The notes beneath the pieces are model-generated. The model saw only the letters and a list, made by a program, of their open reading frames with translations. It did no database searches and was not told where the DNA came from. Made by a program: the position numbers and the translations under genes. Below, in pieces: positions 1 through 64,000 of a stretch of DNA of 64,000 nt. Positions within the stretch are counted from its first letter, which is position 1. Every line of letters begins with the position of its first letter. The stretch comes from Lacunisphaera sp. Lineage in GTDB: Bacteria > Verrucomicrobiota > Verrucomicrobiia > Opitutales > Opitutaceae. The stretch spans positions 62,001-126,000 of the forward strand of contig JAQSCO010000051.1 of assembly GCA_029945445.1 (NCBI GenBank). The letters run 5' to 3'.

Positions 1-159
1 GCCGATGGTGCCGGCGTGCAGACCCGCGGCGGTGACGAGCATCTTGGCGCCGGTGTCCTGTGGCGTGCTGCCGAGGGACTCGGTCAGCACGACGAGGACA
101 AAGCCGGTGCCGTCGCGCGCGAGGGCCGTGAGCAGCTCGTAGATAGTGGCGCCGTTCAT
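1..159 (-). CDS. XdhC/CoxI-family protein, N-terminal part (cut by window edge)
   Basis: The first 53 codons of a minus-strand gene are present, starting at ATG 157-159 and open through base 1. The translation contains GSTPQDTGAKMLV, the N-terminal signature of the XdhC/CoxI family, whose members help insert or mature the molybdenum cofactor of xanthine dehydrogenase and related hydroxylases. The Rossmann part of the protein lies outside the window, so its length and intactness cannot be judged. No molybdenum hydroxylase gene is visible here. The motif is clear, but the physiological partner is unknown. Confidence 0.75.
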   Translation of the reverse strand, partial: MNGATIYELLTALARDGTGFVLVVLTESLGSTPQDTGAKMLVTAAGLHAGTIG

Positions 160-221
160 GCGGCCTGCATCGTGGCCCGGCGTCCGTGGCGCGCAAGCCC
201 GCCTTGGGCGGACAAGCCCCC

Positions 222-851
222 TCAGCCAGTGAAGGACGTGCGGCGCTGTTCCTGCCAGCGTTCGCGGCCGGCGAAGAGCGGCAGCGAGTCGGCCACAGCC
301 TGGTCCTTGGTGAGGATGAAGTGGCGCGCGAAGAGTTCGTCGGCGGTGCCCCAGGCGAAGCCGTAGGGCGGGCCGTTTTCCAGCACGGGGATCTGGTAGT
401 AGAAATACCCGATGAGGTGGCCGCCGGGTTTGAGCAGCGAGAACACGCGGTTGCGGTAGGCCTCGCGGCGGTCAGGCGTCAGCGAGCAGAGGAAGGTGCG
501 CTCGTAGACGTAGTCGAAGGAGCCGGCGGGCAGGTCGTGGGTGAAGAAATCCCCGAGCACAATGCGGTCGGCGAAACCCGGGCCCGCGAGCTGCCGGGCG
601 CGCTCGACGCCCTTCGCGGCGAAATCGAGGCCGAGGACCTCAAACCCGGCGTCCAGGAACGCGCGGATCTCGTGGCCCGAGCCGCAGCCGGGGATGAGCA
701 CGCGGCCGCGGCTGGCGGCGGCCGAGGTCGATCCCTTGGATTTCTGCTTCAGGAATTTCTGCAGGTCGGCCGGCACGCCGGCAAATTCCCACGGCATCTG
801 GCCTGCCTCGTAGCGGCTGTTCCAGAATTCCGGTTGGGAGGGGTGACTCAT
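222..851 (-). CDS. TPMT-like SAM-dependent methyltransferase
   Basis: A 209-residue class I methyltransferase. The N-terminus (FWNSRYEAGQMPWE) and the order of later motifs fit the thiopurine S-methyltransferase-like family. SAM motif I, IPGCGSGHE, is at residues 53-61, and an acidic strand end (LGLDF) and LGDFF follow. The length is normal for the family. Such enzymes methylate small thiol, halide or similar substrates in the cytoplasm; the substrate cannot be read from sequence. It lies 62 bases upstream of the XdhC-like gene on the same strand, so cotranscription is possible. The ATG at 851 gives a complete N-terminal helix. Confidence 0.85.
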   Translation of the reverse strand: MSHPSQPEFWNSRYEAGQMPWEFAGVPADLQKFLKQKSKGSTSAAASRGRVLIPGCGSGHEIRAFLDAGFEVLGLDFAAKGVERARQLAGPGFADRIVLGDFFTHDLPAGSFDYVYERTFLCSLTPDRREAYRNRVFSLLKPGGHLIGYFYYQIPVLENGPPYGFAWGTADELFARHFILTKDQAVADSLPLFAGRERWQEQRRTSFTG

Positions 852-951
852 GCAACGCCAAGAACCGCATCCCGCGGTTTTAGTGCCAAGCTTATTTCAA
901 CCAAGGGGCGCATTTCTTACGCGGAATTGATGCCCGGGTGCGGCCGCCGAC

Positions 952-1599
952 TCAATCGAGCGGGGTGAGGCGCACCTGGCGCAGCTCGAACGGCACACCC
1001 TCGAGCTGGAAACCCACGCGGCCGGCCGCGGGAGCGGCGTGCGTCACGGTGTTCTGCCGCACGCCGTTGACCACGACCTCGATCGTGTCGCCGCGGCAGG
1101 TGATGTCGCAGGTGTTCCATTCACCGGCCGGCTTCTCGCTGGAGTCGGCGGCGCGGTCCAGCTGGGGGGTCTTCGCGCCGGGCGCGGTGGAAAGCTTCTC
1201 CGCGAAAGTGGCGCCGTTCATCGGGAGCAGATCCCCGGCGCGCGTGGCTTTGAGCTGGGCCTGGAAGCAAAGCGGCCAGGCCGTGCCGTTGGCCGGGGCA
1301 CCCGTGATGTGCACGAGCACGCCGCTGTTGCCGGGCTTGTCCGACCAGCGCCACTCGGCGTGCAGCCGGTAGTTGGCGTGGGTCGCGGTGGTGGCGAGGA
1401 AGCCCACGGACTTGCCGGCCACCGCGATCACGCCGCCGGGCTTGAGGGCGCAGGCTTCCTTGATGTCCATCGCCGGCACGGCGACGAATTCCCAGCCGGC
1501 GAAATCGCGGCCGTTGAACAGTCCGGCCCCGGGCGCGGCGCAACCGGCCGTGGCGAACAGGCTCAGCGCGAAAAGCAGGGTGGCGGGGAAACGCATCAC
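952..1599 (-). CDS. DUF1080 family lipoprotein (concanavalin-like fold)
   Basis: A 215-residue secreted protein. A hydrophobic signal ends in the lipobox ATAGC with Cys20, so it is probably a lipoprotein. The mature part begins GLFNGRDFAGWEF, the usual opening of DUF1080, and continues with jelly-roll strands (NYRLHAEWRW, PGNSGVLVHI, EWNTCDITCRGDTIEVVVNG). DUF1080 proteins are abundant in Planctomycetes and Verrucomicrobia. Some are 3-keto-glycoside hydrolases, but no catalytic assignment can be made here. It is divergent from the GH43-like gene that follows, and together they suggest extracellular sugar processing. Confidence 0.85.
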   Translation of the reverse strand: MMRFPATLLFALSLFATAGCAAPGAGLFNGRDFAGWEFVAVPAMDIKEACALKPGGVIAVAGKSVGFLATTATHANYRLHAEWRWSDKPGNSGVLVHITGAPANGTAWPLCFQAQLKATRAGDLLPMNGATFAEKLSTAPGAKTPQLDRAADSSEKPAGEWNTCDITCRGDTIEVVVNGVRQNTVTHAAPAAGRVGFQLEGVPFELRQVRLTPLD

Positions 1600-1694
1600 G
1601 CCTACGCTAGCAGGTTTGCCCGGCAGTGGGAGAGATATTTTCTGGAAAGAGTCCCGGCTTGTGCCGCGGCGGGCCGGGCCGCATTTTCGCCGGC

Positions 1695-2654
1695 ATGAAA
1701 CCCCTCATGCTGGCCCGGCTCGGGCTGTTCCTGGCCGTGCTCGGCGTGCGGGGTTTCGGCGTCCCGGTTGACGACAGCGTTTATCTTTTCAGCTATTTCG
1801 TCCGGAACGGCGAGGACGGCCTGCATCTCGCGGTGAGCGAGGATGGCTTGAAGTGGGTGGCGCTGCACGAGGGGAAATCGTTCCTCACGCCGGTGGTCGG
1901 CGAGAACAAGCTGATGCGCGACCCGTGCCTGCTGTGCGGTCCCGACGGGGTTTACCGGATGGTGTGGACGACGTCGTGGACGGGCGGGACCATCGGCTAC
2001 GCGAGCTCGACGGATTTGAAAACCTGGTCCGAGCAGAAGGCGCTGGCCGTGATGGCCCACGAGCCGGCGACGGCCAACTGCTGGGCCCCGGAGATCATCT
2101 GGGACGAGCCGCAGAAGCACTACCTGATTTTCTGGTCGTCGACCGTGCCGGGCACATTCCCGGTGCCGGACGAGACCGAGCGCAAGGACAAGACGAAGCC
2201 ACCGCGCAACCACCGGCTGTATTCAACCACGACGAAGGACTTCGAGACGTTCACGCCGACGGCGGTGCACTACCAGCCCGGCTTCAACGTCATCGACGAG
2301 ACCATGGTGCGCCAGGGCGCCGGCTGGGTGATGTTCGTGAAGAACGAGACAGAGATTCCGGCGGCGGCGAAGAACATCTTTATGACGCACGCACTCTCGC
2401 CCGACGGACCTTGGGATCCGCCCGGCGCGCCCATCTCGCCGGCCGGCGTCTGGGTGGAGGGGCCGACCGCGATCAAGATCGGCGACTGGTGGCATGTCTA
2501 CTTCGACAAATACCGCGACCACCAATACGGCGTGATCCGCTCGCGGGACCTGAAGAGCTGGGAAGACATCAGCGACCAGCTTGTCGTGCCGCCCGGCATC
2601 CGCCATGGCACGGTGCTGCGCGTGCCGCGAGCGGTGGTTGAGGCGCTGCGCTGA
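1695..2654 (+). CDS. Secreted glycoside hydrolase, family 43-like
   Basis: About 319 residues from the ATG at 1695, chosen because it begins a good signal peptide (MKPLMLARLGLFLAVLGVRG). An upstream in-frame ATG at 1626 adds 23 residues of uncharacteristic sequence. The mature protein shows repeated beta-propeller blades typical of GH43/GH32-type enzymes: GLHLAVSEDGLKW, MRDPCLL, IGYASSTDLKTW, CWAPEIIWDE. The RDP and WAPE motifs fit the acidic residues seen in GH43 active sites. Likely substrates are arabinose- or xylose-containing glycans. It ends 6 bases from the convergent PL26/YetA-like gene, so both may act on one plant polysaccharide. Confidence 0.75.
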   Translation: MKPLMLARLGLFLAVLGVRGFGVPVDDSVYLFSYFVRNGEDGLHLAVSEDGLKWVALHEGKSFLTPVVGENKLMRDPCLLCGPDGVYRMVWTTSWTGGTIGYASSTDLKTWSEQKALAVMAHEPATANCWAPEIIWDEPQKHYLIFWSSTVPGTFPVPDETERKDKTKPPRNHRLYSTTTKDFETFTPTAVHYQPGFNVIDETMVRQGAGWVMFVKNETEIPAAAKNIFMTHALSPDGPWDPPGAPISPAGVWVEGPTAIKIGDWWHVYFDKYRDHQYGVIRSRDLKSWEDISDQLVVPPGIRHGTVLRVPRAVVEALR

Positions 2655-2660
2655 GGCGCG

Positions 2661-5432
2661 TCAGTTGGATTTTGCCGGCGGGGCCGGTGGGGCGACGGGA
2701 CGCGGACGATTGCCGCGGCCTTCCGGGCGGGGTTCGCTCGCGGGCACCTCGGTGGGCAGCTGGTCGGCACACAATTCCAGGACCTCGATCGCGGTGAGGC
2801 CGTTCTGCGCCGCGCCGTTGGTGCCGACGCGGGCGTTCTCGTCGATCGGGTTCAGCACGTCGGCGCCGGCGACGCGCGTCGTCCTGAGCGGCCCGGCGCC
2901 GTAGCGCACGAGGGCCTTGACGGCCTGCGGCGCGAACGCGGGGTTCCGCGTCTTGTAGTAAGCGTAGGCGGCGAGGCGCGGCGTGCCCTGGCTGCTGGCG
3001 CCACCCTGCTCGCCGGTCAGGCTGCCGTCGGCGCCCTCAGTGCCGGTTGCCTGGTCCTTCTTCAGCACGTCGGCCGAAGCGCTGCCGAGGCGGCAGTATT
3101 GCAGCCACATCTTTTGCCAGGCCGGGCTGTCGAGGTATTCGTTCAGTTCAAAGACGACCTCCGCACCGCCCTGGATGGTGGCGAGGTTGTAGGTGCCGGG
3201 CTGGTCGGAGATCTGGTAAAGCTTCCCGGTCGCGGGGTCGTAGCCCATGAGCAGGTTGCGGCCGGAGCGCATCCAGTAGGGCATGGCCTGCATCGACTCG
3301 ACGCCGGCGATGATCTTGTCGCGCCACTTCGTGTCGCCGGTGCGCTCCCATTCGGTCGACCAGTTGGAGACAAAGGACAGCCAGTCGGGGCCGACGCGGA
3401 TGCGGGCGGGATATTTTTTCTCGCCCTCGGTGATGGGTTGGGCGAGACGCATCGAGTCGAACTCGCGGGCCTTGTAGTCGAGGTTGACGACCTCGTGCAT
3501 CAGGTCGCCGGTGCGCTCGTCGGTGGTCAGGTAATAATAGTAGCGCTTGAGGCCGGCCATGCTGATGCGGGCCTCCTTGGCGCCGCAGCCCCAGTGGACG
3601 ACATTGTGCCGCGAGCCGAATCCGGCCAGCGGCCCGAGATGGTAGCAGTCGACCTCGCCGGTGTGGCGCGTCATGGCCTCCGCCATGCGGAAGACATCGG
3701 CGCGACCGGTGCGAAGGAAGGTCAGCCACAGCCACATCGGTGAGCCCAGCTCGGTGTTGTCCCACGCCATGCCGCCGAGGTCGTAGCGCCACACGTGGCG
3801 GTCGGCATCGAAGGAGTGCATCACGTCGCCGAAATCCCAGAAGCCATACCAGTGCTGCTGCTCCGGCTGCGACAGGTAGAAATCAACCGTCGACGACAGC
3901 TGGTCCTCGACCGCCTGCTTGTAGGGCGTCGAGCGGTCCGGAAGGCTCCACAACCCGAGGGCGTGGACGGAGTGCAGGTATTGCGGCGAGCACACGAGCA
4001 TGGGCAGCTGCGTGCCGGCGGCGGCCAGCTGCACCGAGGCGGAGCGCTCGGGCACGTTCGCACTTGGATAAAGCGTAAGTTCGCTCGTGCGGGCGACGCC
4101 CACCGGTGTGCTGAGCCCCGGCTGCACATCCTCATAGACCGAGTCGAGGCCGTGCGCCCGCGTGTCGTAGTGCCGCAGGTCCATCGGGCCGGCGTCGGGC
4201 GACCAGAGCCACACCCGCAGCGTGGCCTCGCCACTGCTGGCGCGGGCGACCTCGAGCGAGGCCGGGTGGGACTGCCAGAAATTCTTCACGCTGACGCCGA
4301 GCCCGCCGCTGACGTCGCCGACGAACACATGGCCCGGGGCGCGCTTGCCCGCGCCGGCGGCGATCCACGCGCTCTGCAGATTGGTGCGCTTGACGATGGT
4401 GAAGCCGTCGGCGTTGGGCTGGATGAGCTTGAACGAGTCCCACACGGCCCAGTCGGACAAGAGTGCCTGGTCGCGCTCGGGGAGCGCCGCGCGGTTGGGC
4501 ACGCGGTGGCCGAGGAGCTGGGCGGGATAGACGTCGCCACCGCCAGCCGGATTCGCCACCGAGTGGCCGCCGCGGCCGACCATCGGCTGGACCGGTTCGC
4601 TCCAGAGTCCGCCCGCCTCGCCCGCGAAGCGCACGTGGCGGTTCTGGAGCTCCTCGCGCAGCGGCACGGCGAACTCGAGCCCGAGGCCGCGGATGAAATC
4701 CTTCTGCTCGTCGCCATTGTAGATGATGGTGTGGACGAGCCGGATGTCCCTTTGGCCGGCGTAGAAATAGAGGCGCACGACAAACGGCAGCCACTCGCGC
4801 GAGCCATGGAGCGCGCGGTGCATGCCCTCGAGCCGGAGCACGGCGCGCACGGGGCCGGACTGCTCGATGGTGACGCTGTTCAGCTTGCCGGTGAATTTCT
4901 CGCGGCGTGGCGTGTCGGTGGCCTCGCCGTCGGGTCCGTCCTGCACGAGGCAGACGAGCTGGCCCGCGCGCGCGACCTCGCGGCCGTCGACGGCCAGCGA
5001 CTCGATGAGGCTGGCGCCCCCTTTCAACACGCGGCAGGTCACCGCGCCCCGGTTGACCTCGATGGTGGTGTCGCTCTGGTGGAGGGTGATCTTGGCGCCG
5101 GCGGCCGCGGCGCTGCCGGGCGCGAGCGTGAACGGGCCGGTCTGCTCCGGGCCGGCCACGGTGGCGAAGCCGCTCCACTTGAGCGAGCCGTCGGGCCAGT
5201 AGGCGAGCGGCCAGGTCTGGAGGGGCAGCGCCTTGCCGTCGCCGGTGGTGAGCGAGAAGGCCTGGTCCTTCGCCACGGTGCCCTTCGGCCACGGCACACC
5301 CCAACTGACGCCGGTCGTGACGGGCACCGGCGAGCCGCCGAGCCAGTTGATGGTGACGGGCCCGGTCGTGGCCGCGGACAGGGTGACGGAGCCGAGCAAG
5401 GCGGCCGCAAAGAATGCGGGAAGAAGCTTCAT
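2661..5432 (-). CDS. PcRGLX/YetA-like secreted protein (PL26-type rhamnogalacturonan lyase candidate)
   Basis: A 923-residue protein with a signal peptide ending near SAATT. The N-terminal part (GVSWGVPWPKGTV, PLQTWPLAYWPDGSLKWSGF) matches the RIFT-barrel opening shared by B. subtilis YetA and the fungal exo-rhamnogalacturonan lyase PcRGLX. It is followed by a beta-sandwich region (about 200-480) and an alpha/alpha toroid region (about 480-880, for example WDNTELGSPMWLWLTFLRTGR and HWGCGAKEARISMAG). The size and three-part layout fit that family, for which PL26 lyase activity is known in one member. The Pro-rich tail (PPAPPAKSN) is unusual. Activity on rhamnogalacturonan is inference. Confidence 0.7.
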   Translation of the reverse strand: MKLLPAFFAAALLGSVTLSAATTGPVTINWLGGSPVPVTTGVSWGVPWPKGTVAKDQAFSLTTGDGKALPLQTWPLAYWPDGSLKWSGFATVAGPEQTGPFTLAPGSAAAAGAKITLHQSDTTIEVNRGAVTCRVLKGGASLIESLAVDGREVARAGQLVCLVQDGPDGEATDTPRREKFTGKLNSVTIEQSGPVRAVLRLEGMHRALHGSREWLPFVVRLYFYAGQRDIRLVHTIIYNGDEQKDFIRGLGLEFAVPLREELQNRHVRFAGEAGGLWSEPVQPMVGRGGHSVANPAGGGDVYPAQLLGHRVPNRAALPERDQALLSDWAVWDSFKLIQPNADGFTIVKRTNLQSAWIAAGAGKRAPGHVFVGDVSGGLGVSVKNFWQSHPASLEVARASSGEATLRVWLWSPDAGPMDLRHYDTRAHGLDSVYEDVQPGLSTPVGVARTSELTLYPSANVPERSASVQLAAAGTQLPMLVCSPQYLHSVHALGLWSLPDRSTPYKQAVEDQLSSTVDFYLSQPEQQHWYGFWDFGDVMHSFDADRHVWRYDLGGMAWDNTELGSPMWLWLTFLRTGRADVFRMAEAMTRHTGEVDCYHLGPLAGFGSRHNVVHWGCGAKEARISMAGLKRYYYYLTTDERTGDLMHEVVNLDYKAREFDSMRLAQPITEGEKKYPARIRVGPDWLSFVSNWSTEWERTGDTKWRDKIIAGVESMQAMPYWMRSGRNLLMGYDPATGKLYQISDQPGTYNLATIQGGAEVVFELNEYLDSPAWQKMWLQYCRLGSASADVLKKDQATGTEGADGSLTGEQGGASSQGTPRLAAYAYYKTRNPAFAPQAVKALVRYGAGPLRTTRVAGADVLNPIDENARVGTNGAAQNGLTAIEVLELCADQLPTEVPASEPRPEGRGNRPRPVAPPAPPAKSN

Positions 5433-5543
5433 GGGGTAAACGGGTTGGCCGGATGCGATCCGGCGGGGTGACTGATCTGACGGATGCAGCCGGGAGCGGT
5501 TTGAGCAAGGCCCGACAAATTGACCAGTCAGAATTGCAGACAG

Positions 5544-5569
5544 AAAAAAGGCCGGTCGGGAGACCGGCC
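5544..5569 (-). terminator. Intrinsic terminator of the suf operon
   Basis: On the minus strand, 6 bases after the sufT stop, a perfect 8-bp stem (GGCCGGTC / GACCGGCC, 5550-5557 and 5562-5569) with a four-base loop is followed by six T residues (complement of 5544-5549). This is a textbook rho-independent terminator and sets the end of the fur-sufCBDT transcript. Confidence 0.88.
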
Positions 5570-5574
5570 CTGCT

Positions 5575-6123
5575 TCAGATGAGGCCCAGCTTCATCTTAC
5601 CCTCTTCACTGATCATGCTTTGGTTCCAGGGTGGTTCCCAGGTGATGCGGACGTCGGCGTTGGCGACGCCGGGGACCAGCAGGATCTTGCCCTTGGCGTC
5701 CTCGGCGATGGCCGGGCCCATGCCGCAGCCGGGCGCGGTGAGCGTCATGGCGACGTCCACCTTGTGGCCGCCGTCGTTCTCCTTCGAGATGTCCATGGTG
5801 TAGACGAGGCCGAGGTCGACGATGTTGACCGGGATTTCCGGGTCGAACACTTGGCGCAGTTGCGCCCACACGGCCTCGGGGTCGGGGGAGCCGTCGGCGA
5901 GGGCGTCGCCTTTCACGGCGGTGTCGGCGACCTGCTCGCCGATCGCGTCGGCGTCCTTGCCGTCGAGGCGGAACAGGCCGGTGCTGGTCTGCACGGTGTA
6001 GCTGCCGCCGAGGACCTGGTGGATGAACACCTTGTCGCCGGCAAAAAGCGTCTGCTTGTCGCCGCTGGGGATCTGGGTCGCGGTGACTTCGCGGGAAAGG
6101 ATGCGGTCGCGGTGGTCGGCCAT
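5575..6123 (-). CDS. sufT: SufT, Fe-S cluster assembly factor (MIP18/DUF59)
   Basis: A 182-residue protein. An N-terminal segment of about 80 residues (TLFAGDKVFIHQVLGGSYTVQTSTGLFRLDG) precedes a MIP18/DUF59 domain with VWAQLRQVFDPEIPVNIVDLGLVY, MTLTAPGCGMGPAIAED and VRITWEPPWNQSMIS. The conserved Cys of TAPGCGMG is present. SufT proteins help mature Fe-S proteins in the cytoplasm. It is the last gene of the suf operon, 3 bases after sufD, and is followed by a terminator. The two-part architecture is that of genes annotated as the putative Fe-S assembly protein SufT. Confidence 0.92.
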   Translation of the reverse strand: MADHRDRILSREVTATQIPSGDKQTLFAGDKVFIHQVLGGSYTVQTSTGLFRLDGKDADAIGEQVADTAVKGDALADGSPDPEAVWAQLRQVFDPEIPVNIVDLGLVYTMDISKENDGGHKVDVAMTLTAPGCGMGPAIAEDAKGKILLVPGVANADVRITWEPPWNQSMISEEGKMKLGLI

Positions 6124-6126
6124 GGG

Positions 6127-7455
6127 TCAGTTTTCCTTGAATTTCTCGCGGATGATCTCGGTGAGGATGTCGTGGAGCTCCCGGTGCTCGATCTTGCCGA
6201 GGACTTCCTCGAAGAAGCCGAACACGAGCAGCTCCTGCGCCTGGGCGGCGCGGATGCCGCGGGACTCGAGGTAGAATTCCTGCTCGCGGTCGATGCGGGC
6301 CGAGGTGGCGCCGTGGGTGCAGCGGACGTCGTTGGCCTGGATCTCGAGGCCGGGGAGCGAGTTCGCCTCGGCCTCGTCGCTGAGCATCAGGTTGCGGTTG
6401 CTCTGGTAGGCGTCGGTCTTCTGCGCGTCGGGGTCGACGACGATCAGGCCGGAGAAGATGGTCTTGGCCGAGTCGAGGAGCGCGTTCTTGTAGAGAAGAT
6501 TCGAGCTGGTGTTCGGCGCCTGGTGGATCTGCAGCGTGCGCTGGTCAAACTCCTGGGTGCCGTGCGCGACGGTGAGGGCGAGCATCTCCGAATGCGCGCC
6601 AGGCGCCGACAGCTGAGAGAAACTCTCGTGCCGCGCCTGACGCGCACCGGCGTGGAGATTGAGGGCCAGGACCTTCGCGTCGCGCTTGGCGACCGTGGCG
6701 TTGAACTGGAAGGAGAGGGTTTCGCGGCTCCAGTCCTGCATGGCAATGTAGGAGACCTGGGCGCCGTGGCCGACGTAGAGGTCGTTGCCGCCGCAGGCGA
6801 AGTGCGCCTCGGTGGATTTCTCCGAGCGGAAGAAGTCGGCGACGGTGACCTTGGCGTTGTCCTCGGCGATGACGAGCGTGTGCGGGAAGACGGCGGCGCC
6901 GGCACCGCTGGCGTAGTGGAACACGCCGACCGGCAGCTCGGCCGCGATGCCCTGCGGCACGTAGATGAAGGCGCCGTCCTCGAGGAAGGCCTCGTGCAGG
7001 GCGGCGAACTTGTCGGAGCCGAGCTTGGAGGGCTGGGCGAGCAGGTGTGACTTCACGAGGTCGGCGTGCTTGAGCAGCGCGTGCTGCAGCGTGTCAAAGA
7101 TGATGCCCTGCCCGGTGGTGCTCGGGTCGAGTTCCTGCGAGGCGACGAGCCGGTTGTTGGCGAAGACGAGATGGCCGGCGCCGGTGACGCCGAGCTCGCG
7201 GTGCTCCAGTTGGTCGAAGCGGACGGCCGCCGGCAGGGTGAAACCGTCGAGCGTGAGCGTGGCCAGGTTGGAGAAGCGCCAGCCCTCGTTGGTGCGCTTG
7301 GGCATCGGCGCGGCGGCGAACCGCTCGTAGGCGGCGCGCTTGCGGTCGAGCCACCAGGCGGGGAGGTGCTTCACGCGCTCGAGGTGAGCGGCGAAGGCCT
7401 CGCGGGTGAAGGAACCGATAAGGGAAGCGGGGGGTGAAACTTGAACGGAAGACAT
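6127..7455 (-). CDS. sufD: SufD, Fe-S cluster assembly scaffold subunit
   Basis: A 442-residue SufD of normal length. The C-terminal beta-helix core is recognisable (THGATSARIDREQEFYLESRGI, AQAQELLVFGFFEEVLGKIEH), with the family's conserved His in THGAT. SufD pairs with SufB and SufC to form the SufBC2D scaffold on which Fe-S clusters are built. It lies between sufB (94 bases upstream) and sufT (3 bases downstream). The spacer to sufB carries a 10-bp inverted repeat. No sufS or sufE/sufU is in this cluster, so the sulfur donor must be encoded elsewhere. Confidence 0.96.
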   Translation of the reverse strand: MSSVQVSPPASLIGSFTREAFAAHLERVKHLPAWWLDRKRAAYERFAAAPMPKRTNEGWRFSNLATLTLDGFTLPAAVRFDQLEHRELGVTGAGHLVFANNRLVASQELDPSTTGQGIIFDTLQHALLKHADLVKSHLLAQPSKLGSDKFAALHEAFLEDGAFIYVPQGIAAELPVGVFHYASGAGAAVFPHTLVIAEDNAKVTVADFFRSEKSTEAHFACGGNDLYVGHGAQVSYIAMQDWSRETLSFQFNATVAKRDAKVLALNLHAGARQARHESFSQLSAPGAHSEMLALTVAHGTQEFDQRTLQIHQAPNTSSNLLYKNALLDSAKTIFSGLIVVDPDAQKTDAYQSNRNLMLSDEAEANSLPGLEIQANDVRCTHGATSARIDREQEFYLESRGIRAAQAQELLVFGFFEEVLGKIEHRELHDILTEIIREKFKEN

Positions 7456-7471
7456 CTGAAGAGAATTTTTG

Positions 7472-7540
7472 AACCGCGAAGGGCGCTAAGGGACGCGAAG
7501 GTAAAGCTGATTTTCGCGCTGCTGCGCGTTCTTCGCGGTT
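7472..7540. repeat. Inverted repeat in the sufB-sufD spacer
   Basis: Perfect 10-bp arms AACCGCGAAG (7472-7481) and CTTCGCGGTT (7531-7540) enclose a purine-rich segment with degenerate repeats of the type CGCGAAGG and CGCTAAGGG. It occupies almost the whole 94-base spacer between sufB and sufD. It has no T tract, so it is more likely an mRNA stability or processing hairpin, or an inserted intergenic repeat, than a terminator. Confidence 0.55.
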
Positions 7541-7549
7541 GATAATGAA

Positions 7550-8986
7550 TCAGCCGACGGAGCCTTCCATCTCGAGGTCGATGAGGCGCTTGAGCTCGAC
7601 GGAGTATTCCATCGGGAACTGGCGGGCGAGGTCGTTGATGAAGCCGTTCACAGCGAGGCTCATGGCCTGCGCCTCGGTCAGGCCGCGCGACTGCATGTAG
7701 AAGATCATGTCCTCGGAAACCTTGGACACGCTCGCTTCGTGCTGCGTGGCGTTGCGGTCGCCTTTTACCGAGATGGCGGGATAGGTGTCGGTGCGGCTGT
7801 TGGTGTTGATCAACAGCGCGTCGCACTCGGTGTTGTTCTTGCAACCCTTGAGGTGCTTCGGGATGTGGACCACGCCGCGGTAGGTGGAGCGGCCCTGGCC
7901 GACGGAGATGGACTTGGCGATGATGTTGGACGTCGTGTTGTTCGCCGCGTGGATCATCTTGGCGCCGGTGTCCTGATGCTGGCCGTCGTTGGCCAGCGCG
8001 ATGGAGAGAACCTCGCCGCGGGCGCGTTCGCCCTTCAGGACGACGCCGGGATATTTCATGGTGAGGCGGCTGCCGATGTTGCAATCGATCCACTTGATCT
8101 CGGCATCCTCGTGCGCGACGCCGCGCTTGGTGACGAGGTTGAACACGTTGTTCGCCCAGTTCTGGACGGTGATATACTGGATCTTTGCGCCCTTGAGCGC
8201 GACGAGCTCGACGACCGCGCTGTGCAGCGTGGAGGTGGAGAACTTCGGGGCGGTGCAGCCCTCCATGTAGACGACCTCGGCGCCCTCGTCGGCGATGATG
8301 AGCGTGCGCTCGAACTGGCCGAAGTTCTCGGCGTTGATGCGGAAGTAGGCCTGGAGCGGCTGCGCGACCTTCACGCCCTTGGGCACGTAGATGAACGAAC
8401 CGCCGGAGAACACGGCGCTGTTCAGCGCGGAGAACTTGTTGTCGCCGGTCGGGATGACCTTGCCGAAGAACTTCCGGAAGATCTCCGGGTGCTCGCGCAG
8501 GCCCTCGGTCGAGTTGACGAAGATGACGCCCTGCTTCGCGACGATGTCCTTGATGTTGGAGTAGGCGGCCTCGGAGTCGAACTGGGCCTCGACGCCGGCG
8601 AGGAACTTGCGCTCCTGCTCGGGAATGCCGAGGCGCTCGAAGGTCTTCTTGATGTCGTCCGGCACCTCGTCCCACGTGCGCTTGGGTTTCTGGCCCTGCG
8701 AGAGGTAATAGCGGATCTTGTCGAAATTGATGTTCTCGAGGTCCTTCGTCGCCCAGTGCGTCGGCATGGGTTTATCGAGGAAGGTCTTGAGCGCCTTGAG
8801 GCGGAACTCGAGGAGCCACGGCTCCTCCTTCTTGACGGAGCTGATGTAGCGGACGGTGTCCTCGCTCAGGCCGGTGCCGGCGTCGAAGGCGTAGTCGACC
8901 TTGTATTGGAAGTCGCCCTTGGTCTGGTCGATGCCCACCACGGGATTTTCCGCGGCGGCTGTCTCGATCTCGGTCGGTGGTTTCAT
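7550..8986 (-). CDS. sufB: SufB, Fe-S cluster assembly scaffold subunit
   Basis: A 478-residue SufB of normal length. Diagnostic stretches include [60 protein letters not shown] and [20 protein letters not shown]. The Cys of NNTECDALL corresponds to the residue involved in cluster assembly on the SufB-SufD interface. It acts with SufC and SufD in the cytoplasm. It lies 19 bases downstream of sufC on the minus strand and is clearly part of the same transcript. Confidence 0.97.
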
Positions 8987-9005
8987 GGTGCGGTGGGGGC
9001 GAGGA

Positions 9006-9773
9006 TCAGGCGGTGGCGGCGGCGAATTCCTGCTTCACCCAGTCGTAGCCCTTGGCCTCGAGCTCGAGCGCGAGGGATTTGTCGCCGCTCTTCACGATGC
9101 GGCCGTCCCACATGACGTGGACGAAGTCCGGCACGATGTAGTCGAGCAGGCGCTGGTAGTGGGTGATGAGGAGGATGCCGGGCGCGGCGGGGGTCTTGCG
9201 CTGGGCGTTGACACCGTCGGCGACGATGCGGAGCGCGTCGATGTCGAGGCCGGAGTCGGTCTCGTCCATCAGGGCGACCTTGGGCTCGAGCATGGCCATC
9301 TGGAGGATCTCGCAGCGCTTCTTCTCGCCACCGGAGAAACCCTCGTTAACGGAGCGCGAGGTGAACTTCCGGTCGATCTTCAGCAGGTCCATCTTCGCGT
9401 AGAGGCGCTTGTAGTAGCCGGTGGCGTCGAGTTCCTCGCCCTCGGCCATGCGGGCCTGCACGGCGGCGCGGAGGAAGTTGGCGATGGAGACGCCGGGGAT
9501 CTCGCTCGGGTATTGGAAGGCGAGGAACAGGCCGGCGCGGGCGCGCTCGTCGGGCTCCATCGCGAGGACCGACTTGCCGTCGAGGACGACGTCGCCGCTC
9601 GTGATCGTATAATCCGGGTGGCCGGCGATGGCCTTGGCGAGCGTGCTCTTGCCGGTGCCGTTGGGCCCCATGATGGCGTGCACTTCGCCCTGCTTGATCG
9701 TCAGGGTGAAGCCCTTGACGATGGGCTTGTCGCCGATGCTGATGTGAAGGTCTTTGATCTCGAGTTGGCTCAT
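9006..9773 (-). CDS. sufC: SufC, Fe-S assembly ATPase
   Basis: A 255-residue ABC-type ATPase with Walker [10 protein letters not shown] (36-44), signature [11 protein letters not shown], Walker [13 protein letters not shown] and the switch His in [12 protein letters not shown]. The sequence, length and position next to sufB identify it as SufC. It is the ATPase of the SufBC2D complex and is soluble, without a membrane partner. It is the first suf gene after the Fur-family regulator, separated by a 46-base AT-rich linker with short near-repeats (GTTGAAAATTGAAGG / GATGAAAGTTGAAAG in plus orientation). Confidence 0.97.
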
Positions 9774-9819
9774 TGCAGTAAGTTGAAAATTGAAGGATGA
9801 AAGTTGAAAGACTGCGGTC

Positions 9820-10251
9820 TCAGTTCGCGCCGGTCTTGGCCGAACCGCGGAAGGTCAGGTCGATGCTGCGAGCGGCGAAGCCGGCGGGCAGAACCTCGTG
9901 CAGGCGGGTCATGACTTCCTCGGGCAGGTCGACGTCGTGGATCTGGCCGGTGGCCTCGTCGTGAAAATGCGCGTGCTGGTGGAGGTTCGGGCAGTAGCGG
10001 GTCGGCGCGCGCTCGAGGTTGACCTGGCGCACGAGACCGCACTGCACGAGCGTGTCGAGGCAGTTGTAGACGGTGGCGAGCGAGATGGTGGGCATCGAGG
10101 CCTTCACCCGGGCGAAAATTTCGTCGGCGGTCGGGTGGTCCCGCTTTTCCAGGATGACCTTGAGGACGACCTCGCGCTGCGCGGTGGGGCGGACATCACA
10201 GGCCTTGAGCCGTTCGCTCAGGGCCGCGTGGTTTTGTTTGGTGGCTGGCAT
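9820..10251 (-). CDS. Fur-family transcriptional regulator, Irr/PerR-like, heading the suf operon
   Basis: A 143-residue Fur-family protein. The winged helix covers about residues 10-85 ([37 protein letters not shown]). The metal-site segment is [17 protein letters not shown] (91-107), with four alternate His residues. The usual CxxC zinc pair right after the His cluster is absent, replaced by DEAT, and there is no second C-terminal CxxC. Lack of CxxC is a feature of Irr-type members. As the first gene of the suf cluster with a palindrome 54 bases upstream, it probably represses the operon and itself. The effector (iron, haem or peroxide) cannot be told from sequence. Confidence 0.85.
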
Positions 10252-10304
10252 GGCGATGGGGAGTGGCTAAACCAAGCCACCAGAGACCCGGTTTCAAGTA
10301 GGAA

Positions 10305-10319
10305 TTAGAATTATTCTAA
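10305..10319. promoter_or_regulatory. Fur-family operator upstream of the fur-suf operon
   Basis: TTAGAATTATTCTAA is a perfect 7-1-7 palindrome in a locally AT-rich stretch, 54 bases upstream of the Fur-family start codon. The 7-1-7 layout is that of PerR boxes, and the TTAGAA-N3-TTCTAA core resembles the Irr-type iron control element. It is the obvious candidate site for autoregulation of the operon. Confidence 0.65.
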
Positions 10320-10366
10320 ATTGCCGCACAGGCCATTCTCCACCTGTGACTTAGGGTGTCACAAAA

Positions 10367-10888
10367 TTACCTTCGCCAGCACCAATGCCAGGGCTCGTAG
10401 CCGATGCGATGCCGGTTACGCCGGGGATAGGAGAGATGAAAACCGAAGCGCGCGGCGTTTTTTCTCAGCCAGAGAAACTCGGCCGTCTTCGCGAAATGCT
10501 CGTCCAGTTTGCAGTCGGCCGGTGAGCCGATATCAATCGCGCGGCCGGTGTGGTGCTCGCTGCAACCGGGCGCGGCAACGAGCCGCAGGATGTCGGCGAT
10601 GCGTTCGTCGGCCGCAAGTTTCCGGCGGATGATTTTGGTTTGCCGCGCGACACTGCGGTAACCCGAGATTGGCAGCAGTTCGATGTTATCGCGTGCGGCG
10701 GCCGCCACCATGCGTTGCCACGCGGCGGCGGCGCGGGGCGTAAGTCGCACGGGTTTGCCGTCGTCCGCGGCGCGGCCGACCAGGGTGAGCGTCCGCGCCT
10801 CGCGTTGCACCGGCAGCTGCCGCGTCCGCGCGTAGTCGGCGGGAATGCCGAGGTCACGATAAATGGCGCGGAGGTGCGGGGAAGGCAT
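10367..10888 (-). CDS. M15-family D-alanyl-D-alanine carboxypeptidase (VanY-like)
   Basis: A 173-residue zinc peptidase domain. The M15B signature is complete: SGYRS (75-79), SxHxxGxAxD as SEHHTGRAID (110-119), and the final YEPWHW (164-169). The zinc ligands are predicted to be His112, Asp119 and His168. Such enzymes trim the terminal D-Ala of peptidoglycan stem peptides. No signal peptide or membrane segment is visible from this start, so export, if any, is unexplained. It lies between the divergent suf operon and a receiver gene on the same strand. Confidence 0.85.
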   Translation of the reverse strand: MPSPHLRAIYRDLGIPADYARTRQLPVQREARTLTLVGRAADDGKPVRLTPRAAAAWQRMVAAAARDNIELLPISGYRSVARQTKIIRRKLAADERIADILRLVAAPGCSEHHTGRAIDIGSPADCKLDEHFAKTAEFLWLRKNAARFGFHLSYPRRNRHRIGYEPWHWCWRR

Positions 10889-10931
10889 GCGGCAATTGTG
10901 CGGCCAGTCCGCGCCCCTGCAAGCCGCGGCG

Positions 10932-11342
10932 TCAAATCCGCAAGTGCTGCCTGAGGTAGGTAATCAGCTCCGGCAGGATGATCGGTTTGGCCAGCATGGG
11001 AAATTTCCCGCCTAGTCCGCCACCCGCGGCAATTTCCTCTCTCGTGAGCAGCGACGTCAAAAATACAATCGGCACGGCCTTAAATCTGGGATCCGCCTGA
11101 AAGGCCTCGGCCAGGGCCCCGCCATCCATGTCGGGCATCCTCACATCCAGCAAAATCAAGTGCGGGCGAAACTCCGCCGCCGCGGCCAGCGCCTTCTTGG
11201 CCTCATTCACTTCCTTCACCACATAGTCGTTGGTGCGCTCCAAGCAGTTCTTCACCAGCTGAGTGTCGCTGGTTTTGTCATCCACCACCATGATGCGCTT
11301 TTTCTCCGGAATTTCAGGGGGTCGCGTGGTGAACATGGGCAT
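10932..11342 (-). CDS. Single-domain response regulator
   Basis: A 136-residue receiver-only protein. The acidic pocket VVDD (19-22), phosphoacceptor Asp66 in LLLDVRMPDMDG, Thr in FLTSLLT and the conserved Lys in LAKPI are all present, so it should be phosphorylated normally. No output domain follows, so it probably works through protein contacts, as CheY or Spo0F do. A start two codons later (ATG 11336) is equally possible. No kinase is adjacent; the kinases of this window are at 50-62 kb. Confidence 0.85.
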   Translation of the reverse strand: MPMFTTRPPEIPEKKRIMVVDDKTSDTQLVKNCLERTNDYVVKEVNEAKKALAAAAEFRPHLILLDVRMPDMDGGALAEAFQADPRFKAVPIVFLTSLLTREEIAAGGGLGGKFPMLAKPIILPELITYLRQHLRI

Positions 11343-11415
11343 TCTTGATTAGCCTGCCAGTCTATCGGGTTTGCCCCGCCGCCGGCTATCAGGTGAACTC
11401 CCTAATGCAAGGACC

Positions 11416-12360
11416 CTATCCGCCCTTCCCCGCCAGCCAGCGCTCGGCCTCGATCGCGGCCTGGCAACCCATGCCTGCGGCGGTGATGGCCTGGCGGTAA
11501 TGGTGGTCGGCGCAGTCGCCCGCGACGTAGACGCCCGGCGTCTTGGTGTTCACCTGGCTGTGGCCCGTCGGCACAAAGTAACCCTGGTCGTCGGTATCCA
11601 CGGCCTCCTTGAAGGCCGCGGTGTTGGGCACGTGGCCGATGGCGACGAAGATGCCCTTCACCGGCAGCACGGTCTCGGCGCCGGTCTTGACGTTCTTCAC
11701 CTTCAGGCCGCTGACGGCGCCTTCGGCGACGCCCTCGATGCTGACCGGCACGCTGTCCCACACCGGCGAGATCTTCGGGTGCGAGGTGGCGCGGTCGGCC
11801 ATGATCTTCGAGGCGCGCAACGAGTCGCGGCGGTGGACGAGGTAGACCTTGCTCGCGAAACGCGTGAGGAACAGGGCCTCCTCGGCGGCGCTGTCGCCGC
11901 CGCCGATGACGGCGACGTCCATCTTGCGGTAGAACGCACCGTCGCAGGTCGCGCAGGTCGTCACGCCCTTGCCGCCGTAAAGTTCCTTCTCGCCCGGGAT
12001 GCCGGTGAGGCGCGGCGAGGCGCCGGTGGCGACGATGATGGTCTTCGCCTTGATCTCGCGATCGGCGAGCTTGAGCGTGTAGGGCCACGCGGAGGTATCG
12101 AGGCCGGTCACCGTGCCGCGCTCGTAGCGCGTGCCGAATTTTTCCGCCTGCTTGCGGAGGTTCTGCATCAGCTGGAAGCCGTCGATGCCCTCGGGGAAGC
12201 CCGGGAAATTCTCGACCTCAGAGGTCGTGGTCAGCTGCCCGCCGGGCAGGATGCCCTCGAGGACGAGGGGCGACAGGTTCGCGCGACCGGTGTAGATGGC
12301 GGCGGTGAGGCCGGCGCAGCCGGTGCCGACGATGACGACGTTTTCGACTTTGGCGGACAT
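11416..12360 (-). CDS. trxB: Thioredoxin reductase
   Basis: A 314-residue protein from the ATG at 12360, which gives the normal N-terminus [17 protein letters not shown] with the FAD-binding GxGxxG at 12-17. The frame stays open upstream, but that sequence is not protein-like. The redox-active CATC is at 136-139 ([12 protein letters not shown]), the NADPH-binding motif is [12 protein letters not shown], and the C-terminal FAD motif is [21 protein letters not shown]. It reduces thioredoxin with NADPH in the cytoplasm. It is divergent from the M19 dipeptidase gene with 112 bases between the starts. Confidence 0.95.
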
Positions 12361-12472
12361 GGGAATGAAGCGCCCAAATGAGCCCAACATTCCGGCCAGC
12401 GCAACTCCGGAGATGTCATTTGGGTCGAAAGAACCAGTTGCCCCCGGGCAAAACGCCGCCTTGCCTCCCCGT

Positions 12473-13606
12473 ATGCCCGCGACCGCGCTGCACGAGCGCC
12501 TCTTCAAGATCGACACCCACAGCGACACGCCGACCGCGTGCCTGATGAAGCCCGGCTGGGATTTCGCCGCCCGGCATGACGTCGCCACGGACCGCACCCA
12601 GTGCGACCTGCCGCGCATGGCGGGCCACGTCGACGCGATGGTCTTCGCCGTGTTCACCACGCAGGCGGCGCGGACGCCGGCCGGCTTCGCGCAGGCACAG
12701 GCCTCGGCGATGAAGGTCTTCGAGCGCACCCACGAGGTCATCCGCCAGAACGCCGCCTCCTGCGCGCTCGCCCTCACCGCGGCCGACGGTCCGCGCCTCA
12801 AGGCCGAGGGCCGGCGTGCGCTCTACTTAAGTATAGAGAACAGCTACTCGCTCGGGCTCGACGTCGCCAACGTCGCCCGGTTCCACGCGCTCGGGGTGCG
12901 CATGCTCGGTTTCAATCACATGCTCAATAACGACCTCGCCGACTCGTCCACCGACCCGCGCGGACCGGAGTGGGGCGGGCTGAGCCCGTTCGGCGGCGAG
13001 ATCGTGCTCGAGTGCAACCGGCTCGGGGTGATCCTCGACGCCTCGCACGCCTCGGACGCCGCGCTGCGGGACCTGCTGAAAATCTCCCGGGCGCCGGTCG
13101 TGCTCTCGCACTCGGGCTGCTGCGCGGTGTGCGACCACCCGCGCAACATCGGTGATGAACTCATCCGCGCGCTCGCGGCGAAAGGCGGCGTATTGCAGAT
13201 GAACGCGCTGCCCATCGCCGTGCGCCACCTGCCCGACGACGGCCGCGCCGCCGCGACCGGCGAATTCCTGCTGCGCCTCAAGGACACCGTGCTCACGCCC
13301 GAGCTGCGCGCCACGCTCAGCGCCGAGTGGCGCCGCCTCGACGAGAAATACCCCAATCCGCCCGCGACGCTCGACGACTATGTGGAGCACATCGTGCACG
13401 GCGTCGAGGTGGCCGGCATCGGCCACCTCGGCATCGGCTGCGACTTTGACGGCGGCGGCGGCGTGAAGGGACTGAACGAGGTGAGTGATTATCCGAACCT
13501 CACCCAGGCGCTGCTCGACCGCGGCTTTACCGAGGCTGACCTCGCGAAGCTCTGGGGCGGCAACACGCTGCGCGTCATGCGCGCATGCGAGCAGATGGCC
13601 GGATAG
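12473..13606 (+). CDS. M19 family (renal-type) dipeptidase
   Basis: A 377-residue protein from ATG 12473; the frame is open further upstream, but that part overlaps the trxB promoter region. The N-terminal zinc motif HSD (16-18, in [11 protein letters not shown]), the bridging Glu in LYLSIENSY, the His of [11 protein letters not shown] and the Asp of IGCDFDGGG fit the M19 binuclear site. These enzymes cleave dipeptides, including D-amino acid or dehydro types. No signal peptide is present. It is followed by a long perfect hairpin in the junction with the convergent ATP-grasp gene. Confidence 0.9.
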
Positions 13607-13617
13607 CCTTTACTGTA

Positions 13618-13671
13618 GGAGGGGCTTTAGGCCCCGATTCCTATGTGCTGATCGGGGCCTAAAGCCCCTCC
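13618..13671. repeat. 21-bp-stem hairpin repeat in a convergent junction (copy 1)
   Basis: Arms 13618-13638 and 13651-13671 are perfect 21-bp inverted copies (GGAGGGGCTTTAGGCCCCGA and complement) with a 12-base loop. The element lies between the stops of the M19 gene (+) and the ATP-grasp gene (-). A second, slightly diverged copy sits in another convergent junction at 32761-32819. It lacks a clear T tract but could stop or protect both transcripts. Confidence 0.85.
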
Positions 13672-13687
13672 TCCAGTTTCAATCAGT

Positions 13688-14890
13688 TCAGTCCGTCGCC
13701 TTGTCCGGCGCCGGGGCGCTGGCGTGGAAATCCCGCTGTACGCGCGCGAGGAACTCGCGCTGCAGCTCCTCGACGCGCGCCGCGCTGGGCGAACGCCAGA
13801 CGAGGCCGACGTGGTGACGCTTGGGAATGCGCAGCACGACTTCGGGGGCGTCGAACGCCGCGAGGTCGGGCCATTCCTGCCGCGCCAGCGACACGAGCAG
13901 GCCGGCGTAGTCCTTCCGGTAGTCGCCGACGCGGTAGGCCGCCTCCTGCGTCTCGACCTTGGCCCACTCGCGCCAGAGGTTGAGGCCGGTGGCGGCCTCG
14001 ATCAGGTCCATGATGTTCGCTCCCCCGACGCGCGCGGAGGTCTCGAGAAAATAAAACGTGCCGTCCGCCGCGCGGATGAACTCCGTGTGCGAGGCGCCGC
14101 GCACGTGGCCCATCGCGGCGAGCACGCCAGCGTTGGCGGCGAGCAGCGCGCGTTCCTCGACCGAGCCGTGCTCGCAGATCACCGTGGAAAAGATGCCGCC
14201 GCCGTGCATCACCTCAAGCGGCGGCGCGCCGTAGCGGCTGGCGATGGCGAAGACCACGAGGCAGTCCGACACGATCGAGTCCACGTGGTAGACGCGGCCG
14301 GGCACGAAGGCCTCGAGCAGGTGGTAGGACTGCTGGTCGCCGAGTGCGTCAAGCGCGGGCCAGAGTTCGTCGGGCGAGTTGATCTTCCTGATGCCGAGGG
14401 CGGAGGCCGAGAGGCGCGGCTTAAGCAGCCACGGGCCGGGCACGTCGCGCATGAAGCCGCGGAGCGTATCGTAATTGATCACCGGGCAGAAGTCCGGCAC
14501 CGGGATCCCCGCCTCCAGCGCCTGGAGGCGCATGGCGAGCTTGTCGCGGAAGTAGCGGGCGGTCGTGTCGCCCATCCCGGGCACGCGCAGGTGCTCGCGC
14601 AGCGCGGCGGCGGTCTCGACGTCGAAGTCGTCGAGCGCGACGATCCGGTCGATGCGCCGCGTGCGCGCCATGAAGCTGACACCCTTGATGACGTCGTCGC
14701 GGTTCCAGATCTTGTCGACGTCGGGCATGTAGAAGATTTCGTCGAGCGCCTCGCGTGGCCAGTCGGCGCCCTGAAGGGACTTGGACGTGAGCAGATAGAC
14801 GCACCAGCCCTGGCGCTTCGCCTCGCGGAGGAACTCGTGGCCCTTGTGGTAGCTGGCCAGGCAGAGGATGGTCTTGGTGGGCTCGCTCAT
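13688..14890 (-). CDS. ATP-grasp domain protein
   Basis: A 400-residue protein. An N-terminal alpha/beta domain (TILCLASYHKGHEFLREAKRQGW, IDRIVALDDFDVETAAAL) is followed by an ATP-grasp fold: KLAMRLQALEAGIPVPDFCPV, PWLLKPRLSASALGIRKI (ATP lysine), SYHLLEAFVPGRVYHVDSIV and FLETSARVGGANIMDLIEAATG (metal-binding region). The layout resembles carboxylate-amine ligases of the carbamoyl-phosphate synthase/biotin carboxylase type. The substrate is unknown, and no biosynthetic neighbours help. It ends in the junction with the hairpin repeat. Confidence 0.85.
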   Translation of the reverse strand: MSEPTKTILCLASYHKGHEFLREAKRQGWCVYLLTSKSLQGADWPREALDEIFYMPDVDKIWNRDDVIKGVSFMARTRRIDRIVALDDFDVETAAALREHLRVPGMGDTTARYFRDKLAMRLQALEAGIPVPDFCPVINYDTLRGFMRDVPGPWLLKPRLSASALGIRKINSPDELWPALDALGDQQSYHLLEAFVPGRVYHVDSIVSDCLVVFAIASRYGAPPLEVMHGGGIFSTVICEHGSVEERALLAANAGVLAAMGHVRGASHTEFIRAADGTFYFLETSARVGGANIMDLIEAATGLNLWREWAKVETQEAAYRVGDYRKDYAGLLVSLARQEWPDLAAFDAPEVVLRIPKRHHVGLVWRSPSAARVEELQREFLARVQRDFHASAPAPDKATD

Positions 14891-14961
14891 GCGTGAAGCG
14901 CGGATGTGCAGGATGTATGCCGCGCCCGGAACGCGAACGAGCCTAATCTAATGTCCCCCGC

Positions 14962-15894
14962 TTACGGTCGGTCTGGCGGAGGCCGGCCACCCGGGGGCGG
15001 GCCGCGCCGCCCGCCCGGGCCACCGCGACTGAAGCTCGGATCGGGCGTGCCGCGGAACGCGCGCGGGATGAACGGAAAGTCCGGCGTGATCACGTAATAG
15101 AAACTTCCCTGCGGAAACTCGGGGGTCACGCCGAAGCCTCCGCTGCACTCGTCAAGGTCGCCGCTGCCGGCGGCATATTCGAAATCCTCGACGAACACGC
15201 CGTCATAGGCACCCGTCGGCCCGCCGTCCGTGCCGGGCCGCGATCCCTTTTTTAGCCGGTAGCTGGATTTCAGCATGACGACCGGGCTGGCCGCATCCTT
15301 TGCGTCGCGGTAACCCCACACGCCGTAGATGGGAAACCCGTCCGCGGCCCAGCCGAGCAGGGTCAGCGCGGGCTGGCCGCCGGAGAGGCGTGCAAGCAGC
15401 GCGGTGGGGATGCCGTGGTAGTGATAGGCGCCGTTGGGCTGCACGTGGGCGTTGTTGGCGTCGAGCCCGAGCGAGAAGCCGCCGCCCTTGGCGTCGTAAT
15501 GCCAGCCGGACTCCATGTCGTCCTGCCAGGCCTCGGCGGTGCCGGGATCGAACAGCACGCCGTTCAGGGCGATGCCGAACGGCTGGCGGTGCAGCGGCGT
15601 GGGCTTGGGGTTGGCCACGGGCTTCGCGGGCACGGTGAAGCGGTAGTGCTGCGCGGTGATCCGGTTGGGGTTGTCGGCGTTGGGGAATTTCCCGGTGGCG
15701 TGGTCGGGCAGGCCGTTGGCGGTGATCACCCGTTTGTCGCCCTCGATCATGATGCGCACCTCGCTCGGACCGGGCGCGGCGTCCGTGGCGGGCACAAGGG
15801 TGACGCCCTGGTTCTGCGTGGCGGAATGGTTGGGATGGGCACCCAGCGTCGCGGCGCTGGCGAGGAACAGGAGGACCGGGCGGGGGAAGCGCAT
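14962..15894 (-). CDS. Secreted YHYH-domain protein
   Basis: A 310-residue protein with a signal peptide (MRFPRPVLLFLASAATLGAH). The central region carries the YHYH domain: GFSLGLDANNAHVQPNGAYHYHGIP, LLGWAADGFPIYGVWGYRD, and a late DECSGGFGVTPEFPQGSFYYVITPDFPFIPRAF. These proteins are common in marine and soil bacteria; the His/Tyr-rich centre suggests metal binding, but function is not established. The last 25 residues are a Gly/Pro/Arg-rich low-complexity tail (RGGPGGRRGPPPGG). The gene stands alone. Confidence 0.85.
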   Translation of the reverse strand: MRFPRPVLLFLASAATLGAHPNHSATQNQGVTLVPATDAAPGPSEVRIMIEGDKRVITANGLPDHATGKFPNADNPNRITAQHYRFTVPAKPVANPKPTPLHRQPFGIALNGVLFDPGTAEAWQDDMESGWHYDAKGGGFSLGLDANNAHVQPNGAYHYHGIPTALLARLSGGQPALTLLGWAADGFPIYGVWGYRDAKDAASPVVMLKSSYRLKKGSRPGTDGGPTGAYDGVFVEDFEYAAGSGDLDECSGGFGVTPEFPQGSFYYVITPDFPFIPRAFRGTPDPSFSRGGPGGRRGPPPGGRPPPDRP

Positions 15895-16124
15895 GACTCA
15901 ACAGACGGCAGAATCGGCGCCGGATTACAAGAAGGGGCAAAAGTCCGGCCGGGTCAGGCGCCTAGGGCTTGGCTTTCTTGGGGTGTAGCGCTGCGGCGAC
16001 AGGCCGGGATCAGTCGCGCAGCCTTCGCTGCGGCTGAGCGGCCCGCCCGGGCTCAGTCCGGCGTGGCCAACAGTAGAAAATTTATATTTGCACGCTGTGG
16101 AAAAAGCCCGCATCAACTCCGGCC

Positions 16125-16232
16125 GTGAACCTTTCCGCCTCCCTGCGCCTGATTTCGACGACCGCCAAGATGGTGGCCGTTAAGCGCCTTTGGCTGCCTG
16201 TCCGGGCTCGGCGAAGCATGGTTCACACGTAA
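16125..16232 (+). CDS. Possible 35-residue small protein or part of a small RNA
   Basis: A GTG-initiated frame codes for a short basic peptide (starts MNLSASLRLISTTAKMVAV, ends RARRSMVHT, stop TAA). It is supported only by context: an AT-rich, promoter-like segment lies at 16076-16090 and a strong intrinsic terminator starts 31 bases after the stop, so something short is transcribed here. No Shine-Dalgarno sequence precedes the GTG and I recognise no family. A non-coding RNA of about 180-200 bases is an equally good reading. Confidence 0.25.
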   Translation: MNLSASLRLISTTAKMVAVKRLWLPVRARRSMVHT

Positions 16233-16262
16233 TTCGCGAAACAATAAAACCACTTCCACCCG

Positions 16263-16295
16263 AGCCCGACTCCTCCGAGTCGGGCTTTTTCGTTT
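16263..16295 (+). terminator. Strong intrinsic terminator upstream of the 16315 gene
   Basis: A perfect 10-bp stem (AGCCCGACTC 16263-16272, GAGTCGGGCT 16277-16286) with a four-base loop runs into a T-rich tract on the plus strand. It lies before, not after, a recognisable gene on that strand, so it must end a short transcript from about 16080 or act as an attenuator for the methyltransferase gene at 16315. Confidence 0.82.
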
Positions 16296-16314
16296 TCCTC
16301 ACCCCGCCACGCCC

Positions 16315-17067
16315 ATGCCCACGCTTCTCACCCCGCCCCCGCCGCCGTCCCTCCGGACGGAACTGCCGGACGTGTCGTTCTTCGGACGCACGTTCGAGGA
16401 ATACACGCGCTTCTTCGCCCTCGATGCGGGGGCGCTGCGCCGCACCGCCGTGCTCGACGTCGCCGCGGGCCCGTCGTCCTTCACCGCCGAGGCCATCCGC
16501 CAGGGCATCGACGCCGTGGCGGTCGACCCGCTCTACAGCCGCACGACGGCCGAGCTGTCCGCGCTGGCCCGCACGGACTACCGCCGCATGTTCGCGCAGA
16601 TGCGCGCGAAGCCGCAGCTTTTCCGCCTGAAGTCCTTCCCGTCCTTCGCCGCGGCCGAGGCCGACCGGAAGCTGGCGGCGCAGCGTTTCCTCGCCGACTA
16701 CGACAACAACCTCCGGCACGGCCGCTACGTGCGGGCCGCGCTGCCCGCGCTGCCGTTCCTCGACCAGGGCTTCTCGCTCGTGCTCTGCGCCCACCTGCTG
16801 TTCACCTACGCGGACCGGTTCGACTACGCGTGGCACCTGGCCGCATGCCGCGAACTCGTGCGCGTGACGACCGGCGAGGTGCGGATCCATCCGGTGTGCG
16901 GCGCCGCCGGCCGGCCCTACGCGCAGCTTGACCAGCTCCGCGCCGACCTGGCCGCCGCGGGCATCCGCAGTGACATCGTGCCGGTGGACTACGAGTTTTT
17001 CCGGGGCAGCAACAGCCTGCTCGTCCTCCGCCGCGACCGCGCGCTGCGGCGTTTGGTCGCGACGTGA
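16315..17067 (+). CDS. SAM-dependent methyltransferase-like protein
   Basis: A 250-residue protein. Motif I appears as VLDVAAGPSSFTAEA followed by a strand ending in Asp (AVAVDPLY), and post-motif strands are seen in FSLVLCAHLLFTY and LVRVTTGEVRIHPV, so a Rossmann-type methyltransferase fold is likely. The region FLADYDNNLRHGRYVRAALPALPF resembles small methyltransferases found next to catabolic genes in many bacteria. The ATG at 16315 follows a strong terminator by about 20 bases, so the gene may need its own promoter inside that gap or readthrough. Substrate unknown. Confidence 0.7.
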   Translation: MPTLLTPPPPPSLRTELPDVSFFGRTFEEYTRFFALDAGALRRTAVLDVAAGPSSFTAEAIRQGIDAVAVDPLYSRTTAELSALARTDYRRMFAQMRAKPQLFRLKSFPSFAAAEADRKLAAQRFLADYDNNLRHGRYVRAALPALPFLDQGFSLVLCAHLLFTYADRFDYAWHLAACRELVRVTTGEVRIHPVCGAAGRPYAQLDQLRADLAAAGIRSDIVPVDYEFFRGSNSLLVLRRDRALRRLVAT

Positions 17068-17070
17068 GGC

Positions 17071-17111
17071 GCCCCGGCTGAGGTCAACTATTGGTTGATA
17101 TCAGCCGGGGC
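17071..17111 (+). terminator. Long hairpin after the methyltransferase gene
   Basis: GCCCCGGCTGA (17071-17081) pairs with TCAGCCGGGGC (17101-17111), and inside it TCAAC pairs with GTTGA. The hairpin starts four bases after the stop. There is no T tract, so termination would be weak or Rho-assisted; 3'-end protection is an alternative. The remainder to 17401 (290 bases) shows no convincing gene. Confidence 0.5.
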
Positions 17112-17401
17112 GGCGGGGGATCCTGCGCCGGCCGTGGGATGGTGAAAAAATCCCACCCGCGGGAAACACGCGTTTCACTTTCGGCGGACTCCGGGTGGAG
17201 GCAGGGGAGGCCGACCGGCCGGCTCATTTTTCTTTTCGCTTGGGTGCAACTAGTAGCGGCCGCGCCGTGTTAGTTGGCATGGGCACTGCAAAGAGCCCGG
17301 CACACGCGCGCTGGCGAAAAACGCGAGCCCCCCGGATCACCCGGGACCCGCAACACAACCGAAACCCCCGCAACGCTCCGCTCACCCGGAGTCCCCATCC
17401 C

Positions 17402-17773
17402 ATGAATAAGAAGTCCATCGTCCTCGCCGCCGCCATCCTCGGCCTGCTGTCCTCCTCCGCCTTCGCCACCACCACCGCTGCGCACCACCAAGCCGCCGCC
17501 GCCGCCTCGAAGTTCGAGGCGCCCGTCGTCACCAAGGTCGTCAGCCCCACCGGTCTCGCGAGCCGCTACAAGGGCGAAACCCTCGAGCTCACCTTCACCG
17601 TCAGCGCGGACGGCAAGACGCACAACATCGGCCTGCTGCACGTCAGCGACGAGCAGCTCACCCAGAGCATGATCGCCGCCGTCTCCCAGTGGGAGTTCAC
17701 GCCGGGCCGTAGGAACGGCACGCCGGTCTCCACCCGCGTCGTGCTGCCGATCGAGCTCGTCGAGCGCTCGTAA
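17402..17773 (+). CDS. Small periplasmic TonB-C-domain protein
   Basis: A 123-residue protein from ATG 17402, which begins a clear signal peptide (MNKKSIVLAAAILGLLSSSAFA). The frame is open upstream to 17195, but that stretch is not protein-like. The mature domain (PVVTKVVSPTGLASRYKGETLELTFTVSADGKTHNI, AAVSQWEFTPGRRNGTPVSTRVVLPIEL) has the strand pattern and the WxFxPgxxxGxpV signature of TonB C-terminal domains. It has no membrane anchor or Pro-rich spacer, so it is not a classical TonB and probably works as a free periplasmic module. Confidence 0.78.
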   Translation: MNKKSIVLAAAILGLLSSSAFATTTAAHHQAAAAASKFEAPVVTKVVSPTGLASRYKGETLELTFTVSADGKTHNIGLLHVSDEQLTQSMIAAVSQWEFTPGRRNGTPVSTRVVLPIELVERS

Positions 17774-17837
17774 GCTTCGTGCACGGTCGCGGGCTTCCCG
17801 TTGCCGCGGGCTCGCGGCCCGGCATCAGTCCCGCAGG

Positions 17838-17863
17838 CCACATGTCGCTCCGGTGACATGTGG
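17838..17863. terminator. Hairpin between convergent TonB-C and aldo/keto reductase genes
   Basis: CCACATGTC (17838-17846) and GACATGTGG (17855-17863) form a perfect 9-bp stem with an 8-base loop, about 25-65 bases after both stops. On the plus strand it is followed by TTTCGCG, so it could end the TonB-C transcript; symmetry allows use in both directions. Confidence 0.5.
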
Positions 17864-17886
17864 TTTCGCGCGTTCCGGGGCGGCGT

Positions 17887-18777
17887 TCAGAGCAGCGCGA
17901 CGGCCGCGGCGTTGGCGCGGACTTGCGCGGCGTCCTTGCAGCCGGGGATCACGGCCGTGACCGCCGGGTTCTTCAGCACCCACGCGAGCGCCCACTGCGC
18001 CATCGGCACGCCGGCGGGGACCTCGGTGGCGGCGATCTGCTCGACCTCTTTCAGCATCCATTCCTGCTTTGCCTTCATCCAGAAGTCGCGGACGTCGTTG
18101 GCGGGAAACTGGTGGCCGGGCTTGTATTTGCCCGAAAGGAAACCGCTCGCGAGGGGCACGCGGGCCAGCACGCCGAGGTTCTGCCGCTGGCACGACGGGA
18201 GAACCGTGGCCTCGGGCTCGCGCTCGAGGCGGTTGTAGACGAGCTGGATCACGTCCACGCCGACCTCGGTCGAGCGGTCGACCTGATTCGTGTTGACCGC
18301 GTTGCTGCCGATAGAATTGCCGAGGAAGCGCACCTTGCCCTGGCGCTTCGCCTCGGCGGCGGCCTCCCACATGCCCGGCGTGGCGAACTGCGCGTCGTTG
18401 CCCGAGTGGAACTGCAGCAGGTCCACGTAGTCCGTGCGCAGCGCCTGGAGCGAGGCGTCGAGCTGCGCCAGCAGGTCGGCTGGGCCCATGTGGGCGTCGC
18501 GCTTGAAACACTCGTGGAACTGGTGGCCCCACTTGGTGGCGATGATCCAGTCCGCGCGCTTGCCGGGCAGGGTCTCGCCGATGAGCTGCTCAGCGAGGTG
18601 GTCGCCGTAGCATTCGGCAGTGTCGATCAGGTTGATGCCGCAGTCCTGCGCGGCGGCGAGGACCGCTTGCGCGTCGGGCGCGGTGTAGGTGCGGCCCCAT
18701 TCGCCGCCGAACTGCCAGGTGCCGACGCCGACGACGGAAACATTCAGGCCGGTGCGGCCGAGGAGGCGGGTTTTCAT
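17887..18777 (-). CDS. Aldo/keto reductase
   Basis: A 296-residue AKR-superfamily protein. The catalytic tetrad is visible: Asp and Tyr in LIDTAECYGD, Lys in IIATKWGHQF and His in VDLLQFHSG. The start is LGRTGLNVSVVGVGTWQFGG, and the NADPH-binding region lies near QWALAWVLKNPAVTAVIPGCKDAAQVRANAAA. Members reduce aldehydes, ketones or sugars in the cytoplasm; the substrate is not evident. It converges with the TonB-C gene across a hairpin and is divergent from the first PilZ-like gene. Confidence 0.92.
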   Translation of the reverse strand: MKTRLLGRTGLNVSVVGVGTWQFGGEWGRTYTAPDAQAVLAAAQDCGINLIDTAECYGDHLAEQLIGETLPGKRADWIIATKWGHQFHECFKRDAHMGPADLLAQLDASLQALRTDYVDLLQFHSGNDAQFATPGMWEAAAEAKRQGKVRFLGNSIGSNAVNTNQVDRSTEVGVDVIQLVYNRLEREPEATVLPSCQRQNLGVLARVPLASGFLSGKYKPGHQFPANDVRDFWMKAKQEWMLKEVEQIAATEVPAGVPMAQWALAWVLKNPAVTAVIPGCKDAAQVRANAAAVALL

Positions 18778-18884
18778 CGGGTGCAGTGTGCGCCGCCGCC
18801 GGCGCGATGAAAGCCGGAATTCCCGCCGGGGCGGCGAAATGAATTTGGCTAGGGCTCTTCGGCCCGTTTGAGCGTCGCCCGAGG

Positions 18885-18914
18885 TTGACCTGCCGCTCGT
18901 CTAGGGTGTATACC
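18885..18914 (+). promoter_or_regulatory. Sigma-70-like promoter before the first PilZ-like gene
   Basis: TTGACC (18885-18890) and TATACC (18909-18914) are separated by 18 bases and lie about 70 bases upstream of the ATG at 18983. Both hexamers are close to consensus in a GC-rich background. Confidence 0.5.
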
Positions 18915-18982
18915 CTTTTTATCAGTCGTCCGGGCCGGCCCCAAGGGTCTGGGCGTCTTCCCGAATTTTTCGCCATAACCCG

Positions 18983-19765
18983 ATGCTATTCTTCAAGCGC
19001 ATACTCAAGGAGCCCGAGCCCGATGTCGGCCCCGAACCGGGCGAGGCCCCGCCGGCCGTCGAGCGCCGGCGCGAGCAGCGCTTCAAGGTTCATCCGGATT
19101 CCCAGCTCAAGGCCGTGCTCAGCTTCATCGGCCGGGACGAGACCGGCGCGCAGATGAGCAACTCGCGGGCGGGCTGGAACTGGCGGGGCCGCGTGCTCGA
19201 TTGCTCCGAGCAGGGCGTGCGCCTCCAGATGGGCCCCGTGGTCAAGGCGGCCGCCGGCGACGAGGGCGAACTCACGCTCGAGATGGAGGACTTCCTCCTG
19301 AAGGTTCCCTGCCACATCGCGAACATCAGCGAGCAGCCCGGGGGCCTCGTCTTCGGGCTGAAGCACGACATCGCGGACGAGGCGACCGGGCAGGCCTTCC
19401 GGCAGTTGCTCGACGTCGTGGCCCTGGGCTCGACCCTCCGGCGGAAATTCAAGAAGAACAAGGTCGACGCGTCCGGCTACCTGACGGAGCAGTATGCCAG
19501 CGACTGGCCGGCGCGCCTGACGGTCTGGCGGAACAAGGAGGACCTGACGGTCGCCGCGTTCGAATTCCTGCTGAAGGACAGCCTGCTGCGCGGGGCGGAG
19601 GGGCGTGATCTCAAGTTCCTGGCCGGCACCGATCCCGCCAGCGCGCGCTCGGCGACGCGGGAGAAGGCCTTGGAGATCTACCGGCTGTTCCGCTGGGTCG
19701 TGCCGAACATGGCCCCATCCGTGCCGGTGGATGTGAGAAATTTCCTGCAGCACTACGCCACCTGA
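18983..19765 (+). CDS. PilZ-like paralogue 1
   Basis: A 260-residue protein. The short N-terminus MLFFKRILKE is shared with the two paralogues below. A PilZ-like domain follows (about 28-150): RRREQRF supplies the RxxxR and LDCSEQGVRLQM the [DN]xSxxG motif that bind cyclic di-GMP in PilZ proteins. A second conserved region of about 110 residues (YLTEQYASDWPARLTVWRN, LEIYRLFRWVVPNMAPSVPV) is of unknown fold and ends with the family tail DVRNFLQHY. This is the copy with the most complete PilZ motifs. There is no signal peptide or membrane segment. A promoter-like sequence precedes it. Confidence 0.75.
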   Translation: MLFFKRILKEPEPDVGPEPGEAPPAVERRREQRFKVHPDSQLKAVLSFIGRDETGAQMSNSRAGWNWRGRVLDCSEQGVRLQMGPVVKAAAGDEGELTLEMEDFLLKVPCHIANISEQPGGLVFGLKHDIADEATGQAFRQLLDVVALGSTLRRKFKKNKVDASGYLTEQYASDWPARLTVWRNKEDLTVAAFEFLLKDSLLRGAEGRDLKFLAGTDPASARSATREKALEIYRLFRWVVPNMAPSVPVDVRNFLQHYAT

Positions 19766-19871
19766 AACGCCGGCCGCCGCACCTTGGCGCCGGACAGTTG
19801 CGCATGCAGCTCCGCGCCGGGCACGTATTCGGGCGAAAATAGCCCGGCAAATTTTTCCGAGGGCGGCCGGC

Positions 19872-20192
19872 TTACGGACAGATCGGACTTTGGGGGTCGA
19901 ACATCAACAGGGTCATCACGGCGGTCCGGCCGGCTTCCACCCGGGAGGACGCGGTGCCTTCATCGAGGGCGGAATCGCGCGTGCCATAGACGGCCCAGCG
20001 CCAGGCCGTGGGGTGTTCCTGCTCGGTGAGTGCAAAAAAAGTGTCGGCCGGGCTGCAGAGGACCTCTGCGGTCGCCAGCGAGAAACGGCAGCGGGCGGAG
20101 AGGATGGCCATCTCCGCGCCGGAGGAGAGGTCGCGCAGGGAACGCCATTGCGCATGGGCCGGCGCCGGGGTCTTGGCTTTGCGGGAGATCAC
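19872..20192 (-). CDS. Hypothetical protein between PilZ-like paralogues
   Basis: A possible 106-residue protein with a GTG start at 20192. The composition looks protein-like in this frame (GAEMAILSARCRFSLATAEVL, TFFALTEQEHPTAWRWAVYG), and no other frame across 19.77-20.37 kb is better. I do not recognise a family. It is on the opposite strand to the PilZ-like genes. The start is uncertain; the ATG at 20109 would give a shorter form. Confidence 0.45.
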   Translation of the reverse strand: MISRKAKTPAPAHAQWRSLRDLSSGAEMAILSARCRFSLATAEVLCSPADTFFALTEQEHPTAWRWAVYGTRDSALDEGTASSRVEAGRTAVMTLLMFDPQSPICP

Positions 20193-20372
20193 GGAGGGGA
20201 CGATACAGCTTGCCGCTTCTCAGGGCCATGAGGTGTTCAGCTACCCTGTCCGCCGCCAGCCCGCCCGCGCGGCGGTGATTGACGCCCCGCGGACTCGCGG
20301 TGACAATCGCGGCTACTTCCTCCGGTTGGGGCCGTCCCGGGAGGCAAGCCGTCTCCCCGCTCTCCACCTACG

Positions 20373-21113
20373 ATGCATTTTTTCAAGCGCATCCTCCTGT
20401 CGACCGAAAAGCCCGTCGCCCCCGAGAAGCGCCAGGGCGGCCAGCGCCTGGTCGTCGCCGCGGAGTTTCCGTTGCGCGTCGGACTCGGGTTCGATGCCGC
20501 CGCCGTCGTCGACCGCGACCGCTGGAACTGGAAGTGCCGGATGCTGAATTGCTCCGAGCCGGGTGTGCGGCTGGAGGTCGGCGCGGCGGTGGCGGCGGTC
20601 ACGGGCGCGCCCTGCAACCTGAAGCTGGACCTCGAGGGCTTCGAACTCGAGGTGCCGTGCCTCGTCTCCAACCTCCGCCGGCAGGGCGAGCGGATGTTTC
20701 TCGGCCTGAAGCAGGTCATCACCGACGCGGCGACGCTGGCCGCCTACCGGCAGTTTTTGGAGATCGTGGCGCTCGGGAACACCCTGCGGCTCCACCTCCG
20801 CCGCTCCCAGCCGGCGGCCGCGGAATACCAGGTGGAGCAATACGTCAGCGCGCGCCGCTCGTGCCTCAACCTCTGGCGCAGCCCGGCCACCGGAATCGTG
20901 ACAGGGGCTGAGTTCAGCCTCAAGGACTGCCTCGTGCGCGTGATGCCGGGGCACCCGCTGGAGTATTACGCCGGCACCGACGCGGCCACGGCCCCGCGCG
21001 CGACGCCGGAGCAGGCGCTGGAGATCCACCGCCTGTTCAAATGGGTCGTGCCCAACCTCTCCCTGTCCGTCCCGGAGGACGTGCGGAAATTCCTGGCCAA
21101 GCACTCCGCCTGA
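20373..21113 (+). CDS. PilZ-like paralogue 2 (degenerate cyclic di-GMP motif)
   Basis: A 246-residue protein of the same family as 18983-19765: N-terminus MHFFKRILL, LNCSEPGVRLEV for the [DN]xSxxG motif, then FELEVPCLVSNL, the conserved C-terminal region (YQVEQYVSARRSCLNLWRS, IHRLFKWVVPNLSLSVPEDV) and tail RKFLAKHSA. The first arginine motif is displaced (RQGGQR instead of RxxxR), so ligand binding may be lost or changed. The nucleotide sequence of the last 75 bases is very close to the stump at 23183 and to paralogue 3. Confidence 0.72.
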   Translation: MHFFKRILLSTEKPVAPEKRQGGQRLVVAAEFPLRVGLGFDAAAVVDRDRWNWKCRMLNCSEPGVRLEVGAAVAAVTGAPCNLKLDLEGFELEVPCLVSNLRRQGERMFLGLKQVITDAATLAAYRQFLEIVALGNTLRLHLRRSQPAAAEYQVEQYVSARRSCLNLWRSPATGIVTGAEFSLKDCLVRVMPGHPLEYYAGTDAATAPRATPEQALEIHRLFKWVVPNLSLSVPEDVRKFLAKHSA

Positions 21114-22322
21114 TCAGGCTCCGGCCCGCAGGACCTGCTGGAAAAAGTTTACGTAGCGCGGCGCGAGCACCGCGGGCTGGTAGGCTTCGCCGGCGGCGCG
21201 GGCGCGGGCGGAGGCCTCGGCGTAGAAATCCGCGTCATCCGCCAGCCGCAGCATGACTTCGAGCCACGGCTCGACGTCCGCCGCCGCGACCGGCGTTCGG
21301 GTCTCGAGCGTGAGGGACTTCGGCAGCGGCAGCACGAAGCCACCGCCGTTGGCCGCTTCGGCCAGGCCGCCGCGGTCGCTCACCAGCGGTGGCACACCAT
21401 TCAACAAGGCTTCGGCAGCGACGCGGCCAAACGGCTCCTCCCACACCGACGGCGCCAGCAGCACCCGCGCGCCGCGGAATATCTCCGCGGGTTTCGGTAC
21501 GGCCGCCGCGAACATCAGGCTCTCGTGCCGGCGCAGGTCGAAGCCACCGGCGAGGCCGGCTTGGACGAGCTGGCCGCCCGAGCCGCGCGACTCGATGAAA
21601 AGCATCGGCAGATCTGGCCGACGCGCGGCCAGCTCCTCGGCGAGGCGGGCGAGGAAGAAGACGCCTTTCTCCACCGAGGGATTGATGGCGGTGAAGAAGA
21701 TCGCCTCGCGTTCCGGCGCAATGGTCTCAGCCGGGTCGAGCGGCGAGGGCAGCCCGGTGCTGGGCAGGCCGAGTTCCTCGCGATAGACCCCGGACAGATA
21801 TTCGCTGCAGGTCAGCACGCCGTCGAGATCGCGTAGCCAGTCTGCGTCCTTGTAGCCGTGGTTACGGAGCCCGAACACAACCTTGCAACCCGCCGCCCGC
21901 GCGCGGATGAAGCGTTCGACATCGTCCGGATGTCCGCCGAAGCCGAAGACGACATCGGGTTTGTGGTCGGCCAGTTCGCGCTGGTAGAGACGGTTAAATT
22001 GCGAGCCGGGCAGGGCATGCCAGCTGAAGGTAGTGTGGTCGCCGGTGTCGAGCAGCTGGTAGTGGATCGAGTGGTCGCCGGTGAACTCTAACACCGGCCG
22101 GTCGTGCTTGTAGAGCGCGCGGTTGGGCAGACGGGTGCGCACAGCGAGGTTCATCCCGCGCAATATGTCGGGTGGGGCGGCGGCCGTGTTTGCCGTGACC
22201 GCCAGGGCGCGCACGGACCAACCGGCCTCGGCCATTATTTCGCAGATAATCCGCATCGAGCGCGCGGCGCCGCTCGCGGGATCCTGCGGCAGTTGCGGCA
22301 GAAGCAGCAGCAGCCGCGGCAT
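21114..22322 (-). CDS. Glycosyltransferase, GT4-type
   Basis: A 402-residue GT-B glycosyltransferase. The N-terminal domain has LLLLPQLPQDPASGAARSMR and KPDVVFGFGGHPDDVERF; the C-terminal domain has AIFFTAINPSVEKGVFFLARLAEEL, PMLFIESRGSG and the donor-binding E-x7-E motif in WEEPFGRVAAEALLNGVPPL. The length is normal. It probably transfers a nucleotide-activated sugar in surface polysaccharide synthesis; acceptor and donor are unknown. Its stop lies directly against the stop of PilZ-like paralogue 2 and its start is 33 bases from the PEP-CTERM stop-side neighbour's window, so it is a single-gene insert among the PilZ-like genes. Confidence 0.85.
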   Translation of the reverse strand: MPRLLLLLPQLPQDPASGAARSMRIICEIMAEAGWSVRALAVTANTAAAPPDILRGMNLAVRTRLPNRALYKHDRPVLEFTGDHSIHYQLLDTGDHTTFSWHALPGSQFNRLYQRELADHKPDVVFGFGGHPDDVERFIRARAAGCKVVFGLRNHGYKDADWLRDLDGVLTCSEYLSGVYREELGLPSTGLPSPLDPAETIAPEREAIFFTAINPSVEKGVFFLARLAEELAARRPDLPMLFIESRGSGGQLVQAGLAGGFDLRRHESLMFAAAVPKPAEIFRGARVLLAPSVWEEPFGRVAAEALLNGVPPLVSDRGGLAEAANGGGFVLPLPKSLTLETRTPVAAADVEPWLEVMLRLADDADFYAEASARARAAGEAYQPAVLAPRYVNFFQQVLRAGA

Positions 22323-22326
22323 GGAC

Positions 22327-23079
22327 TCAGGCCGCGGCGCGGCGCGAGCGACGGACGAGCACCAGTCCCAGTGCGCCCAGCCCGAAGATTGCGGCGTAGG
22401 TCGAGGATTCGGGGACGGCCACGGCGTTGATCGTGTAGCCCTGGCCGGCCGAATTCATTTGGAACGCCAGGACATCGAAGGCCAAGGTGGAGTAGTTGAG
22501 CTTGAGGTAAAAATCTAAAGTCTTCGCGCCACCACCCGACACATAGGTCGAGGTGGTGTAGTTGTATGTGCCGGTGAATGTCGCGGGACTTGAGTTAAAG
22601 TTCCCGGAGCTGATAGTCTGATAGCCGGCGCTGTCCCCACTTATTGTGGCTTGGAGGTTCCAGGTCACGTTACCGATGGTGCCCGCCTGTTTGCTCAGGG
22701 TGAAGTCGTAGGCCAGCGGGATGACCGTCGAGATAGGTATGTCCTGGCCAGAGATGGCGCTGCTTACTAAAATGGAGATGGTAGCGCTCCCGGGGTCCGT
22801 GGTGGTGAAGGTTCCGTCAACGCCGAGCCGCGTGGTGGTGAGGTTGTTGGCCACGGATCCCGGGGAAAAGAATGGGCTAAATGAATCCGTGATAGAGGCG
22901 CTGCCCGTATCATAACCGATTGTGATGCCTGGTGAGCCAAAAATAGTCTGGGCTTTGGCTTCCGGTGCCAAGCTAACGGCGGCGAGCGGAACTATGACGA
23001 GGACGGTCGTGCCGGCGGACTTGCGGATGAAATTCTTGGCCGCGCCCAGCAGGGTGAAACGGACAGGCGTGGCTTCCAT
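22327..23079 (-). CDS. PEP-CTERM sorting domain protein
   Basis: A 250-residue protein from ATG 23079. It has a long N-terminal signal (TTVLVIVPLAAVSLAPEAKA), a Ser/Thr/Gly-rich body with beta-strand periodicity, and a C-terminal tripartite sorting signal: VPESSTYAAIFGLGALGLVLVRRSRR (motif, membrane helix, basic tail). Such proteins are processed by an exosortase and exported with exopolysaccharide; no exosortase gene is in this window. The body is richer in A/T and in Ser/Thr than its neighbours. A longer frame to 23289 would overlap the PilZ-like stump and is rejected. The gene ends 4 bases before the glycosyltransferase start, so they may be cotranscribed. Confidence 0.85.
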   Translation of the reverse strand: MEATPVRFTLLGAAKNFIRKSAGTTVLVIVPLAAVSLAPEAKAQTIFGSPGITIGYDTGSASITDSFSPFFSPGSVANNLTTTRLGVDGTFTTTDPGSATISILVSSAISGQDIPISTVIPLAYDFTLSKQAGTIGNVTWNLQATISGDSAGYQTISSGNFNSSPATFTGTYNYTTSTYVSGGGAKTLDFYLKLNYSTLAFDVLAFQMNSAGQGYTINAVAVPESSTYAAIFGLGALGLVLVRRSRRAAA

Positions 23080-23182
23080 GTCGCGAAAGGCTGCAGGATT
23101 TTTTCCAGCTGGCGACCCCAAAAATGCCACCAGGGAACGGGCCACAGCCTGGCTTAATGACTCGAAACCTAGCCACTTCGTG

Positions 23183-23260
23183 TTCCACTGGGTCGTGCCC
23201 AACCTTGCCGCGTGCGTCCCGGAGGACGTGCGGAAATTCCTGTCGAAGCACTCCGCCTGA
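23183..23260 (+). pseudogene. 3' stump of a fourth PilZ-like paralogue
   Basis: The segment encodes FHWVVPNLAACVPEDVRKFL followed by SKHSA and a stop. This is the exact C-terminal tail of the PilZ-like family, with nucleotide identity close to paralogues 2 (21036-21113) and 3 (25484-25561). The rest of the gene is missing: upstream there is only about 100 bases before the start of the divergent PEP-CTERM gene. It is a deletion or replacement remnant. Confidence 0.85.
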
Positions 23261-23354
23261 GAGGCGTTGGTTTTCCTGCGGCGTTGCAAGTCCGGCTAAT
23301 CTTGCTGGCATGGCGGCGTCCGGTGATCGTCCCGCCCTCCAACCCACGTTGCCC

Positions 23355-24479
23355 ATGAACACGCTTCTCAACCGCCGGCAATGGCTCAAGGCTGCTGGCG
23401 CCACCCTCGCCGCCACCGCGCTCGCGCCGCGCCTCTCCCTCCGCGCCGACCCGCTGCCGGCTCCGTCCGCGCCGGCCGCCGCGCCCGGGCTTGTCCAGCT
23501 TTCGTGGAACGAGAATCCCTTCGGCCCCTCGCCGTCGGCGCAGCGTGCGATGCAGGTCGCCGTCGGCCGCTCCTGCCGCTACCCGGACGCCGAGGAGGAG
23601 GAACTGCTCAGGCTGATCGCGGCGCGCGAGGGGTGCCCCACCAGCCAGATCGTGCTCGGCAACGGCTCGGGCGAAATCCTCGATGCCGCGGGCTTCCACT
23701 TCGGCTACGAGAAGGGCGAGATCATCGCGGCCAACCCGAGTTACATGCAGCTGGTGGTCGCGGCGGAAAAGGCCGGCGGCGCCGCCGTGCGCATCCCACT
23801 CAACGCCCGCCTCGAGCACGACCTGCCGGCGATGGCCGCCGCCGTGGGCCCGCGGACCTCCCTTGTCTACATCGTCAACCCCAACAACCCCACGGGCACG
23901 GTGTGCGAGGCGGCGGAGCTGCGGGAATTCGTGCGGACCGTGTCGGCGCGCGTGCCGGTGTTCATCGACGAGGCCTACCTGGAATGCACCGACGACTTCG
24001 CCGGGCGGACCTGCGCGGGGCTCGCGACGTCGGGACACAACGTCGTCGTGGCGCGGACGTTTTCGAAGATCTTCGGCATGGCCGGTTGCCGGCTGGGCTA
24101 CGCCGTGTTGCCGGAAAAGCTCGCCGCGTCGCTCCGCGCGCGGATGACGGGCAGCCTGAGCCTGACGACGATCATGGCCGGCATCGCCTCGCTCGGCGAC
24201 ACGGCCTACGTCACGGCCACCCGGGCCAAGCTCAAGGCCGGCCGCGAGGCGCTGATGGCGCAGGCCCGGGCGCTCGGCCGCGAGTACACCGCGGCGCAGG
24301 GAAATTTCGCGTTCATCAAGACGGGGATGCCGGTGCAGGATTTCGTGAAGAAGATGCGCGCCGAGGGCGTGATCGTCGGCCGACCCTTCCCGCCGCTGCT
24401 CGAGTGGGCCCGCATCACCGTCGGCCTGCCGGAGGAGATGGAGACCTGCCACCGCGCGCTGCGCAAGGTGCTCGGGTGA
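23355..24479 (+). CDS. Tat-exported class I/II aminotransferase (HisC-like)
   Basis: A 374-residue PLP enzyme from ATG 23355. The N-terminus NRRQWLKAAGATLAATALAP is a Tat-type signal (RRQWLK, then a hydrophobic stretch). The catalytic domain is of histidinol-phosphate aminotransferase type: LSWNENPFGPSPSA, LGNGSGEILDAAGF, YIVNPNNPTGTV, FIDEAYLEC, and the PLP lysine in ARTFSKIFGMAGCRLGY. Export of an aminotransferase is unusual; similar Tat-tagged HisC-like proteins are known in other bacteria but their role is not established. It lies between the PilZ-like stump and paralogue 3 and is not next to histidine genes. Confidence 0.85.
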   Translation: MNTLLNRRQWLKAAGATLAATALAPRLSLRADPLPAPSAPAAAPGLVQLSWNENPFGPSPSAQRAMQVAVGRSCRYPDAEEEELLRLIAAREGCPTSQIVLGNGSGEILDAAGFHFGYEKGEIIAANPSYMQLVVAAEKAGGAAVRIPLNARLEHDLPAMAAAVGPRTSLVYIVNPNNPTGTVCEAAELREFVRTVSARVPVFIDEAYLECTDDFAGRTCAGLATSGHNVVVARTFSKIFGMAGCRLGYAVLPEKLAASLRARMTGSLSLTTIMAGIASLGDTAYVTATRAKLKAGREALMAQARALGREYTAAQGNFAFIKTGMPVQDFVKKMRAEGVIVGRPFPPLLEWARITVGLPEEMETCHRALRKVLG

Positions 24480-24766
24480 GCTGCGTGACCGCACTATACG
24501 CGACCTGACCCTTTTTGATCGTCATGTGATCTGCCCCTTTTGATCGTCTTTGGCCGGACCGGGAGCCGGGTAGGCCAATGCCCTATGGCTGGAGTGACGC
24601 TGACCGCGTATCGTTCGGGCCCAATGTCCGCCCTCCGGTCCGCCCTCCGAAGCCCCGCCACTTGCCCGGAGGCGGGGCCGGTCGCAGCGGTCGGGCCGGT
24701 CAGGATGATGCGGTGCGCCGGCCCGGCCCGACCTTTTCGATCTCCCTCTTTCCCTCCGCCATTCCG

Positions 24767-25561
24767 ATGCAATTCTTCCAGCGCCTTTTCCAGCAACCCA
24801 AGCCGGTGATCAAGCTGTCCGCCGCGCCGCCTGCCGCGCCGGGCGAGATCCGGCCGGAACGCCGGCTCGTGCCGCGCTATGTGGTGCATCCGAAATTTCC
24901 GCTCAAGGCTGCGCTCACCATCCTCGGCCCGGAGACGAAGGGTGTCCGGGTGGCGAACTCGCGCATCGGCTGGGATTGGAAAGGCCGCCTGGTGTGTTTT
25001 TCCACGCTCGGCGCGGGCATGCAGATGCTCGAGGCGGCCAAGGCGGCCACCGGCGACGCCTGCGAGCTCAAGCTCAGCTTGGGCGACGCGGTGCTGGTGA
25101 TCCCCTGCCATATCACCAACGTCCGCGTGCAGGCCGGGGGCCTTTTCTACGGCTTGAAACATGACATCACCGACCCTGTGACGCGGGCCGCCTACCAGGA
25201 ACTGTTCGACATCGTGGCCCTGGGGGCCCGGCTCGAGCCGGTTTTGAAGCGGACCAAGCCCGACCACAGCGGCTACCTGGTGGAGCAATATGCGAGCGAC
25301 CGGCAATCCCGCCTGACGGTCTGGCGGCATCAGTCCGACGGGACCGTGGCGGCCGTTGAATTCATGCTGCGCGACGGCCGCGTGCAGGTGGCGGAGGGAC
25401 ATGCGGTCAAATACCAGGGCGGCGCCGATGCCGCCACCGCCCGCAAGGCGACGCCGGAGAAGCGGGCGGAAATCGAGCACCTGTTCCACTGGGTCGTGCC
25501 CAACCTCGCCGCGTGCGTGCCGGAGGACGTGCGGGAATTCCTGGAGAAACACGCCGTCTGA
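24767..25561 (+). CDS. PilZ-like paralogue 3
   Basis: A 264-residue protein from ATG 24767, which restores the family N-terminus MQFFQRLFQQPK; the open frame further upstream is not protein-like. The domain layout is as in the other copies: ERRLVPRYVVHPKF (RxxxR kept), FSTLGAGMQM in place of [DN]xSxxG (first residue lost), VLVIPCHITNVRVQAGGLFY, then YLVEQYASDRQSRLTVWRH and FHWVVPNLAACVPEDVREFL with a final EKHAV. The changed second motif makes cyclic di-GMP binding uncertain. It converges with the small membrane protein gene. Confidence 0.73.
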   Translation: MQFFQRLFQQPKPVIKLSAAPPAAPGEIRPERRLVPRYVVHPKFPLKAALTILGPETKGVRVANSRIGWDWKGRLVCFSTLGAGMQMLEAAKAATGDACELKLSLGDAVLVIPCHITNVRVQAGGLFYGLKHDITDPVTRAAYQELFDIVALGARLEPVLKRTKPDHSGYLVEQYASDRQSRLTVWRHQSDGTVAAVEFMLRDGRVQVAEGHAVKYQGGADAATARKATPEKRAEIEHLFHWVVPNLAACVPEDVREFLEKHAV

Positions 25562-25618
25562 GCCCGGCCGGCAAAAGACGCGACCGGCCTCCTTTTGCTC
25601 AGCCCGTTTGGTTCCAGC

Positions 25619-25921
25619 TCAGGCCAGCCAGCCGATCACCGCGCCGCCGGCGGTGCCGAGAACCAGGATGGGCACGTAGGCCTTGGTGATGATCGCGTCG
25701 GGCAGGCTGAGCAACAGGCCGAGGCCCGCGCCGAGCGCCCAGCCGGGCGAGGCGGGCAGTGCGACGTGCGCGAGAGGAATCACCAACCCGACGCCGAAGC
25801 GGTTGAGGAAAGCGCCGAGCAACGCGGCGCGCTTGTCGGGGAACTTCATCGGCAGCATGCTCGCGGCGGACAGCGCGCCGAAAACCAGCCCGGCGACCAA
25901 GCCATGCACGAGGGGTATCAT
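25619..25921 (-). CDS. Small integral membrane protein
   Basis: A 100-residue protein with three or four hydrophobic helices (HGLVAGLVFGALSAASMLP, GVGLVIPLAHVALPA, WALGAGLGLLLSLPDAI, PILVLGTAGGAVIGWL) and almost no soluble part. A gene of this size and hydropathy is credible; I do not recognise a family with certainty. The repeated small residues suggest a tightly packed helix bundle. It is a single gene, divergent from the HTH cassette 130 bases away. Confidence 0.7.
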   Translation of the reverse strand: MIPLVHGLVAGLVFGALSAASMLPMKFPDKRAALLGAFLNRFGVGLVIPLAHVALPASPGWALGAGLGLLLSLPDAIITKAYVPILVLGTAGGAVIGWLA

Positions 25922-26049
25922 GTGCCGGAGTTAACTCCCCGTCGACCGGGCAGGCCAGACATTATCCGCGCCCCACCGCGCCATCCGCGCCTAGATCCCC
26001 TTCGCGCCCGCTAAATCCACCGGCCGGCCTTCCCGCACTTGCGCCGGGC

Positions 26050-26072
26050 CAATGTTCGTAATACGAACATTG
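26050..26072. promoter_or_regulatory. Palindrome directly upstream of the HTH gene
   Basis: A perfect 11-1-11 palindrome with half-site CAATGTTCGTA ends one base before the ATG of the HTH gene. It would cover the ribosome binding site, so a protein bound here could block transcription or initiation. It is almost identical to the palindrome at the other end of the gene. Confidence 0.8.
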
Positions 26073-26073
26073 C

Positions 26074-26442
26074 ATGAACAGATACATGCCTTCGAAACTG
26101 GCCGGTGTGGTGGCCCTGGCGGAGATAATCAATGTGCTCGGCGAGGAACTGACCAAGGAGATGCATCGGCGGCGGGAGGCCCGGCGCCCGCGGATCAAAC
26201 GCGGCGCGACCTTGCGACCGAGCGACGACACGCCGTTGTGGAATGCGGTGATTTCCCTTGTAGAGCCGCGGCTCCGCCGGCGGGGAGCCCGGGCGCTGCT
26301 GGCCCGCGAACTGGGACTGCACCGGGCCCGAATCGGCGAGTATTTCAAGCGCTCCTCGGCCATGCCCGACGCCGAGCGCACGCTCCGCCTGCTGGTCTGG
26401 CTCAGCCGCCAGCCGCTGGAGAAACCGGATGCGGTATTCTGA
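26074..26442 (+). CDS. HTH (Xre-like) protein in a palindrome-bracketed cassette
   Basis: A 122-residue basic protein. The C-terminal half (about 72-115) reads GARALLARELGLHRARIG then EYFKRSSAMPDAERTLRLL, which is an Xre/Cro-type helix-turn-helix with the usual small residue at the turn and a Pro after the recognition helix. The N-terminal half (LAEIINVLGEELTKEMHRRR) is a charged helix, perhaps for dimerisation. The ATG at 26074 is one base after a 23-bp palindrome and the stop overlaps a 27-bp palindrome with the same half-site. No Shine-Dalgarno sequence is present. The start at 26089 (MPSK) is an alternative. Autoregulation through the palindromes is likely. Confidence 0.72.
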   Translation: MNRYMPSKLAGVVALAEIINVLGEELTKEMHRRREARRPRIKRGATLRPSDDTPLWNAVISLVEPRLRRRGARALLARELGLHRARIGEYFKRSSAMPDAERTLRLLVWLSRQPLEKPDAVF

Positions 26443-26468
26443 CCAATGTTCGTATTACGAACATTGGT
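26442..26468. repeat. Palindrome overlapping the HTH stop codon
   Basis: A perfect 13-1-13 palindrome with half-site ACCAATGTTCGTA. Its core AATGTTCGTA is identical to that of the palindrome at 26050-26072; only the central base (T instead of A) and the flanks differ. The TGA stop of the HTH gene uses its first base. Confidence 0.8.
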
Positions 26469-26499
26469 GCTTTAGCACGGGAGGGATTGACGCGGGCCC

Positions 26500-27034
26500 T
26501 CAGGCCGGGGCGGGGGTGAGGGTGAGGGTGAGGGTGGTTTGGCGGACGGCGTGGCGGAAAAGGAGGCCTGAGGCGACGAACATCGCGACGAAGCCGGAAT
26601 TCAGGAGGAAGACGTTCGCCACGCCGGGGCTGAAGTCGGCCGACCAGCGGATGATGGCGACCACGGGGATCAGGAAGAGGGCGGCGGCCATGCTGAAGGC
26701 GACCTTCGCCAGGCCGGCGGGCCGCCGAGGACGGTCAGGAGATAAAACCCGTTGGCCGGATTGTCCTCGCCGATGATCTGCGCCGCGAGGTTGACCCAGG
26801 TGATGAGGAAGCCGCCCAAAACCCGAGGCCAGCGCCGAGCCGGTAGCTCAGGTTGGACCATGAGCGCGTCACCAGCAGACGGTAGGTGAAGGTCGTGAGG
26901 GCGAAGGCCACGTAGGCGAAAAGAAAGTCGTGCCACTTCCAGTCCCAGCCCTCGACGGTGAAGCTCCCGACCAGCGGGAGCAGCAGCAGGGCCAACGGCA
27001 CGAGGGCCACGATGAGATAATCTTGGCGTTTCAT
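26500..27034 (-). pseudogene. Frameshifted membrane protein gene
   Basis: Three overlapping minus-strand frames together make one plausible membrane protein of about 178 residues. The N-terminal part (MKRQDYLIVALVPLALLLLP to NLSYRLGAGLG) starts at 27034; the middle (FLITWVNLAAQIIGEDNPAN, then GFYLLTVLGGPP) is in a second frame; the end (MAAALFLIPVVAIIRWSADF, then FRHAVRQTTLTLTLTPAPA) is in a third, ending at 26500. Shifts are needed near 26820 and near 26715, both in short G/C homopolymer runs. Either the gene is decayed or the sequence has two indel errors. The last codons lie in a GGTGAG tandem repeat (about 26513-26536). Function unknown. Confidence 0.7.
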
Positions 27035-27149
27035 GGACTCAGGGTGCCGGAGCTGCGTGAAGGGAGGATGAAATCACCGTAAAATCACGACGAATCGCTT
27101 TGTGGCCAACGGCATCATAAGCGATCGGATCCCTTAGGTTGGGACCGGT

Positions 27150-27824
27150 TCAACGGCCGCCGGCGACCTTGAGCAGTTCGGCAACCTCACGGTTGCCGGT
27201 CCGCACCGCATGGGCGAGCGGGGTCACGCCCTGCTTGTCGGCCAGATTGGGGTTCGCGCCACCGGCGAGCAGCAAGCGCGTAATCTCGACGTAGGCCGGG
27301 CCGCGCGGCTTCAGGCATACCTCCAGCAACGCCGTCCAGCCGGGGCGGTTGACGTGATTCACATCGATCTTCGTCTTGAGCAGCTCGCGCACATTCTCCA
27401 CGTGCCCTTTCTCCGCCGCAGGGATGAGCGCCGTGCCGCCGAAACGGTTGGTGCTTTTCAGGTCGGCTCCGGCCGCGAGAGTCAGGCGGAGGATTTCGAG
27501 CCGACCCTCGGCCCCGGCGTAGAGGTAAGGACTGTCCATGATGTTGTCCCGCGCATTGACGTCCGCGCCGGCCGCGATGAGCACCGCGGCCGTTTCAATC
27601 TGGTTGGCATGGGTCGCCGCCAGCAGCGCAGTGCGACCCAGTTTGTCCTTGGCTCCGACCCCGGCTCCTTCCGCCAGCAGTGCCTTTACTTCGGCAACCT
27701 CACCGCGTGTTGCCGCCGCAATCAACTGCTGATCCTTGGCCGGGGCATCGGTTGAAATATTCGCCTGGCAGGTAACGACTGAAATGAGCCCCAGCCAGAA
27801 TAGGAAACAGGCTTTGGTGGACAT
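27150..27824 (-). CDS. Secreted ankyrin-repeat protein
   Basis: A 224-residue protein from ATG 27824 (MSTKACFLFWLGLISVVTC), which gives a compact signal peptide; an ATG five codons upstream is also in frame. Five or six ankyrin repeats follow from about residue 40: DKLGRTALLAATHANQIETA, NRFGGTALIPAAEKGHVENV, NRPGWTALLEVCLKPRGPAY and KQGVTPLAHAVRTGNREVAE. Ankyrin arrays bind other proteins; the partner is not evident. It is a single gene between the frameshifted membrane gene and the helicase. Confidence 0.88.
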   Translation of the reverse strand: MSTKACFLFWLGLISVVTCQANISTDAPAKDQQLIAAATRGEVAEVKALLAEGAGVGAKDKLGRTALLAATHANQIETAAVLIAAGADVNARDNIMDSPYLYAGAEGRLEILRLTLAAGADLKSTNRFGGTALIPAAEKGHVENVRELLKTKIDVNHVNRPGWTALLEVCLKPRGPAYVEITRLLLAGGANPNLADKQGVTPLAHAVRTGNREVAELLKVAGGR

Positions 27825-27935
27825 GCCCAAAAAAATCACGCTGGGACCACAAAGTCGAATCTTCCGGGGTCTGGTAAACAGGAGTGCAACAGGACGGAAT
27901 GTTTCGGACTATGGCTGTTGATATGAACCCAAGGG

Positions 27936-29951
27936 TCACCACCCGTAGCTGCGTTTGATTCGCAATTCGTCATATAGATCATCCGGCAACTCTTGGAGAA
28001 AACGTGACGGGCTGAGCATCATGCCGCCGGGGCCGGCGCGGGTGGCGACTTTCGGGTAGCAGATGTAGAGTTCGTTCTTGGCTCGGGTGACGGCGACGTA
28101 GAAGAGGCGGCGCTCTTCCTCGACGTCGCCGGATTCGATCGAGCGGCGGGTGGGGAACTGGCCGTCGGCGGCGCCGATCAAAAACACGGCGTCGTATTCG
28201 AGGCCCTTGGCCTGGTGCACCGTTGTCAGGCGCACGGCTTCCTCGTCGAGCTCGACCTGCTTGTCGCTCGTCTCGCCGTTGAGGAGCGCCACCTGCGTGA
28301 GAAATTCCTGCATGCTCGGCGACTGCGCGGCGAAGCCGACGAGGCCCTTCAATTCCTCGAGGCGGTCCAGGTAGTCGGCATACGCGCCCTTCATGTAGTC
28401 GCCATACCAGCCGTCGATCGCCATCTGCACGGCATCGGCCGGGCTGCCGGTGTCCATCACCTCGGCGACCTGTTTCAGGGATTCGCAGAAGTTGGCCCAG
28501 TCGTCCTTGGCGTCCTTCGCGACCTTGCTCTTCACGTCGTCGGTGTTGAGCACGTCGAGGAAGTTTTTCTGCATCAGTTTAGCGTGGTCGAGCGCGGCGG
28601 CGTAAATCTTCTGCGCGCCTTTCTCGCCGATCTTGGGGAGTAGGATGACGAAGCGCTGCCAGGCGAGGGTGTTGCTCGGGTTGTAGACGAAGCTGACGAG
28701 GGCGATAAGGTCGCGGACGTGCTGGCGCTCGAAGAACTTCACGCCGCTGGTGATGTGGTAGGGCATGCCGTGGCGCGTGAGCGCGAGCTGCATCTCGAGC
28801 GCGAGGAAGTGCGAGCGATAGAGGACGGCAATTTCCTTGGGCGACACGCCCTCCTCGTTGATGAGGGCGTGCATGCGCTTGACGATGAACTCGGCCTGCT
28901 CGCGGTCGTCCATCGCGGCGATGACGGCGGGCTTCGAGCCGTGCTTGCGGGCGGCACGGAGCTCCTTGTCGAAGTGGCGGCCGCGCGGCTGGGCGGCGAG
29001 CACGCCGTTGGCGAAATTCAGGATCTCGGGCGTGGAGCGGTAGTTCGTCTCGATGCGGTGGATGACCGTGCCCGCATGCCGCTCGGGGAACGACATGATG
29101 TTTTCAAAGTTCGCGCCGCGCCACGAGTAGATGCACTGGGCGTCGTCGCCGACGGCCATGATCTTGTGGTGCGGGGCGAGCCGGTCCACGATCTGCGCCT
29201 GGATGGTGTTGGTGTCCTGGTATTCGTCGACGAGGACATGGCGGAAGCGCTGGCCGAAATACGCCGCGACCTCGGGCGCCTCGGTGAGGAGCTTCAGCCA
29301 GAGTTCGAGGAGGTCGTCGTAGTCCACGACCGACTGGTCGCGCCGGGCCTTCTCGTAGGCGGCATGGAAGGCCGGCAGGCGGCCGGCGATCTCAGCGTAT
29401 TGCGGGAAGTTCTTCGCGACGGTGTCGGCGATCGAGAGCTGCGTGTTGCGGGCGAGGGAGAGGACGCTGAAGAGCGGGCCCGGGCGCGGGTTGGTCTTGT
29501 CCTTGAAGAACAGCTTGTCGACGGCCTCGACGGTCTGCTTGAGGAGGGTCTCGGACTCGTCGGCGTCGAGGATGGTAAAGTTCTTCGGGAGCTTGATGGC
29601 CTCGCCGTAGATGCGGAGGGCGCGGTTGCCGAGGGAGTGGAAGGTGCCGCCCCAGAAGCGGCCCGGCTCGATGCCGGTGAGTTCCTGCACACGGTGGAGC
29701 ATCTCCTTGGCGGCCTTGTTGGTGAAAGTGAGGAGGAGGATTTCTCCCGGGCGGACGCCCTTTGAGAGCAGGTAGGCCACGCGGTAGGTGAGCGTGCGGG
29801 TCTTGCCCGAGCCGGCGCCGGCGAGGACGAGCAGCGGGCCCGGCTCGGCGGTGACGGCGGCGAACTGCTCGTCGTTGAGCGCGGCCTTGAAATCGATCGC
29901 TGGGACCACGGGGTGGCCGGCGGACGATTCGCTATGCAGAGTGAAATCCAT
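27936..29951 (-). CDS. UvrD/PcrA/Rep-type DNA helicase
   Basis: A 671-residue superfamily 1 helicase from ATG 29951 (MDFTLHSESS). The frame is open further upstream, but that DNA is a low-complexity repeat. Motif Q/I is LNDEQFAAVTAEPGPLLVLA then GAGSGKT (Walker A, 44-51); motif II is VLVDEYQDTN; others are GDDAQCIYSWRGA, LTTVHQAKGLEYDAVFLIG and VEEERRLFYVAVTRAK. It unwinds DNA 3' to 5' in repair or replication restart. It is somewhat shorter than PcrA (about 720), so the exact orthologue (pcrA, rep or uvrD) is left open. The gene stands alone. Confidence 0.93.
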   Translation of the reverse strand: MDFTLHSESSAGHPVVPAIDFKAALNDEQFAAVTAEPGPLLVLAGAGSGKTRTLTYRVAYLLSKGVRPGEILLLTFTNKAAKEMLHRVQELTGIEPGRFWGGTFHSLGNRALRIYGEAIKLPKNFTILDADESETLLKQTVEAVDKLFFKDKTNPRPGPLFSVLSLARNTQLSIADTVAKNFPQYAEIAGRLPAFHAAYEKARRDQSVVDYDDLLELWLKLLTEAPEVAAYFGQRFRHVLVDEYQDTNTIQAQIVDRLAPHHKIMAVGDDAQCIYSWRGANFENIMSFPERHAGTVIHRIETNYRSTPEILNFANGVLAAQPRGRHFDKELRAARKHGSKPAVIAAMDDREQAEFIVKRMHALINEEGVSPKEIAVLYRSHFLALEMQLALTRHGMPYHITSGVKFFERQHVRDLIALVSFVYNPSNTLAWQRFVILLPKIGEKGAQKIYAAALDHAKLMQKNFLDVLNTDDVKSKVAKDAKDDWANFCESLKQVAEVMDTGSPADAVQMAIDGWYGDYMKGAYADYLDRLEELKGLVGFAAQSPSMQEFLTQVALLNGETSDKQVELDEEAVRLTTVHQAKGLEYDAVFLIGAADGQFPTRRSIESGDVEEERRLFYVAVTRAKNELYICYPKVATRAGPGGMMLSPSRFLQELPDDLYDELRIKRSYGW

Positions 29952-29952
29952 T

Positions 29953-30077
29953 GATGGCCGCAAAAAGGCGCAAAAGGCGCACAAAGAGCAAAGGAAAAGG
30001 CGAGGAAGTTTGGCCCACGAAACACACGAAATGACACGAAAGGAAAGGTGGAGGGCCCGCAGAGACGCGGGCCCTCC
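29953..30077. repeat. Low-complexity repeats and an 11-bp-stem hairpin upstream of the helicase gene
   Basis: 29955-29995 holds near-tandem units of the type GCAAAAAGGCGCAAAAGGCG, and 30013-30048 holds units of the type CACGAAACACACGAAATGA. Next to them GGAGGGCCCGC (30050-30060) and GCGGGCCCTCC (30067-30077) form a perfect 11-bp hairpin with a 6-base loop. The hairpin shares TGGAGGGCCC with the cloverleaf repeats at 36407 and 40836. The helicase promoter must lie within or beyond this block. Confidence 0.7.
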
Positions 30078-30190
30078 AACGGGACAACAGTCAGCGCAAC
30101 TCCCGGCTGGCGCGCGCGGCATTTGCGGGGAAAGTGATTCGCAGCTCGTGCCGGCCGCGTCGGCCGCTAGGCTTCCCCCTTACCCCACGC

Positions 30191-32764
30191 ATGAAACCCC
30201 GGAATGCCTGCCTTGCCGCGTTGTTCGTTTCCGCCGGTGCCCTGGCCGCCGCGCCCGTCGCTGAAAAGCCCGCCTACCTCGACCCGGCGCAACCGCTCGA
30301 GACGCGCGTGCAGGATCTGGTGTCACGCCTGACGCTCGACGAGAAGTCCAGCCTGATGATGAACACGACGCCCGGCGTGCCGCGGCTGGGCATCCCGAAA
30401 TACGACTGGTGGAACGAATCACTGCACGGCGTCGCGCGGGCGGGCGAGGCGACGGTGTTCCCGCAGGCCATCGGGCTGGCGGCGATGTGGGATGAGGCGT
30501 TCATGAAGCAAGTCGCCGCCACCATCGGCGTGGAGGCGCGGGCAAAGTTCAACGGCGCCGTGGGCACGAAGAACGAGGGCGAACGCTACCACGGGCTCAC
30601 GTTCTGGACCCCCAACATCAATATTTTCCGCGATCCCCGCTGGGGGCGAGGGCAGGAAACCTACGGGGAGGACCCGTTCCTGACGGCCCGCACCGGCGTG
30701 GCCTTCGTGCACGGCCTGCAGGGCGACGACCCGCGCTACCTGCAGGCGGCCGCGTGCGCCAAGCATTACGCGGTGCACAGCGGGCCTGAGTCGTCGCGGC
30801 ACAACTTCGACGTCTCGCCGCCCGCGGCGGATTTTTATGAGACTTACCTGCCGGCCTTCGAGGCGCTCGTGCGCGAGGGCAGGGTCGAGGCGGTGATGAC
30901 CGCCTACAACGCCGTCTACGGCAAGCCGGCCGCAGTGAACCCTCTGCTCTACAGCCTGCTGGCGAAATGGGGCTTCAACGGCCACATCACGTCGGACTGC
31001 GGCGCGATCGCCGACCTCAGCCGCACCTACAAGCTGGCGAAGGACGACGCCGGGGCGGAGGCGATGTCGATCAAGGCCGGCCTGAACGTCCGCTGCGGTG
31101 ACGACACCCCGCAGCTGGCCGCGGCCGTGCGGCGGGGGCTGATTTCCGAGGCGGAGGTGGATGACCGGCTTGGCGCATTGCTGCGCACGCAGTTCCGGCT
31201 CGGGTTCTACGACGAGAAGGACCGCGTGCCCTTCAGCAAGATCGCCCCGGTGGAAAACAATTCGCCGGCGCACGCCGCGCTCGCGCTCGAGGCCGCGCGC
31301 AAGTCCATGGTGCTCCTGAAAAACGACGGCACGCTGCCGCTCAAGCGCGGGACGTTGCAGCGCGTGGCCGTCATCGGGCCCAGCGCGGACTCGGTCACGG
31401 TTCTCCTGGGCAACTACAACGGCAAGCCGACGGCGCCCGTGACCGTGCTCGCCGGCCTCCAGGCCGCGCTCGGGCCGGCTGTGACCGTGGACTATGCGCA
31501 CGGCTGTGACTACGCGATGCTGCCGGCGAAGGTGCTGCCGATCCCGCGCACCGGCCTGCGCTCCGGCGAATTCACCGGCCTGATGGGCGATTACTTCACG
31601 AACCCGAACCTCGAGGGCACGCCCGTGGCGCAGCGGCGCGACCGGCCGGTCAGTTTTGACTTTGCCAAGGACAAGCTGCCGCCCGGCGCGGCGGCGGAAA
31701 ACCTGTCGGTGCGCTGGCAGGGCAACCTGATCACGACGCTCGCGGGCGATTACCAGCTGATGGTGAAGGGCCGCGGCGGGTTCCGGCTCGAGGTCGACGG
31801 CAAGCGGCTCATCGACGCGTGGACGCCGGACGAGAAGGCGCGGACGGTCACCGTGCGGCTGCCGGACAACGGCGTCATCCCGGTGAAGCTCGAGTATTTC
31901 TCGGCCAACGGCCCGGCGGCGGTGTCGCTCGAGTGGCAGTTGCCCGACGCGGCGGCGGGATTCGACGCGGCGGTCGTGCTGGCGCAGCAGGCTGACGCGA
32001 TCATCTACGTCGGCGGCATCTCGGCGCAGCTCGAGGGCGAGGAGATGAAGGTGGACTACGAGGGCTTCAAGGGCGGCGACCGCACGCGCATCGAGCTGCC
32101 CACGGTGCAGGAGAAACTGCTGCAGTTGCTCGCGGCGACCGGCAAGCCGCTCGTGTTCGTGAACCTTTCCGGCAGCGCGGTCGCGATGCCGTGGGCCGAC
32201 GCGCACGTGAACGCCATCCTGCAGGCGTGGTATCCCGGCCAGGCGGCGGGCACGGCGGTGGCCGACGTGATCTTCGGCGACTACAACCCCGCCGGCCGGC
32301 TGCCGGTGACCTTCTACCGTGCGACGGAGGACATCCCGGCCTTCGAGGACTACCGCATGGCCGGGCGGACCTACCGCTACTTCAAGGGGACGCCGCTGTA
32401 TGCGTTCGGCCACGGGCTGAGCTACACGAAGTTCGACTACGCCAACCTGCGCGTCGTCCCGGCGGCCGGCGGCACGCTCAGCGTGACGGTGGACGTGACG
32501 AACTCCGGCGGGCGGGACGGCGATGAGGTGGTGCAGCTCTACAGTGTGCCGCCCGCGGCGCGCGAGAACGAGGCGCTGTGCGGCTTTGTGCGCGTGGCGC
32601 TCAAGGCCGGCGAGCAGAAGACCGTCGCGCTCACGGTGCCGGCGACGGCGCTGCGCCGCTGGAGCGATGAGAAGAACGACTACATCGTTCCGGCCGGCGA
32701 GTGGACGATCCGCGCCGGGGCTTCGTCGGCCGACATCCGGCAGGCGGGGAAGGTCAAACTGTAG
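30191..32764 (+). CDS. Secreted GH3 glycosidase with PA14 insertion (beta-glucosidase/xylosidase type)
   Basis: An 857-residue protein from ATG 30191 with a signal peptide (MKPRNACLAALFVSAGALAA). The GH3 N-terminal barrel is clear: KYDWWNESLHGVARAG, DPRWGRGQETYGEDP, CAKHYAVHSGPE, and the nucleophile Asp269 in ITSDCGAI. The C-terminal sandwich begins about residue 370 (ARKSMVLLKNDGTLPL). A PA14 carbohydrate-binding module is inserted at about 460-590 (GLMGDYFTNPNLEGTPVA, RLEVDGKRLIDAW). A fibronectin III-like domain ends the protein. NESLHG and SDCGA resemble beta-xylosidase/glucosidase subfamilies. It probably releases monosaccharides in the periplasm. Confidence 0.92.
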   Translation: MKPRNACLAALFVSAGALAAAPVAEKPAYLDPAQPLETRVQDLVSRLTLDEKSSLMMNTTPGVPRLGIPKYDWWNESLHGVARAGEATVFPQAIGLAAMWDEAFMKQVAATIGVEARAKFNGAVGTKNEGERYHGLTFWTPNINIFRDPRWGRGQETYGEDPFLTARTGVAFVHGLQGDDPRYLQAAACAKHYAVHSGPESSRHNFDVSPPAADFYETYLPAFEALVREGRVEAVMTAYNAVYGKPAAVNPLLYSLLAKWGFNGHITSDCGAIADLSRTYKLAKDDAGAEAMSIKAGLNVRCGDDTPQLAAAVRRGLISEAEVDDRLGALLRTQFRLGFYDEKDRVPFSKIAPVENNSPAHAALALEAARKSMVLLKNDGTLPLKRGTLQRVAVIGPSADSVTVLLGNYNGKPTAPVTVLAGLQAALGPAVTVDYAHGCDYAMLPAKVLPIPRTGLRSGEFTGLMGDYFTNPNLEGTPVAQRRDRPVSFDFAKDKLPPGAAAENLSVRWQGNLITTLAGDYQLMVKGRGGFRLEVDGKRLIDAWTPDEKARTVTVRLPDNGVIPVKLEYFSANGPAAVSLEWQLPDAAAGFDAAVVLAQQADAIIYVGGISAQLEGEEMKVDYEGFKGGDRTRIELPTVQEKLLQLLAATGKPLVFVNLSGSAVAMPWADAHVNAILQAWYPGQAAGTAVADVIFGDYNPAGRLPVTFYRATEDIPAFEDYRMAGRTYRYFKGTPLYAFGHGLSYTKFDYANLRVVPAAGGTLSVTVDVTNSGGRDGDEVVQLYSVPPAARENEALCGFVRVALKAGEQKTVALTVPATALRRWSDEKNDYIVPAGEWTIRAGASSADIRQAGKVKL

Positions 32765-32819
32765 GAGGGGCTTTATGTGCCGATTGGAACATCGCATCGG
32801 GGCGTAAAGCCCCTCTTAC
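32761..32819. repeat. Long-stem hairpin repeat in a convergent junction (copy 2)
   Basis: Arms 32761-32784 and 32796-32819 pair over about 24 bases with a few mismatches (GAGGGGCTTTA / TAAAGCCCCTC conserved) and an 11-base loop. It is clearly related to 13618-13671. It overlaps the stop codon of the GH3 gene and lies 10 bases before the stop of the convergent peptidase. Confidence 0.85.
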
Positions 32820-32828
32820 AGCCGATCC

Positions 32829-34781
32829 TTACGGCGCCGGGTCGGGCGGGACGTTCTTCAGGAGGAACGCGGCAACGTTCGTGTAGAACGTGCGGCGCGC
32901 CGCCTCGTTGGGCAGGCCGTGGATGCCCACGGCGTCTTTGATGACCTCGACGGACTTGCCGGCGTCGCGGAGGGAACGGGCCATGGCGTTGGACTGCACG
33001 ACGTCGACGGTGTTGTCCGCTCCGCCGTGGAGGAGCAGCACGGGGCAGCGGACGTTGGCGCCGAAGAACGCGGGAGACAGGGCGCGGTAACGGTCGGCAT
33101 TGGCGGCAAAATCCGGATAGTAATCCTTCCGCCAGCGGAAGAGTTCGGCGCCGCCGTATTTCTTGTTCTCCTTGAACTGAGCCGCCCAGTCGTAGACGCC
33201 GGCAAATCCCACGGTCGCCGCGAGCAGGTCGGGGTAGCGGGTGGCGATGGCGAGGGAGATATAACCGCCATAGCTGCCCCCATAGGCCACGATGCGTTTC
33301 GGGTCCGCGTAACCCTGGGCGATGGCCCAGCGGATCCCGTCGACCACGTCGTCGACGGACTTGGCGTGCACTTCCAGGATGTTTTCCAACTCGTGGCGGC
33401 GGCCGTAGCCGGTGGAGCCGCGGTAATTGACCTGCAGCACGCCGTAGCCGAGGCCGGCGAGGAACTGCACCTCGGGCTCGAAACCCCAGTAGTCGCGGGC
33501 GCTGGGTCCACCATGGGAAAGAGCGACCAGCGGCACCTTCTGGTCGGCTTTCCGGCCGGGCGGCAGGGTCAGGTAGCCGTGCACCGTCCAGCCATCGCGG
33601 GTTACGAACGACACCGGCTGCATGGCGGCCCAAGGCCGTTTCCCGGCCTCGGGCATTGAGGAAATGACCGAGTGGATTTCGTGTTTGGCCGGATTGTAAC
33701 GATACAGCACGACGGGCGCAGTATCCGAACGGACGGAGAAAAGCACCTCGCCGGAATCAATCACGCCGCGGAGCAGCACGATGGCGCCGGGGAAGGATTT
33801 CTGGAGCGTGGCGTGGACCTGGGCGTATTGGCCATTGAGCCAGAGGAAGGCCTGCTTCTCGTTGAAATAAGAGAGCCCCATCGGGATGCCGGTCTTCGGG
33901 TCGGCAATGACAAAGGGCAGAACGTCGAAAACCGGGTCGGCGGTCGGAGCGTCGGTGAATTTGTTTTCCGGCACCGAGAACGGTTGCAGTTGATAGCGGC
34001 CTTCCGGCCCCGGGCTCGCGACCAGCACGGTTTGCCCCGACGCATCGAACGTCACCGGGCTGCTGCGGGAAGGCAGATTGAGCGGAGCCCAGTCTTTCCC
34101 GCCCACGGGCCGGTGCATGTAGGACCAGCCGCCGTCGGGGTCGGTGATCATGGCGAGACGGGGCTCCCCGGCCAGATCGGTCTCCCATTCGATGGCTTTG
34201 CCGGGATTGCTGCCAATCGTCTCGTAGAGCGTGAGGGTCTTTTTGTTGAGCCGCCAGATGGTGCCGTAAATCGTCTCGTGGTTGCCCACGAAGAGCGCGG
34301 TATCCGGATTTTGCGGTAGCGAATCCAGCAATTGAACGGAGATGTTGGGTAGCTCAAGTTTCCTGACCTTCATCAAACGGGCGTCGGCGATCCATATGCC
34401 CGACGCCCAGCTGTCCCGGATCGAGTCCGTGATCATGAGTTGGTCGGAACCCAGCCATCTCATACTGCCGATGCCCTGAGGCGACCCGGCCATGAAGACA
34501 CTGTTCACATTGCTCTTGCCGGTCAGGCGGTAGAATTTCCCGGTCTTGAATTCATAGCTGTCGAGGACCCGCTTGTCGTCGATGGTGCGCAGGAAGGAGA
34601 AGTGGGCGCCGTCGGGCGCGAGCTGGCCCTGTTCAAAAGCCGCGGGACGGAACAGGACGTCCATGAGCTCCGTGACCTTCGCGGGCAACGCCGGCGCCTT
34701 GTCGGCGGCGGGGGCGAGGGCAAAAACGGCAAGGCCGGCGAGGACGCCGGCGAGATGCCGCCGGAGATGCGGGTTGTTCAT
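32829..34781 (-). CDS. Secreted S9 family (prolyl oligopeptidase-type) peptidase
   Basis: A 650-residue protein with a signal peptide (HLAGVLAGLAVFALAPAA). Residues 30-390 form a beta-propeller-like region; the C-terminal alpha/beta hydrolase domain has VALSHGGPSARDYWGFEPEV, GVLQVNYRGSTGYGRRHELE, the nucleophile Ser (about residue 500) in AYGGSYGGYISLA, the Asp in LLLHGGADNTVDVVQS and the His in GIHGLPNEAARR. The sequence fits the dipeptidyl peptidase/acylaminoacyl peptidase branch of S9. It probably trims oligopeptides in the periplasm. It converges with the GH3 gene. Confidence 0.92.
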   Translation of the reverse strand: MNNPHLRRHLAGVLAGLAVFALAPAADKAPALPAKVTELMDVLFRPAAFEQGQLAPDGAHFSFLRTIDDKRVLDSYEFKTGKFYRLTGKSNVNSVFMAGSPQGIGSMRWLGSDQLMITDSIRDSWASGIWIADARLMKVRKLELPNISVQLLDSLPQNPDTALFVGNHETIYGTIWRLNKKTLTLYETIGSNPGKAIEWETDLAGEPRLAMITDPDGGWSYMHRPVGGKDWAPLNLPSRSSPVTFDASGQTVLVASPGPEGRYQLQPFSVPENKFTDAPTADPVFDVLPFVIADPKTGIPMGLSYFNEKQAFLWLNGQYAQVHATLQKSFPGAIVLLRGVIDSGEVLFSVRSDTAPVVLYRYNPAKHEIHSVISSMPEAGKRPWAAMQPVSFVTRDGWTVHGYLTLPPGRKADQKVPLVALSHGGPSARDYWGFEPEVQFLAGLGYGVLQVNYRGSTGYGRRHELENILEVHAKSVDDVVDGIRWAIAQGYADPKRIVAYGGSYGGYISLAIATRYPDLLAATVGFAGVYDWAAQFKENKKYGGAELFRWRKDYYPDFAANADRYRALSPAFFGANVRCPVLLLHGGADNTVDVVQSNAMARSLRDAGKSVEVIKDAVGIHGLPNEAARRTFYTNVAAFLLKNVPPDPAP

Positions 34782-34884
34782 AGTGGTGGGGCTGCCCGGC
34801 CCGGAGCGGCAGTGCGGGCAAAATGCCCGGCGCGGGAAAGCCGGTCAAAAATAAAAAACGCGGCAGCCGGCGGTCTTGGTTCGG

Positions 34885-34932
34885 AGGGCAGGGCCCGCGA
34901 GCGGAGAAAACGCGCTGCGGTCAGCGCGCTCC
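34885..34932. repeat. Hairpin-rich repeat between S9 peptidase and frr
   Basis: CGCGCTG (34911-34917) and CAGCGCG (34922-34928) form a 7-bp hairpin inside a segment that begins GGAGGGCAGGGCCCGCGAGCG and ends GCTCC, so GGAG and CTCC close a larger structure. It looks like another GGAG...CTCC intergenic repeat, but I see only one copy of this sequence. The 188-base gap holds no gene. Confidence 0.5.
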
Positions 34933-34969
34933 ACTAACAAGCCCGCCCGGCAAACGAAACCGGGGCACC

Positions 34970-35527
34970 TCACACCGTCGTCAGTTCCTTCTCCTTGTGG
35001 GCGAGGTGCGTGTCGATGTCCTTGATCGCCTTGTCGGTGGCGGTCTGGATCTCCTTCTCGAGGCGCTTCTCCTCATCCTCGGACATCTTGCCGTCCTTCT
35101 TGGCCTTCTTGACGGCCTCCATGGCGTCGCGGCGGCCGTGCCGGAGATTGACGCGGCCCTCCTCGGCGAGGCGGTGGGCAATCTTGACGAACTCGAGGCG
35201 GCGTTCCTTGGAGAGGTCGGGCAGGGGCATCCGGATGAGGCCGCCGTCCACGATCGGGTTGATGCCGAGGTTGGCCTGCTGGAGCGCCTTTTCCACGGCG
35301 CGGAGGAGGCCCTTGTCCCACGGCTGGACCTGGATGAGGCGCGCGTCGGGGGTGGAGATGGCGGCGCACTCCTTGAGGCGCATCATCGAGCCGTAGGCCT
35401 CGACCATCACGCCCTCGACCATGGCGGGGGACGCCTTGCCGGTGTGGATGGTGGAGAACTCGTGCAGGGTGTGGTCGACGGCCTTCTTGAAGCGGTTGGT
35501 GACGTCGGTGAGGATGGGGTGGCTCAT
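34970..35527 (-). CDS. frr: Ribosome recycling factor
   Basis: A 185-residue protein, the standard RRF length. The start is ATG 35527 (MSHPILTDVTNRFKKAVDHT). Conserved stretches include FSTIHTGKASPAMVEGVMVE, VQPWDKGLLRAVEKALQQAN, NLGINPIVDGGLIRMPLPDL and the three-helix C-terminus RHGRRDAMEAVKKAKKDGKM. RRF works with EF-G to split the 70S ribosome after termination. It follows pyrH in the same orientation with a 68-base spacer that carries an AT-rich direct repeat; the pyrH-frr pairing is conserved in many bacteria. Confidence 0.97.
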   Translation of the reverse strand: MSHPILTDVTNRFKKAVDHTLHEFSTIHTGKASPAMVEGVMVEAYGSMMRLKECAAISTPDARLIQVQPWDKGLLRAVEKALQQANLGINPIVDGGLIRMPLPDLSKERRLEFVKIAHRLAEEGRVNLRHGRRDAMEAVKKAKKDGKMSEDEEKRLEKEIQTATDKAIKDIDTHLAHKEKELTTV

Positions 35528-35595
35528 GGGATTTTCGATTTTGGATTGCGGATTTTCGATTGGGCCCGCGGCGGGCCCGGCGTATCCCGGCTGAC
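35528..35595. repeat. AT-rich near-tandem repeat in the pyrH-frr spacer
   Basis: GGATTTTCGATTTTGGATTG is followed by GGATTTTCGATTGGG (35529-35563), an imperfect direct repeat in an otherwise GC-rich region, and then by GGGCCCGCGGCGGGCCC, a short palindrome. The spacer resembles the AT-rich linker between the Fur-like gene and sufC (about 9781-9811). Degenerate intergenic repeats of this kind do not code for protein; here they read as PIENPQSKIENP in one frame. Confidence 0.5.
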
Positions 35596-36330
35596 TCAGT
35601 TGTGGACGAGCGTGCCGATCTTCTCGCCCTTGACGGCCTTCAGGATGGCGTGCTCGTCGTCGAGGTTGAAGACGAGGATCGGCACGTTGTTGTCGAGGCA
35701 GAGCGAGAAGGCGGTCGAGTCCATGACGTTGAGCCGCTGGCGGAGGGCGTCGACGAAGGTGAGCTCGTCGTAGCGGACGGCGTCGGGGTGCTTCTTCGGG
35801 TCCTTGTCGTAGATGCCGTCGACCTTGGTGGCCTTCATGATGATGTCGGCGTGCAGCTCGGAGGCGCGGAGGGCGGCGGTGGTGTCGGTCGAGAAGTACG
35901 GGTTGCCCGTGCCGGCGACGAAGATGACGACGCGCTTCTTCTCGAGGTGGCGCATGGCGCGGCGCATGATGAACGGCTCGGCGATCTGGTTCATCGGGAT
36001 GGCGGACTGGACGCGGGTCTTGACGCCCATTTTTTCGAGGCAGTCCATGATCGCGAGGCCGTTGATGACGGTGGCGAGCATGCCCATGTAGTCGCCGGTG
36101 GTGCGGTCGACGCCGCGCTTGGCGCCCTGCAGGCCGCGGAAGATGTTGCCGCCGCCGATGACGACGCAGACCTGCACGCCGAGGTCGTGGATTTCCTTCA
36201 CCTGTTCGCACATCCGCTCGAGCGTGGCGGCGTCGATCGGCTCCGTGCCCTTGCCCCGCAATACCTCGCCGCTCAGCTTGAGGACAATGCGCTGGTATTT
36301 GACGGTGGTGGCGGCGGTCTTGGCGGGCAT
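35596..36330 (-). CDS. pyrH: UMP kinase
   Basis: A 244-residue protein of the amino acid kinase fold, of normal length. Signatures are [68 protein letters not shown] and [17 protein letters not shown]. It phosphorylates UMP to UDP and is usually regulated by GTP and UTP. It is upstream of frr. The commonly linked rpsB and tsf genes are not here. Confidence 0.97.
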
Positions 36331-36406
36331 TGGGTGCCATGAAACCGCCCGCCAAAAGCGGCGTCAATGCCCGAGATTCGGGGCCGGCGGACAGATTTGG
36401 TTTGGC

Positions 36407-36451
36407 TGGAGGGCCCATCTCCTGATGGGCCGCGGCTCAGCGGGAGCCGAG
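36407..36451. repeat. Cloverleaf-type intergenic repeat, copy 1 (partly decayed)
   Basis: This 45-base segment is 43/45 identical to 40836-40880. GGCCCATC (36412-36419) and GATGGGCC (36424-36431) form a perfect 8-bp hairpin. The second hairpin (GGCTCAGC with GCCGAG) and the closing GGAG/CTCC stem seen in copy 2 have decayed. It lies in the 231-base gap between pyrH and the VOC gene, which holds nothing else that I can support. Confidence 0.8.
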
Positions 36452-36561
36452 AGCTTCGTCGCGGCTTCTTTCACTGATGAACTCCGCGGCCGTTCATTAG
36501 GAAATTGCCTCGATCCGCGGCGTCGTGCGTCATGGGCCGTGCGCTTTCGCGCCCACCCCGC

Positions 36562-36951
36562 ATGAAATTCGAACACTTCGCCCTGAACGTCCCGGATGCG
36601 CGCGCGATGAGCGCCTGGTATGTGCAGCACCTCGGCCTGACCGTGCTCAAAAGCCTGCCGGTCGCGCCGCACACGCACTTCCTCGGCGACGACACGGGCC
36701 GGGTGTTCGTGGAGTTCTACTCGAACCCGGCGGCGCCGTATCCCGATTATGCGGCCGGGCATCCGCTGGTGCTGCACCTCGCGTTCTTCGCGCCTGAGGC
36801 CGGCGCCGTGGCGCAGCGTCTCACGGCGGCCGGCGCCACCCCGTTTTCCGATGACAAGATGCCCGACGGCTCGCGCCTGATCTTTGTGCGCGACCCGTGG
36901 GGCGTGCCCGTGCAGCTTTGCCAGCGCGCACAGCCTTTCCCCGGATTCTAG
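36562..36951 (+). CDS. VOC (glyoxalase-fold) family protein
   Basis: A 129-residue protein from ATG 36562 (MKFEHFALNVPDARAMSAWY). It has the paired beta-alpha-beta modules of the vicinal oxygen chelate fold: EHFALNVPDARAMSAWYVQH, then HPLVLHLAFFAPEAGAVAQR and DPWGVPVQLCQR. His and Glu residues that could bind metal are at EHFALNV, HLAF and VFVEFYS. Members include glyoxalases, dioxygenases and resistance proteins; the reaction is unknown. It is 26 bases upstream of the large LamG gene on the same strand. Confidence 0.85.
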   Translation: MKFEHFALNVPDARAMSAWYVQHLGLTVLKSLPVAPHTHFLGDDTGRVFVEFYSNPAAPYPDYAAGHPLVLHLAFFAPEAGAVAQRLTAAGATPFSDDKMPDGSRLIFVRDPWGVPVQLCQRAQPFPGF

Positions 36952-36977
36952 GTCTCAACTGTCCGCCTTTCCCTGCC

Positions 36978-39900
36978 ATGCTTCCTTCGCGCTGTTACCC
37001 CCGGCTGCGTTGGTGGTCACTCGCCGCCAGCCTGACCGCTGCCCTCGTCGCTTCCGCTGCCGGGCCCGGCCTGCTGTTTTATGCGTCGGGCGAGCACGGC
37101 ACGACCGCCGAGGTCGCGGCCGACGGCACGGCGCAGCCGACCTTTGACTTCCAAGTCACGCCGGTGGCCGATGGCGCGAAGGGCGCCGCGCTGAGTTGCG
37201 GGGATACCCAGCGCCTCGCCTGGCGCGCCCCGGGCAACATCTACGCGCAGCGCGGCACGCTGTCGTTCTTCTGGCGCTCGCGCTATCCGGTCGGGCCGAC
37301 GGAATTTCCCGTCTTCCGCGTCGGCTACGCCGACCACTCCAGCTGGGACATGGTCTGGCTCCGCCTCGACTACAACGGCCACGGCTTCGACGCCTTCGTG
37401 ACTGACGCCAGCCTCAGCCGCACGCGCGTGTCGGTGACGCTGCCGGAATTCCCAAAGCCCGACCAATGGACGCACCTCGCCCTCGCCTGGGACGAGACAC
37501 GCGGCATCCGGTTTTATGTGAACGGCCAGCTGGCCGCGGAAAACAAGACTACCGCGGTCTACAACGCCGCGCTCGACCAGTTCGGCCCGCACTCGCGCAT
37601 CATCAGCCCCTACAATGTGCAGAGTGACTACAACTTTGTCCGCGGCGGCGACATTGACGAGATCCGCATCTATGACCGGATGGTTGATGACGCGGCGGTG
37701 GCCACACTGGCGAAGGGCGACGCGCCGGCGCTTTCGCCGCCGGCCGCGCGCAGCCTCGCCGATGCGGCGACGCGTGACGAATGGAACCTGCGCTACGGCT
37801 GGAACCGCGAGGCCCCGCCGCTGCTGCCTGCGACGAATGTTTCCGTGCGCAAGGTCGAGATCACCGACGCCTACGACCTGAAGCGCTGGTGGTGGAAGGC
37901 GACCGACGGCATCCGCGAGACGACTTGGCCCGGCGTCTACAACCGCTCGCGCCTGCCCGGCCGGCACGACTACTTCACGCTGCCCGACTGGGACTGCTAT
38001 TCGCTTTCGGGCCAGGCCATCACGTTCGCGCTGCCGGCCGAGCCGATAAACCACCTGGAGATTTCCGGCGCGGCCTGGGGCAAAATGGAATTGCTGCCGG
38101 CGGGCACGGAGAATGAGACCGCGAGCGAAGCGAAAGCCGAGGCGGTGCTCTTCGAGCGTGCGAAAGGACAGGAGAAGACCGTGCATGCGCTGGCGTCGCC
38201 GCTCGCCGGCCGGGAAATCCGCTTTACGAACATCGAGCAGGAGGAGCCCATCGGCGAATTGTCCGCCTACAACGTCACGGCGGGGGTCGAGCCGGCCGGC
38301 AGCACCAAGCTGGAGTTCCGGCTCGCGGGTCCGGGAATGCTGTCCTCTTCGGCGGCCGGGCTCGGCTCATTGTTTGGCTTCATCAAAGGCCGCTTCGCAC
38401 CGGACGAGCGTTCGAACATCGTGGCGCGTCCGGCAAACTTGCCGCTGCCGATGTTGGATTACCCCACATTCTTGGCGATGCCGGTGGTCCACGTGGCCAT
38501 TCCCGATACCTGGGACAATCGCACCGACGGGCTCGACGGCATCGCGCTCGAGCTGCCCGCCCTCCATTTGAAGCCGACGCACGGTGACCTGATTGTTTTC
38601 AACATCCAGGTGAAGGATCCGCTGTGGCCGTTGCGGAACATGCTCGATTTCTCCTTCAGTGTGAAACCGGGCGAGGCGCACACCCTCTGGCTCGACCTGC
38701 GCGACCGCCTGCTGCCCGCGGGCAAACCCCTCTACCTCACGCTGGCGTCGGCGGATCCCGAGTTTAACGAGCTCACCTTGTTCGGGGCGAAGCTCCGCCT
38801 CGTCTTCAAGCCCCGCGAGGCCGCGCGGGCCGAGCACGAGCTCGACCGCTTCACGCAGGCGCGCGACAGCTACGCGATGCTCGTCGAGGAGCACCCGCAC
38901 AGCGACAAGTTCGCGCTGTGGGTGCGCTTCGAGTCCGACCTGAAGGACCTGCTGCGCGTCAACCCCGACCACGTGCTCGGCCGGCAGTATGCGGCCATCG
39001 GGATGGGCGCGCCGCGGCCGGCGTTCACGCAACCGGCGCCGCCGGCGGGTGTGCCGCTCTGGGCGTTCCGGCAGGTGGAGGCGCTGCGCCGCGTCCAGAA
39101 ATTCACGGACTGGTGGATCGACCACCGGCAGATCGCGAACGGCGAGTTCGGCGGCGGCATCTCCGACGACGTGGACCTGCTCAACCTCTGGCCGGGCGTC
39201 GCGCTGATGGGCGCCGAGCCGGAGAAGATCGGCCGTTCCCTGCACGCGCTGCTCGAGGCCGCCTTCAACAACGGGATGTTCACGCACGGCCTGTCCACCA
39301 TCCAGGCCGACGAACTCCATAGCTATGAGGAAGGCATCAATTGTCTCGGGCAGAATCTCATCCTGGACTACGGCAGTCCGCGCCAGCTCGAGCGCGCGAT
39401 GGCGACGGCGCGCGGCACGGCGGGCCTCACCGGCGTGAACGCTGCCGGCCACCGCCACATCCGCAGCTCGTATTTCAGCGGCACGAGGTTCGCCACCGAG
39501 GAACCGTGGGGCTACACGAAGCCGTATTCCTACCTGCTGCTGCAGCCGAGCCAGCTGCTCGTGGATTTCAACGGCAACCCGGTCGCGAAAAAAATGCTGC
39601 TGGAACTCGCCGACGGCCTCCTCGCGCACCGCCGGCCGGACGGGAAGGGCGGCCACGCGACGGCGTTGGCGGTGCGCTTCCAGGATGACCGGGAAGCGGT
39701 CGCGAACCGGAATTACTTTCCCTGGCCGCTATTCTGGAGCAGCTGGAAATGGACCGGCGACCGGCGCTACCTCGATCCCATCCTCGACGGCGGCACGACC
39801 TCGCTGATGGCCGTCAACGCGAACGTGATCGACACCCTCGGGCTCCGCGCCGAGTGGGCCCCGCGCATCCTGGGCGGCGAGCGCGGCCGGCCGGCCGAGG

Positions 39901-40811
39901 GCCGCCTGCCGGACGGCCGCGACACGCCGCGCGCCGCCCCCGTGGGGGCGGATCCCACGCGCGTTTCCGGTGCGGGGCATTTCGGCTGGCAGCTGACGGG
40001 CGACAAGAGTGCGCTCGAGAACCTTTACGCCCGGCAGATCGAGGAGATGGCGGGCGGCGAATTCATCAACACCGAGGGCAGCCTCTGGATCGACCGGGTC
40101 GGCGTCCCGACCAGCGAGCTGCAACGCGCGCGCCTCGGCGGCGTCGCGCTCGCGCGCAACGCCACTTTTCCCGGCCACACGGTGAGCTGGCAGTTCGCCG
40201 CGCCGGCGGCGGCCGACAGTGTCGCGCTGCTCGTGCCCGATGCGACGCCGACGAGCTTCAAGGTCATCGCGTATAATCTTACCGCGGCGCCGGCGCACGC
40301 CACGATGACCGGCTGGAACGTCGACCCGGGCCAGTGGGAGATCACCCAGGGCATCGACACCGACGGCGACGACCTCGCCGACGAGTCGCTCGCGACGCGC
40401 ACGGCGGTGTTCGAGCGTTCGCGGTCCGTCGACCTCACTTTCGCGCCCGGCGCGACCACGGTGCTGACCTGCAAGCTCAAGACGCCCGGCACGCCCCATT
40501 GGACGCGGCCCGATCTCGGGATTGATCCGGAGGACGTGGCGGTGCAGGGCCGCGAGGTGCGCGTGACGGTGCACAGCCTCGGCTCGGTGCCGGCGCCCGC
40601 GACGGTCGTGGCGCTGCGCGACAGCGCGGGCCGGACGCTCGCGCAGGAAAAAATTCCCGCCCTCGAGGCGCCGGTGGACCTGCAGCCGCGGACCGCGGTC
40701 GTGACGCTGCGCCTCCCCGTGGGCGCCGAGGCGCAGGGCGGCACGGTGGAAATAAATCCGGCGCAGCAGTTCGAGGAAATCACGATGCGCAACAACGCGG
40801 TGAAACTGTAG
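36978..40811 (+). CDS. Large secreted multidomain protein: LamG, toroid-like region, CARDB-like tail
   Basis: A 1277-residue protein from ATG 36978 with a signal peptide (LAASLTAALVASAAG). Residues about 30-230 are a LamG/concanavalin-like domain (GTLSFFWRSRYPVG, QWTHLALAWDETRGIRFYVN, VRGGDIDEIRIYDRMVDD). Residues about 250-560 are beta-rich. About 640-1080 is helical with toroid-like patterns (LHALLEAAFNNGMFTHGLST, NYFPWPLFWSSWKWTGDRRY). The last 110 residues (PDLGIDPEDVAVQGREVRVT) resemble a CARDB adhesion module. No catalytic motif is recognised with confidence; a polysaccharide lyase or hydrolase is plausible from the toroid and context. A second LamG gene lies directly downstream on the other strand. 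Confidence 0.75.
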   Translation: MLPSRCYPRLRWWSLAASLTAALVASAAGPGLLFYASGEHGTTAEVAADGTAQPTFDFQVTPVADGAKGAALSCGDTQRLAWRAPGNIYAQRGTLSFFWRSRYPVGPTEFPVFRVGYADHSSWDMVWLRLDYNGHGFDAFVTDASLSRTRVSVTLPEFPKPDQWTHLALAWDETRGIRFYVNGQLAAENKTTAVYNAALDQFGPHSRIISPYNVQSDYNFVRGGDIDEIRIYDRMVDDAAVATLAKGDAPALSPPAARSLADAATRDEWNLRYGWNREAPPLLPATNVSVRKVEITDAYDLKRWWWKATDGIRETTWPGVYNRSRLPGRHDYFTLPDWDCYSLSGQAITFALPAEPINHLEISGAAWGKMELLPAGTENETASEAKAEAVLFERAKGQEKTVHALASPLAGREIRFTNIEQEEPIGELSAYNVTAGVEPAGSTKLEFRLAGPGMLSSSAAGLGSLFGFIKGRFAPDERSNIVARPANLPLPMLDYPTFLAMPVVHVAIPDTWDNRTDGLDGIALELPALHLKPTHGDLIVFNIQVKDPLWPLRNMLDFSFSVKPGEAHTLWLDLRDRLLPAGKPLYLTLASADPEFNELTLFGAKLRLVFKPREAARAEHELDRFTQARDSYAMLVEEHPHSDKFALWVRFESDLKDLLRVNPDHVLGRQYAAIGMGAPRPAFTQPAPPAGVPLWAFRQVEALRRVQKFTDWWIDHRQIANGEFGGGISDDVDLLNLWPGVALMGAEPEKIGRSLHALLEAAFNNGMFTHGLSTIQADELHSYEEGINCLGQNLILDYGSPRQLERAMATARGTAGLTGVNAAGHRHIRSSYFSGTRFATEEPWGYTKPYSYLLLQPSQLLVDFNGNPVAKKMLLELADGLLAHRRPDGKGGHATALAVRFQDDREAVANRNYFPWPLFWSSWKWTGDRRYLDPILDGGTTSLMAVNANVIDTLGLRAEWAPRILGGERGRPAEGRLPDGRDTPRAAPVGADPTRVSGAGHFGWQLTGDKSALENLYARQIEEMAGGEFINTEGSLWIDRVGVPTSELQRARLGGVALARNATFPGHTVSWQFAAPAAADSVALLVPDATPTSFKVIAYNLTAAPAHATMTGWNVDPGQWEITQGIDTDGDDLADESLATRTAVFERSRSVDLTFAPGATTVLTCKLKTPGTPHWTRPDLGIDPEDVAVQGREVRVTVHSLGSVPAPATVVALRDSAGRTLAQEKIPALEAPVDLQPRTAVVTLRLPVGAEAQGGTVEINPAQQFEEITMRNNAVKL

Positions 40812-40835
40812 GCGGGATCGCTGATCCTGCCTTTT

Positions 40836-40886
40836 TGGAGGGCCCATCTCCCGATGGGCCGCGGCTCAGCGGGAGCTGAGCCCTCC
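40836..40886. repeat. Cloverleaf-type intergenic repeat, copy 2 (intact)
   Basis: Two perfect 8-bp hairpins (GGCCCATC/GATGGGCC at 40841-40860 and GGCTCAGC/GCTGAGCC at 40863-40882) are closed by GGAG (40837-40840) and CTCC (40883-40886), so the element can fold as a three-way junction. It lies between two convergent genes (LamG + stop at 40811, LamG - stop at 40891) and may serve as a bidirectional 3' end. Confidence 0.85.
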
Positions 40887-40890
40887 TCCC

Positions 40891-41544
40891 TCAAGGCATC
40901 CGCTGCAGCTGCACCGGCGCGAGTGCCGCCGGATGGAAACGCACCTCGGCGATCCGGCCCTTGAACCAGTAGACCTTGTTCTGCCGGACCCCCAGGGAGA
41001 TCCGGCCGGCCGTCATCGGGCCGAACTCCACGTCGGCCTCGAGTTCCTTTTCGCCGTTGATGAAATGCGTCATGTGCCTGCCGTCGTAGCTCACCGCCGC
41101 CCAATACCAGCGGCCCGTCGGGTGAACACGATGCGGGTCGATGAGCGGCTGCCCCTTGGTGGTGTTGCCGAGGAAAGTGTCGAGCCACCAGCCGCCGTGA
41201 CCGTCGAGGCGCGTCTCGATCATCACGCGCCAGACCGGATCCTGGATGTGCACAAAGCGCTGCGCCTCGAGGCCGCCCTCCTCGGGTTGGAATAGGATTT
41301 CGACCGTGAACGCCTTCCAGCCGTCGAGCGGGTTGACGGGAATGAAAAGGCCGTCGCTCGTACCGTTGAACAGCACGGCCGGGCCGGCCGGCTCCATGAC
41401 GACCCGCGGCGCGCCCAGCACCTCGGTCGCGTGACCGCCGACTTGCGCGGTCTGGTCGAGCCGCCAGATCACCGGCGCCGGTGCGGCGGCCCGACTGGAG
41501 GCGGCCAGCAGGCAAGAGAGCGCGAGCGCGGCGAAACGGGACAT
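40891..41544 (-). CDS. Secreted LamG-domain protein
   Basis: A 217-residue protein with a signal peptide (FAALALSCLLAASSRAAA). The remainder is a single LamG/concanavalin-like jelly roll: AVLFNGTSDGLFIPVNPLDG, FTVEILFQPEEGG, YWAAVSYDGRHMTHFINGEK, ISLGVRQNKVYWFKGRIAEV. These domains bind or, in some subgroups, act on glycans; no catalytic residues are evident. It converges with the 1277-residue LamG protein across the cloverleaf repeat, which suggests a shared polysaccharide role. Confidence 0.85.
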   Translation of the reverse strand: MSRFAALALSCLLAASSRAAAPAPVIWRLDQTAQVGGHATEVLGAPRVVMEPAGPAVLFNGTSDGLFIPVNPLDGWKAFTVEILFQPEEGGLEAQRFVHIQDPVWRVMIETRLDGHGGWWLDTFLGNTTKGQPLIDPHRVHPTGRWYWAAVSYDGRHMTHFINGEKELEADVEFGPMTAGRISLGVRQNKVYWFKGRIAEVRFHPAALAPVQLQRMP

Positions 41545-41947
41545 GGAGCGGGACGAAAAAATTGGCTGCCCGACGGACTAGCGAGAATCGAACCCCGATG
41601 AATCCTTCAGAGGGGAATTCATCAGGAATCCCCGGCTCAGGTCAAAGGAAGTGCGCTATATAATCTCTTTCAGGCGCAAGGAAGGGTGTGGATTCATCAG
41701 TTTCATCAGGAATCCGAGCTATTCATCAGGGTTAGAGTCATATAGCGCGCCCGCTGCAGCTGTCATGGAGAACTGGCTGATAGGTGCTGGAAAGGAACCC
41801 GTCTGTCCGGCAGATTTTCGACCACGACTGGCTGCACCTGTTTGCGCTGCAAGGGAGCTATTGTTTCCGCTACCGCGCTGGCCAATGGCGGCGCGTGGCC
41901 TGACCACGCCGCAGTCGCCCGTTTGCTGCGTGCCGGCTGAGGCAAGG
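41545..41947. other. 403-base gap with tRNA-end-like fragment and ATTCATCAGG repeats
   Basis: No gene is supported. At 41563-41574 TGGCTGCCCGAC is identical to the 3' end of the tRNA-Gln gene at 44947-44958, and AGAATCGAAC (41585-41594) recurs at 44832-44841. ATTCATCAG occurs at 41628, 41694 and 41718 with near copies, and TCAGGTCAAA (41637) recurs near 44852. The region is lower in GC than its surroundings and looks like recombination debris. Past 41760 the composition returns to normal, without a credible frame. Confidence 0.45.
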
Positions 41948-42835
41948 TCAGTCGGCGGCGGCCGATTGGCAGGCGTCGCGCAGGGAGGCCATCGTGCGGG
42001 CGGGAAGATCGCGATGGTGGAGCAGAGCGAGGCGCGCGGCGGGGGACGGATGCAGGGGACGGAACTCCACCGTTCGGGGGGCGGTCGCCCGCAGCGTAGT
42101 GGAGACGATGGCAACCCCCTGGCCGCTCTGCACCGAAGCCAGCAGGGAGCCGCCCCCGTCCACCTCCGCGTCCACCATCAACGGCAGACCGGCCTGCGTG
42201 TAGATTTCCCGGATCAGCTTCCAGTAATCCGGGTAGTGCCGCCGGTCGTAGGCGATGAGATTTTCCCGCCGCAGGTCCGCCACCTGCACGCGTTTCTTCC
42301 GGGCGAGCGGATGCCCTGCCGGGAAGACGACGGCAAAAGTGATAGTGTGCAAGGGCCAGACGGTGAACAGTTCACTGCGTGGCACGGCGGCGGCCGGCAG
42401 GAGCGCGGCATCCAGCTGCCGGTCGCGGATGCCCGTGATCATGTCCTCGTTGGTCAGGTCGTGCAGGGTGATCTGGAGGTCGGGACGGCGGTCGGACAGG
42501 ATCTGGATAATTGCCGGCAGCCGGTTGCCGACCAGGGACGGGGCAAAGCCCAATTGCAGGGGCTGGCGGCCTTCGCGATGGAAGCGTTTGATGCGGGCCT
42601 CCGCCCCTTCGAGCTGCTCCATTATTTCGCGGATGTCCTGCAGGAACAGGTGCCCGGCCGCGGTCAGCGCCACACGGCGTGAGTCGCGTTCCAGCAGGCG
42701 CACGCCGAGCTCATCCTCCAGGCTGCGAATCTGCCGGCTGAGGGCCGGCTGCGCCACCCGATGCCGCTCGGCCGCGCGGGTGAAGTTCAGCAGCTCGGCG
42801 GTGGTGAGAAAATAGCGGAGTTGGCGCAGTTCCAT
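41948..42835 (-). CDS. LysR-family transcriptional regulator
   Basis: A 295-residue protein from ATG 42835 (MELRQLRYFLTTAELLNFTR). The winged HTH is AAERHRVAQPALSRQIRSLE then DELGVRLLERDSRRVALTAA; the remaining 200 residues are a periplasmic-binding-type effector domain (LQLGFAPSLVGNRLPAIIQI, AALLPAAAVPRSELFTVW, SVQSGQGVAIVSTTLRA). It is divergent from the SgcJ-like/NmrA-like gene pair with 83 bases between the starts. A dyad of LysR type lies in that gap, so it probably activates that pair in response to an unknown small molecule. Confidence 0.95.
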   Translation of the reverse strand: MELRQLRYFLTTAELLNFTRAAERHRVAQPALSRQIRSLEDELGVRLLERDSRRVALTAAGHLFLQDIREIMEQLEGAEARIKRFHREGRQPLQLGFAPSLVGNRLPAIIQILSDRRPDLQITLHDLTNEDMITGIRDRQLDAALLPAAAVPRSELFTVWPLHTITFAVVFPAGHPLARKKRVQVADLRRENLIAYDRRHYPDYWKLIREIYTQAGLPLMVDAEVDGGGSLLASVQSGQGVAIVSTTLRATAPRTVEFRPLHPSPAARLALLHHRDLPARTMASLRDACQSAAAD

Positions 42836-42846
42836 CGGGCTTATCC

Positions 42847-42861
42847 ATGCCGCAAAGGCAT
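42847..42861. promoter_or_regulatory. LysR-type T-N11-A dyad
   Basis: ATGCCGCAAAGGCAT is a 5-5-5 dyad (ATGCC / GGCAT) containing the T-N11-A pattern of LysR binding sites. It lies 12 bases upstream of the regulator start and 58 bases upstream of the divergent SgcJ-like start, the usual place for control of both. Confidence 0.55.
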
Positions 42862-42918
42862 CGCTGAGCAACCCTGGAAGCATTGGGCGACCGGCGCGCC
42901 CGGGCGTATGCTGCCGGC

Positions 42919-43425
42919 ATGAACCCATTCAACCTTCTTACCCGCTTGTCCTCCTCCCCGCATGGTCGCTCGGCCGGCCTCGGCCATGTTGCCGCCTTTC
43001 TCGGTCTTTCGGCCTTCGCCCTCAGCGCATCACCGGCTTCGGCCGATGATCGCGCCGATGCGACCGCCCTGCTGCGCCGTTACGAGCAGGAACTCAACGC
43101 CGGCCACACTGCGGGCATCGTGCCGCTCTACACGGCGGACGGTGTTTTCATGCCCTCCGGCGCCCCGACCGCCACGGGGTCCGCGCAGCTTCAGGGGGCC
43201 TACGACGCGGTCTTCGGCGCCATCAGGCTCGCGGTGGTCTTCACCATCGACGAGTTGGAGATCCATGGTGACATCGCCTTCGCCCGGACCACCTCCCGCG
43301 GACAGGTGACGGTGCTCGCGAACGGTCAGACCCAGGCCGAGGAAAACCGCGAGCTGTTCATCCTCCGGCGCCAGGATAACCGCTGGTTGATCGCTCGCTA
43401 CCTTTTCAACCAGCCCCGCCGCTAA
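42919..43425 (+). CDS. Secreted SgcJ/EcaC-type (SnoaL-like) protein
   Basis: A 168-residue protein from ATG 42919. An N-terminal hydrophobic segment ends ALSASPASA, so it is probably exported. The rest is a SnoaL/NTF2-like cone fold of the SgcJ/EcaC group: ATALLRRYEQELNAGHTAGI then VPLYTADGVFMPSGAPTATG, and RELFILRRQDNRWLIARYLF. Such small domains bind hydrophobic ligands or act as isomerases; no function is known for this one. It precedes the NmrA-like gene by 43 bases, and both are likely controlled by the divergent LysR regulator. Confidence 0.82.
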   Translation: MNPFNLLTRLSSSPHGRSAGLGHVAAFLGLSAFALSASPASADDRADATALLRRYEQELNAGHTAGIVPLYTADGVFMPSGAPTATGSAQLQGAYDAVFGAIRLAVVFTIDELEIHGDIAFARTTSRGQVTVLANGQTQAEENRELFILRRQDNRWLIARYLFNQPRR

Positions 43426-43468
43426 GGCCCTCCCGTTTCACCAACTGCATCCCAAACCCATCATCCCC

Positions 43469-44359
43469 ATGAAAATTGTCATCACCGGCACCTCCGGCCA
43501 GATCGGTCGCCAGCTCACCGCCCTGCTGGATTTCAAGCAGAACGACATCGTCCTCATCACGCGCCAGGCGGCCAAGCTCAAGGCCGAGGCGGCCCGTGGT
43601 GCGACGGTCCTTGAAGGCGACATGCTCGACGCCGCCTTCATGGGCCGTGCCCTCGGGGGAGCGGACACCCTGTTTTTCCTGCCCCCGCCCAACTTCGCCT
43701 CCCCCGACATGATCGCGGAATACCGGCAGCTGGCCACCGTGGCCCGGGAGGCGGTGCAAGCGAACCGCGTCGGTCGCATCGTGCACATCTCAACGCTGGG
43801 CGCGCACCTCAACCGCGAGGAGACGGGCCTGATCCGGGGCCAGCATTTCGTGGAAACCATCCTCCGGGAGGCGGCCCCGCATGTCCTCCACCTGCGCAAT
43901 GGATTCTTTCTCGAAAACTACCTGATGTCGGCCGGGTCGATCGCCCAGGCGGGCCAGGTATACCTGCCGGTGTCGGGCGAGGCGCGCTATGCGTTTGTGG
44001 CAACGTGGGACATCGCGGCCATGGCCCGCGATCTGCTGGAGGCGCCGACCTGGTCGGGGCGCTCGGTGATCGAGTTTCAAGGGCCCCGCGACTTCAGCTT
44101 TGCCGAGGTGGCCGACGCGCTGGGTGCGGGGCTCGGCCGGTCGGTCGCGCATGTGGCGGTGTCTCCCGCGGCGGCCGTGGAGGCGATGACCGGGATGGGG
44201 TTGAGTCTCGCCTACGCCCGGGATCTCGTGCGGCTCCTGACTTCCATCGAGTCGGGCCTCCTGCGGGCGGAGTTTCCCCGCACCGATCCGCGGGTGCGAT
44301 CCGGCGGGATGACCCCGGACGAGTTTGCCCGTAGCGTGCTTCGTCCGCTGGTTTCCTGA
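43469..44359 (+). CDS. NmrA/SDR-type NAD(P)-binding protein
   Basis: A 296-residue atypical short-chain dehydrogenase. The N-terminal nucleotide-binding motif is VITGTSGQIGRQL (GxxGxxG); VLEGDMLDAAFMGRAL and FFLPPPNFA follow, as in NmrA-like proteins and quinone reductases of the QorB type. There is no YxxxK catalytic pair, so it may be a redox sensor or a quinone/flavin reductase. It forms a two-gene unit with the SgcJ-like gene. A weak terminator-like hairpin (44388-44412) follows. Confidence 0.85.
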   Translation: MKIVITGTSGQIGRQLTALLDFKQNDIVLITRQAAKLKAEAARGATVLEGDMLDAAFMGRALGGADTLFFLPPPNFASPDMIAEYRQLATVAREAVQANRVGRIVHISTLGAHLNREETGLIRGQHFVETILREAAPHVLHLRNGFFLENYLMSAGSIAQAGQVYLPVSGEARYAFVATWDIAAMARDLLEAPTWSGRSVIEFQGPRDFSFAEVADALGAGLGRSVAHVAVSPAAAVEAMTGMGLSLAYARDLVRLLTSIESGLLRAEFPRTDPRVRSGGMTPDEFARSVLRPLVS

Positions 44360-44387
44360 GCCCGGGAGCATAGCCTCGCAGCCCAGA

Positions 44388-44416
44388 CACCGCCCCGGGA
44401 TTCGAGGCGGTGCTTT
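44388..44416 (+). terminator. Probable terminator after the NmrA-like gene
   Basis: CACCGCC (44388-44394) and GGCGGTG (44406-44412) form a 7-bp stem with an 11-base loop followed by CTTTTG on the plus strand, about 30 bases after the stop. Confidence 0.5.
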
Positions 44417-44427
44417 TGCGTGCTGGC

Positions 44428-44676
44428 ATGCATCAACCGAGCCGTGGTCTTGCGCCGGACGAGAACCGCCCCTTACTGAAGCTCCTGCGTCGGCGTCGCA
44501 TTTATGAGGCGGAATTAAATCGTTATGAAGCGGCCAACCTCGCGCGATGGGAGGCCGCCGCAGCCGGTCAAAGTAGCGTTTCCGTCCAAGGGATTGCTCG
44601 GGAGTTCGCGGAGTATCGTCGGCTTCGCCAGCTGCGCACGCTGCCAATGCCTAAGCCAGCGCGGCCACCCTCTTAG
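44428..44676 (+). CDS. Hypothetical small basic protein
   Basis: A possible 82-residue protein from ATG 44428 (an in-frame ATG at 44410 lies in the terminator hairpin). The sequence is helical and strongly charged (LLKLLRRRRIYEAELNRYEA, GIAREFAEYRRLRQLRTLPM), with a pattern suggestive of a coiled coil. The frame is distinct from background shadows, but there is no recognised family and no clear ribosome binding site. It is in the lower-GC segment before tRNA-Gln. Confidence 0.4.
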   Translation: MHQPSRGLAPDENRPLLKLLRRRRIYEAELNRYEAANLARWEAAAAGQSSVSVQGIAREFAEYRRLRQLRTLPMPKPARPPS

Positions 44677-44769
44677 ATCAGTGGCTGGTCCATGTATTTT
44701 CTAGGATCCGGAGTCAGTGGCTAAGGCGCTGCCAAGTCGAGCGAACAGCCTGTCATTAGAGCGAAAAAG

Positions 44770-44862
44770 TTTTGACCTGACTTTGGTGTGGATCCGGACC
44801 TTTAAAGATATCCCAGTCGCTCCGAACAGGCAGAATCGAACTCGGGCGAAGTCAGGTCAAAA
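44770..44862. repeat. 14-bp inverted repeat beside tRNA-Gln
   Basis: TTTTGACCTGACTT (44770-44783) and AAGTCAGGTCAAAA (44849-44862) are perfect inverted copies separated by 65 bases. The inner part contains CAGAATCGAACTCGGG, which looks like a fragment of a tRNA T arm on the minus strand. The 270-base gap 44677-44946 contains no credible gene. Confidence 0.6.
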
Positions 44863-44946
44863 GACCACTTTTGCTTTTGCCATACTCCAATCACTTAGCG
44901 CGAGTTTTGCGCTGACTCGGCCAAAGTTCGATTTTCGTTTCGGAAG

Positions 44947-45020
44947 TGGCTGCCCGACATGGATTCGAACCATGACTAGGCGAGTCAAAGTCGCCTGTGC
45001 TACCATTACACCATCAGGCA
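44947..45020 (-). tRNA. tRNA-Gln (anticodon TTG)
   Basis: The minus strand reads a complete 74-base cloverleaf with encoded CCA. The acceptor stem is TGCCTGA/TCGGGCA, the D arm contains GTGTAATGGTAGCAC, the anticodon arm is GGCGA-CTTTGAC-TCGCC giving anticodon TTG, and the T arm has ATGGTTCGAATCCAT. Discriminator base G. It lies 97 bases downstream of pdxH on the same strand. Confidence 0.96.
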
Positions 45021-45117
45021 GTAGGAGCGGCCGAAAGAAGCCCTGCGCTCTCCGGGGGTCAAGGGTGGAATGCCCCCGCGGCTTAACCCCGGCTGGCGCA
45101 ATGAAAAGGGGCCGGCC

Positions 45118-45714
45118 TCAGGGGAAAATCCACTGCGACTGCCAGTGGCCCTGCGGGCGGGTGAAGCGGATGCGCTCGTGCAGGCGGAAGGGTTTTTCCT
45201 GCCAGAACTCGATCGACTCCGGCACGACGCGGAAGCCGGACCAGTGGGGCGGCCGGGGCACGGCGCCGAGGCCGAAGCGCAGGGCGACGGCCGCGCAGTT
45301 GCGCTCGAGTTCGAAATGACCGGCCATCGGCTGCGACTGGTGCGAGGCCCACGCGCCGATCTGGCTGAGCCGCGCGCGCGTGGCGAAGTAGGCGTCGGCC
45401 TCGGCGTCGGTCACGCGCTCGACGGGCCCCGCGACACGGACCTGGCGCTTGACCTGGTTCCAGTAGAAGCAGAGCACGGCGCGCGGGTTGGCCGTGAGCT
45501 CGGCGGCCTTCGGGCTGCCGAGGTTGGTGTAGAAGACAAAGCCGCGCGCCTCGACGCCCTTGAGGAGGAGCATGCGCACATTGGGCATCCCGTCCGCGTC
45601 GGCGGTGGCCACCGCCATGGCGGTGGGCTCGGGCACGCCGGATTTCTCGGCCTCGCCGAGCCACGTCGTGAATTGCGCGATCGGGTCCGGCGGAACGGAA
45701 GGGGCGGAGCTCAT
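45118..45714 (-). CDS. pdxH: Pyridoxamine 5'-phosphate oxidase
   Basis: A 198-residue protein from ATG 45714. Family signatures are ATADADGMPNVRMLLLKGVE, FVFYTNLGSPKAAELTANPR, CFYWNQVKRQVRVAGPVERV and the C-terminal FRLHERIRFTRPQGHW. It oxidises pyridoxamine or pyridoxine 5'-phosphate to PLP with FMN. The length is slightly below the usual 210-220 because the N-terminus is short. The start overlaps the stop of the upstream gene by four bases (ATGA), so the two are translationally coupled. Confidence 0.93.
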   Translation of the reverse strand: MSSAPSVPPDPIAQFTTWLGEAEKSGVPEPTAMAVATADADGMPNVRMLLLKGVEARGFVFYTNLGSPKAAELTANPRAVLCFYWNQVKRQVRVAGPVERVTDAEADAYFATRARLSQIGAWASHQSQPMAGHFELERNCAAVALRFGLGAVPRPPHWSGFRVVPESIEFWQEKPFRLHERIRFTRPQGHWQSQWIFP

Positions 45715-46214
45715 GCTCCGCTCGGGGTGTGGGCCTGGCTGTGGCGCGCGTGGTCTGCCGCCGATTGGGCGGTGGCGGGTTTCTTCGTGCCTCGCGCGCG
45801 GCGCGGCTTGGCGTTCTTCTGGCAGATGCCGGCCCAGGCGCCGATTTCGCGCTGGGTCAGGTTGTTGATCACGGTCTTCAGGTTGCCGAACGAGGTGTCG
45901 CGCGCCGCCGGGTCCAGTGACTCCATCTCGGCCTGCAGGAGCACCAGGGATTCCAGGAGCGCCTGTTCGCCCGCGCGGAAATAGGCCCGCCACGGGCTCG
46001 GGCCCTCGGTCTTGGTCAGCGCCGCATCCGGGTTGTGCGGGGGCGGCTGGCGCAACGCGGCAAAAATCTCGTCGAGCGAATGATCCAGCCCAAAGACCAG
46101 CGTGTCGGGGTTGGCCAGGGGGGTCGTCACCTTCTCGATGCGGAGCAGGGCTTCCCACCGCGCCCGGATCTGGGCACGGCGTTCCTGTAACGCCTTGATG
46201 ATTTTCCCTTGCAT
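45711..46214 (-). CDS. Hypothetical helical protein coupled to pdxH
   Basis: A 167-residue protein from ATG 46214 (MQGKIIKALQERRAQIRARW). It is mainly helical. The opening RARWEALLRIEKVTTPLANP then DTLVFGLDHSLDEIFAAL has a weak likeness to the N-terminal sensor helices of RsbR-type proteins, but I cannot assign it. The C-terminus is basic and low-complexity (KNAKPRRARGTKKPATAQSA). The frame is open upstream to 46271. It overlaps pdxH by four bases and lies 96 bases downstream of nrdJ on the same strand. Confidence 0.65.
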   Translation of the reverse strand: MQGKIIKALQERRAQIRARWEALLRIEKVTTPLANPDTLVFGLDHSLDEIFAALRQPPPHNPDAALTKTEGPSPWRAYFRAGEQALLESLVLLQAEMESLDPAARDTSFGNLKTVINNLTQREIGAWAGICQKNAKPRRARGTKKPATAQSAADHARHSQAHTPSGA

Positions 46215-46310
46215 GATGGTTCTATTATGCAGCCGAACTCCGGGGGCGTCTGCGCAGTTCTTGTGAACCACTTCGCGTGCGTTGCCGGAGCCCCGGCGGC
46301 CCGGACCGGC

Positions 46311-48806
46311 TCAGGTGAGCTCGCACGCCCCGCCGGCGCAGGCCGCGACGTCCTTGAGGGCGGTTTCGTCGGTTTTTTCGACAAGTTGCGTGTAGTCGAC
46401 CGGCTGGTATTTCAGCCGGTTCCACTTCGCCACATCGTCCTCGGTCTCGACCGCCTCGCGGGGTGCCTGCGGGTAGCGCTTGGCGCCGTCGTGGGCGAAC
46501 AGGGCGACGCCGGTGAAGCCGTCCCGGTGGCGCCAGATGAAGTCCGCGACCGCCGCCCAGTCGGCCGCCGGCACGGTGCAGGTGTGCGAGACATTGTGGT
46601 GCAGCCCGGGCGAGCGCGTCGTCTCCGCCTCGCCGGCGAGCACCCAGTGCTGCTGGACGAGCTGCACGAAATGCAGGAAGTCCACCGCGCCGATCTCGTC
46701 GCGCAGGATGGCGTGCGGCGGCGCCTCGACGGCGAAGGTGATGACGTCGTCCGTGTCGGGCCGGTAGACCGAGGCCTCGGTGAGCGGCGGGTTGGCGGCT
46801 TGGAAATGCCGGTAGACCGGATCGCGGCGGCTGGCCTGCACGCGGCGGAAGTAGTGCCGCGCATGGTGCGGGTGGATGCCCGAGGCCGCGCCGAGCAGCA
46901 GCGACGCCGTGCCCTCGGGTTTCACGCAGGTCACGCGTGTCGCCGGCCGGATGCCGATGGCCTCGGCGACGATCTGGTTGACGGCCCGGCACAGGCGCGC
47001 GCCGCGGTCGAGCACGGCCGGGTTGAACAGGATCTCCGGGTTGTCCATGAACCCGCAGATGGAGACGCCGAGCAGCGCGTCGCGCTCGTTGAGGTAGCGC
47101 GTCACCGGCCCGAGGTAGGGGATGTCGGTGTAGGCGGCCTGCAGCGTGCCGATGAAGGTGGCGTCGATGCACGCGGCGAGGAAGTCGTCGGCGTCGTGCA
47201 GGGCCGCGCCGTTGATCGTGCTGAGATTGCACATCTGCCAGCCGCTGAGGCGCGTGCCCGGCTCGACCGGGCCGGTGTAGCCACACGCGCGCAGGCGGGC
47301 GACCTCGACCTCGTCGTCGAGCCCGCCGCCCACGACGGGATGCAGGCCGATCTCGCAGCAGGGGTTGCAGCCGTAGTCGGCGTGGTCGGCGAAATAGAAG
47401 CCCGGCTCGCCGAATTCCTTCTGCGCGGCGAAGAGCCGGCGGAAGAGCGTGTCGTCGGCCGCGGCGCGCGGGAGCACGGCGGAGTTGTTCGAGGCGGAGC
47501 GGTGCGGGTGCTTCTCGAACCAGTGGCCGGTCTTCGCATCCATCATCTCCTCGTCGTCGGGTGAGAACAGGCAGATGGTGGCCGAGCGGCGGATGCCGCC
47601 GCTGAGCACGGAGCGCGCGGCGAACATGCAGATGTCGTAGACCTCGATCGGGCGGAGCTTGCGGCCGCTGGCGCCGGTGAGGACGGCCTCGATGTCGAGC
47701 AGGGCGGACTTCAGCGGCAGGTGGCCGGGCGCCTTGCCGCCGGAGGTGCGCAGCGCGCTGCCGCGCGGGCGGACCGCGGAGAAGTTGAACTCGACCTTGA
47801 AGCGCTCGGTGTGGCTGCGCAGGAGCAGGTGGAGCGCGTCGGCCCAGCCCTCGATCGTGTCGCCCACGCTGTGGTGCGTGACCGGCAGGTCCAGCTCGTC
47901 GCCGCGCACGGGCAGCAGCGGCAGCCGCTCGACGTGGTGCCGCTGCACCGAGAAGCCGCAGCCCGTGCCCGCGAGCAGGAGGAAGAGGTATTCGCGGAAA
48001 AACTCCAGGCGGTCCACCGGGCTGAACGAGCAGTTGAAGAGCCGCGCGTGGTGGCGGAGGATGGCCTCGCCGCCGAACTGCAGCGAGCGCATCGAGGGCA
48101 GCACACGGCGCTCCCGCACGGCGGCGAACGCCCGGTCGAGGGCCGTGCCCAGGGTGGCGTCGCGCAGCCACTTGGCGAGGCGCTCGCGGTCCTCGGGCAA
48201 CACCGGCGAGTCATAGCGCGGGGCGGGCAGCGGGCGCGCGAGCTGGTCGGCGAAGAACCTGCGGTGCATGCCGCACACGCGCTCGGCGGCCTCGGGGAAG
48301 AGCTCGCGGCGGCCGAGGTCGGGCCGGTAGCGCGCGTATTTGGCGGTGGCGATGTAGTCGGCCAGGCCGTTCTCGCCGTAATGGTAGAGCCGGCGCGCGG
48401 CCTTGCGCTCGCGGAAGATGATGTAGGAGCGCGCGACCGCCCATTCGCCCTCGGCGGCGATGGCCTTCTCGACGTTGTCCTGGATCTGCTCGATGGTCGG
48501 GTGCCGGCCGGCGCGGTAGCAGAGCTCGGTCATGGACGCGACCTTGGCGGCGATGCGCTGGGCCTTGCGGTAGGTGGCGGCGTCGACGCCGTGGTGCGCC
48601 GCGGCGTTGTCGCGGGCGGGGTTGTCGGCGTTGTCGTGCTGCACCTCCCAGTAGGCGAGGGCGATGGCGCGCGTGACCTTGGCGTCGTCCCAGGGCACCG
48701 TGGTGCCGTCGCGCTTGAACACGCAGCGGTCGGCCTTGGCGATGGCGAGGGAGGGGGCCGAGCGGGGGTTGAATTTGGCGAGCAGGGAGGCGGTGGAGTG
48801 GGTCAT
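46311..48806 (-). CDS. nrdJ: Adenosylcobalamin-dependent ribonucleoside-triphosphate reductase (class II, monomer type)
   Basis: An 831-residue protein from ATG 48806 (MTHSTASLLAKFNPRSAPSL). An ATP-cone-like region (CVFKRDGTTVPWDDAKVTRA) comes first, then the ten-stranded barrel. Key residues follow the Lactobacillus RTPR pattern: Cys in LFNCSFSPVD, the NPCxE active-site motif as NPCCEIGL, partner Cys in WQMCNLSTING, CVKPEGTASLLLGAASGIHP, and a C-terminal CxxxxC (CAGGAC) for reduction by thioredoxin. It reduces NTPs to dNTPs without oxygen using B12. An N-terminal ATP cone is extra relative to the Lactobacillus enzyme. I see no cobalamin riboswitch or NrdR box upstream. Confidence 0.9.
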   Translation of the reverse strand: MTHSTASLLAKFNPRSAPSLAIAKADRCVFKRDGTTVPWDDAKVTRAIALAYWEVQHDNADNPARDNAAAHHGVDAATYRKAQRIAAKVASMTELCYRAGRHPTIEQIQDNVEKAIAAEGEWAVARSYIIFRERKAARRLYHYGENGLADYIATAKYARYRPDLGRRELFPEAAERVCGMHRRFFADQLARPLPAPRYDSPVLPEDRERLAKWLRDATLGTALDRAFAAVRERRVLPSMRSLQFGGEAILRHHARLFNCSFSPVDRLEFFREYLFLLLAGTGCGFSVQRHHVERLPLLPVRGDELDLPVTHHSVGDTIEGWADALHLLLRSHTERFKVEFNFSAVRPRGSALRTSGGKAPGHLPLKSALLDIEAVLTGASGRKLRPIEVYDICMFAARSVLSGGIRRSATICLFSPDDEEMMDAKTGHWFEKHPHRSASNNSAVLPRAAADDTLFRRLFAAQKEFGEPGFYFADHADYGCNPCCEIGLHPVVGGGLDDEVEVARLRACGYTGPVEPGTRLSGWQMCNLSTINGAALHDADDFLAACIDATFIGTLQAAYTDIPYLGPVTRYLNERDALLGVSICGFMDNPEILFNPAVLDRGARLCRAVNQIVAEAIGIRPATRVTCVKPEGTASLLLGAASGIHPHHARHYFRRVQASRRDPVYRHFQAANPPLTEASVYRPDTDDVITFAVEAPPHAILRDEIGAVDFLHFVQLVQQHWVLAGEAETTRSPGLHHNVSHTCTVPAADWAAVADFIWRHRDGFTGVALFAHDGAKRYPQAPREAVETEDDVAKWNRLKYQPVDYTQLVEKTDETALKDVAACAGGACELT

Positions 48807-48994
48807 GGCGCGGGAAAGGCGCTGATGATACCGCGGAAAAAAATTCCCGCTAACCATCCCTTGCGAAAAGAAACCAATTCCTGCGCATAAATTGTTTTCC
48901 GCGCCGCGCGGGATTTTTTTCAGGCGGCCCGGTGTCCGGTAACACCTGGATTGCCTGCGCCGCGTTGGGGCCTTATTAGTGGACCATAACCCCA

Positions 48995-49627
48995 TTGCCC
49001 CATTCTCGCGCGGCTTCCCTGCCCAAACCACCCGGCGGGCACCCGTCCCCCGTGCGGTCCCTCCGGTGGCACCCCGGGGTGGGGCTCCTGGGCGCCCTGC
49101 TCGTCCTGACCAGCGCCTGGGGGGCGCTCGCGCCGTCCAGCCGCTTCGGCTTGCAGGAACTGGAGCACGAGCCGGACCTGACCCCCGGCCACTTCGCCGA
49201 TCTCTTCACGGATTTCGACTACGTCTACGGCCCGGAGGTGCAGCCGGCCGATTTCTTCCTGCGCAACCGCGCCGGGGATTGCGACGACTACGCGATCCTG
49301 GCGAACCACGTCCTGCAGCTCCGGGGTTACAAGACCCGGCTCATCCGGGTGGAACTGGTGGGCACCACGATCAGCCATGCCGTCTGCTACGTCACGGAAA
49401 AGCGGGCCTACCTCGACTACAACAACCGCAAGTATTTCTTCAACCTGGAGCGCAGCCGCCCGAGCATCCGGGAAATCGCGGAGAAGGTCGCCGATTCCTT
49501 CGCCAAGAATTGGACAACCGCCACCGAATACACCTACAGTTATGCCAATCCCCGGAAGCGCACGGTTTGCTCCGTTGTGAAAACGGAACCACCCGAACGT
49601 GATCCCGACCGGCGCACCGGCCACTGA
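48995..49627 (+). CDS. Secreted transglutaminase-like cysteine protein
   Basis: Up to 210 residues from a TTG at 48995; a GTG at 49052 gives 191 residues with a cleaner signal peptide (WHPGVGLLGALLVLTSAWGA) and may be the true start. The transglutaminase-like catalytic triad is complete: Cys in RAGDCDDYAILAN, His in TTISHAVCYV and Asp in AYLDYNNRKYFF. Such domains act as proteases or amidases on surface proteins or peptidoglycan. It is followed 9 bases later by a PAS protein and then a receiver gene, which suggests a surface signal-processing unit. Confidence 0.8.
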   Translation: MPHSRAASLPKPPGGHPSPVRSLRWHPGVGLLGALLVLTSAWGALAPSSRFGLQELEHEPDLTPGHFADLFTDFDYVYGPEVQPADFFLRNRAGDCDDYAILANHVLQLRGYKTRLIRVELVGTTISHAVCYVTEKRAYLDYNNRKYFFNLERSRPSIREIAEKVADSFAKNWTTATEYTYSYANPRKRTVCSVVKTEPPERDPDRRTGH

Positions 49628-49636
49628 GCCCGCCCC

Positions 49637-50791
49637 TTGCACGACAACATCCTCACCCGCGTTTTCGCCCTCTTCCTCGTCATCCTGGTGGTGATCGCGG
49701 CCATGGCGGCCTACGCCCTGCGCACCATCAACCGCTCCATGGCGAGCAGCGACTGGGTGAACCATTCCTACGCCGCGATCTTTGAGTGCGGGCACCTCGG
49801 CGCCGGCCTCGTCCAGGCCGACGGCCTCATGCGCACCTACGCCCAGACCGGTGATCCGCGCGACCGCGCGGCCGCGCGCGCGGTCTGGGCGCAGCTGGAC
49901 GACCATTTCGAGAACGCCAAGGCGCTGCTGCGGGACGAAGCCGCCGCGCTGCCGGTGCTGCTCCGCATCGAGGCCCAGGCGCGGGAACGGGCCGCCCTTG
50001 CTCAGGCCGTCTGGACCGCGCGCGCCTCCAGCCAGCCCGAGCAGGCCGCGGCGCTGCTCACCCAGGACGCCGGGTCCACCGCGCTGGCCGAAATGGAGCG
50101 GGGCCTGGGCAAGCTGCGCGACGCGCAGTTCGCGCAGCTCAACGAGCGCGATCATGTCTCCTACCTGCAGGCGCAGATGACCCGCTGGGTGGTCGGCGCC
50201 GGCATCGGGCTGAACCTCGGCCTCCTCCTCGGCGTCGCCTGGCTCCTGCGCGACGATCTCGCGGCCCGCCGCCGCGCGGCCACCGCCCTGGTCGAGGCCA
50301 ATGCGCAGCTGGAGGACAAGGTGCGCGCGCGCACCGCCGAGCTGTCGGCCGCCAACGCGCAGCTCCGCACGGAGAACCTGGAGCGCAAGTGGACCATCGC
50401 CTCGCAGGCGCACCAGCTGCGCTACAACCAGCTGATCGTGAACTCGGTCAACGACCTGGTGTTCGTCCTCACGCTGGCCCAGACGGTGACGCGCATCAAC
50501 GCCGCCGTGGTGCAGCTGACGGGCCGCGTGGATGAGACCATCCTGGCCCGGCCGCTGGCCCAGGTCGTGGAGGTGGCGCGGGAGCCGGCCCGCGGGCTTG
50601 ATCCCGTCGAGCGCGCCCTGCTCGAGGGCCGCGAATTGCGCCACCACCCCGCGGTCGTGCTCTGTCTCGACGGCCGGCGCATCCCGGCCCGCCTGATCCT
50701 CACGCTCATCCGGGATGAGGATAAGATTGTGGGTGCGGTCGCCGTGGTGCAAGTTGCCCTCCCCGCCAGCGAATCCATCCATCCGGCATGA
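49637..50791 (+). CDS. Membrane CHASE3-like/PAS sensor protein without kinase domain
   Basis: A 384-residue protein from a TTG at 49637. The first helix (VFALFLVILVVIAAMAAYAL) anchors it; a helical extracytoplasmic domain of CHASE3 type (RSMASSDWVNHSYAAIFECG, VQADGLMRTYAQTGDPRDRA) follows, then a second membrane helix (VVGAGIGLNLGLLLGVAWLL), a coiled coil (LEDKVRARTAELSAANAQLR) and a PAS-like domain (LIVNSVNDLVFVLTLAQTVT). There is no HisKA or HATPase domain. Its stop overlaps the ATG of the receiver gene by four bases. It probably passes a signal to that receiver or to a separate kinase by contact. Confidence 0.75.
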   Translation: MHDNILTRVFALFLVILVVIAAMAAYALRTINRSMASSDWVNHSYAAIFECGHLGAGLVQADGLMRTYAQTGDPRDRAAARAVWAQLDDHFENAKALLRDEAAALPVLLRIEAQARERAALAQAVWTARASSQPEQAAALLTQDAGSTALAEMERGLGKLRDAQFAQLNERDHVSYLQAQMTRWVVGAGIGLNLGLLLGVAWLLRDDLAARRRAATALVEANAQLEDKVRARTAELSAANAQLRTENLERKWTIASQAHQLRYNQLIVNSVNDLVFVLTLAQTVTRINAAVVQLTGRVDETILARPLAQVVEVAREPARGLDPVERALLEGRELRHHPAVVLCLDGRRIPARLILTLIRDEDKIVGAVAVVQVALPASESIHPA

Positions 50792-51177
50792 GCAAAATAA
50801 TCCTCCATCTCGACGACGAGGAGAGCATCCGGCACATCGTGGCGGAAGTGCTGACGAGCAAGGGTTACCGGGTGCTTTCGGCCCGTTCGCCCGGCGAGGC
50901 CGTGGCCGCCGCCCGGGCCGAACTGCTCGACCTGATTATTTCTGATCTCCAGTTGGACGAGGCGGACGGTTTGAAAACGGTGGCGCAGTTGCTGGAGATC
51001 CGGCCGGGCACACCCGTCATCCTGCTGACCGGAGTGCTGATCGATCCGCGGGTCGCCCGCGAGACCGTGGGCAAATTGGTCAGCGCCTACCTCGAGAAGA
51101 CGAAACCGCTGTCGGCCTTCCTCGCCGAGGTGACCCGGCTCATCGGTCCCGGTGAGCCAGACAAGAAGGCCGACTGA
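50788..51177 (+). CDS. Single-domain response regulator
   Basis: A 129-residue receiver: acidic residues in LHLDDEE (9-12), phosphoacceptor Asp53 in IISDLQLDEADG, Thr in ILLTGV, Lys in LEKTKPLSAF. Motifs are complete, so phosphorylation is expected. No output domain. It is translationally coupled (ATGA) to the kinase-less PAS sensor upstream. The phosphodonor is therefore a separate kinase, perhaps one of those encoded at 51.8-62.3 kb. Confidence 0.88.
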   Translation: MSKIILHLDDEESIRHIVAEVLTSKGYRVLSARSPGEAVAAARAELLDLIISDLQLDEADGLKTVAQLLEIRPGTPVILLTGVLIDPRVARETVGKLVSAYLEKTKPLSAFLAEVTRLIGPGEPDKKAD

Positions 51178-51254
51178 AGGATCAGGCCCGCCCGGTTGAG
51201 CGCGGTGGCACTGCTCGGTGAGGGCTTTGACGCCGCAGTGCGCTGCGGGGTGTC

Positions 51255-51337
51255 GCGGTCAGCCTTGGCGATGGCGGAGGAGGGGCCCCCGAGCGGGGGC
51301 GGAAGCGGTCGAGCAGGAGGGCGATGGGATGGGCCAT
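51255..51337 (-). pseudogene. Decayed copy of the nrdJ 5' end
   Basis: The minus strand from ATG 51337 reads MAHPIALLLDRFRPRSGA, aligned with the nrdJ start MTHSTASLLAKFNPRSAP; after a frameshift AIAKADR is identical to residues 22-28 of NrdJ. DNA similarity continues past the start codon into the nrdJ upstream region (CATGGCGCGG, then GCGGAAA). Only about 120 bases remain, and the frame is broken. Confidence 0.75.
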
Positions 51338-51406
51338 GGCGCGGAAAGAAGCCTATGTTACGGCGGAAATCTTCGCGGCGGAGGGAGTGCCTGCAGATCT
51401 CCGAAT

Positions 51407-51494
51407 CCTGTCATCCTGAGCCTTGCGAAGGATCCATCATGAGGTGCGCTTCCGGTCGTGCTGATGGATTCTTCACTGCGTTCAGAATGACAGG
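51407..51494. repeat. REP-like inverted repeat (CCTGTCATCCTGAG type)
   Basis: CCTGTCATCCTGA...GAAGGATCCATCA on the left pairs imperfectly with TGATGGATTCTTC...TCAGAATGACAGG on the right, forming an 88-base element. The arms resemble the CTGTCATCCTGAGC-type intergenic repeats found in many environmental bacteria. Confidence 0.75.
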
Positions 51495-51527
51495 CAAGGG
51501 GTCACGAGGCAGGTTTGATGGAACGCC

Positions 51528-51667
51528 CTAGGGCGGTTTAAGAAATGTCGTAGCCGAATCGGGCGTGGACGAGCCACGCCCCTACATGCCTCATCGTAGG
51601 GGCGCGCCTTGTGCGCGCCCGGTTTGGTGGCAATCCAACGGCTACACTTCTATTTGAACCGCCCTAG
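51528..51667. repeat. 140-bp nested inverted repeat (MITE-like)
   Basis: Outer arms CTAGGGCGGTT (51528-51538) and AACCGCCCTAG (51657-51667) are perfect; inside them GTAGCCG pairs with CGGCTAC, and the centre holds further hairpins (GGGCGTGG/CCACGCCC, CCCCTAC/GTAGGGG, GGGCGCGC/GCGCGCCC). The whole unit can fold on itself. No gene is inside and no target duplication is evident. Confidence 0.8.
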
Positions 51668-51689
51668 CACTACTCCGCTAGGTTCCCTA

Positions 51690-51750
51690 CACACCCCGTC
51701 GCTTCGCGCCACCCCTCTATGAAGAGGGGTGCCCGTCAGGGCGGGGTGTG
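51690..51750. repeat. Nested hairpin repeat (CACACCCCG type)
   Basis: CACACCCCG (51690-51698) pairs with CGGGGTGTG (51742-51750), and inside it CACCCCTCT (51710-51718) pairs with AGAGGGGTG (51723-51731) over a 4-base loop. It lies 30 bases from the stop of the hybrid kinase gene and could form its 3' end. Confidence 0.8.
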
Positions 51751-51779
51751 TTTGGAAGGCGGACACCAAACGGAGCGGT

Positions 51780-55429
<3,650 letters not shown>

Positions 55430-55433
<4 letters not shown>

Positions 55434-56647
55434 GGCGCAGTGACGGCCGGGGTTTTGCTCTCGAGCAGCGTCCGCAGGGCCTTAAGCAGCGCGGGAGGCG
55501 GGCAGGGTTTGGGCAGGAAAACGACACCTTCGGGTGGGCGGCCGAGGCGCGCCATCATCTCGCGGCTGAAGCCGCTCGTGCAGATCACCTTCAAGCCTGG
55601 CTGCTGGGTCCGCAATTGGGTGGCGAGTTCCAGGCCGCTCAGGCCGTCGGGCAGCACCACGTCCGTCAGCAGCAGGGCGATGCGGGTCGCGTGCCATTGC
55701 CAGACCTCGAGGGCCGCGGCGCCGGATTCCGCCTGCAGGACGCGATAACCGGAGAGTTTAAGCACGGCGGCGGTCGTGTCGCGCACGAGATCGTCGTCCT
55801 CAACCAGCAGGATGGTTTCATGGCCGCGAAAAGCGACCGGCTCGGCGGCCGGGGTGACCGTGGCGCCGGCGTGGGCCGCGGGCAGGAACACCCGCATGCG
55901 GGTGCCGGCACCGGGGGCCGAATCAACCTCGAGCCAGCCGCCGTGCATTTCCACAATGCCGAAGGCCACGGCCAGGCCGAGTCCACTGCCCTGGCCCACG
56001 GGCCGCGTGGTGAAGAACGGCTCGAAGATATGGGGCAGGACCTCAGGCGCGATACCGGCGCCCTCATCGCTGACGTCGAGGCACAGGTAATCACCGGCGT
56101 GGCCCGACGGATGCCGGGACGCATCCGCGGCAGTGATCCTCATGGGTGAAGTCGCGAGGCGCAGCCGGCCGCCGCCGGGCATCGCATCGCGGGCATTCGC
56201 GACCAGGTTGGACAGCAGGTGTTCCAGCATCATGGCATCGGCGTCGAGCTGCGGCGCATCCTCCGCCAGTTCCAGCTGGAGATTGATTTCCGGGCCCGCC
56301 AGCCGCTGCAGCGCGGCGGTCCATTCGCGCAGCCGGGCGTTGAGATCGAGCAACCGGGGATGCCAGGGTTGCTCGCCGCTGAACAGCAGCAGCTGGCGGG
56401 TCAGGTTCGCCGCCCGTTCACCGGCGGCGGTGATCCGGCGGGCGGAATCCAGGGCTTCCGGTCCCAGGCCCTCGGTGGCCAGCAGCAGGCTGGCGTTGCT
56501 GTTGATGACCGTGAGCAGGTTGTTGAAATCCTGCGCCACGCCCCCGGCCAGCCGGCCAACCGCGGTCAGGGTCTCGGACCGGGCCCAGACCCCGGCGGCC
56601 GGTGGCGCGGTGCAGACCCCATCAGGCGGGCGGTCGACGGGATTCAT
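55430..56647 (-). CDS. Histidine kinase-receiver protein with H-box His replaced by Gln
   Basis: A 405-residue protein. The NtrB-type H-box reads VGRLAGGVAQDFNNLLTVI: the phosphoaccepting His is Gln39 (codon CAG), while the rest of the box is intact. The ATP-binding part is complete (NLVANARDAMPGGGRL, DEGAGIAP, GQGSGLGLAVAFGIVEMHGG). A receiver follows (ILLVEDDDLVRDT, ALLLTDVVLP, LPKPCPP) with its Asp present. It cannot autophosphorylate in the usual way, so it may be an allosteric partner, phosphatase or ATP sensor for the other kinases. It overlaps genes on both sides by four bases. Confidence 0.9.
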
Positions 56648-57741
56648 GGCGCGAACAAGAAAGGCGCGCCGGAGCGCGGCTTCGCCTCGGTGGGCAGCTC
56701 GAACCAGAACCTCGCGCCGGCGCCGGGACGGCTGTCCACCCCGACCGTCCCGCCGAGTTTCTCGGCGATGCGGCGGACGATGGAGAGGCCGAGGCCGTGG
56801 CCGTCGGCCCGCACCGTCGAGATGCTGGCGAAGGGCACGAACATTTTTTGCTGAGCGGCGGCATCAAGGCCCGGCCCCTGGTCCTGCGCCCAGAAGCGGG
56901 CGAAACGGCCGTCGGCGCTCGTCTCCCCGCCGAGCGTGATTTGAGGGCTGGCCCCGCCGTATTTCGCGGCGTTGCTAATGAAGTTGACCCAGATCTCGAT
57001 GATCCACGGGGCGTGGCCGAAGGCAACCGGCCACGTCTCGGCTTGGTTGATCCGCGCCGACTGCCGGCCGAGGAGTTCCTCGAGCCGGTCGGTCGCCTCG
57101 GCGACGATCGCCCGCATGTCGAGGGGTGCCGGGCTGACCGTCTGCCGGCGGACGCCGGTGAGGACGAGCAGTTCCTCGATGATCTCGTTGAGCCGGTTGG
57201 CGGAATTCTGCGCCTCCCTCAGATCACGCTGCAGGGCCGCTGCATCGGCCTGGCCCAGCTTCGCCCCGAGCAGATACAGCCGGCCGCAGAGGGTGCCGAG
57301 GGGATTCTTGAGGTCGTGCGCCACGGTGTGGGCAAAGGCGTCGAGCTCTTTGAGGAGTTCCAGTTTCTCCAGCCGGGCGGCGACGGAAAGCAGCACCTCG
57401 TTTTCCGTGAACGGCTTGGTGATGAAATCGGCCGCGCCGAGTTCCATGCCCCTGCGGGTGGCCGCGCGGTCGATGCTGGCGGAGACGACGATGATCGGGA
57501 CGGTGCGCAGGTCGGGGTCCGCGCGGAAGGCCTCGAGCAGTTCAAAGCCGTTCAGCCCGGGCATGGCCACATCGGTGATGATGACCGTCGGGGATTCGCT
57601 CTTGGCGGCGGCGAGGCCTTCAGTGCCGTTCTTGGCCATGACGGCCTGGTAACCGTTCAGTTCGAGAATGTCGGCCAGAGTCTGGCGGACGGTGTCGTCG
57701 TCCTCCACGATCAGGATTTTGGCATGGGATAAGGAGTTCAT
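56644..57741 (-). CDS. Receiver-histidine kinase protein
   Basis: A 365-residue protein with an N-terminal receiver (ILIVEDDDTVRQ, Asp57 in VIITDVAMPGLNG, Lys109 in FITKPF) followed by a HisKA domain of bacteriophytochrome type (FAHTVAHDLKNPLGTL, phosphoacceptor His142) and a HATPase domain (NFISNAAKYGGASPQI, DQGPGLDAAAQQKMF, GHGLGLSIVRRIAEKLGG). All key residues are present. There is no sensory domain, so it is likely driven by phosphotransfer to its receiver. It lies between the membrane kinase and the Gln-containing kinase, overlapping both by ATGA. Confidence 0.92.
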   Translation of the reverse strand: MNSLSHAKILIVEDDDTVRQTLADILELNGYQAVMAKNGTEGLAAAKSESPTVIITDVAMPGLNGFELLEAFRADPDLRTVPIIVVSASIDRAATRRGMELGAADFITKPFTENEVLLSVAARLEKLELLKELDAFAHTVAHDLKNPLGTLCGRLYLLGAKLGQADAAALQRDLREAQNSANRLNEIIEELLVLTGVRRQTVSPAPLDMRAIVAEATDRLEELLGRQSARINQAETWPVAFGHAPWIIEIWVNFISNAAKYGGASPQITLGGETSADGRFARFWAQDQGPGLDAAAQQKMFVPFASISTVRADGHGLGLSIVRRIAEKLGGTVGVDSRPGAGARFWFELPTEAKPRSGAPFLFAP

Positions 57742-60700
57742 GGGATGGTGGTGTTGGGGCGGAGGGGGAGAGCCAAGGTGAAGCGGGTGCCTCCGCCTAC
57801 CACCGAGCGGAGGGTGATGTGGCCCCCGAGCAGATCGGTCATGCGCTTGACGATGTTGAGGCCGAGGCCGGTGCCCTGGATGTTGCCGACATTGGAACCG
57901 CGCTCAAAGGACTCGAAGATCCGGGCGCGATCGGCGGGCGGGATGCCGATGCCGTGGTCCTCGACCGAGAGGCGCAGGCGCCACGCGTCGCACTCCACCC
58001 GGACGGTGACGGCGGCGCCGGCGGGCGAGTAGCGCACGGCATTGCCGAGGAGATTGGAAAGAATGTGATGGAGCAGGTTCGGATCGGTGACGAGGGACAC
58101 GGCGGCGTCGGGCAGGTGGACCACGAGAGGATGAGCGCCATGGTCGCCGGACCGGATTTCCTCGACGATGTTCTGCACGAAGGGCCCGAGGTTGAGGGCG
58201 ACCAGTCGCACCTCGGTGCGGCGCGCGTCCATCCGGCTCAGCATGAGCACATCATTCAGCATGGCGGTCAGGCGGTGCAGCGAGAGGGTGATGCGGTCAA
58301 AGATCTGGGTGCGTTTCTCCGGCGTGAGCTGATCGAGGTGGTTGGCCAGCAGTTCGACGGAGCCCATGATCGCCGTCATCGGGGTGCGGAATTCATGCGA
58401 GGTCATGGAGATGAAGCGGGTTTTCATCTCGGAAACCTGGTGCTCGCGTTCCAGCAGGGCGGCAGTCTCGACCTCAAGGCGCTTGCGCGCGGTGATGTCA
58501 CGGGTGAACACGACAAACTCGTCGGTTTCGGTCGGAGCGGTCCGCAATTCCACGACCAGGGGGCCGGTCGGGGTGATGATCTCCGCCTCGCTGACGACCG
58601 TGGTGGCCTCGAACAGGGCCCGCCGGCCGAGTTCCAGGCTGGACGCGATCAGTGCGGCCGCGGGGGCATCATTCGGCTTGGTGCCTTCCCGGGGGGTGAT
58701 GGCGGCGAGGAGGGGCGAGATCTGGGCCGGCTGGGCATGCAGGACAGTGCCATCGATGCGCAGGCGCATCACCGAGTCGGGGATGGCTTTCAACAGGGCC
58801 TCGATTTGCCGGTTGCGGGCGGAGAGTTCAGCGGTGCGTTGCGTGACCTTCAGCTCCAGCTCATTGTTGAAGCTCTGGAGGACCTCGCGGGCGACCGTCT
58901 CGAGGCGCAGGCGCTCGGTGATGTCGTCCTTGATCGCCACGTAGTGGTTGGCTTGGCCGTTGGGGCCGAGCACGGGGGCGATCACGCACAGTTCGGTGTG
59001 GGGCTCGCCGTTCTTCTTCCGGTTGTGAAGCTCGCCGCGCCAGGTGCGGCCGGCCGCGAGGGTCCGCCACATGTCGGCGTAGGTTTCCGGCGGGGTGTCG
59101 CCCGACTTGAACATGCGGGGATTCTGCCCTCGCACCTCGTCGGGCGTGTAGCCGGTCAGGGAACAGAACCACGGATTGACGTATTCAATGGTGCCGGTGA
59201 GGTCGGTGATGACAATCGAGGTGGGGCTTTGCTCGACCACGCGGGAGAGCTTTTGCAGCTGCGCTTCCGCCTGCTTGCGCTCGGTGAGGTCGCGCCAAGT
59301 AGTCATGATGAGCTGGCGTTCGCCCAGCAAGATCGGGGTGAGCAGCACCTCCACCGGAAAGTTCGGGCGCTGCGCGCTGCAGTGCGTCCACTCGAAGCGT
59401 TGGCTGCCGGTGCGCATGGCGGCAGCGATGATCTCGTCGGCCTTTTCCTTGGAGGGCCGGCCATCCGGCTGATGGGAAGGCGACAGCTCCTCCGGGTGGC
59501 GCATGACCACCTCCCGCCGATCGGTGCAGCGCAGCATGGCCAACGCCGCCTGGTTGCAGTCGATGAACAGGCCCGAGTTCACGTCGATGAGGAGGAAGGC
59601 GTCGGCGGTCCGCTCGAAGAGAAGGCGGAACTTGCCCTCGCTCTCGCGCAGGGCTGCCTCCGCTTCGCGCCGCTCGGTCACGTCCATGACATCGAGGGAA
59701 AACGACACGTCGCCGGCCGCTTCCTCCAGCAAGGCGACTTCTTTGGGGCCGAAGAAATTCACTTCGGCGGAATAGACCGCCAGCACCGCCGGCAGCTTGC
59801 CTTCCTGCCGCAGCGGAAGCGTCAGGACTGATTTTAACCCGCTCCGGCGGGCACACTCGTGCCAGGGTTTGGTCGCGGCCTCACCGAGGAAATCATTCAC
59901 CAGGACCGTTTGCCCGGACCGGAAGCTCCGGCCGATGGGGCCTTGGCCCTCGGGCAGGCCGGCATTGGCGGAAACCCGCAGGCCCGGCACGTAGCCATGC
60001 TCGTCGCCGGAGACCGCGACTGGATCCAGTAATTGCGTGGTCGGATCAAGCCAGCCGACCCATGCGATCTTGAAATGACCGAATTCCACCAGCACGCGGC
60101 AGAGGTCCTGCAAAAGCTGCGTCCGGTCCGGGCTGCGCACGATGGCCTGGCTTACCTGGCTGATCACGAGATACATCCGGTTCAGCCGGTCGATCTCCCG
60201 CTCCTGCGCCTTCCGTTCCGTGATGTCGCGGACAATGGAAAGCACCTTGCGGCGGCCTTCGGTTTCGAACGACCGGGTGCTCACCTCGACCAGGAAAAGG
60301 GAGCCGTCGCTGCGCTGATGGACAGTTTCGAACTTTGTTCCGCTCGAAGCGAGGACCCGGGCAAATTCCGCTTTCACTCCGGCCCGGCCCTCGCGCGGGC
60401 GCAGGTCTTCGACCGTGAGCCGTCGCATCTCGGCGGCCGAGCGACCATAGACGACCAGGGCCTGCTCGTTGGCCTCGATGATCCTCATGTTCTCGTCGAA
60501 TATCAGGATGATGTCATTGGCGTGTTGCATGACCAGGTTCAGCCGATCGGTCACGGTCTTGCGCTTGCGTTCTTCCGCCAGGGCGACGCGCAGGTAACTC
60601 GTATGGCGTTGCCGCCACAAGGTGAGGCCGGCGAGCACCACCGCGACGAGCAGCAGGATGACCACCAGGCCCGTCTGCCACGCGTCGCGCTGGATCGGCG

Positions 60701-62261
60701 CGTAGGCTTCCGCCGTGTCAACCTTGGTGACAACTATCCAGGGTGAGTCGGAAAGCGGGTGGGCCACGGCGAGGACGGCGATGCCCCGATAGTCGGTGCC
60801 CTCCTTGGCCCCGGTCTCGCCGCGGGCGGCCATGGCGGCTGGCAGATCCAGTTCATGAATCGAGCGCCGCAAAATGAGAGACGCGCCGCGGCGGTGCCGG
60901 AGCTCGCTGAGGTAGACGACCTCCTCGCCCTCGCGGCGCACGAGCAGCGACTCCGCGGAGTCGCTGGGCACGGGCCAGTTCTGGATCAGGGGATACAGGA
61001 ATTGGGCCGGATCCAGCCGCAGCACGATGACGCCGATGGGCGCGACCCCAATGGCCGGGTCACCTGAGGCGGGCGGTCTGACTGGCACCAGCAGATCAAG
61101 GTGCACCGCGGGATCACCCGGGTTGCGTTGCAGATCGCCCAGGATCGGCCCGGGACTGGCTAGGGCTTGCGCAAATAATTCCGGGGACACCCGCGCCGCC
61201 GCGGCTGCGGGAATCGCCAGCAGCGGCCTAGCTTGCGCGTCAAGCACGAGGATCGCCGCGTAGCGGTCACCGCCCTTGAGGGGCTCGAGCCAGCCCTGCA
61301 CGCGAGCCCGGGCCGCCGGATCAGCGGGCGCGGCGGCGAAGGCGACGACATCGCGGAGCACGGCGGGGGTGTGTTGGAGGAAGCGGGCCTCGCCCAACCG
61401 CTCGTTGCGCCAGGTGCGGATCTGGTCCGCCTTCAGGTTGGCAATGGCCTCGAGCGACTGGTGCACTGCCTGGCGGGCAGCCGCCTGCTCCCGGCGCAGA
61501 TAAAGGAGCCCGACCAACGTGATGAGGCCGCCGATAACCAGCAGGCTGAAAATCAGCTGGCGCGCGAAGCCTCGGGTTTCAGCCGAGCTGTCGGGCGAGA
61601 TATCGAACTCGCGCCATTCCTGCAGCAACTTGTCCACCTGGCCGGCCAGCAGGACGCCGGCGTTGAGCGCCATGAAGGCCAGGGCGGTCAACAGCGCCAT
61701 CGGCACCGTGGAGCCGTCGTAGAGCAGCGGCGTGCCGATGACGTAGGCCACCGCCACGATGCAACACACCGCCAGGCCGGCGCCCGCCAGGAGATAGACG
61801 CACCGGCGAATGGCCGGGTGTGCCGCGCCGCGGGGGCTTTGCCCGAAGAGTGCCGCCGCCGTCAGGAGAAAGACGAGCGCCGTCAACGGCGACATCCGGC
61901 CGACGGGAATCGTTCCCACCGTGGCCGTGACACCGACGAACCAGTGGTCCCACGGCAGTCCAAATTCCCACCGCAGCTGGACCGGCACCAGTCCGCCCAC
62001 GATTCCTGTCAGCACCGCGCTGGCCGAGCAGACCCGGTGGGCCAGGCGCGAATCGGGCCACTGCAGCCGCGCGCTGAACGCGAGGCCCAGCAGCACGAAC
62101 AGCAGGGCAGTCAACGGGGCCATCGGGACGTAGTTCGCCCCGAGTGCCGCAAGGCGCCATTCGCCGGCCGACCATGTCACCAGGGAAAAAGCCCCGGCAC
62201 TGGCGGCGGTGAGGGCCGCGAGCCGGGCAAGAACAACGGGGCGTTGAATGGAGTTCTTCAT
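57738..62261 (-). CDS. Large membrane sensor histidine kinase (MASE-like, Cache-like, PAS/GAF)
   Basis: A 1507-residue protein. Residues 1-230 contain about six or seven membrane helices (APLTALLFVLLGLAFSARL, LTALVFLLTAAALFG). Another helix (about 240-260) leads to an extracytoplasmic Cache-like domain (270-540) ending in a helix at about 545-570 (TGLVVILLLVAVVLAGLTLW). PAS (590-700), GAF (715-870), PAS (880-1000), PAS (1010-1130) and PAS-like (1160-1265) domains follow, then HisKA (MTSHEFRTPMTAIMG) and HATPase (NLLGNAVRYSPAGAAV, GTGLGLNIVKRM). It is the first gene and probable input of the kinase operon, divergent from the receiver-GspE operon. Confidence 0.92.
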   Translation of the reverse strand: MKNSIQRPVVLARLAALTAASAGAFSLVTWSAGEWRLAALGANYVPMAPLTALLFVLLGLAFSARLQWPDSRLAHRVCSASAVLTGIVGGLVPVQLRWEFGLPWDHWFVGVTATVGTIPVGRMSPLTALVFLLTAAALFGQSPRGAAHPAIRRCVYLLAGAGLAVCCIVAVAYVIGTPLLYDGSTVPMALLTALAFMALNAGVLLAGQVDKLLQEWREFDISPDSSAETRGFARQLIFSLLVIGGLITLVGLLYLRREQAAARQAVHQSLEAIANLKADQIRTWRNERLGEARFLQHTPAVLRDVVAFAAAPADPAARARVQGWLEPLKGGDRYAAILVLDAQARPLLAIPAAAAARVSPELFAQALASPGPILGDLQRNPGDPAVHLDLLVPVRPPASGDPAIGVAPIGVIVLRLDPAQFLYPLIQNWPVPSDSAESLLVRREGEEVVYLSELRHRRGASLILRRSIHELDLPAAMAARGETGAKEGTDYRGIAVLAVAHPLSDSPWIVVTKVDTAEAYAPIQRDAWQTGLVVILLLVAVVLAGLTLWRQRHTSYLRVALAEERKRKTVTDRLNLVMQHANDIILIFDENMRIIEANEQALVVYGRSAAEMRRLTVEDLRPREGRAGVKAEFARVLASSGTKFETVHQRSDGSLFLVEVSTRSFETEGRRKVLSIVRDITERKAQEREIDRLNRMYLVISQVSQAIVRSPDRTQLLQDLCRVLVEFGHFKIAWVGWLDPTTQLLDPVAVSGDEHGYVPGLRVSANAGLPEGQGPIGRSFRSGQTVLVNDFLGEAATKPWHECARRSGLKSVLTLPLRQEGKLPAVLAVYSAEVNFFGPKEVALLEEAAGDVSFSLDVMDVTERREAEAALRESEGKFRLLFERTADAFLLIDVNSGLFIDCNQAALAMLRCTDRREVVMRHPEELSPSHQPDGRPSKEKADEIIAAAMRTGSQRFEWTHCSAQRPNFPVEVLLTPILLGERQLIMTTWRDLTERKQAEAQLQKLSRVVEQSPTSIVITDLTGTIEYVNPWFCSLTGYTPDEVRGQNPRMFKSGDTPPETYADMWRTLAAGRTWRGELHNRKKNGEPHTELCVIAPVLGPNGQANHYVAIKDDITERLRLETVAREVLQSFNNELELKVTQRTAELSARNRQIEALLKAIPDSVMRLRIDGTVLHAQPAQISPLLAAITPREGTKPNDAPAAALIASSLELGRRALFEATTVVSEAEIITPTGPLVVELRTAPTETDEFVVFTRDITARKRLEVETAALLEREHQVSEMKTRFISMTSHEFRTPMTAIMGSVELLANHLDQLTPEKRTQIFDRITLSLHRLTAMLNDVLMLSRMDARRTEVRLVALNLGPFVQNIVEEIRSGDHGAHPLVVHLPDAAVSLVTDPNLLHHILSNLLGNAVRYSPAGAAVTVRVECDAWRLRLSVEDHGIGIPPADRARIFESFERGSNVGNIQGTGLGLNIVKRMTDLLGGHITLRSVVGGGTRFTLALPLRPNTTIP

Positions 62262-62561
62262 CGGGGTGGCGTGGAATCCGCCGATGCGGTGAGTTTACGG
62301 GCAAGCCGGGGAGACGACTCCGCATTCCTTGCTGAAAGCCCGGCGCGGACTGACCGGGCCATTTCGCCCCGGGCCGCCGCTTCACAAAATCCGCCCCGCA
62401 TTGGGCAACCCCTGCGCAGCCCGCCGGCGCGCGGAGGACTAGGGTAGGTTTTGATGTATCCGAAACCAGATTCCCCCTCCGCGGCTTCGGCGGGGTTGGC
62501 GCTTGCACAGAAGGCAAGCCGGGTAAGAATGAGGCGGTAGCCTTGTCCGGCCTGACTTCGC
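62262..62561. other. 300-base divergent promoter region
   Basis: No gene is supported. The gap separates the kinase operon (minus, start 62261) from the receiver operon (plus, start 62562), so both promoters should lie here. TTGCAC at 62503-62508 with AAGAAT 16 bases later is a weak sigma-70 candidate for the plus operon. A GC hairpin (CTCCGCGG/CGGCGGGG-like) lies at about 62477-62496. Confidence 0.4.
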
Positions 62562-62987
62562 ATGATCAACCGCCCCACGCCTCTCCGGATCCTGCTGGTC
62601 GACGACGAGACTTACATGCAGGCCTTCGTGAGCAAGGTTCTGTCGGTCTCGATCAATTGCACGATCACCCCGGCGCGCGACGGGCAGGAGGCCATTGAAA
62701 AGAGCAAGACCGGCGACCCGGAGCTGATAATCCTTGATATCAACATGCCGCGGATGGACGGCGTGCAGGCCCTAGGCGAACTCCGGGCCCTGCGAGCGGA
62801 CACGCCCATCGTCATGCTGACCTCGATCTCCGAGGAGGTCGTGGTGGAGAAATGTCTGGCCAAAGGCGCCTCGCATTTCATCCGCAAGGATGTCGGCGCC
62901 AACATTCTGAAAGTCGAGCTGGAGGAAATGCTCCAGCAATTTTTCCCCAATCCCGAAGCGTCCCATGAGCATGCCTCCTCCTCCTGA
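62562..62987 (+). CDS. Response regulator upstream of a GspE/PilB gene
   Basis: A 141-residue receiver: LLVDDE (11-16), phosphoacceptor Asp59 in LIILDINMPRMDG, Thr in VMLTSI, Lys in FIRKDVG. The C-terminal extension of about 20 residues (MLQQFFPNPEASHEHASSS) is not a DNA-binding domain. It is the first gene of a plus-strand operon with a small protein and a GspE/PilB ATPase, suggesting that it controls pilus or secretion function by contact. Confidence 0.88.
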   Translation: MINRPTPLRILLVDDETYMQAFVSKVLSVSINCTITPARDGQEAIEKSKTGDPELIILDINMPRMDGVQALGELRALRADTPIVMLTSISEEVVVEKCLAKGASHFIRKDVGANILKVELEEMLQQFFPNPEASHEHASSS

Positions 62988-63174
62988 GCGCAAGCGGCCT
63001 TCGCTGGCGGACTACCTCTTGCGCTACGACCTCGCGGAAATCCTGGCGGAGGCCCAGCAGGACTACAGCCAGTCAAAGACCGCCGGACCGCGCCTGCTGA
63101 ACCAGAAGGACATTGCCGCGCGGTTCCGCCAGGCCAAATCCCGTCCCGATAAACCCGGCCATGAGCAAGGTTGA
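62965..63174 (+). CDS. Small basic protein between receiver and GspE/PilB
   Basis: A 69-residue protein (start 62965 or ATG 62971). The sequence PSLADYLLRYDLAEILAEAQ then QDYSQSKTAGPRLLNQKDIA reads as a real soluble protein with helices, and it overlaps the receiver gene upstream by 23 bases and the GspE/PilB gene downstream by 14. Tight overlaps support translation. I recognise no family. A role as adaptor between the receiver and the ATPase is a guess from position only. Confidence 0.65.
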   Translation: MSMPPPPERKRPSLADYLLRYDLAEILAEAQQDYSQSKTAGPRLLNQKDIAARFRQAKSRPDKPGHEQG

Positions 63175-64000
63175 GGAATTTCTTGAAGCCGTGCGCCGGC
63201 TCGTCCCGGCGCAGACCACGTTCATTGAGGCCAGCGCGGCCCTGGCCAAGGGCGATCCGATCCTCCTTATCAAGGAACTGGCGGAGCGGTCGGTCCTGCA
63301 CAAAGCGCGTCTCAGCCGCCTGTGGGCCGACACCATTGGGGTGGCCTACGTGAATCCCACGACGGTGGAAATCCCCACGGATGGCTTTGAGCAACTGCCG
63401 GTGGATATCGCCCGGCAGGCCGGCGCGATCGTCCTCAACACGCTGGGCGATGGTGTCACGGTGGGGATGGCAGATCCCCTCAACACCCGGCAGATCGAGT
63501 CCCTCGGCAAAATCCTGGGCAAGCAGGTGAGCGCGGTTTTCTCCCACCCCGACGAGATCAAAACCGTGATCGACATGTATCTGGGCGCGGAGGGCAATAT
63601 CGCCGTCAACCTGCAGAGCGTCTGCGACCAGCTGCCCGGGCTCGCGGGGGCCCGGGAAATCAAGTCCGCCGAGGATGTGACCGACCTCGTCGAGTCCAAG
63701 GCCGTGATCGAGCTGCTCAACAGCATCATTCTGACCGCCTACCGGCGCCGCGCCTCGGACATCCATCTCGAGACCCAGGCCGAGAGCAGCCGAGTGCGGA
63801 TGCGCATCGACGGCGACATGCAGACGATCATGGATCTCCCCCGGGCGGTGCACCTCACCCTCGTTGTGCGCATCAAGGTGCTCTGCCAGCTGGACGTCTC
63901 GCAGAGCCGGCTGCCGCAGGACGGGGCGTTTGAGCTCAATTTCGGTGCGCTGCACACCGCCTTCCGCGTCGCCACGCTGCCCAGCCTGCACGGAGAGAAG
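63161..64000 (+). CDS. GspE/PilB family ATPase, N-terminal part (cut by window end)
   Basis: The first 280 codons from ATG 63161 (MSKVEEFLEAVRRLVPAQTT) are present. An N-terminal MshE/GspE-N-type domain (about 30-140, VAYVNPTTVEIPTDGFEQLP, DGVTVGMADPLNTRQIESLG) is followed by the start of the secretion ATPase domain: RRASDIHLETQAESSRVRMR, GDMQTIMDLP, QSRLPQDGAFEL and LPSLHGEK at the edge. Walker A lies beyond the window. The protein powers type IV pilus assembly or type II secretion; which of the two is open. It overlaps the small gene upstream. Confidence 0.92.
   Translation, partial: MSKVEEFLEAVRRLVPAQTTFIEASAALAKGDPILLIKELAERSVLHKARLSRLWADTIGVAYVNPTTVEIPTDGFEQLPVDIARQAGAIVLNTLGDGVTVGMADPLNTRQIESLGKILGKQVSAVFSHPDEIKTVIDMYLGAEGNIAVNLQSVCDQLPGLAGAREIKSAEDVTDLVESKAVIELLNSIILTAYRRRASDIHLETQAESSRVRMRIDGDMQTIMDLPRAVHLTLVVRIKVLCQLDVSQSRLPQDGAFELNFGALHTAFRVATLPSLHGEK

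Follow-up and report, generated by a model that had tools for sequence, protein, structure and literature searches.

Why should a small gene carry nearly the same perfect palindrome at both its start and its stop codon? This question is raised by a locus in the window, i.e., the whole 64-kb stretch of DNA analysed here, in which a gene for a predicted Cro/Xre-like helix-turn-helix protein is bracketed in this manner (Table 1). The sequence-only reading of the locus had offered two answers, namely a minimal mobile or domesticated cassette, the ends of which are recognised by the protein it encodes, or an autorepressor with a second site controlling readthrough. The finding that emerges from related genomes is broader than the one first stated, and concerns a family-wide set of putative DNA-binding genes with private, co-evolving palindromes.

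The bracketed gene and its protein

The 23- and 27-bp perfect palindromes around the 122-residue gene were confirmed in their coordinates, as was the earlier observation that their cores (AATGTTCGTAnTACGAACATT, at 26051 and 26445) are the same save for the central base. With up to three mismatches allowed, the cores are matched only twice in the 64 kb, by the bracketing pair itself, and none of 100 dinucleotide shuffles contained any core match at this threshold. Reading of the sequence by eye likewise bore out the absence of a Shine-Dalgarno-like stretch before the ATG. A role of the palindromes as promoters was rejected, no sigma-70-like promoter having been found in 25900-26600, as was a role as terminator, the single terminator-like match (26231-26250) lying away from them.

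Table 1. Positions, within the window, of the bracketed gene, its palindromes and the segments of its predicted protein
Feature	Coordinates	Strand	Basis or remark
Upstream palindrome, 23 bp, CAATGTTCGTAATACGAACATTG	26050..26072	.	ends 1 bp before the ATG (26074)
Gene for predicted Cro/Xre-like helix-turn-helix protein, 122 aa, stop codon counted in	26074..26442	+	ORF list, alignments, model
Predicted long N-terminal helix, residues 7-34	26092..26175	+	AlphaFold2, block pLDDT 60-78
Conserved TLRPxxDTPLWN segment, residues 46-57	26209..26244	+	two alignments
Predicted helix-turn-helix, residues 72-91	26287..26346	+	AlphaFold2 helices 72-80 and 84-91, block pLDDT 87-94
Predicted recognition helix, residues 84-91	26323-26346	+	AlphaFold2; covaries with site bases
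Invariant D99-A100-E101, start of last helix	26368..26376	+	alignments and AlphaFold2
Downstream palindrome, 27 bp, ACCAATGTTCGTATTACGAACATTGGT	26442..26468	.	begins on the final base of the TGA stop (26440-26442)

Searches of Pfam, NCBIfam and PHROGs gave no significant match for the window protein, and the best signals among it and its homologues, YdaS, HTH_3 and HigA, are all sub-threshold; similarity to YdaS was seen below the Pfam cut-off in five of seven homologues scanned (E 0.0052 to 0.22), and to Pfam HTH_3 in one homologue (E 0.033). Its AlphaFold2 model (mean pLDDT 78) consists of the N-terminal helix followed by helices at residues 54-68, 72-80, 84-91 and 100-112. VIA-align ranks HNF-1A first (Z 7.0) and scores domains of LexA, C proteins and phage repressors at 5 to 6.6, which suggests a Cro/Xre fold for the modelled protein; Foldseek with the same model returned nothing at E 0.001 or better. 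The earlier label "Xre-like" is a reasonable one in this light, with weak sequence support, the Pfam matches lying below the cut-off. Pfam gave no transposase or recombinase match for the window protein and no transposase match among the homologues scanned, for which there was also no TetR or ParB family match in Pfam/NCBIfam at E up to 10. W56 never varies in either of the two alignments; T46, P49, T53 and P54 never vary in one of them and reach at least 90% conservation in the second. Across 50 aligned homologues, no column that is invariant or 90% conserved holds His or Tyr.

Homologues were detected in 25 of 57 related genomes, with up to eight per genome. A scan of named genomes confirmed 101 homologues, and among the best 80 of these 101, 65 are labelled Opitutaceae, Opitutae, Opitutia or with a genus name (e.g., Opitutus, Lacunisphaera, Oleiharenicola, Rariglobus, Didemnitutus) and 15 Verrucomicrobia or Verrucomicrobiota only. 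The protein family is accordingly one of the Opitutaceae and relatives (Verrucomicrobiota). Spread by phage or plasmid was rejected, since no homologue was recovered from plasmid or phage collections by tblastn with the window protein, nor from viral contigs searched with an alignment of the family (A1).

In the orthologues L006, L007 and L008 the upstream palindrome is similarly placed, and the downstream palindrome also follows the stop codon in the orthologues of G016 and G020; for the class-1 gene of G018 no downstream site was found within 450 bp after the stop. Between the genome containing the window (G000; 4.17 Mb in 66 contigs) and G016/G020, DNA homology spans 26048-26468, with the palindromes as its edges; such edges would also arise if constraint merely ended at the palindromes. 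The downstream neighbour of the gene is kept in all three genomes, and in G016 and G020 the two are separated by an additional 1 to 2 kb. Elsewhere in the window, two plus-strand ORFs (22922-23260 and 24578-25561) end in a nearly identical peptide (HWVVPNLAACVPEDVR-FL-KH), and these ends lie 2.3 kb apart, a pattern suggestive of partial gene duplication.

Class-specific palindromes and their covariation with the protein

Where the recognition helix differs between homologues, so does the bracketing palindrome. Each specificity class has its own odd-length palindrome, of the form GTnnnnTAnTAnnnnAC in most and TGTTCGTAnTACGAACA in the window's class, and the bracketing sequences of other homologues, which are alike in form, include GTAACGTAnTACGTTAC, GTCACGTAnTACGTGAC, GTCAACTAnTAGTTGAC, GTCAC[CT]TA types, GTAGTCTA, GTCATCTA and TTTCACGTA, among others. 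When related genomes were checked for such pairs, as the sequence-only reading had proposed, a palindrome with at most one mismatch was found at both ends of 48 of the 76 homologues whose flanks were long enough (the window and 75 of 80 loci), upstream in 56 and downstream in 57; base-shuffled flanks gave palindromes at both ends in 0.026% of 3800 cases. A second motif definition, with the window's class left out, recovered bracketing in 49/75. Among the homologues that failed, several have sites that are visible by eye but asymmetric or weaker, and some asymmetric sites face in opposite directions at the two ends of the gene (L010, L011; G012). In one clade (L032, L173, L179) the TAA stop codon lies inside the palindrome. 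Extended hairpin arms were rejected as a general trait of class 1, since over 86 sites the arms, once more than about 12 bp from the centre, are hardly more complementary than composition would predict; arms of 41-43 bp are present in some other classes. Two genomes contain, near homologues (L025, L026), 41-bp perfect palindromes (GACGCTCTGTTTGTAATATAnTATATTACAAACAGAGCGTC) which are far longer than the binding core.

Comparison of the protein with its site by Mantel tests gave a rho of 0.459 (p 0.001) for the helix-turn-helix region against the half-site and of 0.177 for the N-terminal region, in both cases over 74 of 81 homologues, the seven others having no qualifying site. In particular, Arg84-Gln85 coincides with an outer G in 62/62 rows, and other dipeptides at this position (Pro-Gln, Arg-Ala, Arg-Gly, Pro-Ala, Ala-Pro, Pro-Ser) with an outer G in 0/12; the rows being related to one another, these counts exceed the number of independent events, and the helix-site covariation comes in part from relatives sharing both.

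Co-occurrence points in the same direction. The class-2 site pattern is present in nine of 21 congeneric genomes, the same nine that encode a class-2 helix (RQ[AG][VI]NE[YF]F), and in none of the 12 others, with up to dozens of copies per genome and a single site in two of the nine. As this pattern was designed from the flanks of the homologues, its presence in the nine genomes is partly built in, and the information lies in the additional copies and in the 12 genomes with none. Further, gene and sites look as if they are lost together, which we count as support: in G019 a class-2 homologue (L019, on contig C35) has an in-frame TAA just past the recognition helix and one class-2 site is left in the genome, and in G003, for which the related-genome search found no class-1 homologue, the RsmB gene carries a seemingly decayed site. 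As to genomic neighbourhood, EamA transporter genes (Pfam) lie near both sides of the class-2 homologues L220 (G000) and L223 (G012), and an EamA-like neighbourhood of class-2 homologues appears similar by eye in four more genomes (L011, L014, L020, L171).

Covariation and co-occurrence together indicate that the protein very probably binds its own palindrome, presumably as a dimer, and the earlier proposal that it recognises the palindromes at its own ends gains from most homologues being bracketed by their own version. As the upstream copy overlaps the start region, the protein would be expected to repress its own gene, autoregulation following from a site at the start codon; the downstream copy could aid by cooperative binding or block readthrough. 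The autorepressor half of the original proposal, including its second site, is plausible in these terms. If binding is as proposed, more than 10 paired specificities of protein and palindrome would exist in one bacterial family, with a recognition code visible in the sequence, and protein-DNA co-evolution would become testable at orthologous positions.

Dispersed palindromes across the chromosome

In G000, TTCGTAnTACGAA occurs in eight copies, with 0.04 predicted by composition in 4.17 Mb, and GTTCGTAnTACGAAC likewise in eight, with 0.004 predicted; the reversed control pattern has none. Copies of TTCGTAnTACGAA number 52 in G016, 28 in G020 and 10 in G018, with one to four in five more genomes and none in 12. 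Other classes reach comparable numbers, with 37 copies of TTCACGTAnTACGTGAA in G023 and 35 of the GTCACGTA class in G026. A dozen TTCGTAnTACGAA sites are found in genomes without a detected cognate gene (G010, G007, G011, G003, G012), and GTAACCTA-type palindromes, some with altered centres, are present in G012 (six or seven) and G003 (three) with no obvious cognate among the homologues; sites of this kind may be relics.

The dispersed sites are often paired, with spacings in G016 clustering at 52-54, 62-63, 72-76 and 119-122. At a fixed period of 10.5 bp, pair spacing is phased in G016 (p 0.0004, n=20), G020 (p 0.019, n=11) and G026 (p 0.0008, n=16) and unphased in G023 (p 0.49, n=7); helical phasing is only approximate, because the best-fitting periods are 11.1 in G016, 11.2 in G020 and 9.2 in G026. 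Inverted doublets are common, the centre order being T..A in 11 of 17 close pairs of G016 (p 0.0006), and all five class-2 pairs of G012 are inverted. The spacers of pairs show a mutual resemblance of 0.422 versus 0.354 in shuffles. Classification of 69 sites with a crude gene caller placed 42 in intergenic regions (16 in tandem gaps, 15 between convergent and 11 between divergent genes) and 27 in ORFs. In the ORFs that were read, the palindrome is translated mostly as N-V-R-(N/I)-T-N, and as M/K-F-V-I-R-T in three; all five in-ORF pairs are spaced by 54, a multiple of three. The genes with or near sites, e.g., IspG, NnrD, MutY and Mpl (by eye) and RsmB (Pfam), have no common theme.

The sites are retained rather than decaying. 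Relaxing the search in G016, the genome to which this test for degenerate copies was applied, to three mismatches over the 21-mer still yields 52 sites, and the 50 sites listed have no mismatch in the central 15 bp. By flanking sequence, site loci of G016 correspond to 12 of the 16 in G020, one of them that of the gene itself, and further loci are shared by G016/G000, G018/G000, G016/G000/G010, G020/G007/G011 and G000/G018/G007. Identity of the 13-bp core at shared sites was given no weight, the sites having been located by that very core, nor was the matching spacer value, which one locus with two groups of sites (L058) distorts. At the base eight positions from the centre, on both arms, T occupies 97 of 102 half-sites in G016 and A 43 of 56 in G020. 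Eight G020 sites keep T on one or both arms, and in five of these (L155, L156, L160, L164, L167) the orthologous site lies inside an ORF, so that T may have been kept there through coding constraint.

Comparisons of site-bearing and site-free genes bear on how the sites arose. In 14 of the 17 genomes inspected, RsmB (Pfam) is without an intact site and has the same length as in G016 and G020, from which it is drawn that the site replaced native codons without insertion. One of these 14 is the G003 gene with the apparent decayed site; in G018, RsmB is 54 bp longer and contains a site pair. The same length-neutral replacement is seen on comparison of a family-2 glycoside hydrolase gene (L067, Pfam) with G003. 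The intergenic regions with a pair (L059) or a triple (L068) of sites are longer than their site-free counterparts in G012. These comparisons leave out MoeA, and L064/L065 versus G003, which align poorly at the site. For the length-neutral origin, selection is the only mechanism offered, and the dispersed sites look selected.

With respect to chromosome position, GC skew places the origin near 1.1 Mb and the terminus near 4.35 Mb in G023, and near 0.1 Mb and 2.4 Mb, respectively, of C1 in G016; the skew of G012 is noisy. A 2.13-Mb site-free gap in G023 (p 0.003) has the terminus near its end and not at its centre. The outer fifth of the arms contains one of 21 loci in G023, one to two of 11 in G012 and two to three of 29 in G016 (one-sided KS p 0.03 to 0.13), which makes depletion of sites near the terminus suggestive at best.

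Competing explanations and known systems

We regard the further chromosomal copies, often inverted pairs in rough helical phase, as probably being functional sites held by selection. On balance, the sequence data also favour the conjunction of binding, autorepression and selected dispersed sites; the class-1 gene of G018 with no downstream site, the unphased pairs of G023 and the sites with no cognate gene are counted against this explanation. The dispersed sites might serve a chromosome-wide purpose, e.g., nucleoid organisation or occlusion, in the manner of the unrelated SlmA, Noc and MatP, a suggestion which we put forward tentatively. It fits the position-independence and strictness of the sites; the presence of up to eight homologues per genome is unusual for a chromosome organiser and is counted against it. 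Equally tentative is the wider picture of an undescribed genome-wide system, in which one bacterial family would hold several orthogonal DNA-binding proteins, each with private perfect palindromes around its own gene and across the chromosome. A population would change bases in concert with the protein (as in G016 versus G020), and new sites would overwrite codons length-neutrally, being written either by strong selection on an architectural function or by some copying mechanism.

The main rival is a repeat system like that of REPINs and RAYTs, in which the doublets would be semi-selfish spreading repeats and the gene kept with them would encode a DNA-binding protein instead of a tyrosine transposase, another enzyme doing the copying. 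In the portion of PMC3116915 available, REPIN-RAYT systems are described as having distinct gene classes, each flanked by its own palindrome class, and doublets that are inverted; the same layout is found here, with a dedicated gene between palindromes of its own class, several classes that are orthogonal within one genome, doublets that are inverted in G016 and G012, and copies that are mostly intergenic; the longer intergenic regions around L059 and L068 also speak for such a system. Bracketing, orthogonality of the classes and inversion of the doublets are all as it would predict; what is missing is the transposase: the gene here is Cro/Xre-like, with no Pfam match to Y1/HUH tyrosine transposases and no conserved His or Tyr. 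Further, the spacers are barely alike, degenerate copies are absent from the 50 listed G016 sites, many sites are orthologous, and those inside genes can be length-neutral replacements (RsmB, L067) and not insertions. The rival is rather unlikely, if still the strongest. The predicted fold and the site at the start codon would also suit an ordinary autoregulated transcription factor with the dispersed palindromes as the operators of its regulon, as would the sites between divergent genes and in tandem gaps. This is a good deal less probable, as 27 of the 69 sites are within ORFs, 15 are flanked by convergent genes, and no theme unites the genes concerned. A decoy role, whereby free protein would be harmful and the number of perfect sites, wherever placed, would be selected to soak it up, accounts for selection without fixed position, and the protein's faint similarity to YdaS lends it something; orthologous positions and spacing are left unexplained by a decoy alone, and we consider it very improbable.

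The minimal mobile or domesticated cassette with which the inquiry began has in its favour that palindromes surround most homologues, some asymmetric ones being inverted at the ends. Older within-genome duplicates also speak for it, the closest being L186/L194 in G018 (81% over 349 bp), along with L030/L186, which share integrase and gene (68% over 1213 bp), and, in G010, G014 and G017, several with identities of 67 to 78%. No near-identical second copy of a gene-palindrome unit was seen, the 81% pair being the closest within a genome. The sequence-only reading had held that the cassette idea fails if palindromes are scattered without the gene. They are so dispersed (eight in G000, 52 and 28 in two relatives), and because of this, and because the downstream neighbour is kept in three genomes, the cassette was rejected for the window's class; the window protein additionally has no transposase or recombinase match. 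The reading is largely refuted there and, overall, very improbable; the older duplicates keep it open in other classes.

Returning to autorepression combined with selected dispersed sites, comparison with described systems sharpens what is distinctive. Restriction controller (C) proteins, phage repressors and other Xre/Cro regulators resemble the window protein in helix arrangement (VIA-align Z up to 6.6) and in having a site at their own start codon; unlike in these autoregulators, a second site is present here at the stop codon, with tens of identical sites elsewhere, some inside genes. SlmA with its SBS and Noc with its NBS are, like the present proteins, associated with tens of dispersed palindromic sites recognised by a specific DNA-binding protein: the accessible part of PMC4726725 gives 24-52 sites for SlmA and about 70 for Noc, under-represented at the terminus, against 52 in G016, 37 in G023, 35 in G026 and 28 in G020. 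Unlike these, G000 has only eight sites, terminus depletion is only weak, the proteins match neither the TetR family of SlmA nor the ParB family of Noc, the gene is bracketed by sites, and several orthogonal versions occur per genome.

Palindromes in frame inside coding sequence are shared with the Rickettsia palindromic elements (RPE) and the intragenic GTAG REPs of Opitutus terrae, both treated in the accessible part of PMC3733652. The GTAG/CGTC repeats differ in having a tag at one end and in being described there as insertions, whereas here the two halves of a site mirror each other around a TAnTA centre and, in two genes, the site has replaced native codons without change of length; this distinction from the O. 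terrae repeats is judged by the definition of the GTAG tag alone. The matches listed in literature searches on palindromic or interspersed repeats of Opitutaceae, Opitutus and Verrucomicrobia/Verrucomicrobiota include no such system, and the accessible portion of the REP survey PMC12306157 has no match to the terms looked up. If the proposed reading holds, dispersed palindromes would here be accompanied by a dedicated DNA-binding gene instead of a transposase gene, a case relevant to the question of why REP-like repeats are kept in bacteria, and the sites would be candidate chromosome-organising elements in Verrucomicrobiota.

With regard to insertion sequences and MITEs, no transposase was matched by Pfam among the homologues scanned, and the closest within-genome unit pair is 81% identical. 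The locus is distinct from an integron gene cassette. In such a cassette an attC site, with a GTTRRRY box, is present at the 3' end only; the site here reads GTTCGTA, with palindromes at both ends, and Pfam detected no integrase in the six neighbouring ORFs scanned. As a separate observation, integron integrases (TIGR02249, E about 1e-110) lie directly upstream of other homologues at the loci L217 (8626-9846; G000, contig C56), L218 and L219 (both G018, contig C5). The two G018 units share 68% DNA identity over integrase and gene, and upstream of the L217 integrase there is a 3.4-kb stretch with no strong ORF by codon usage, which could be a cassette array.
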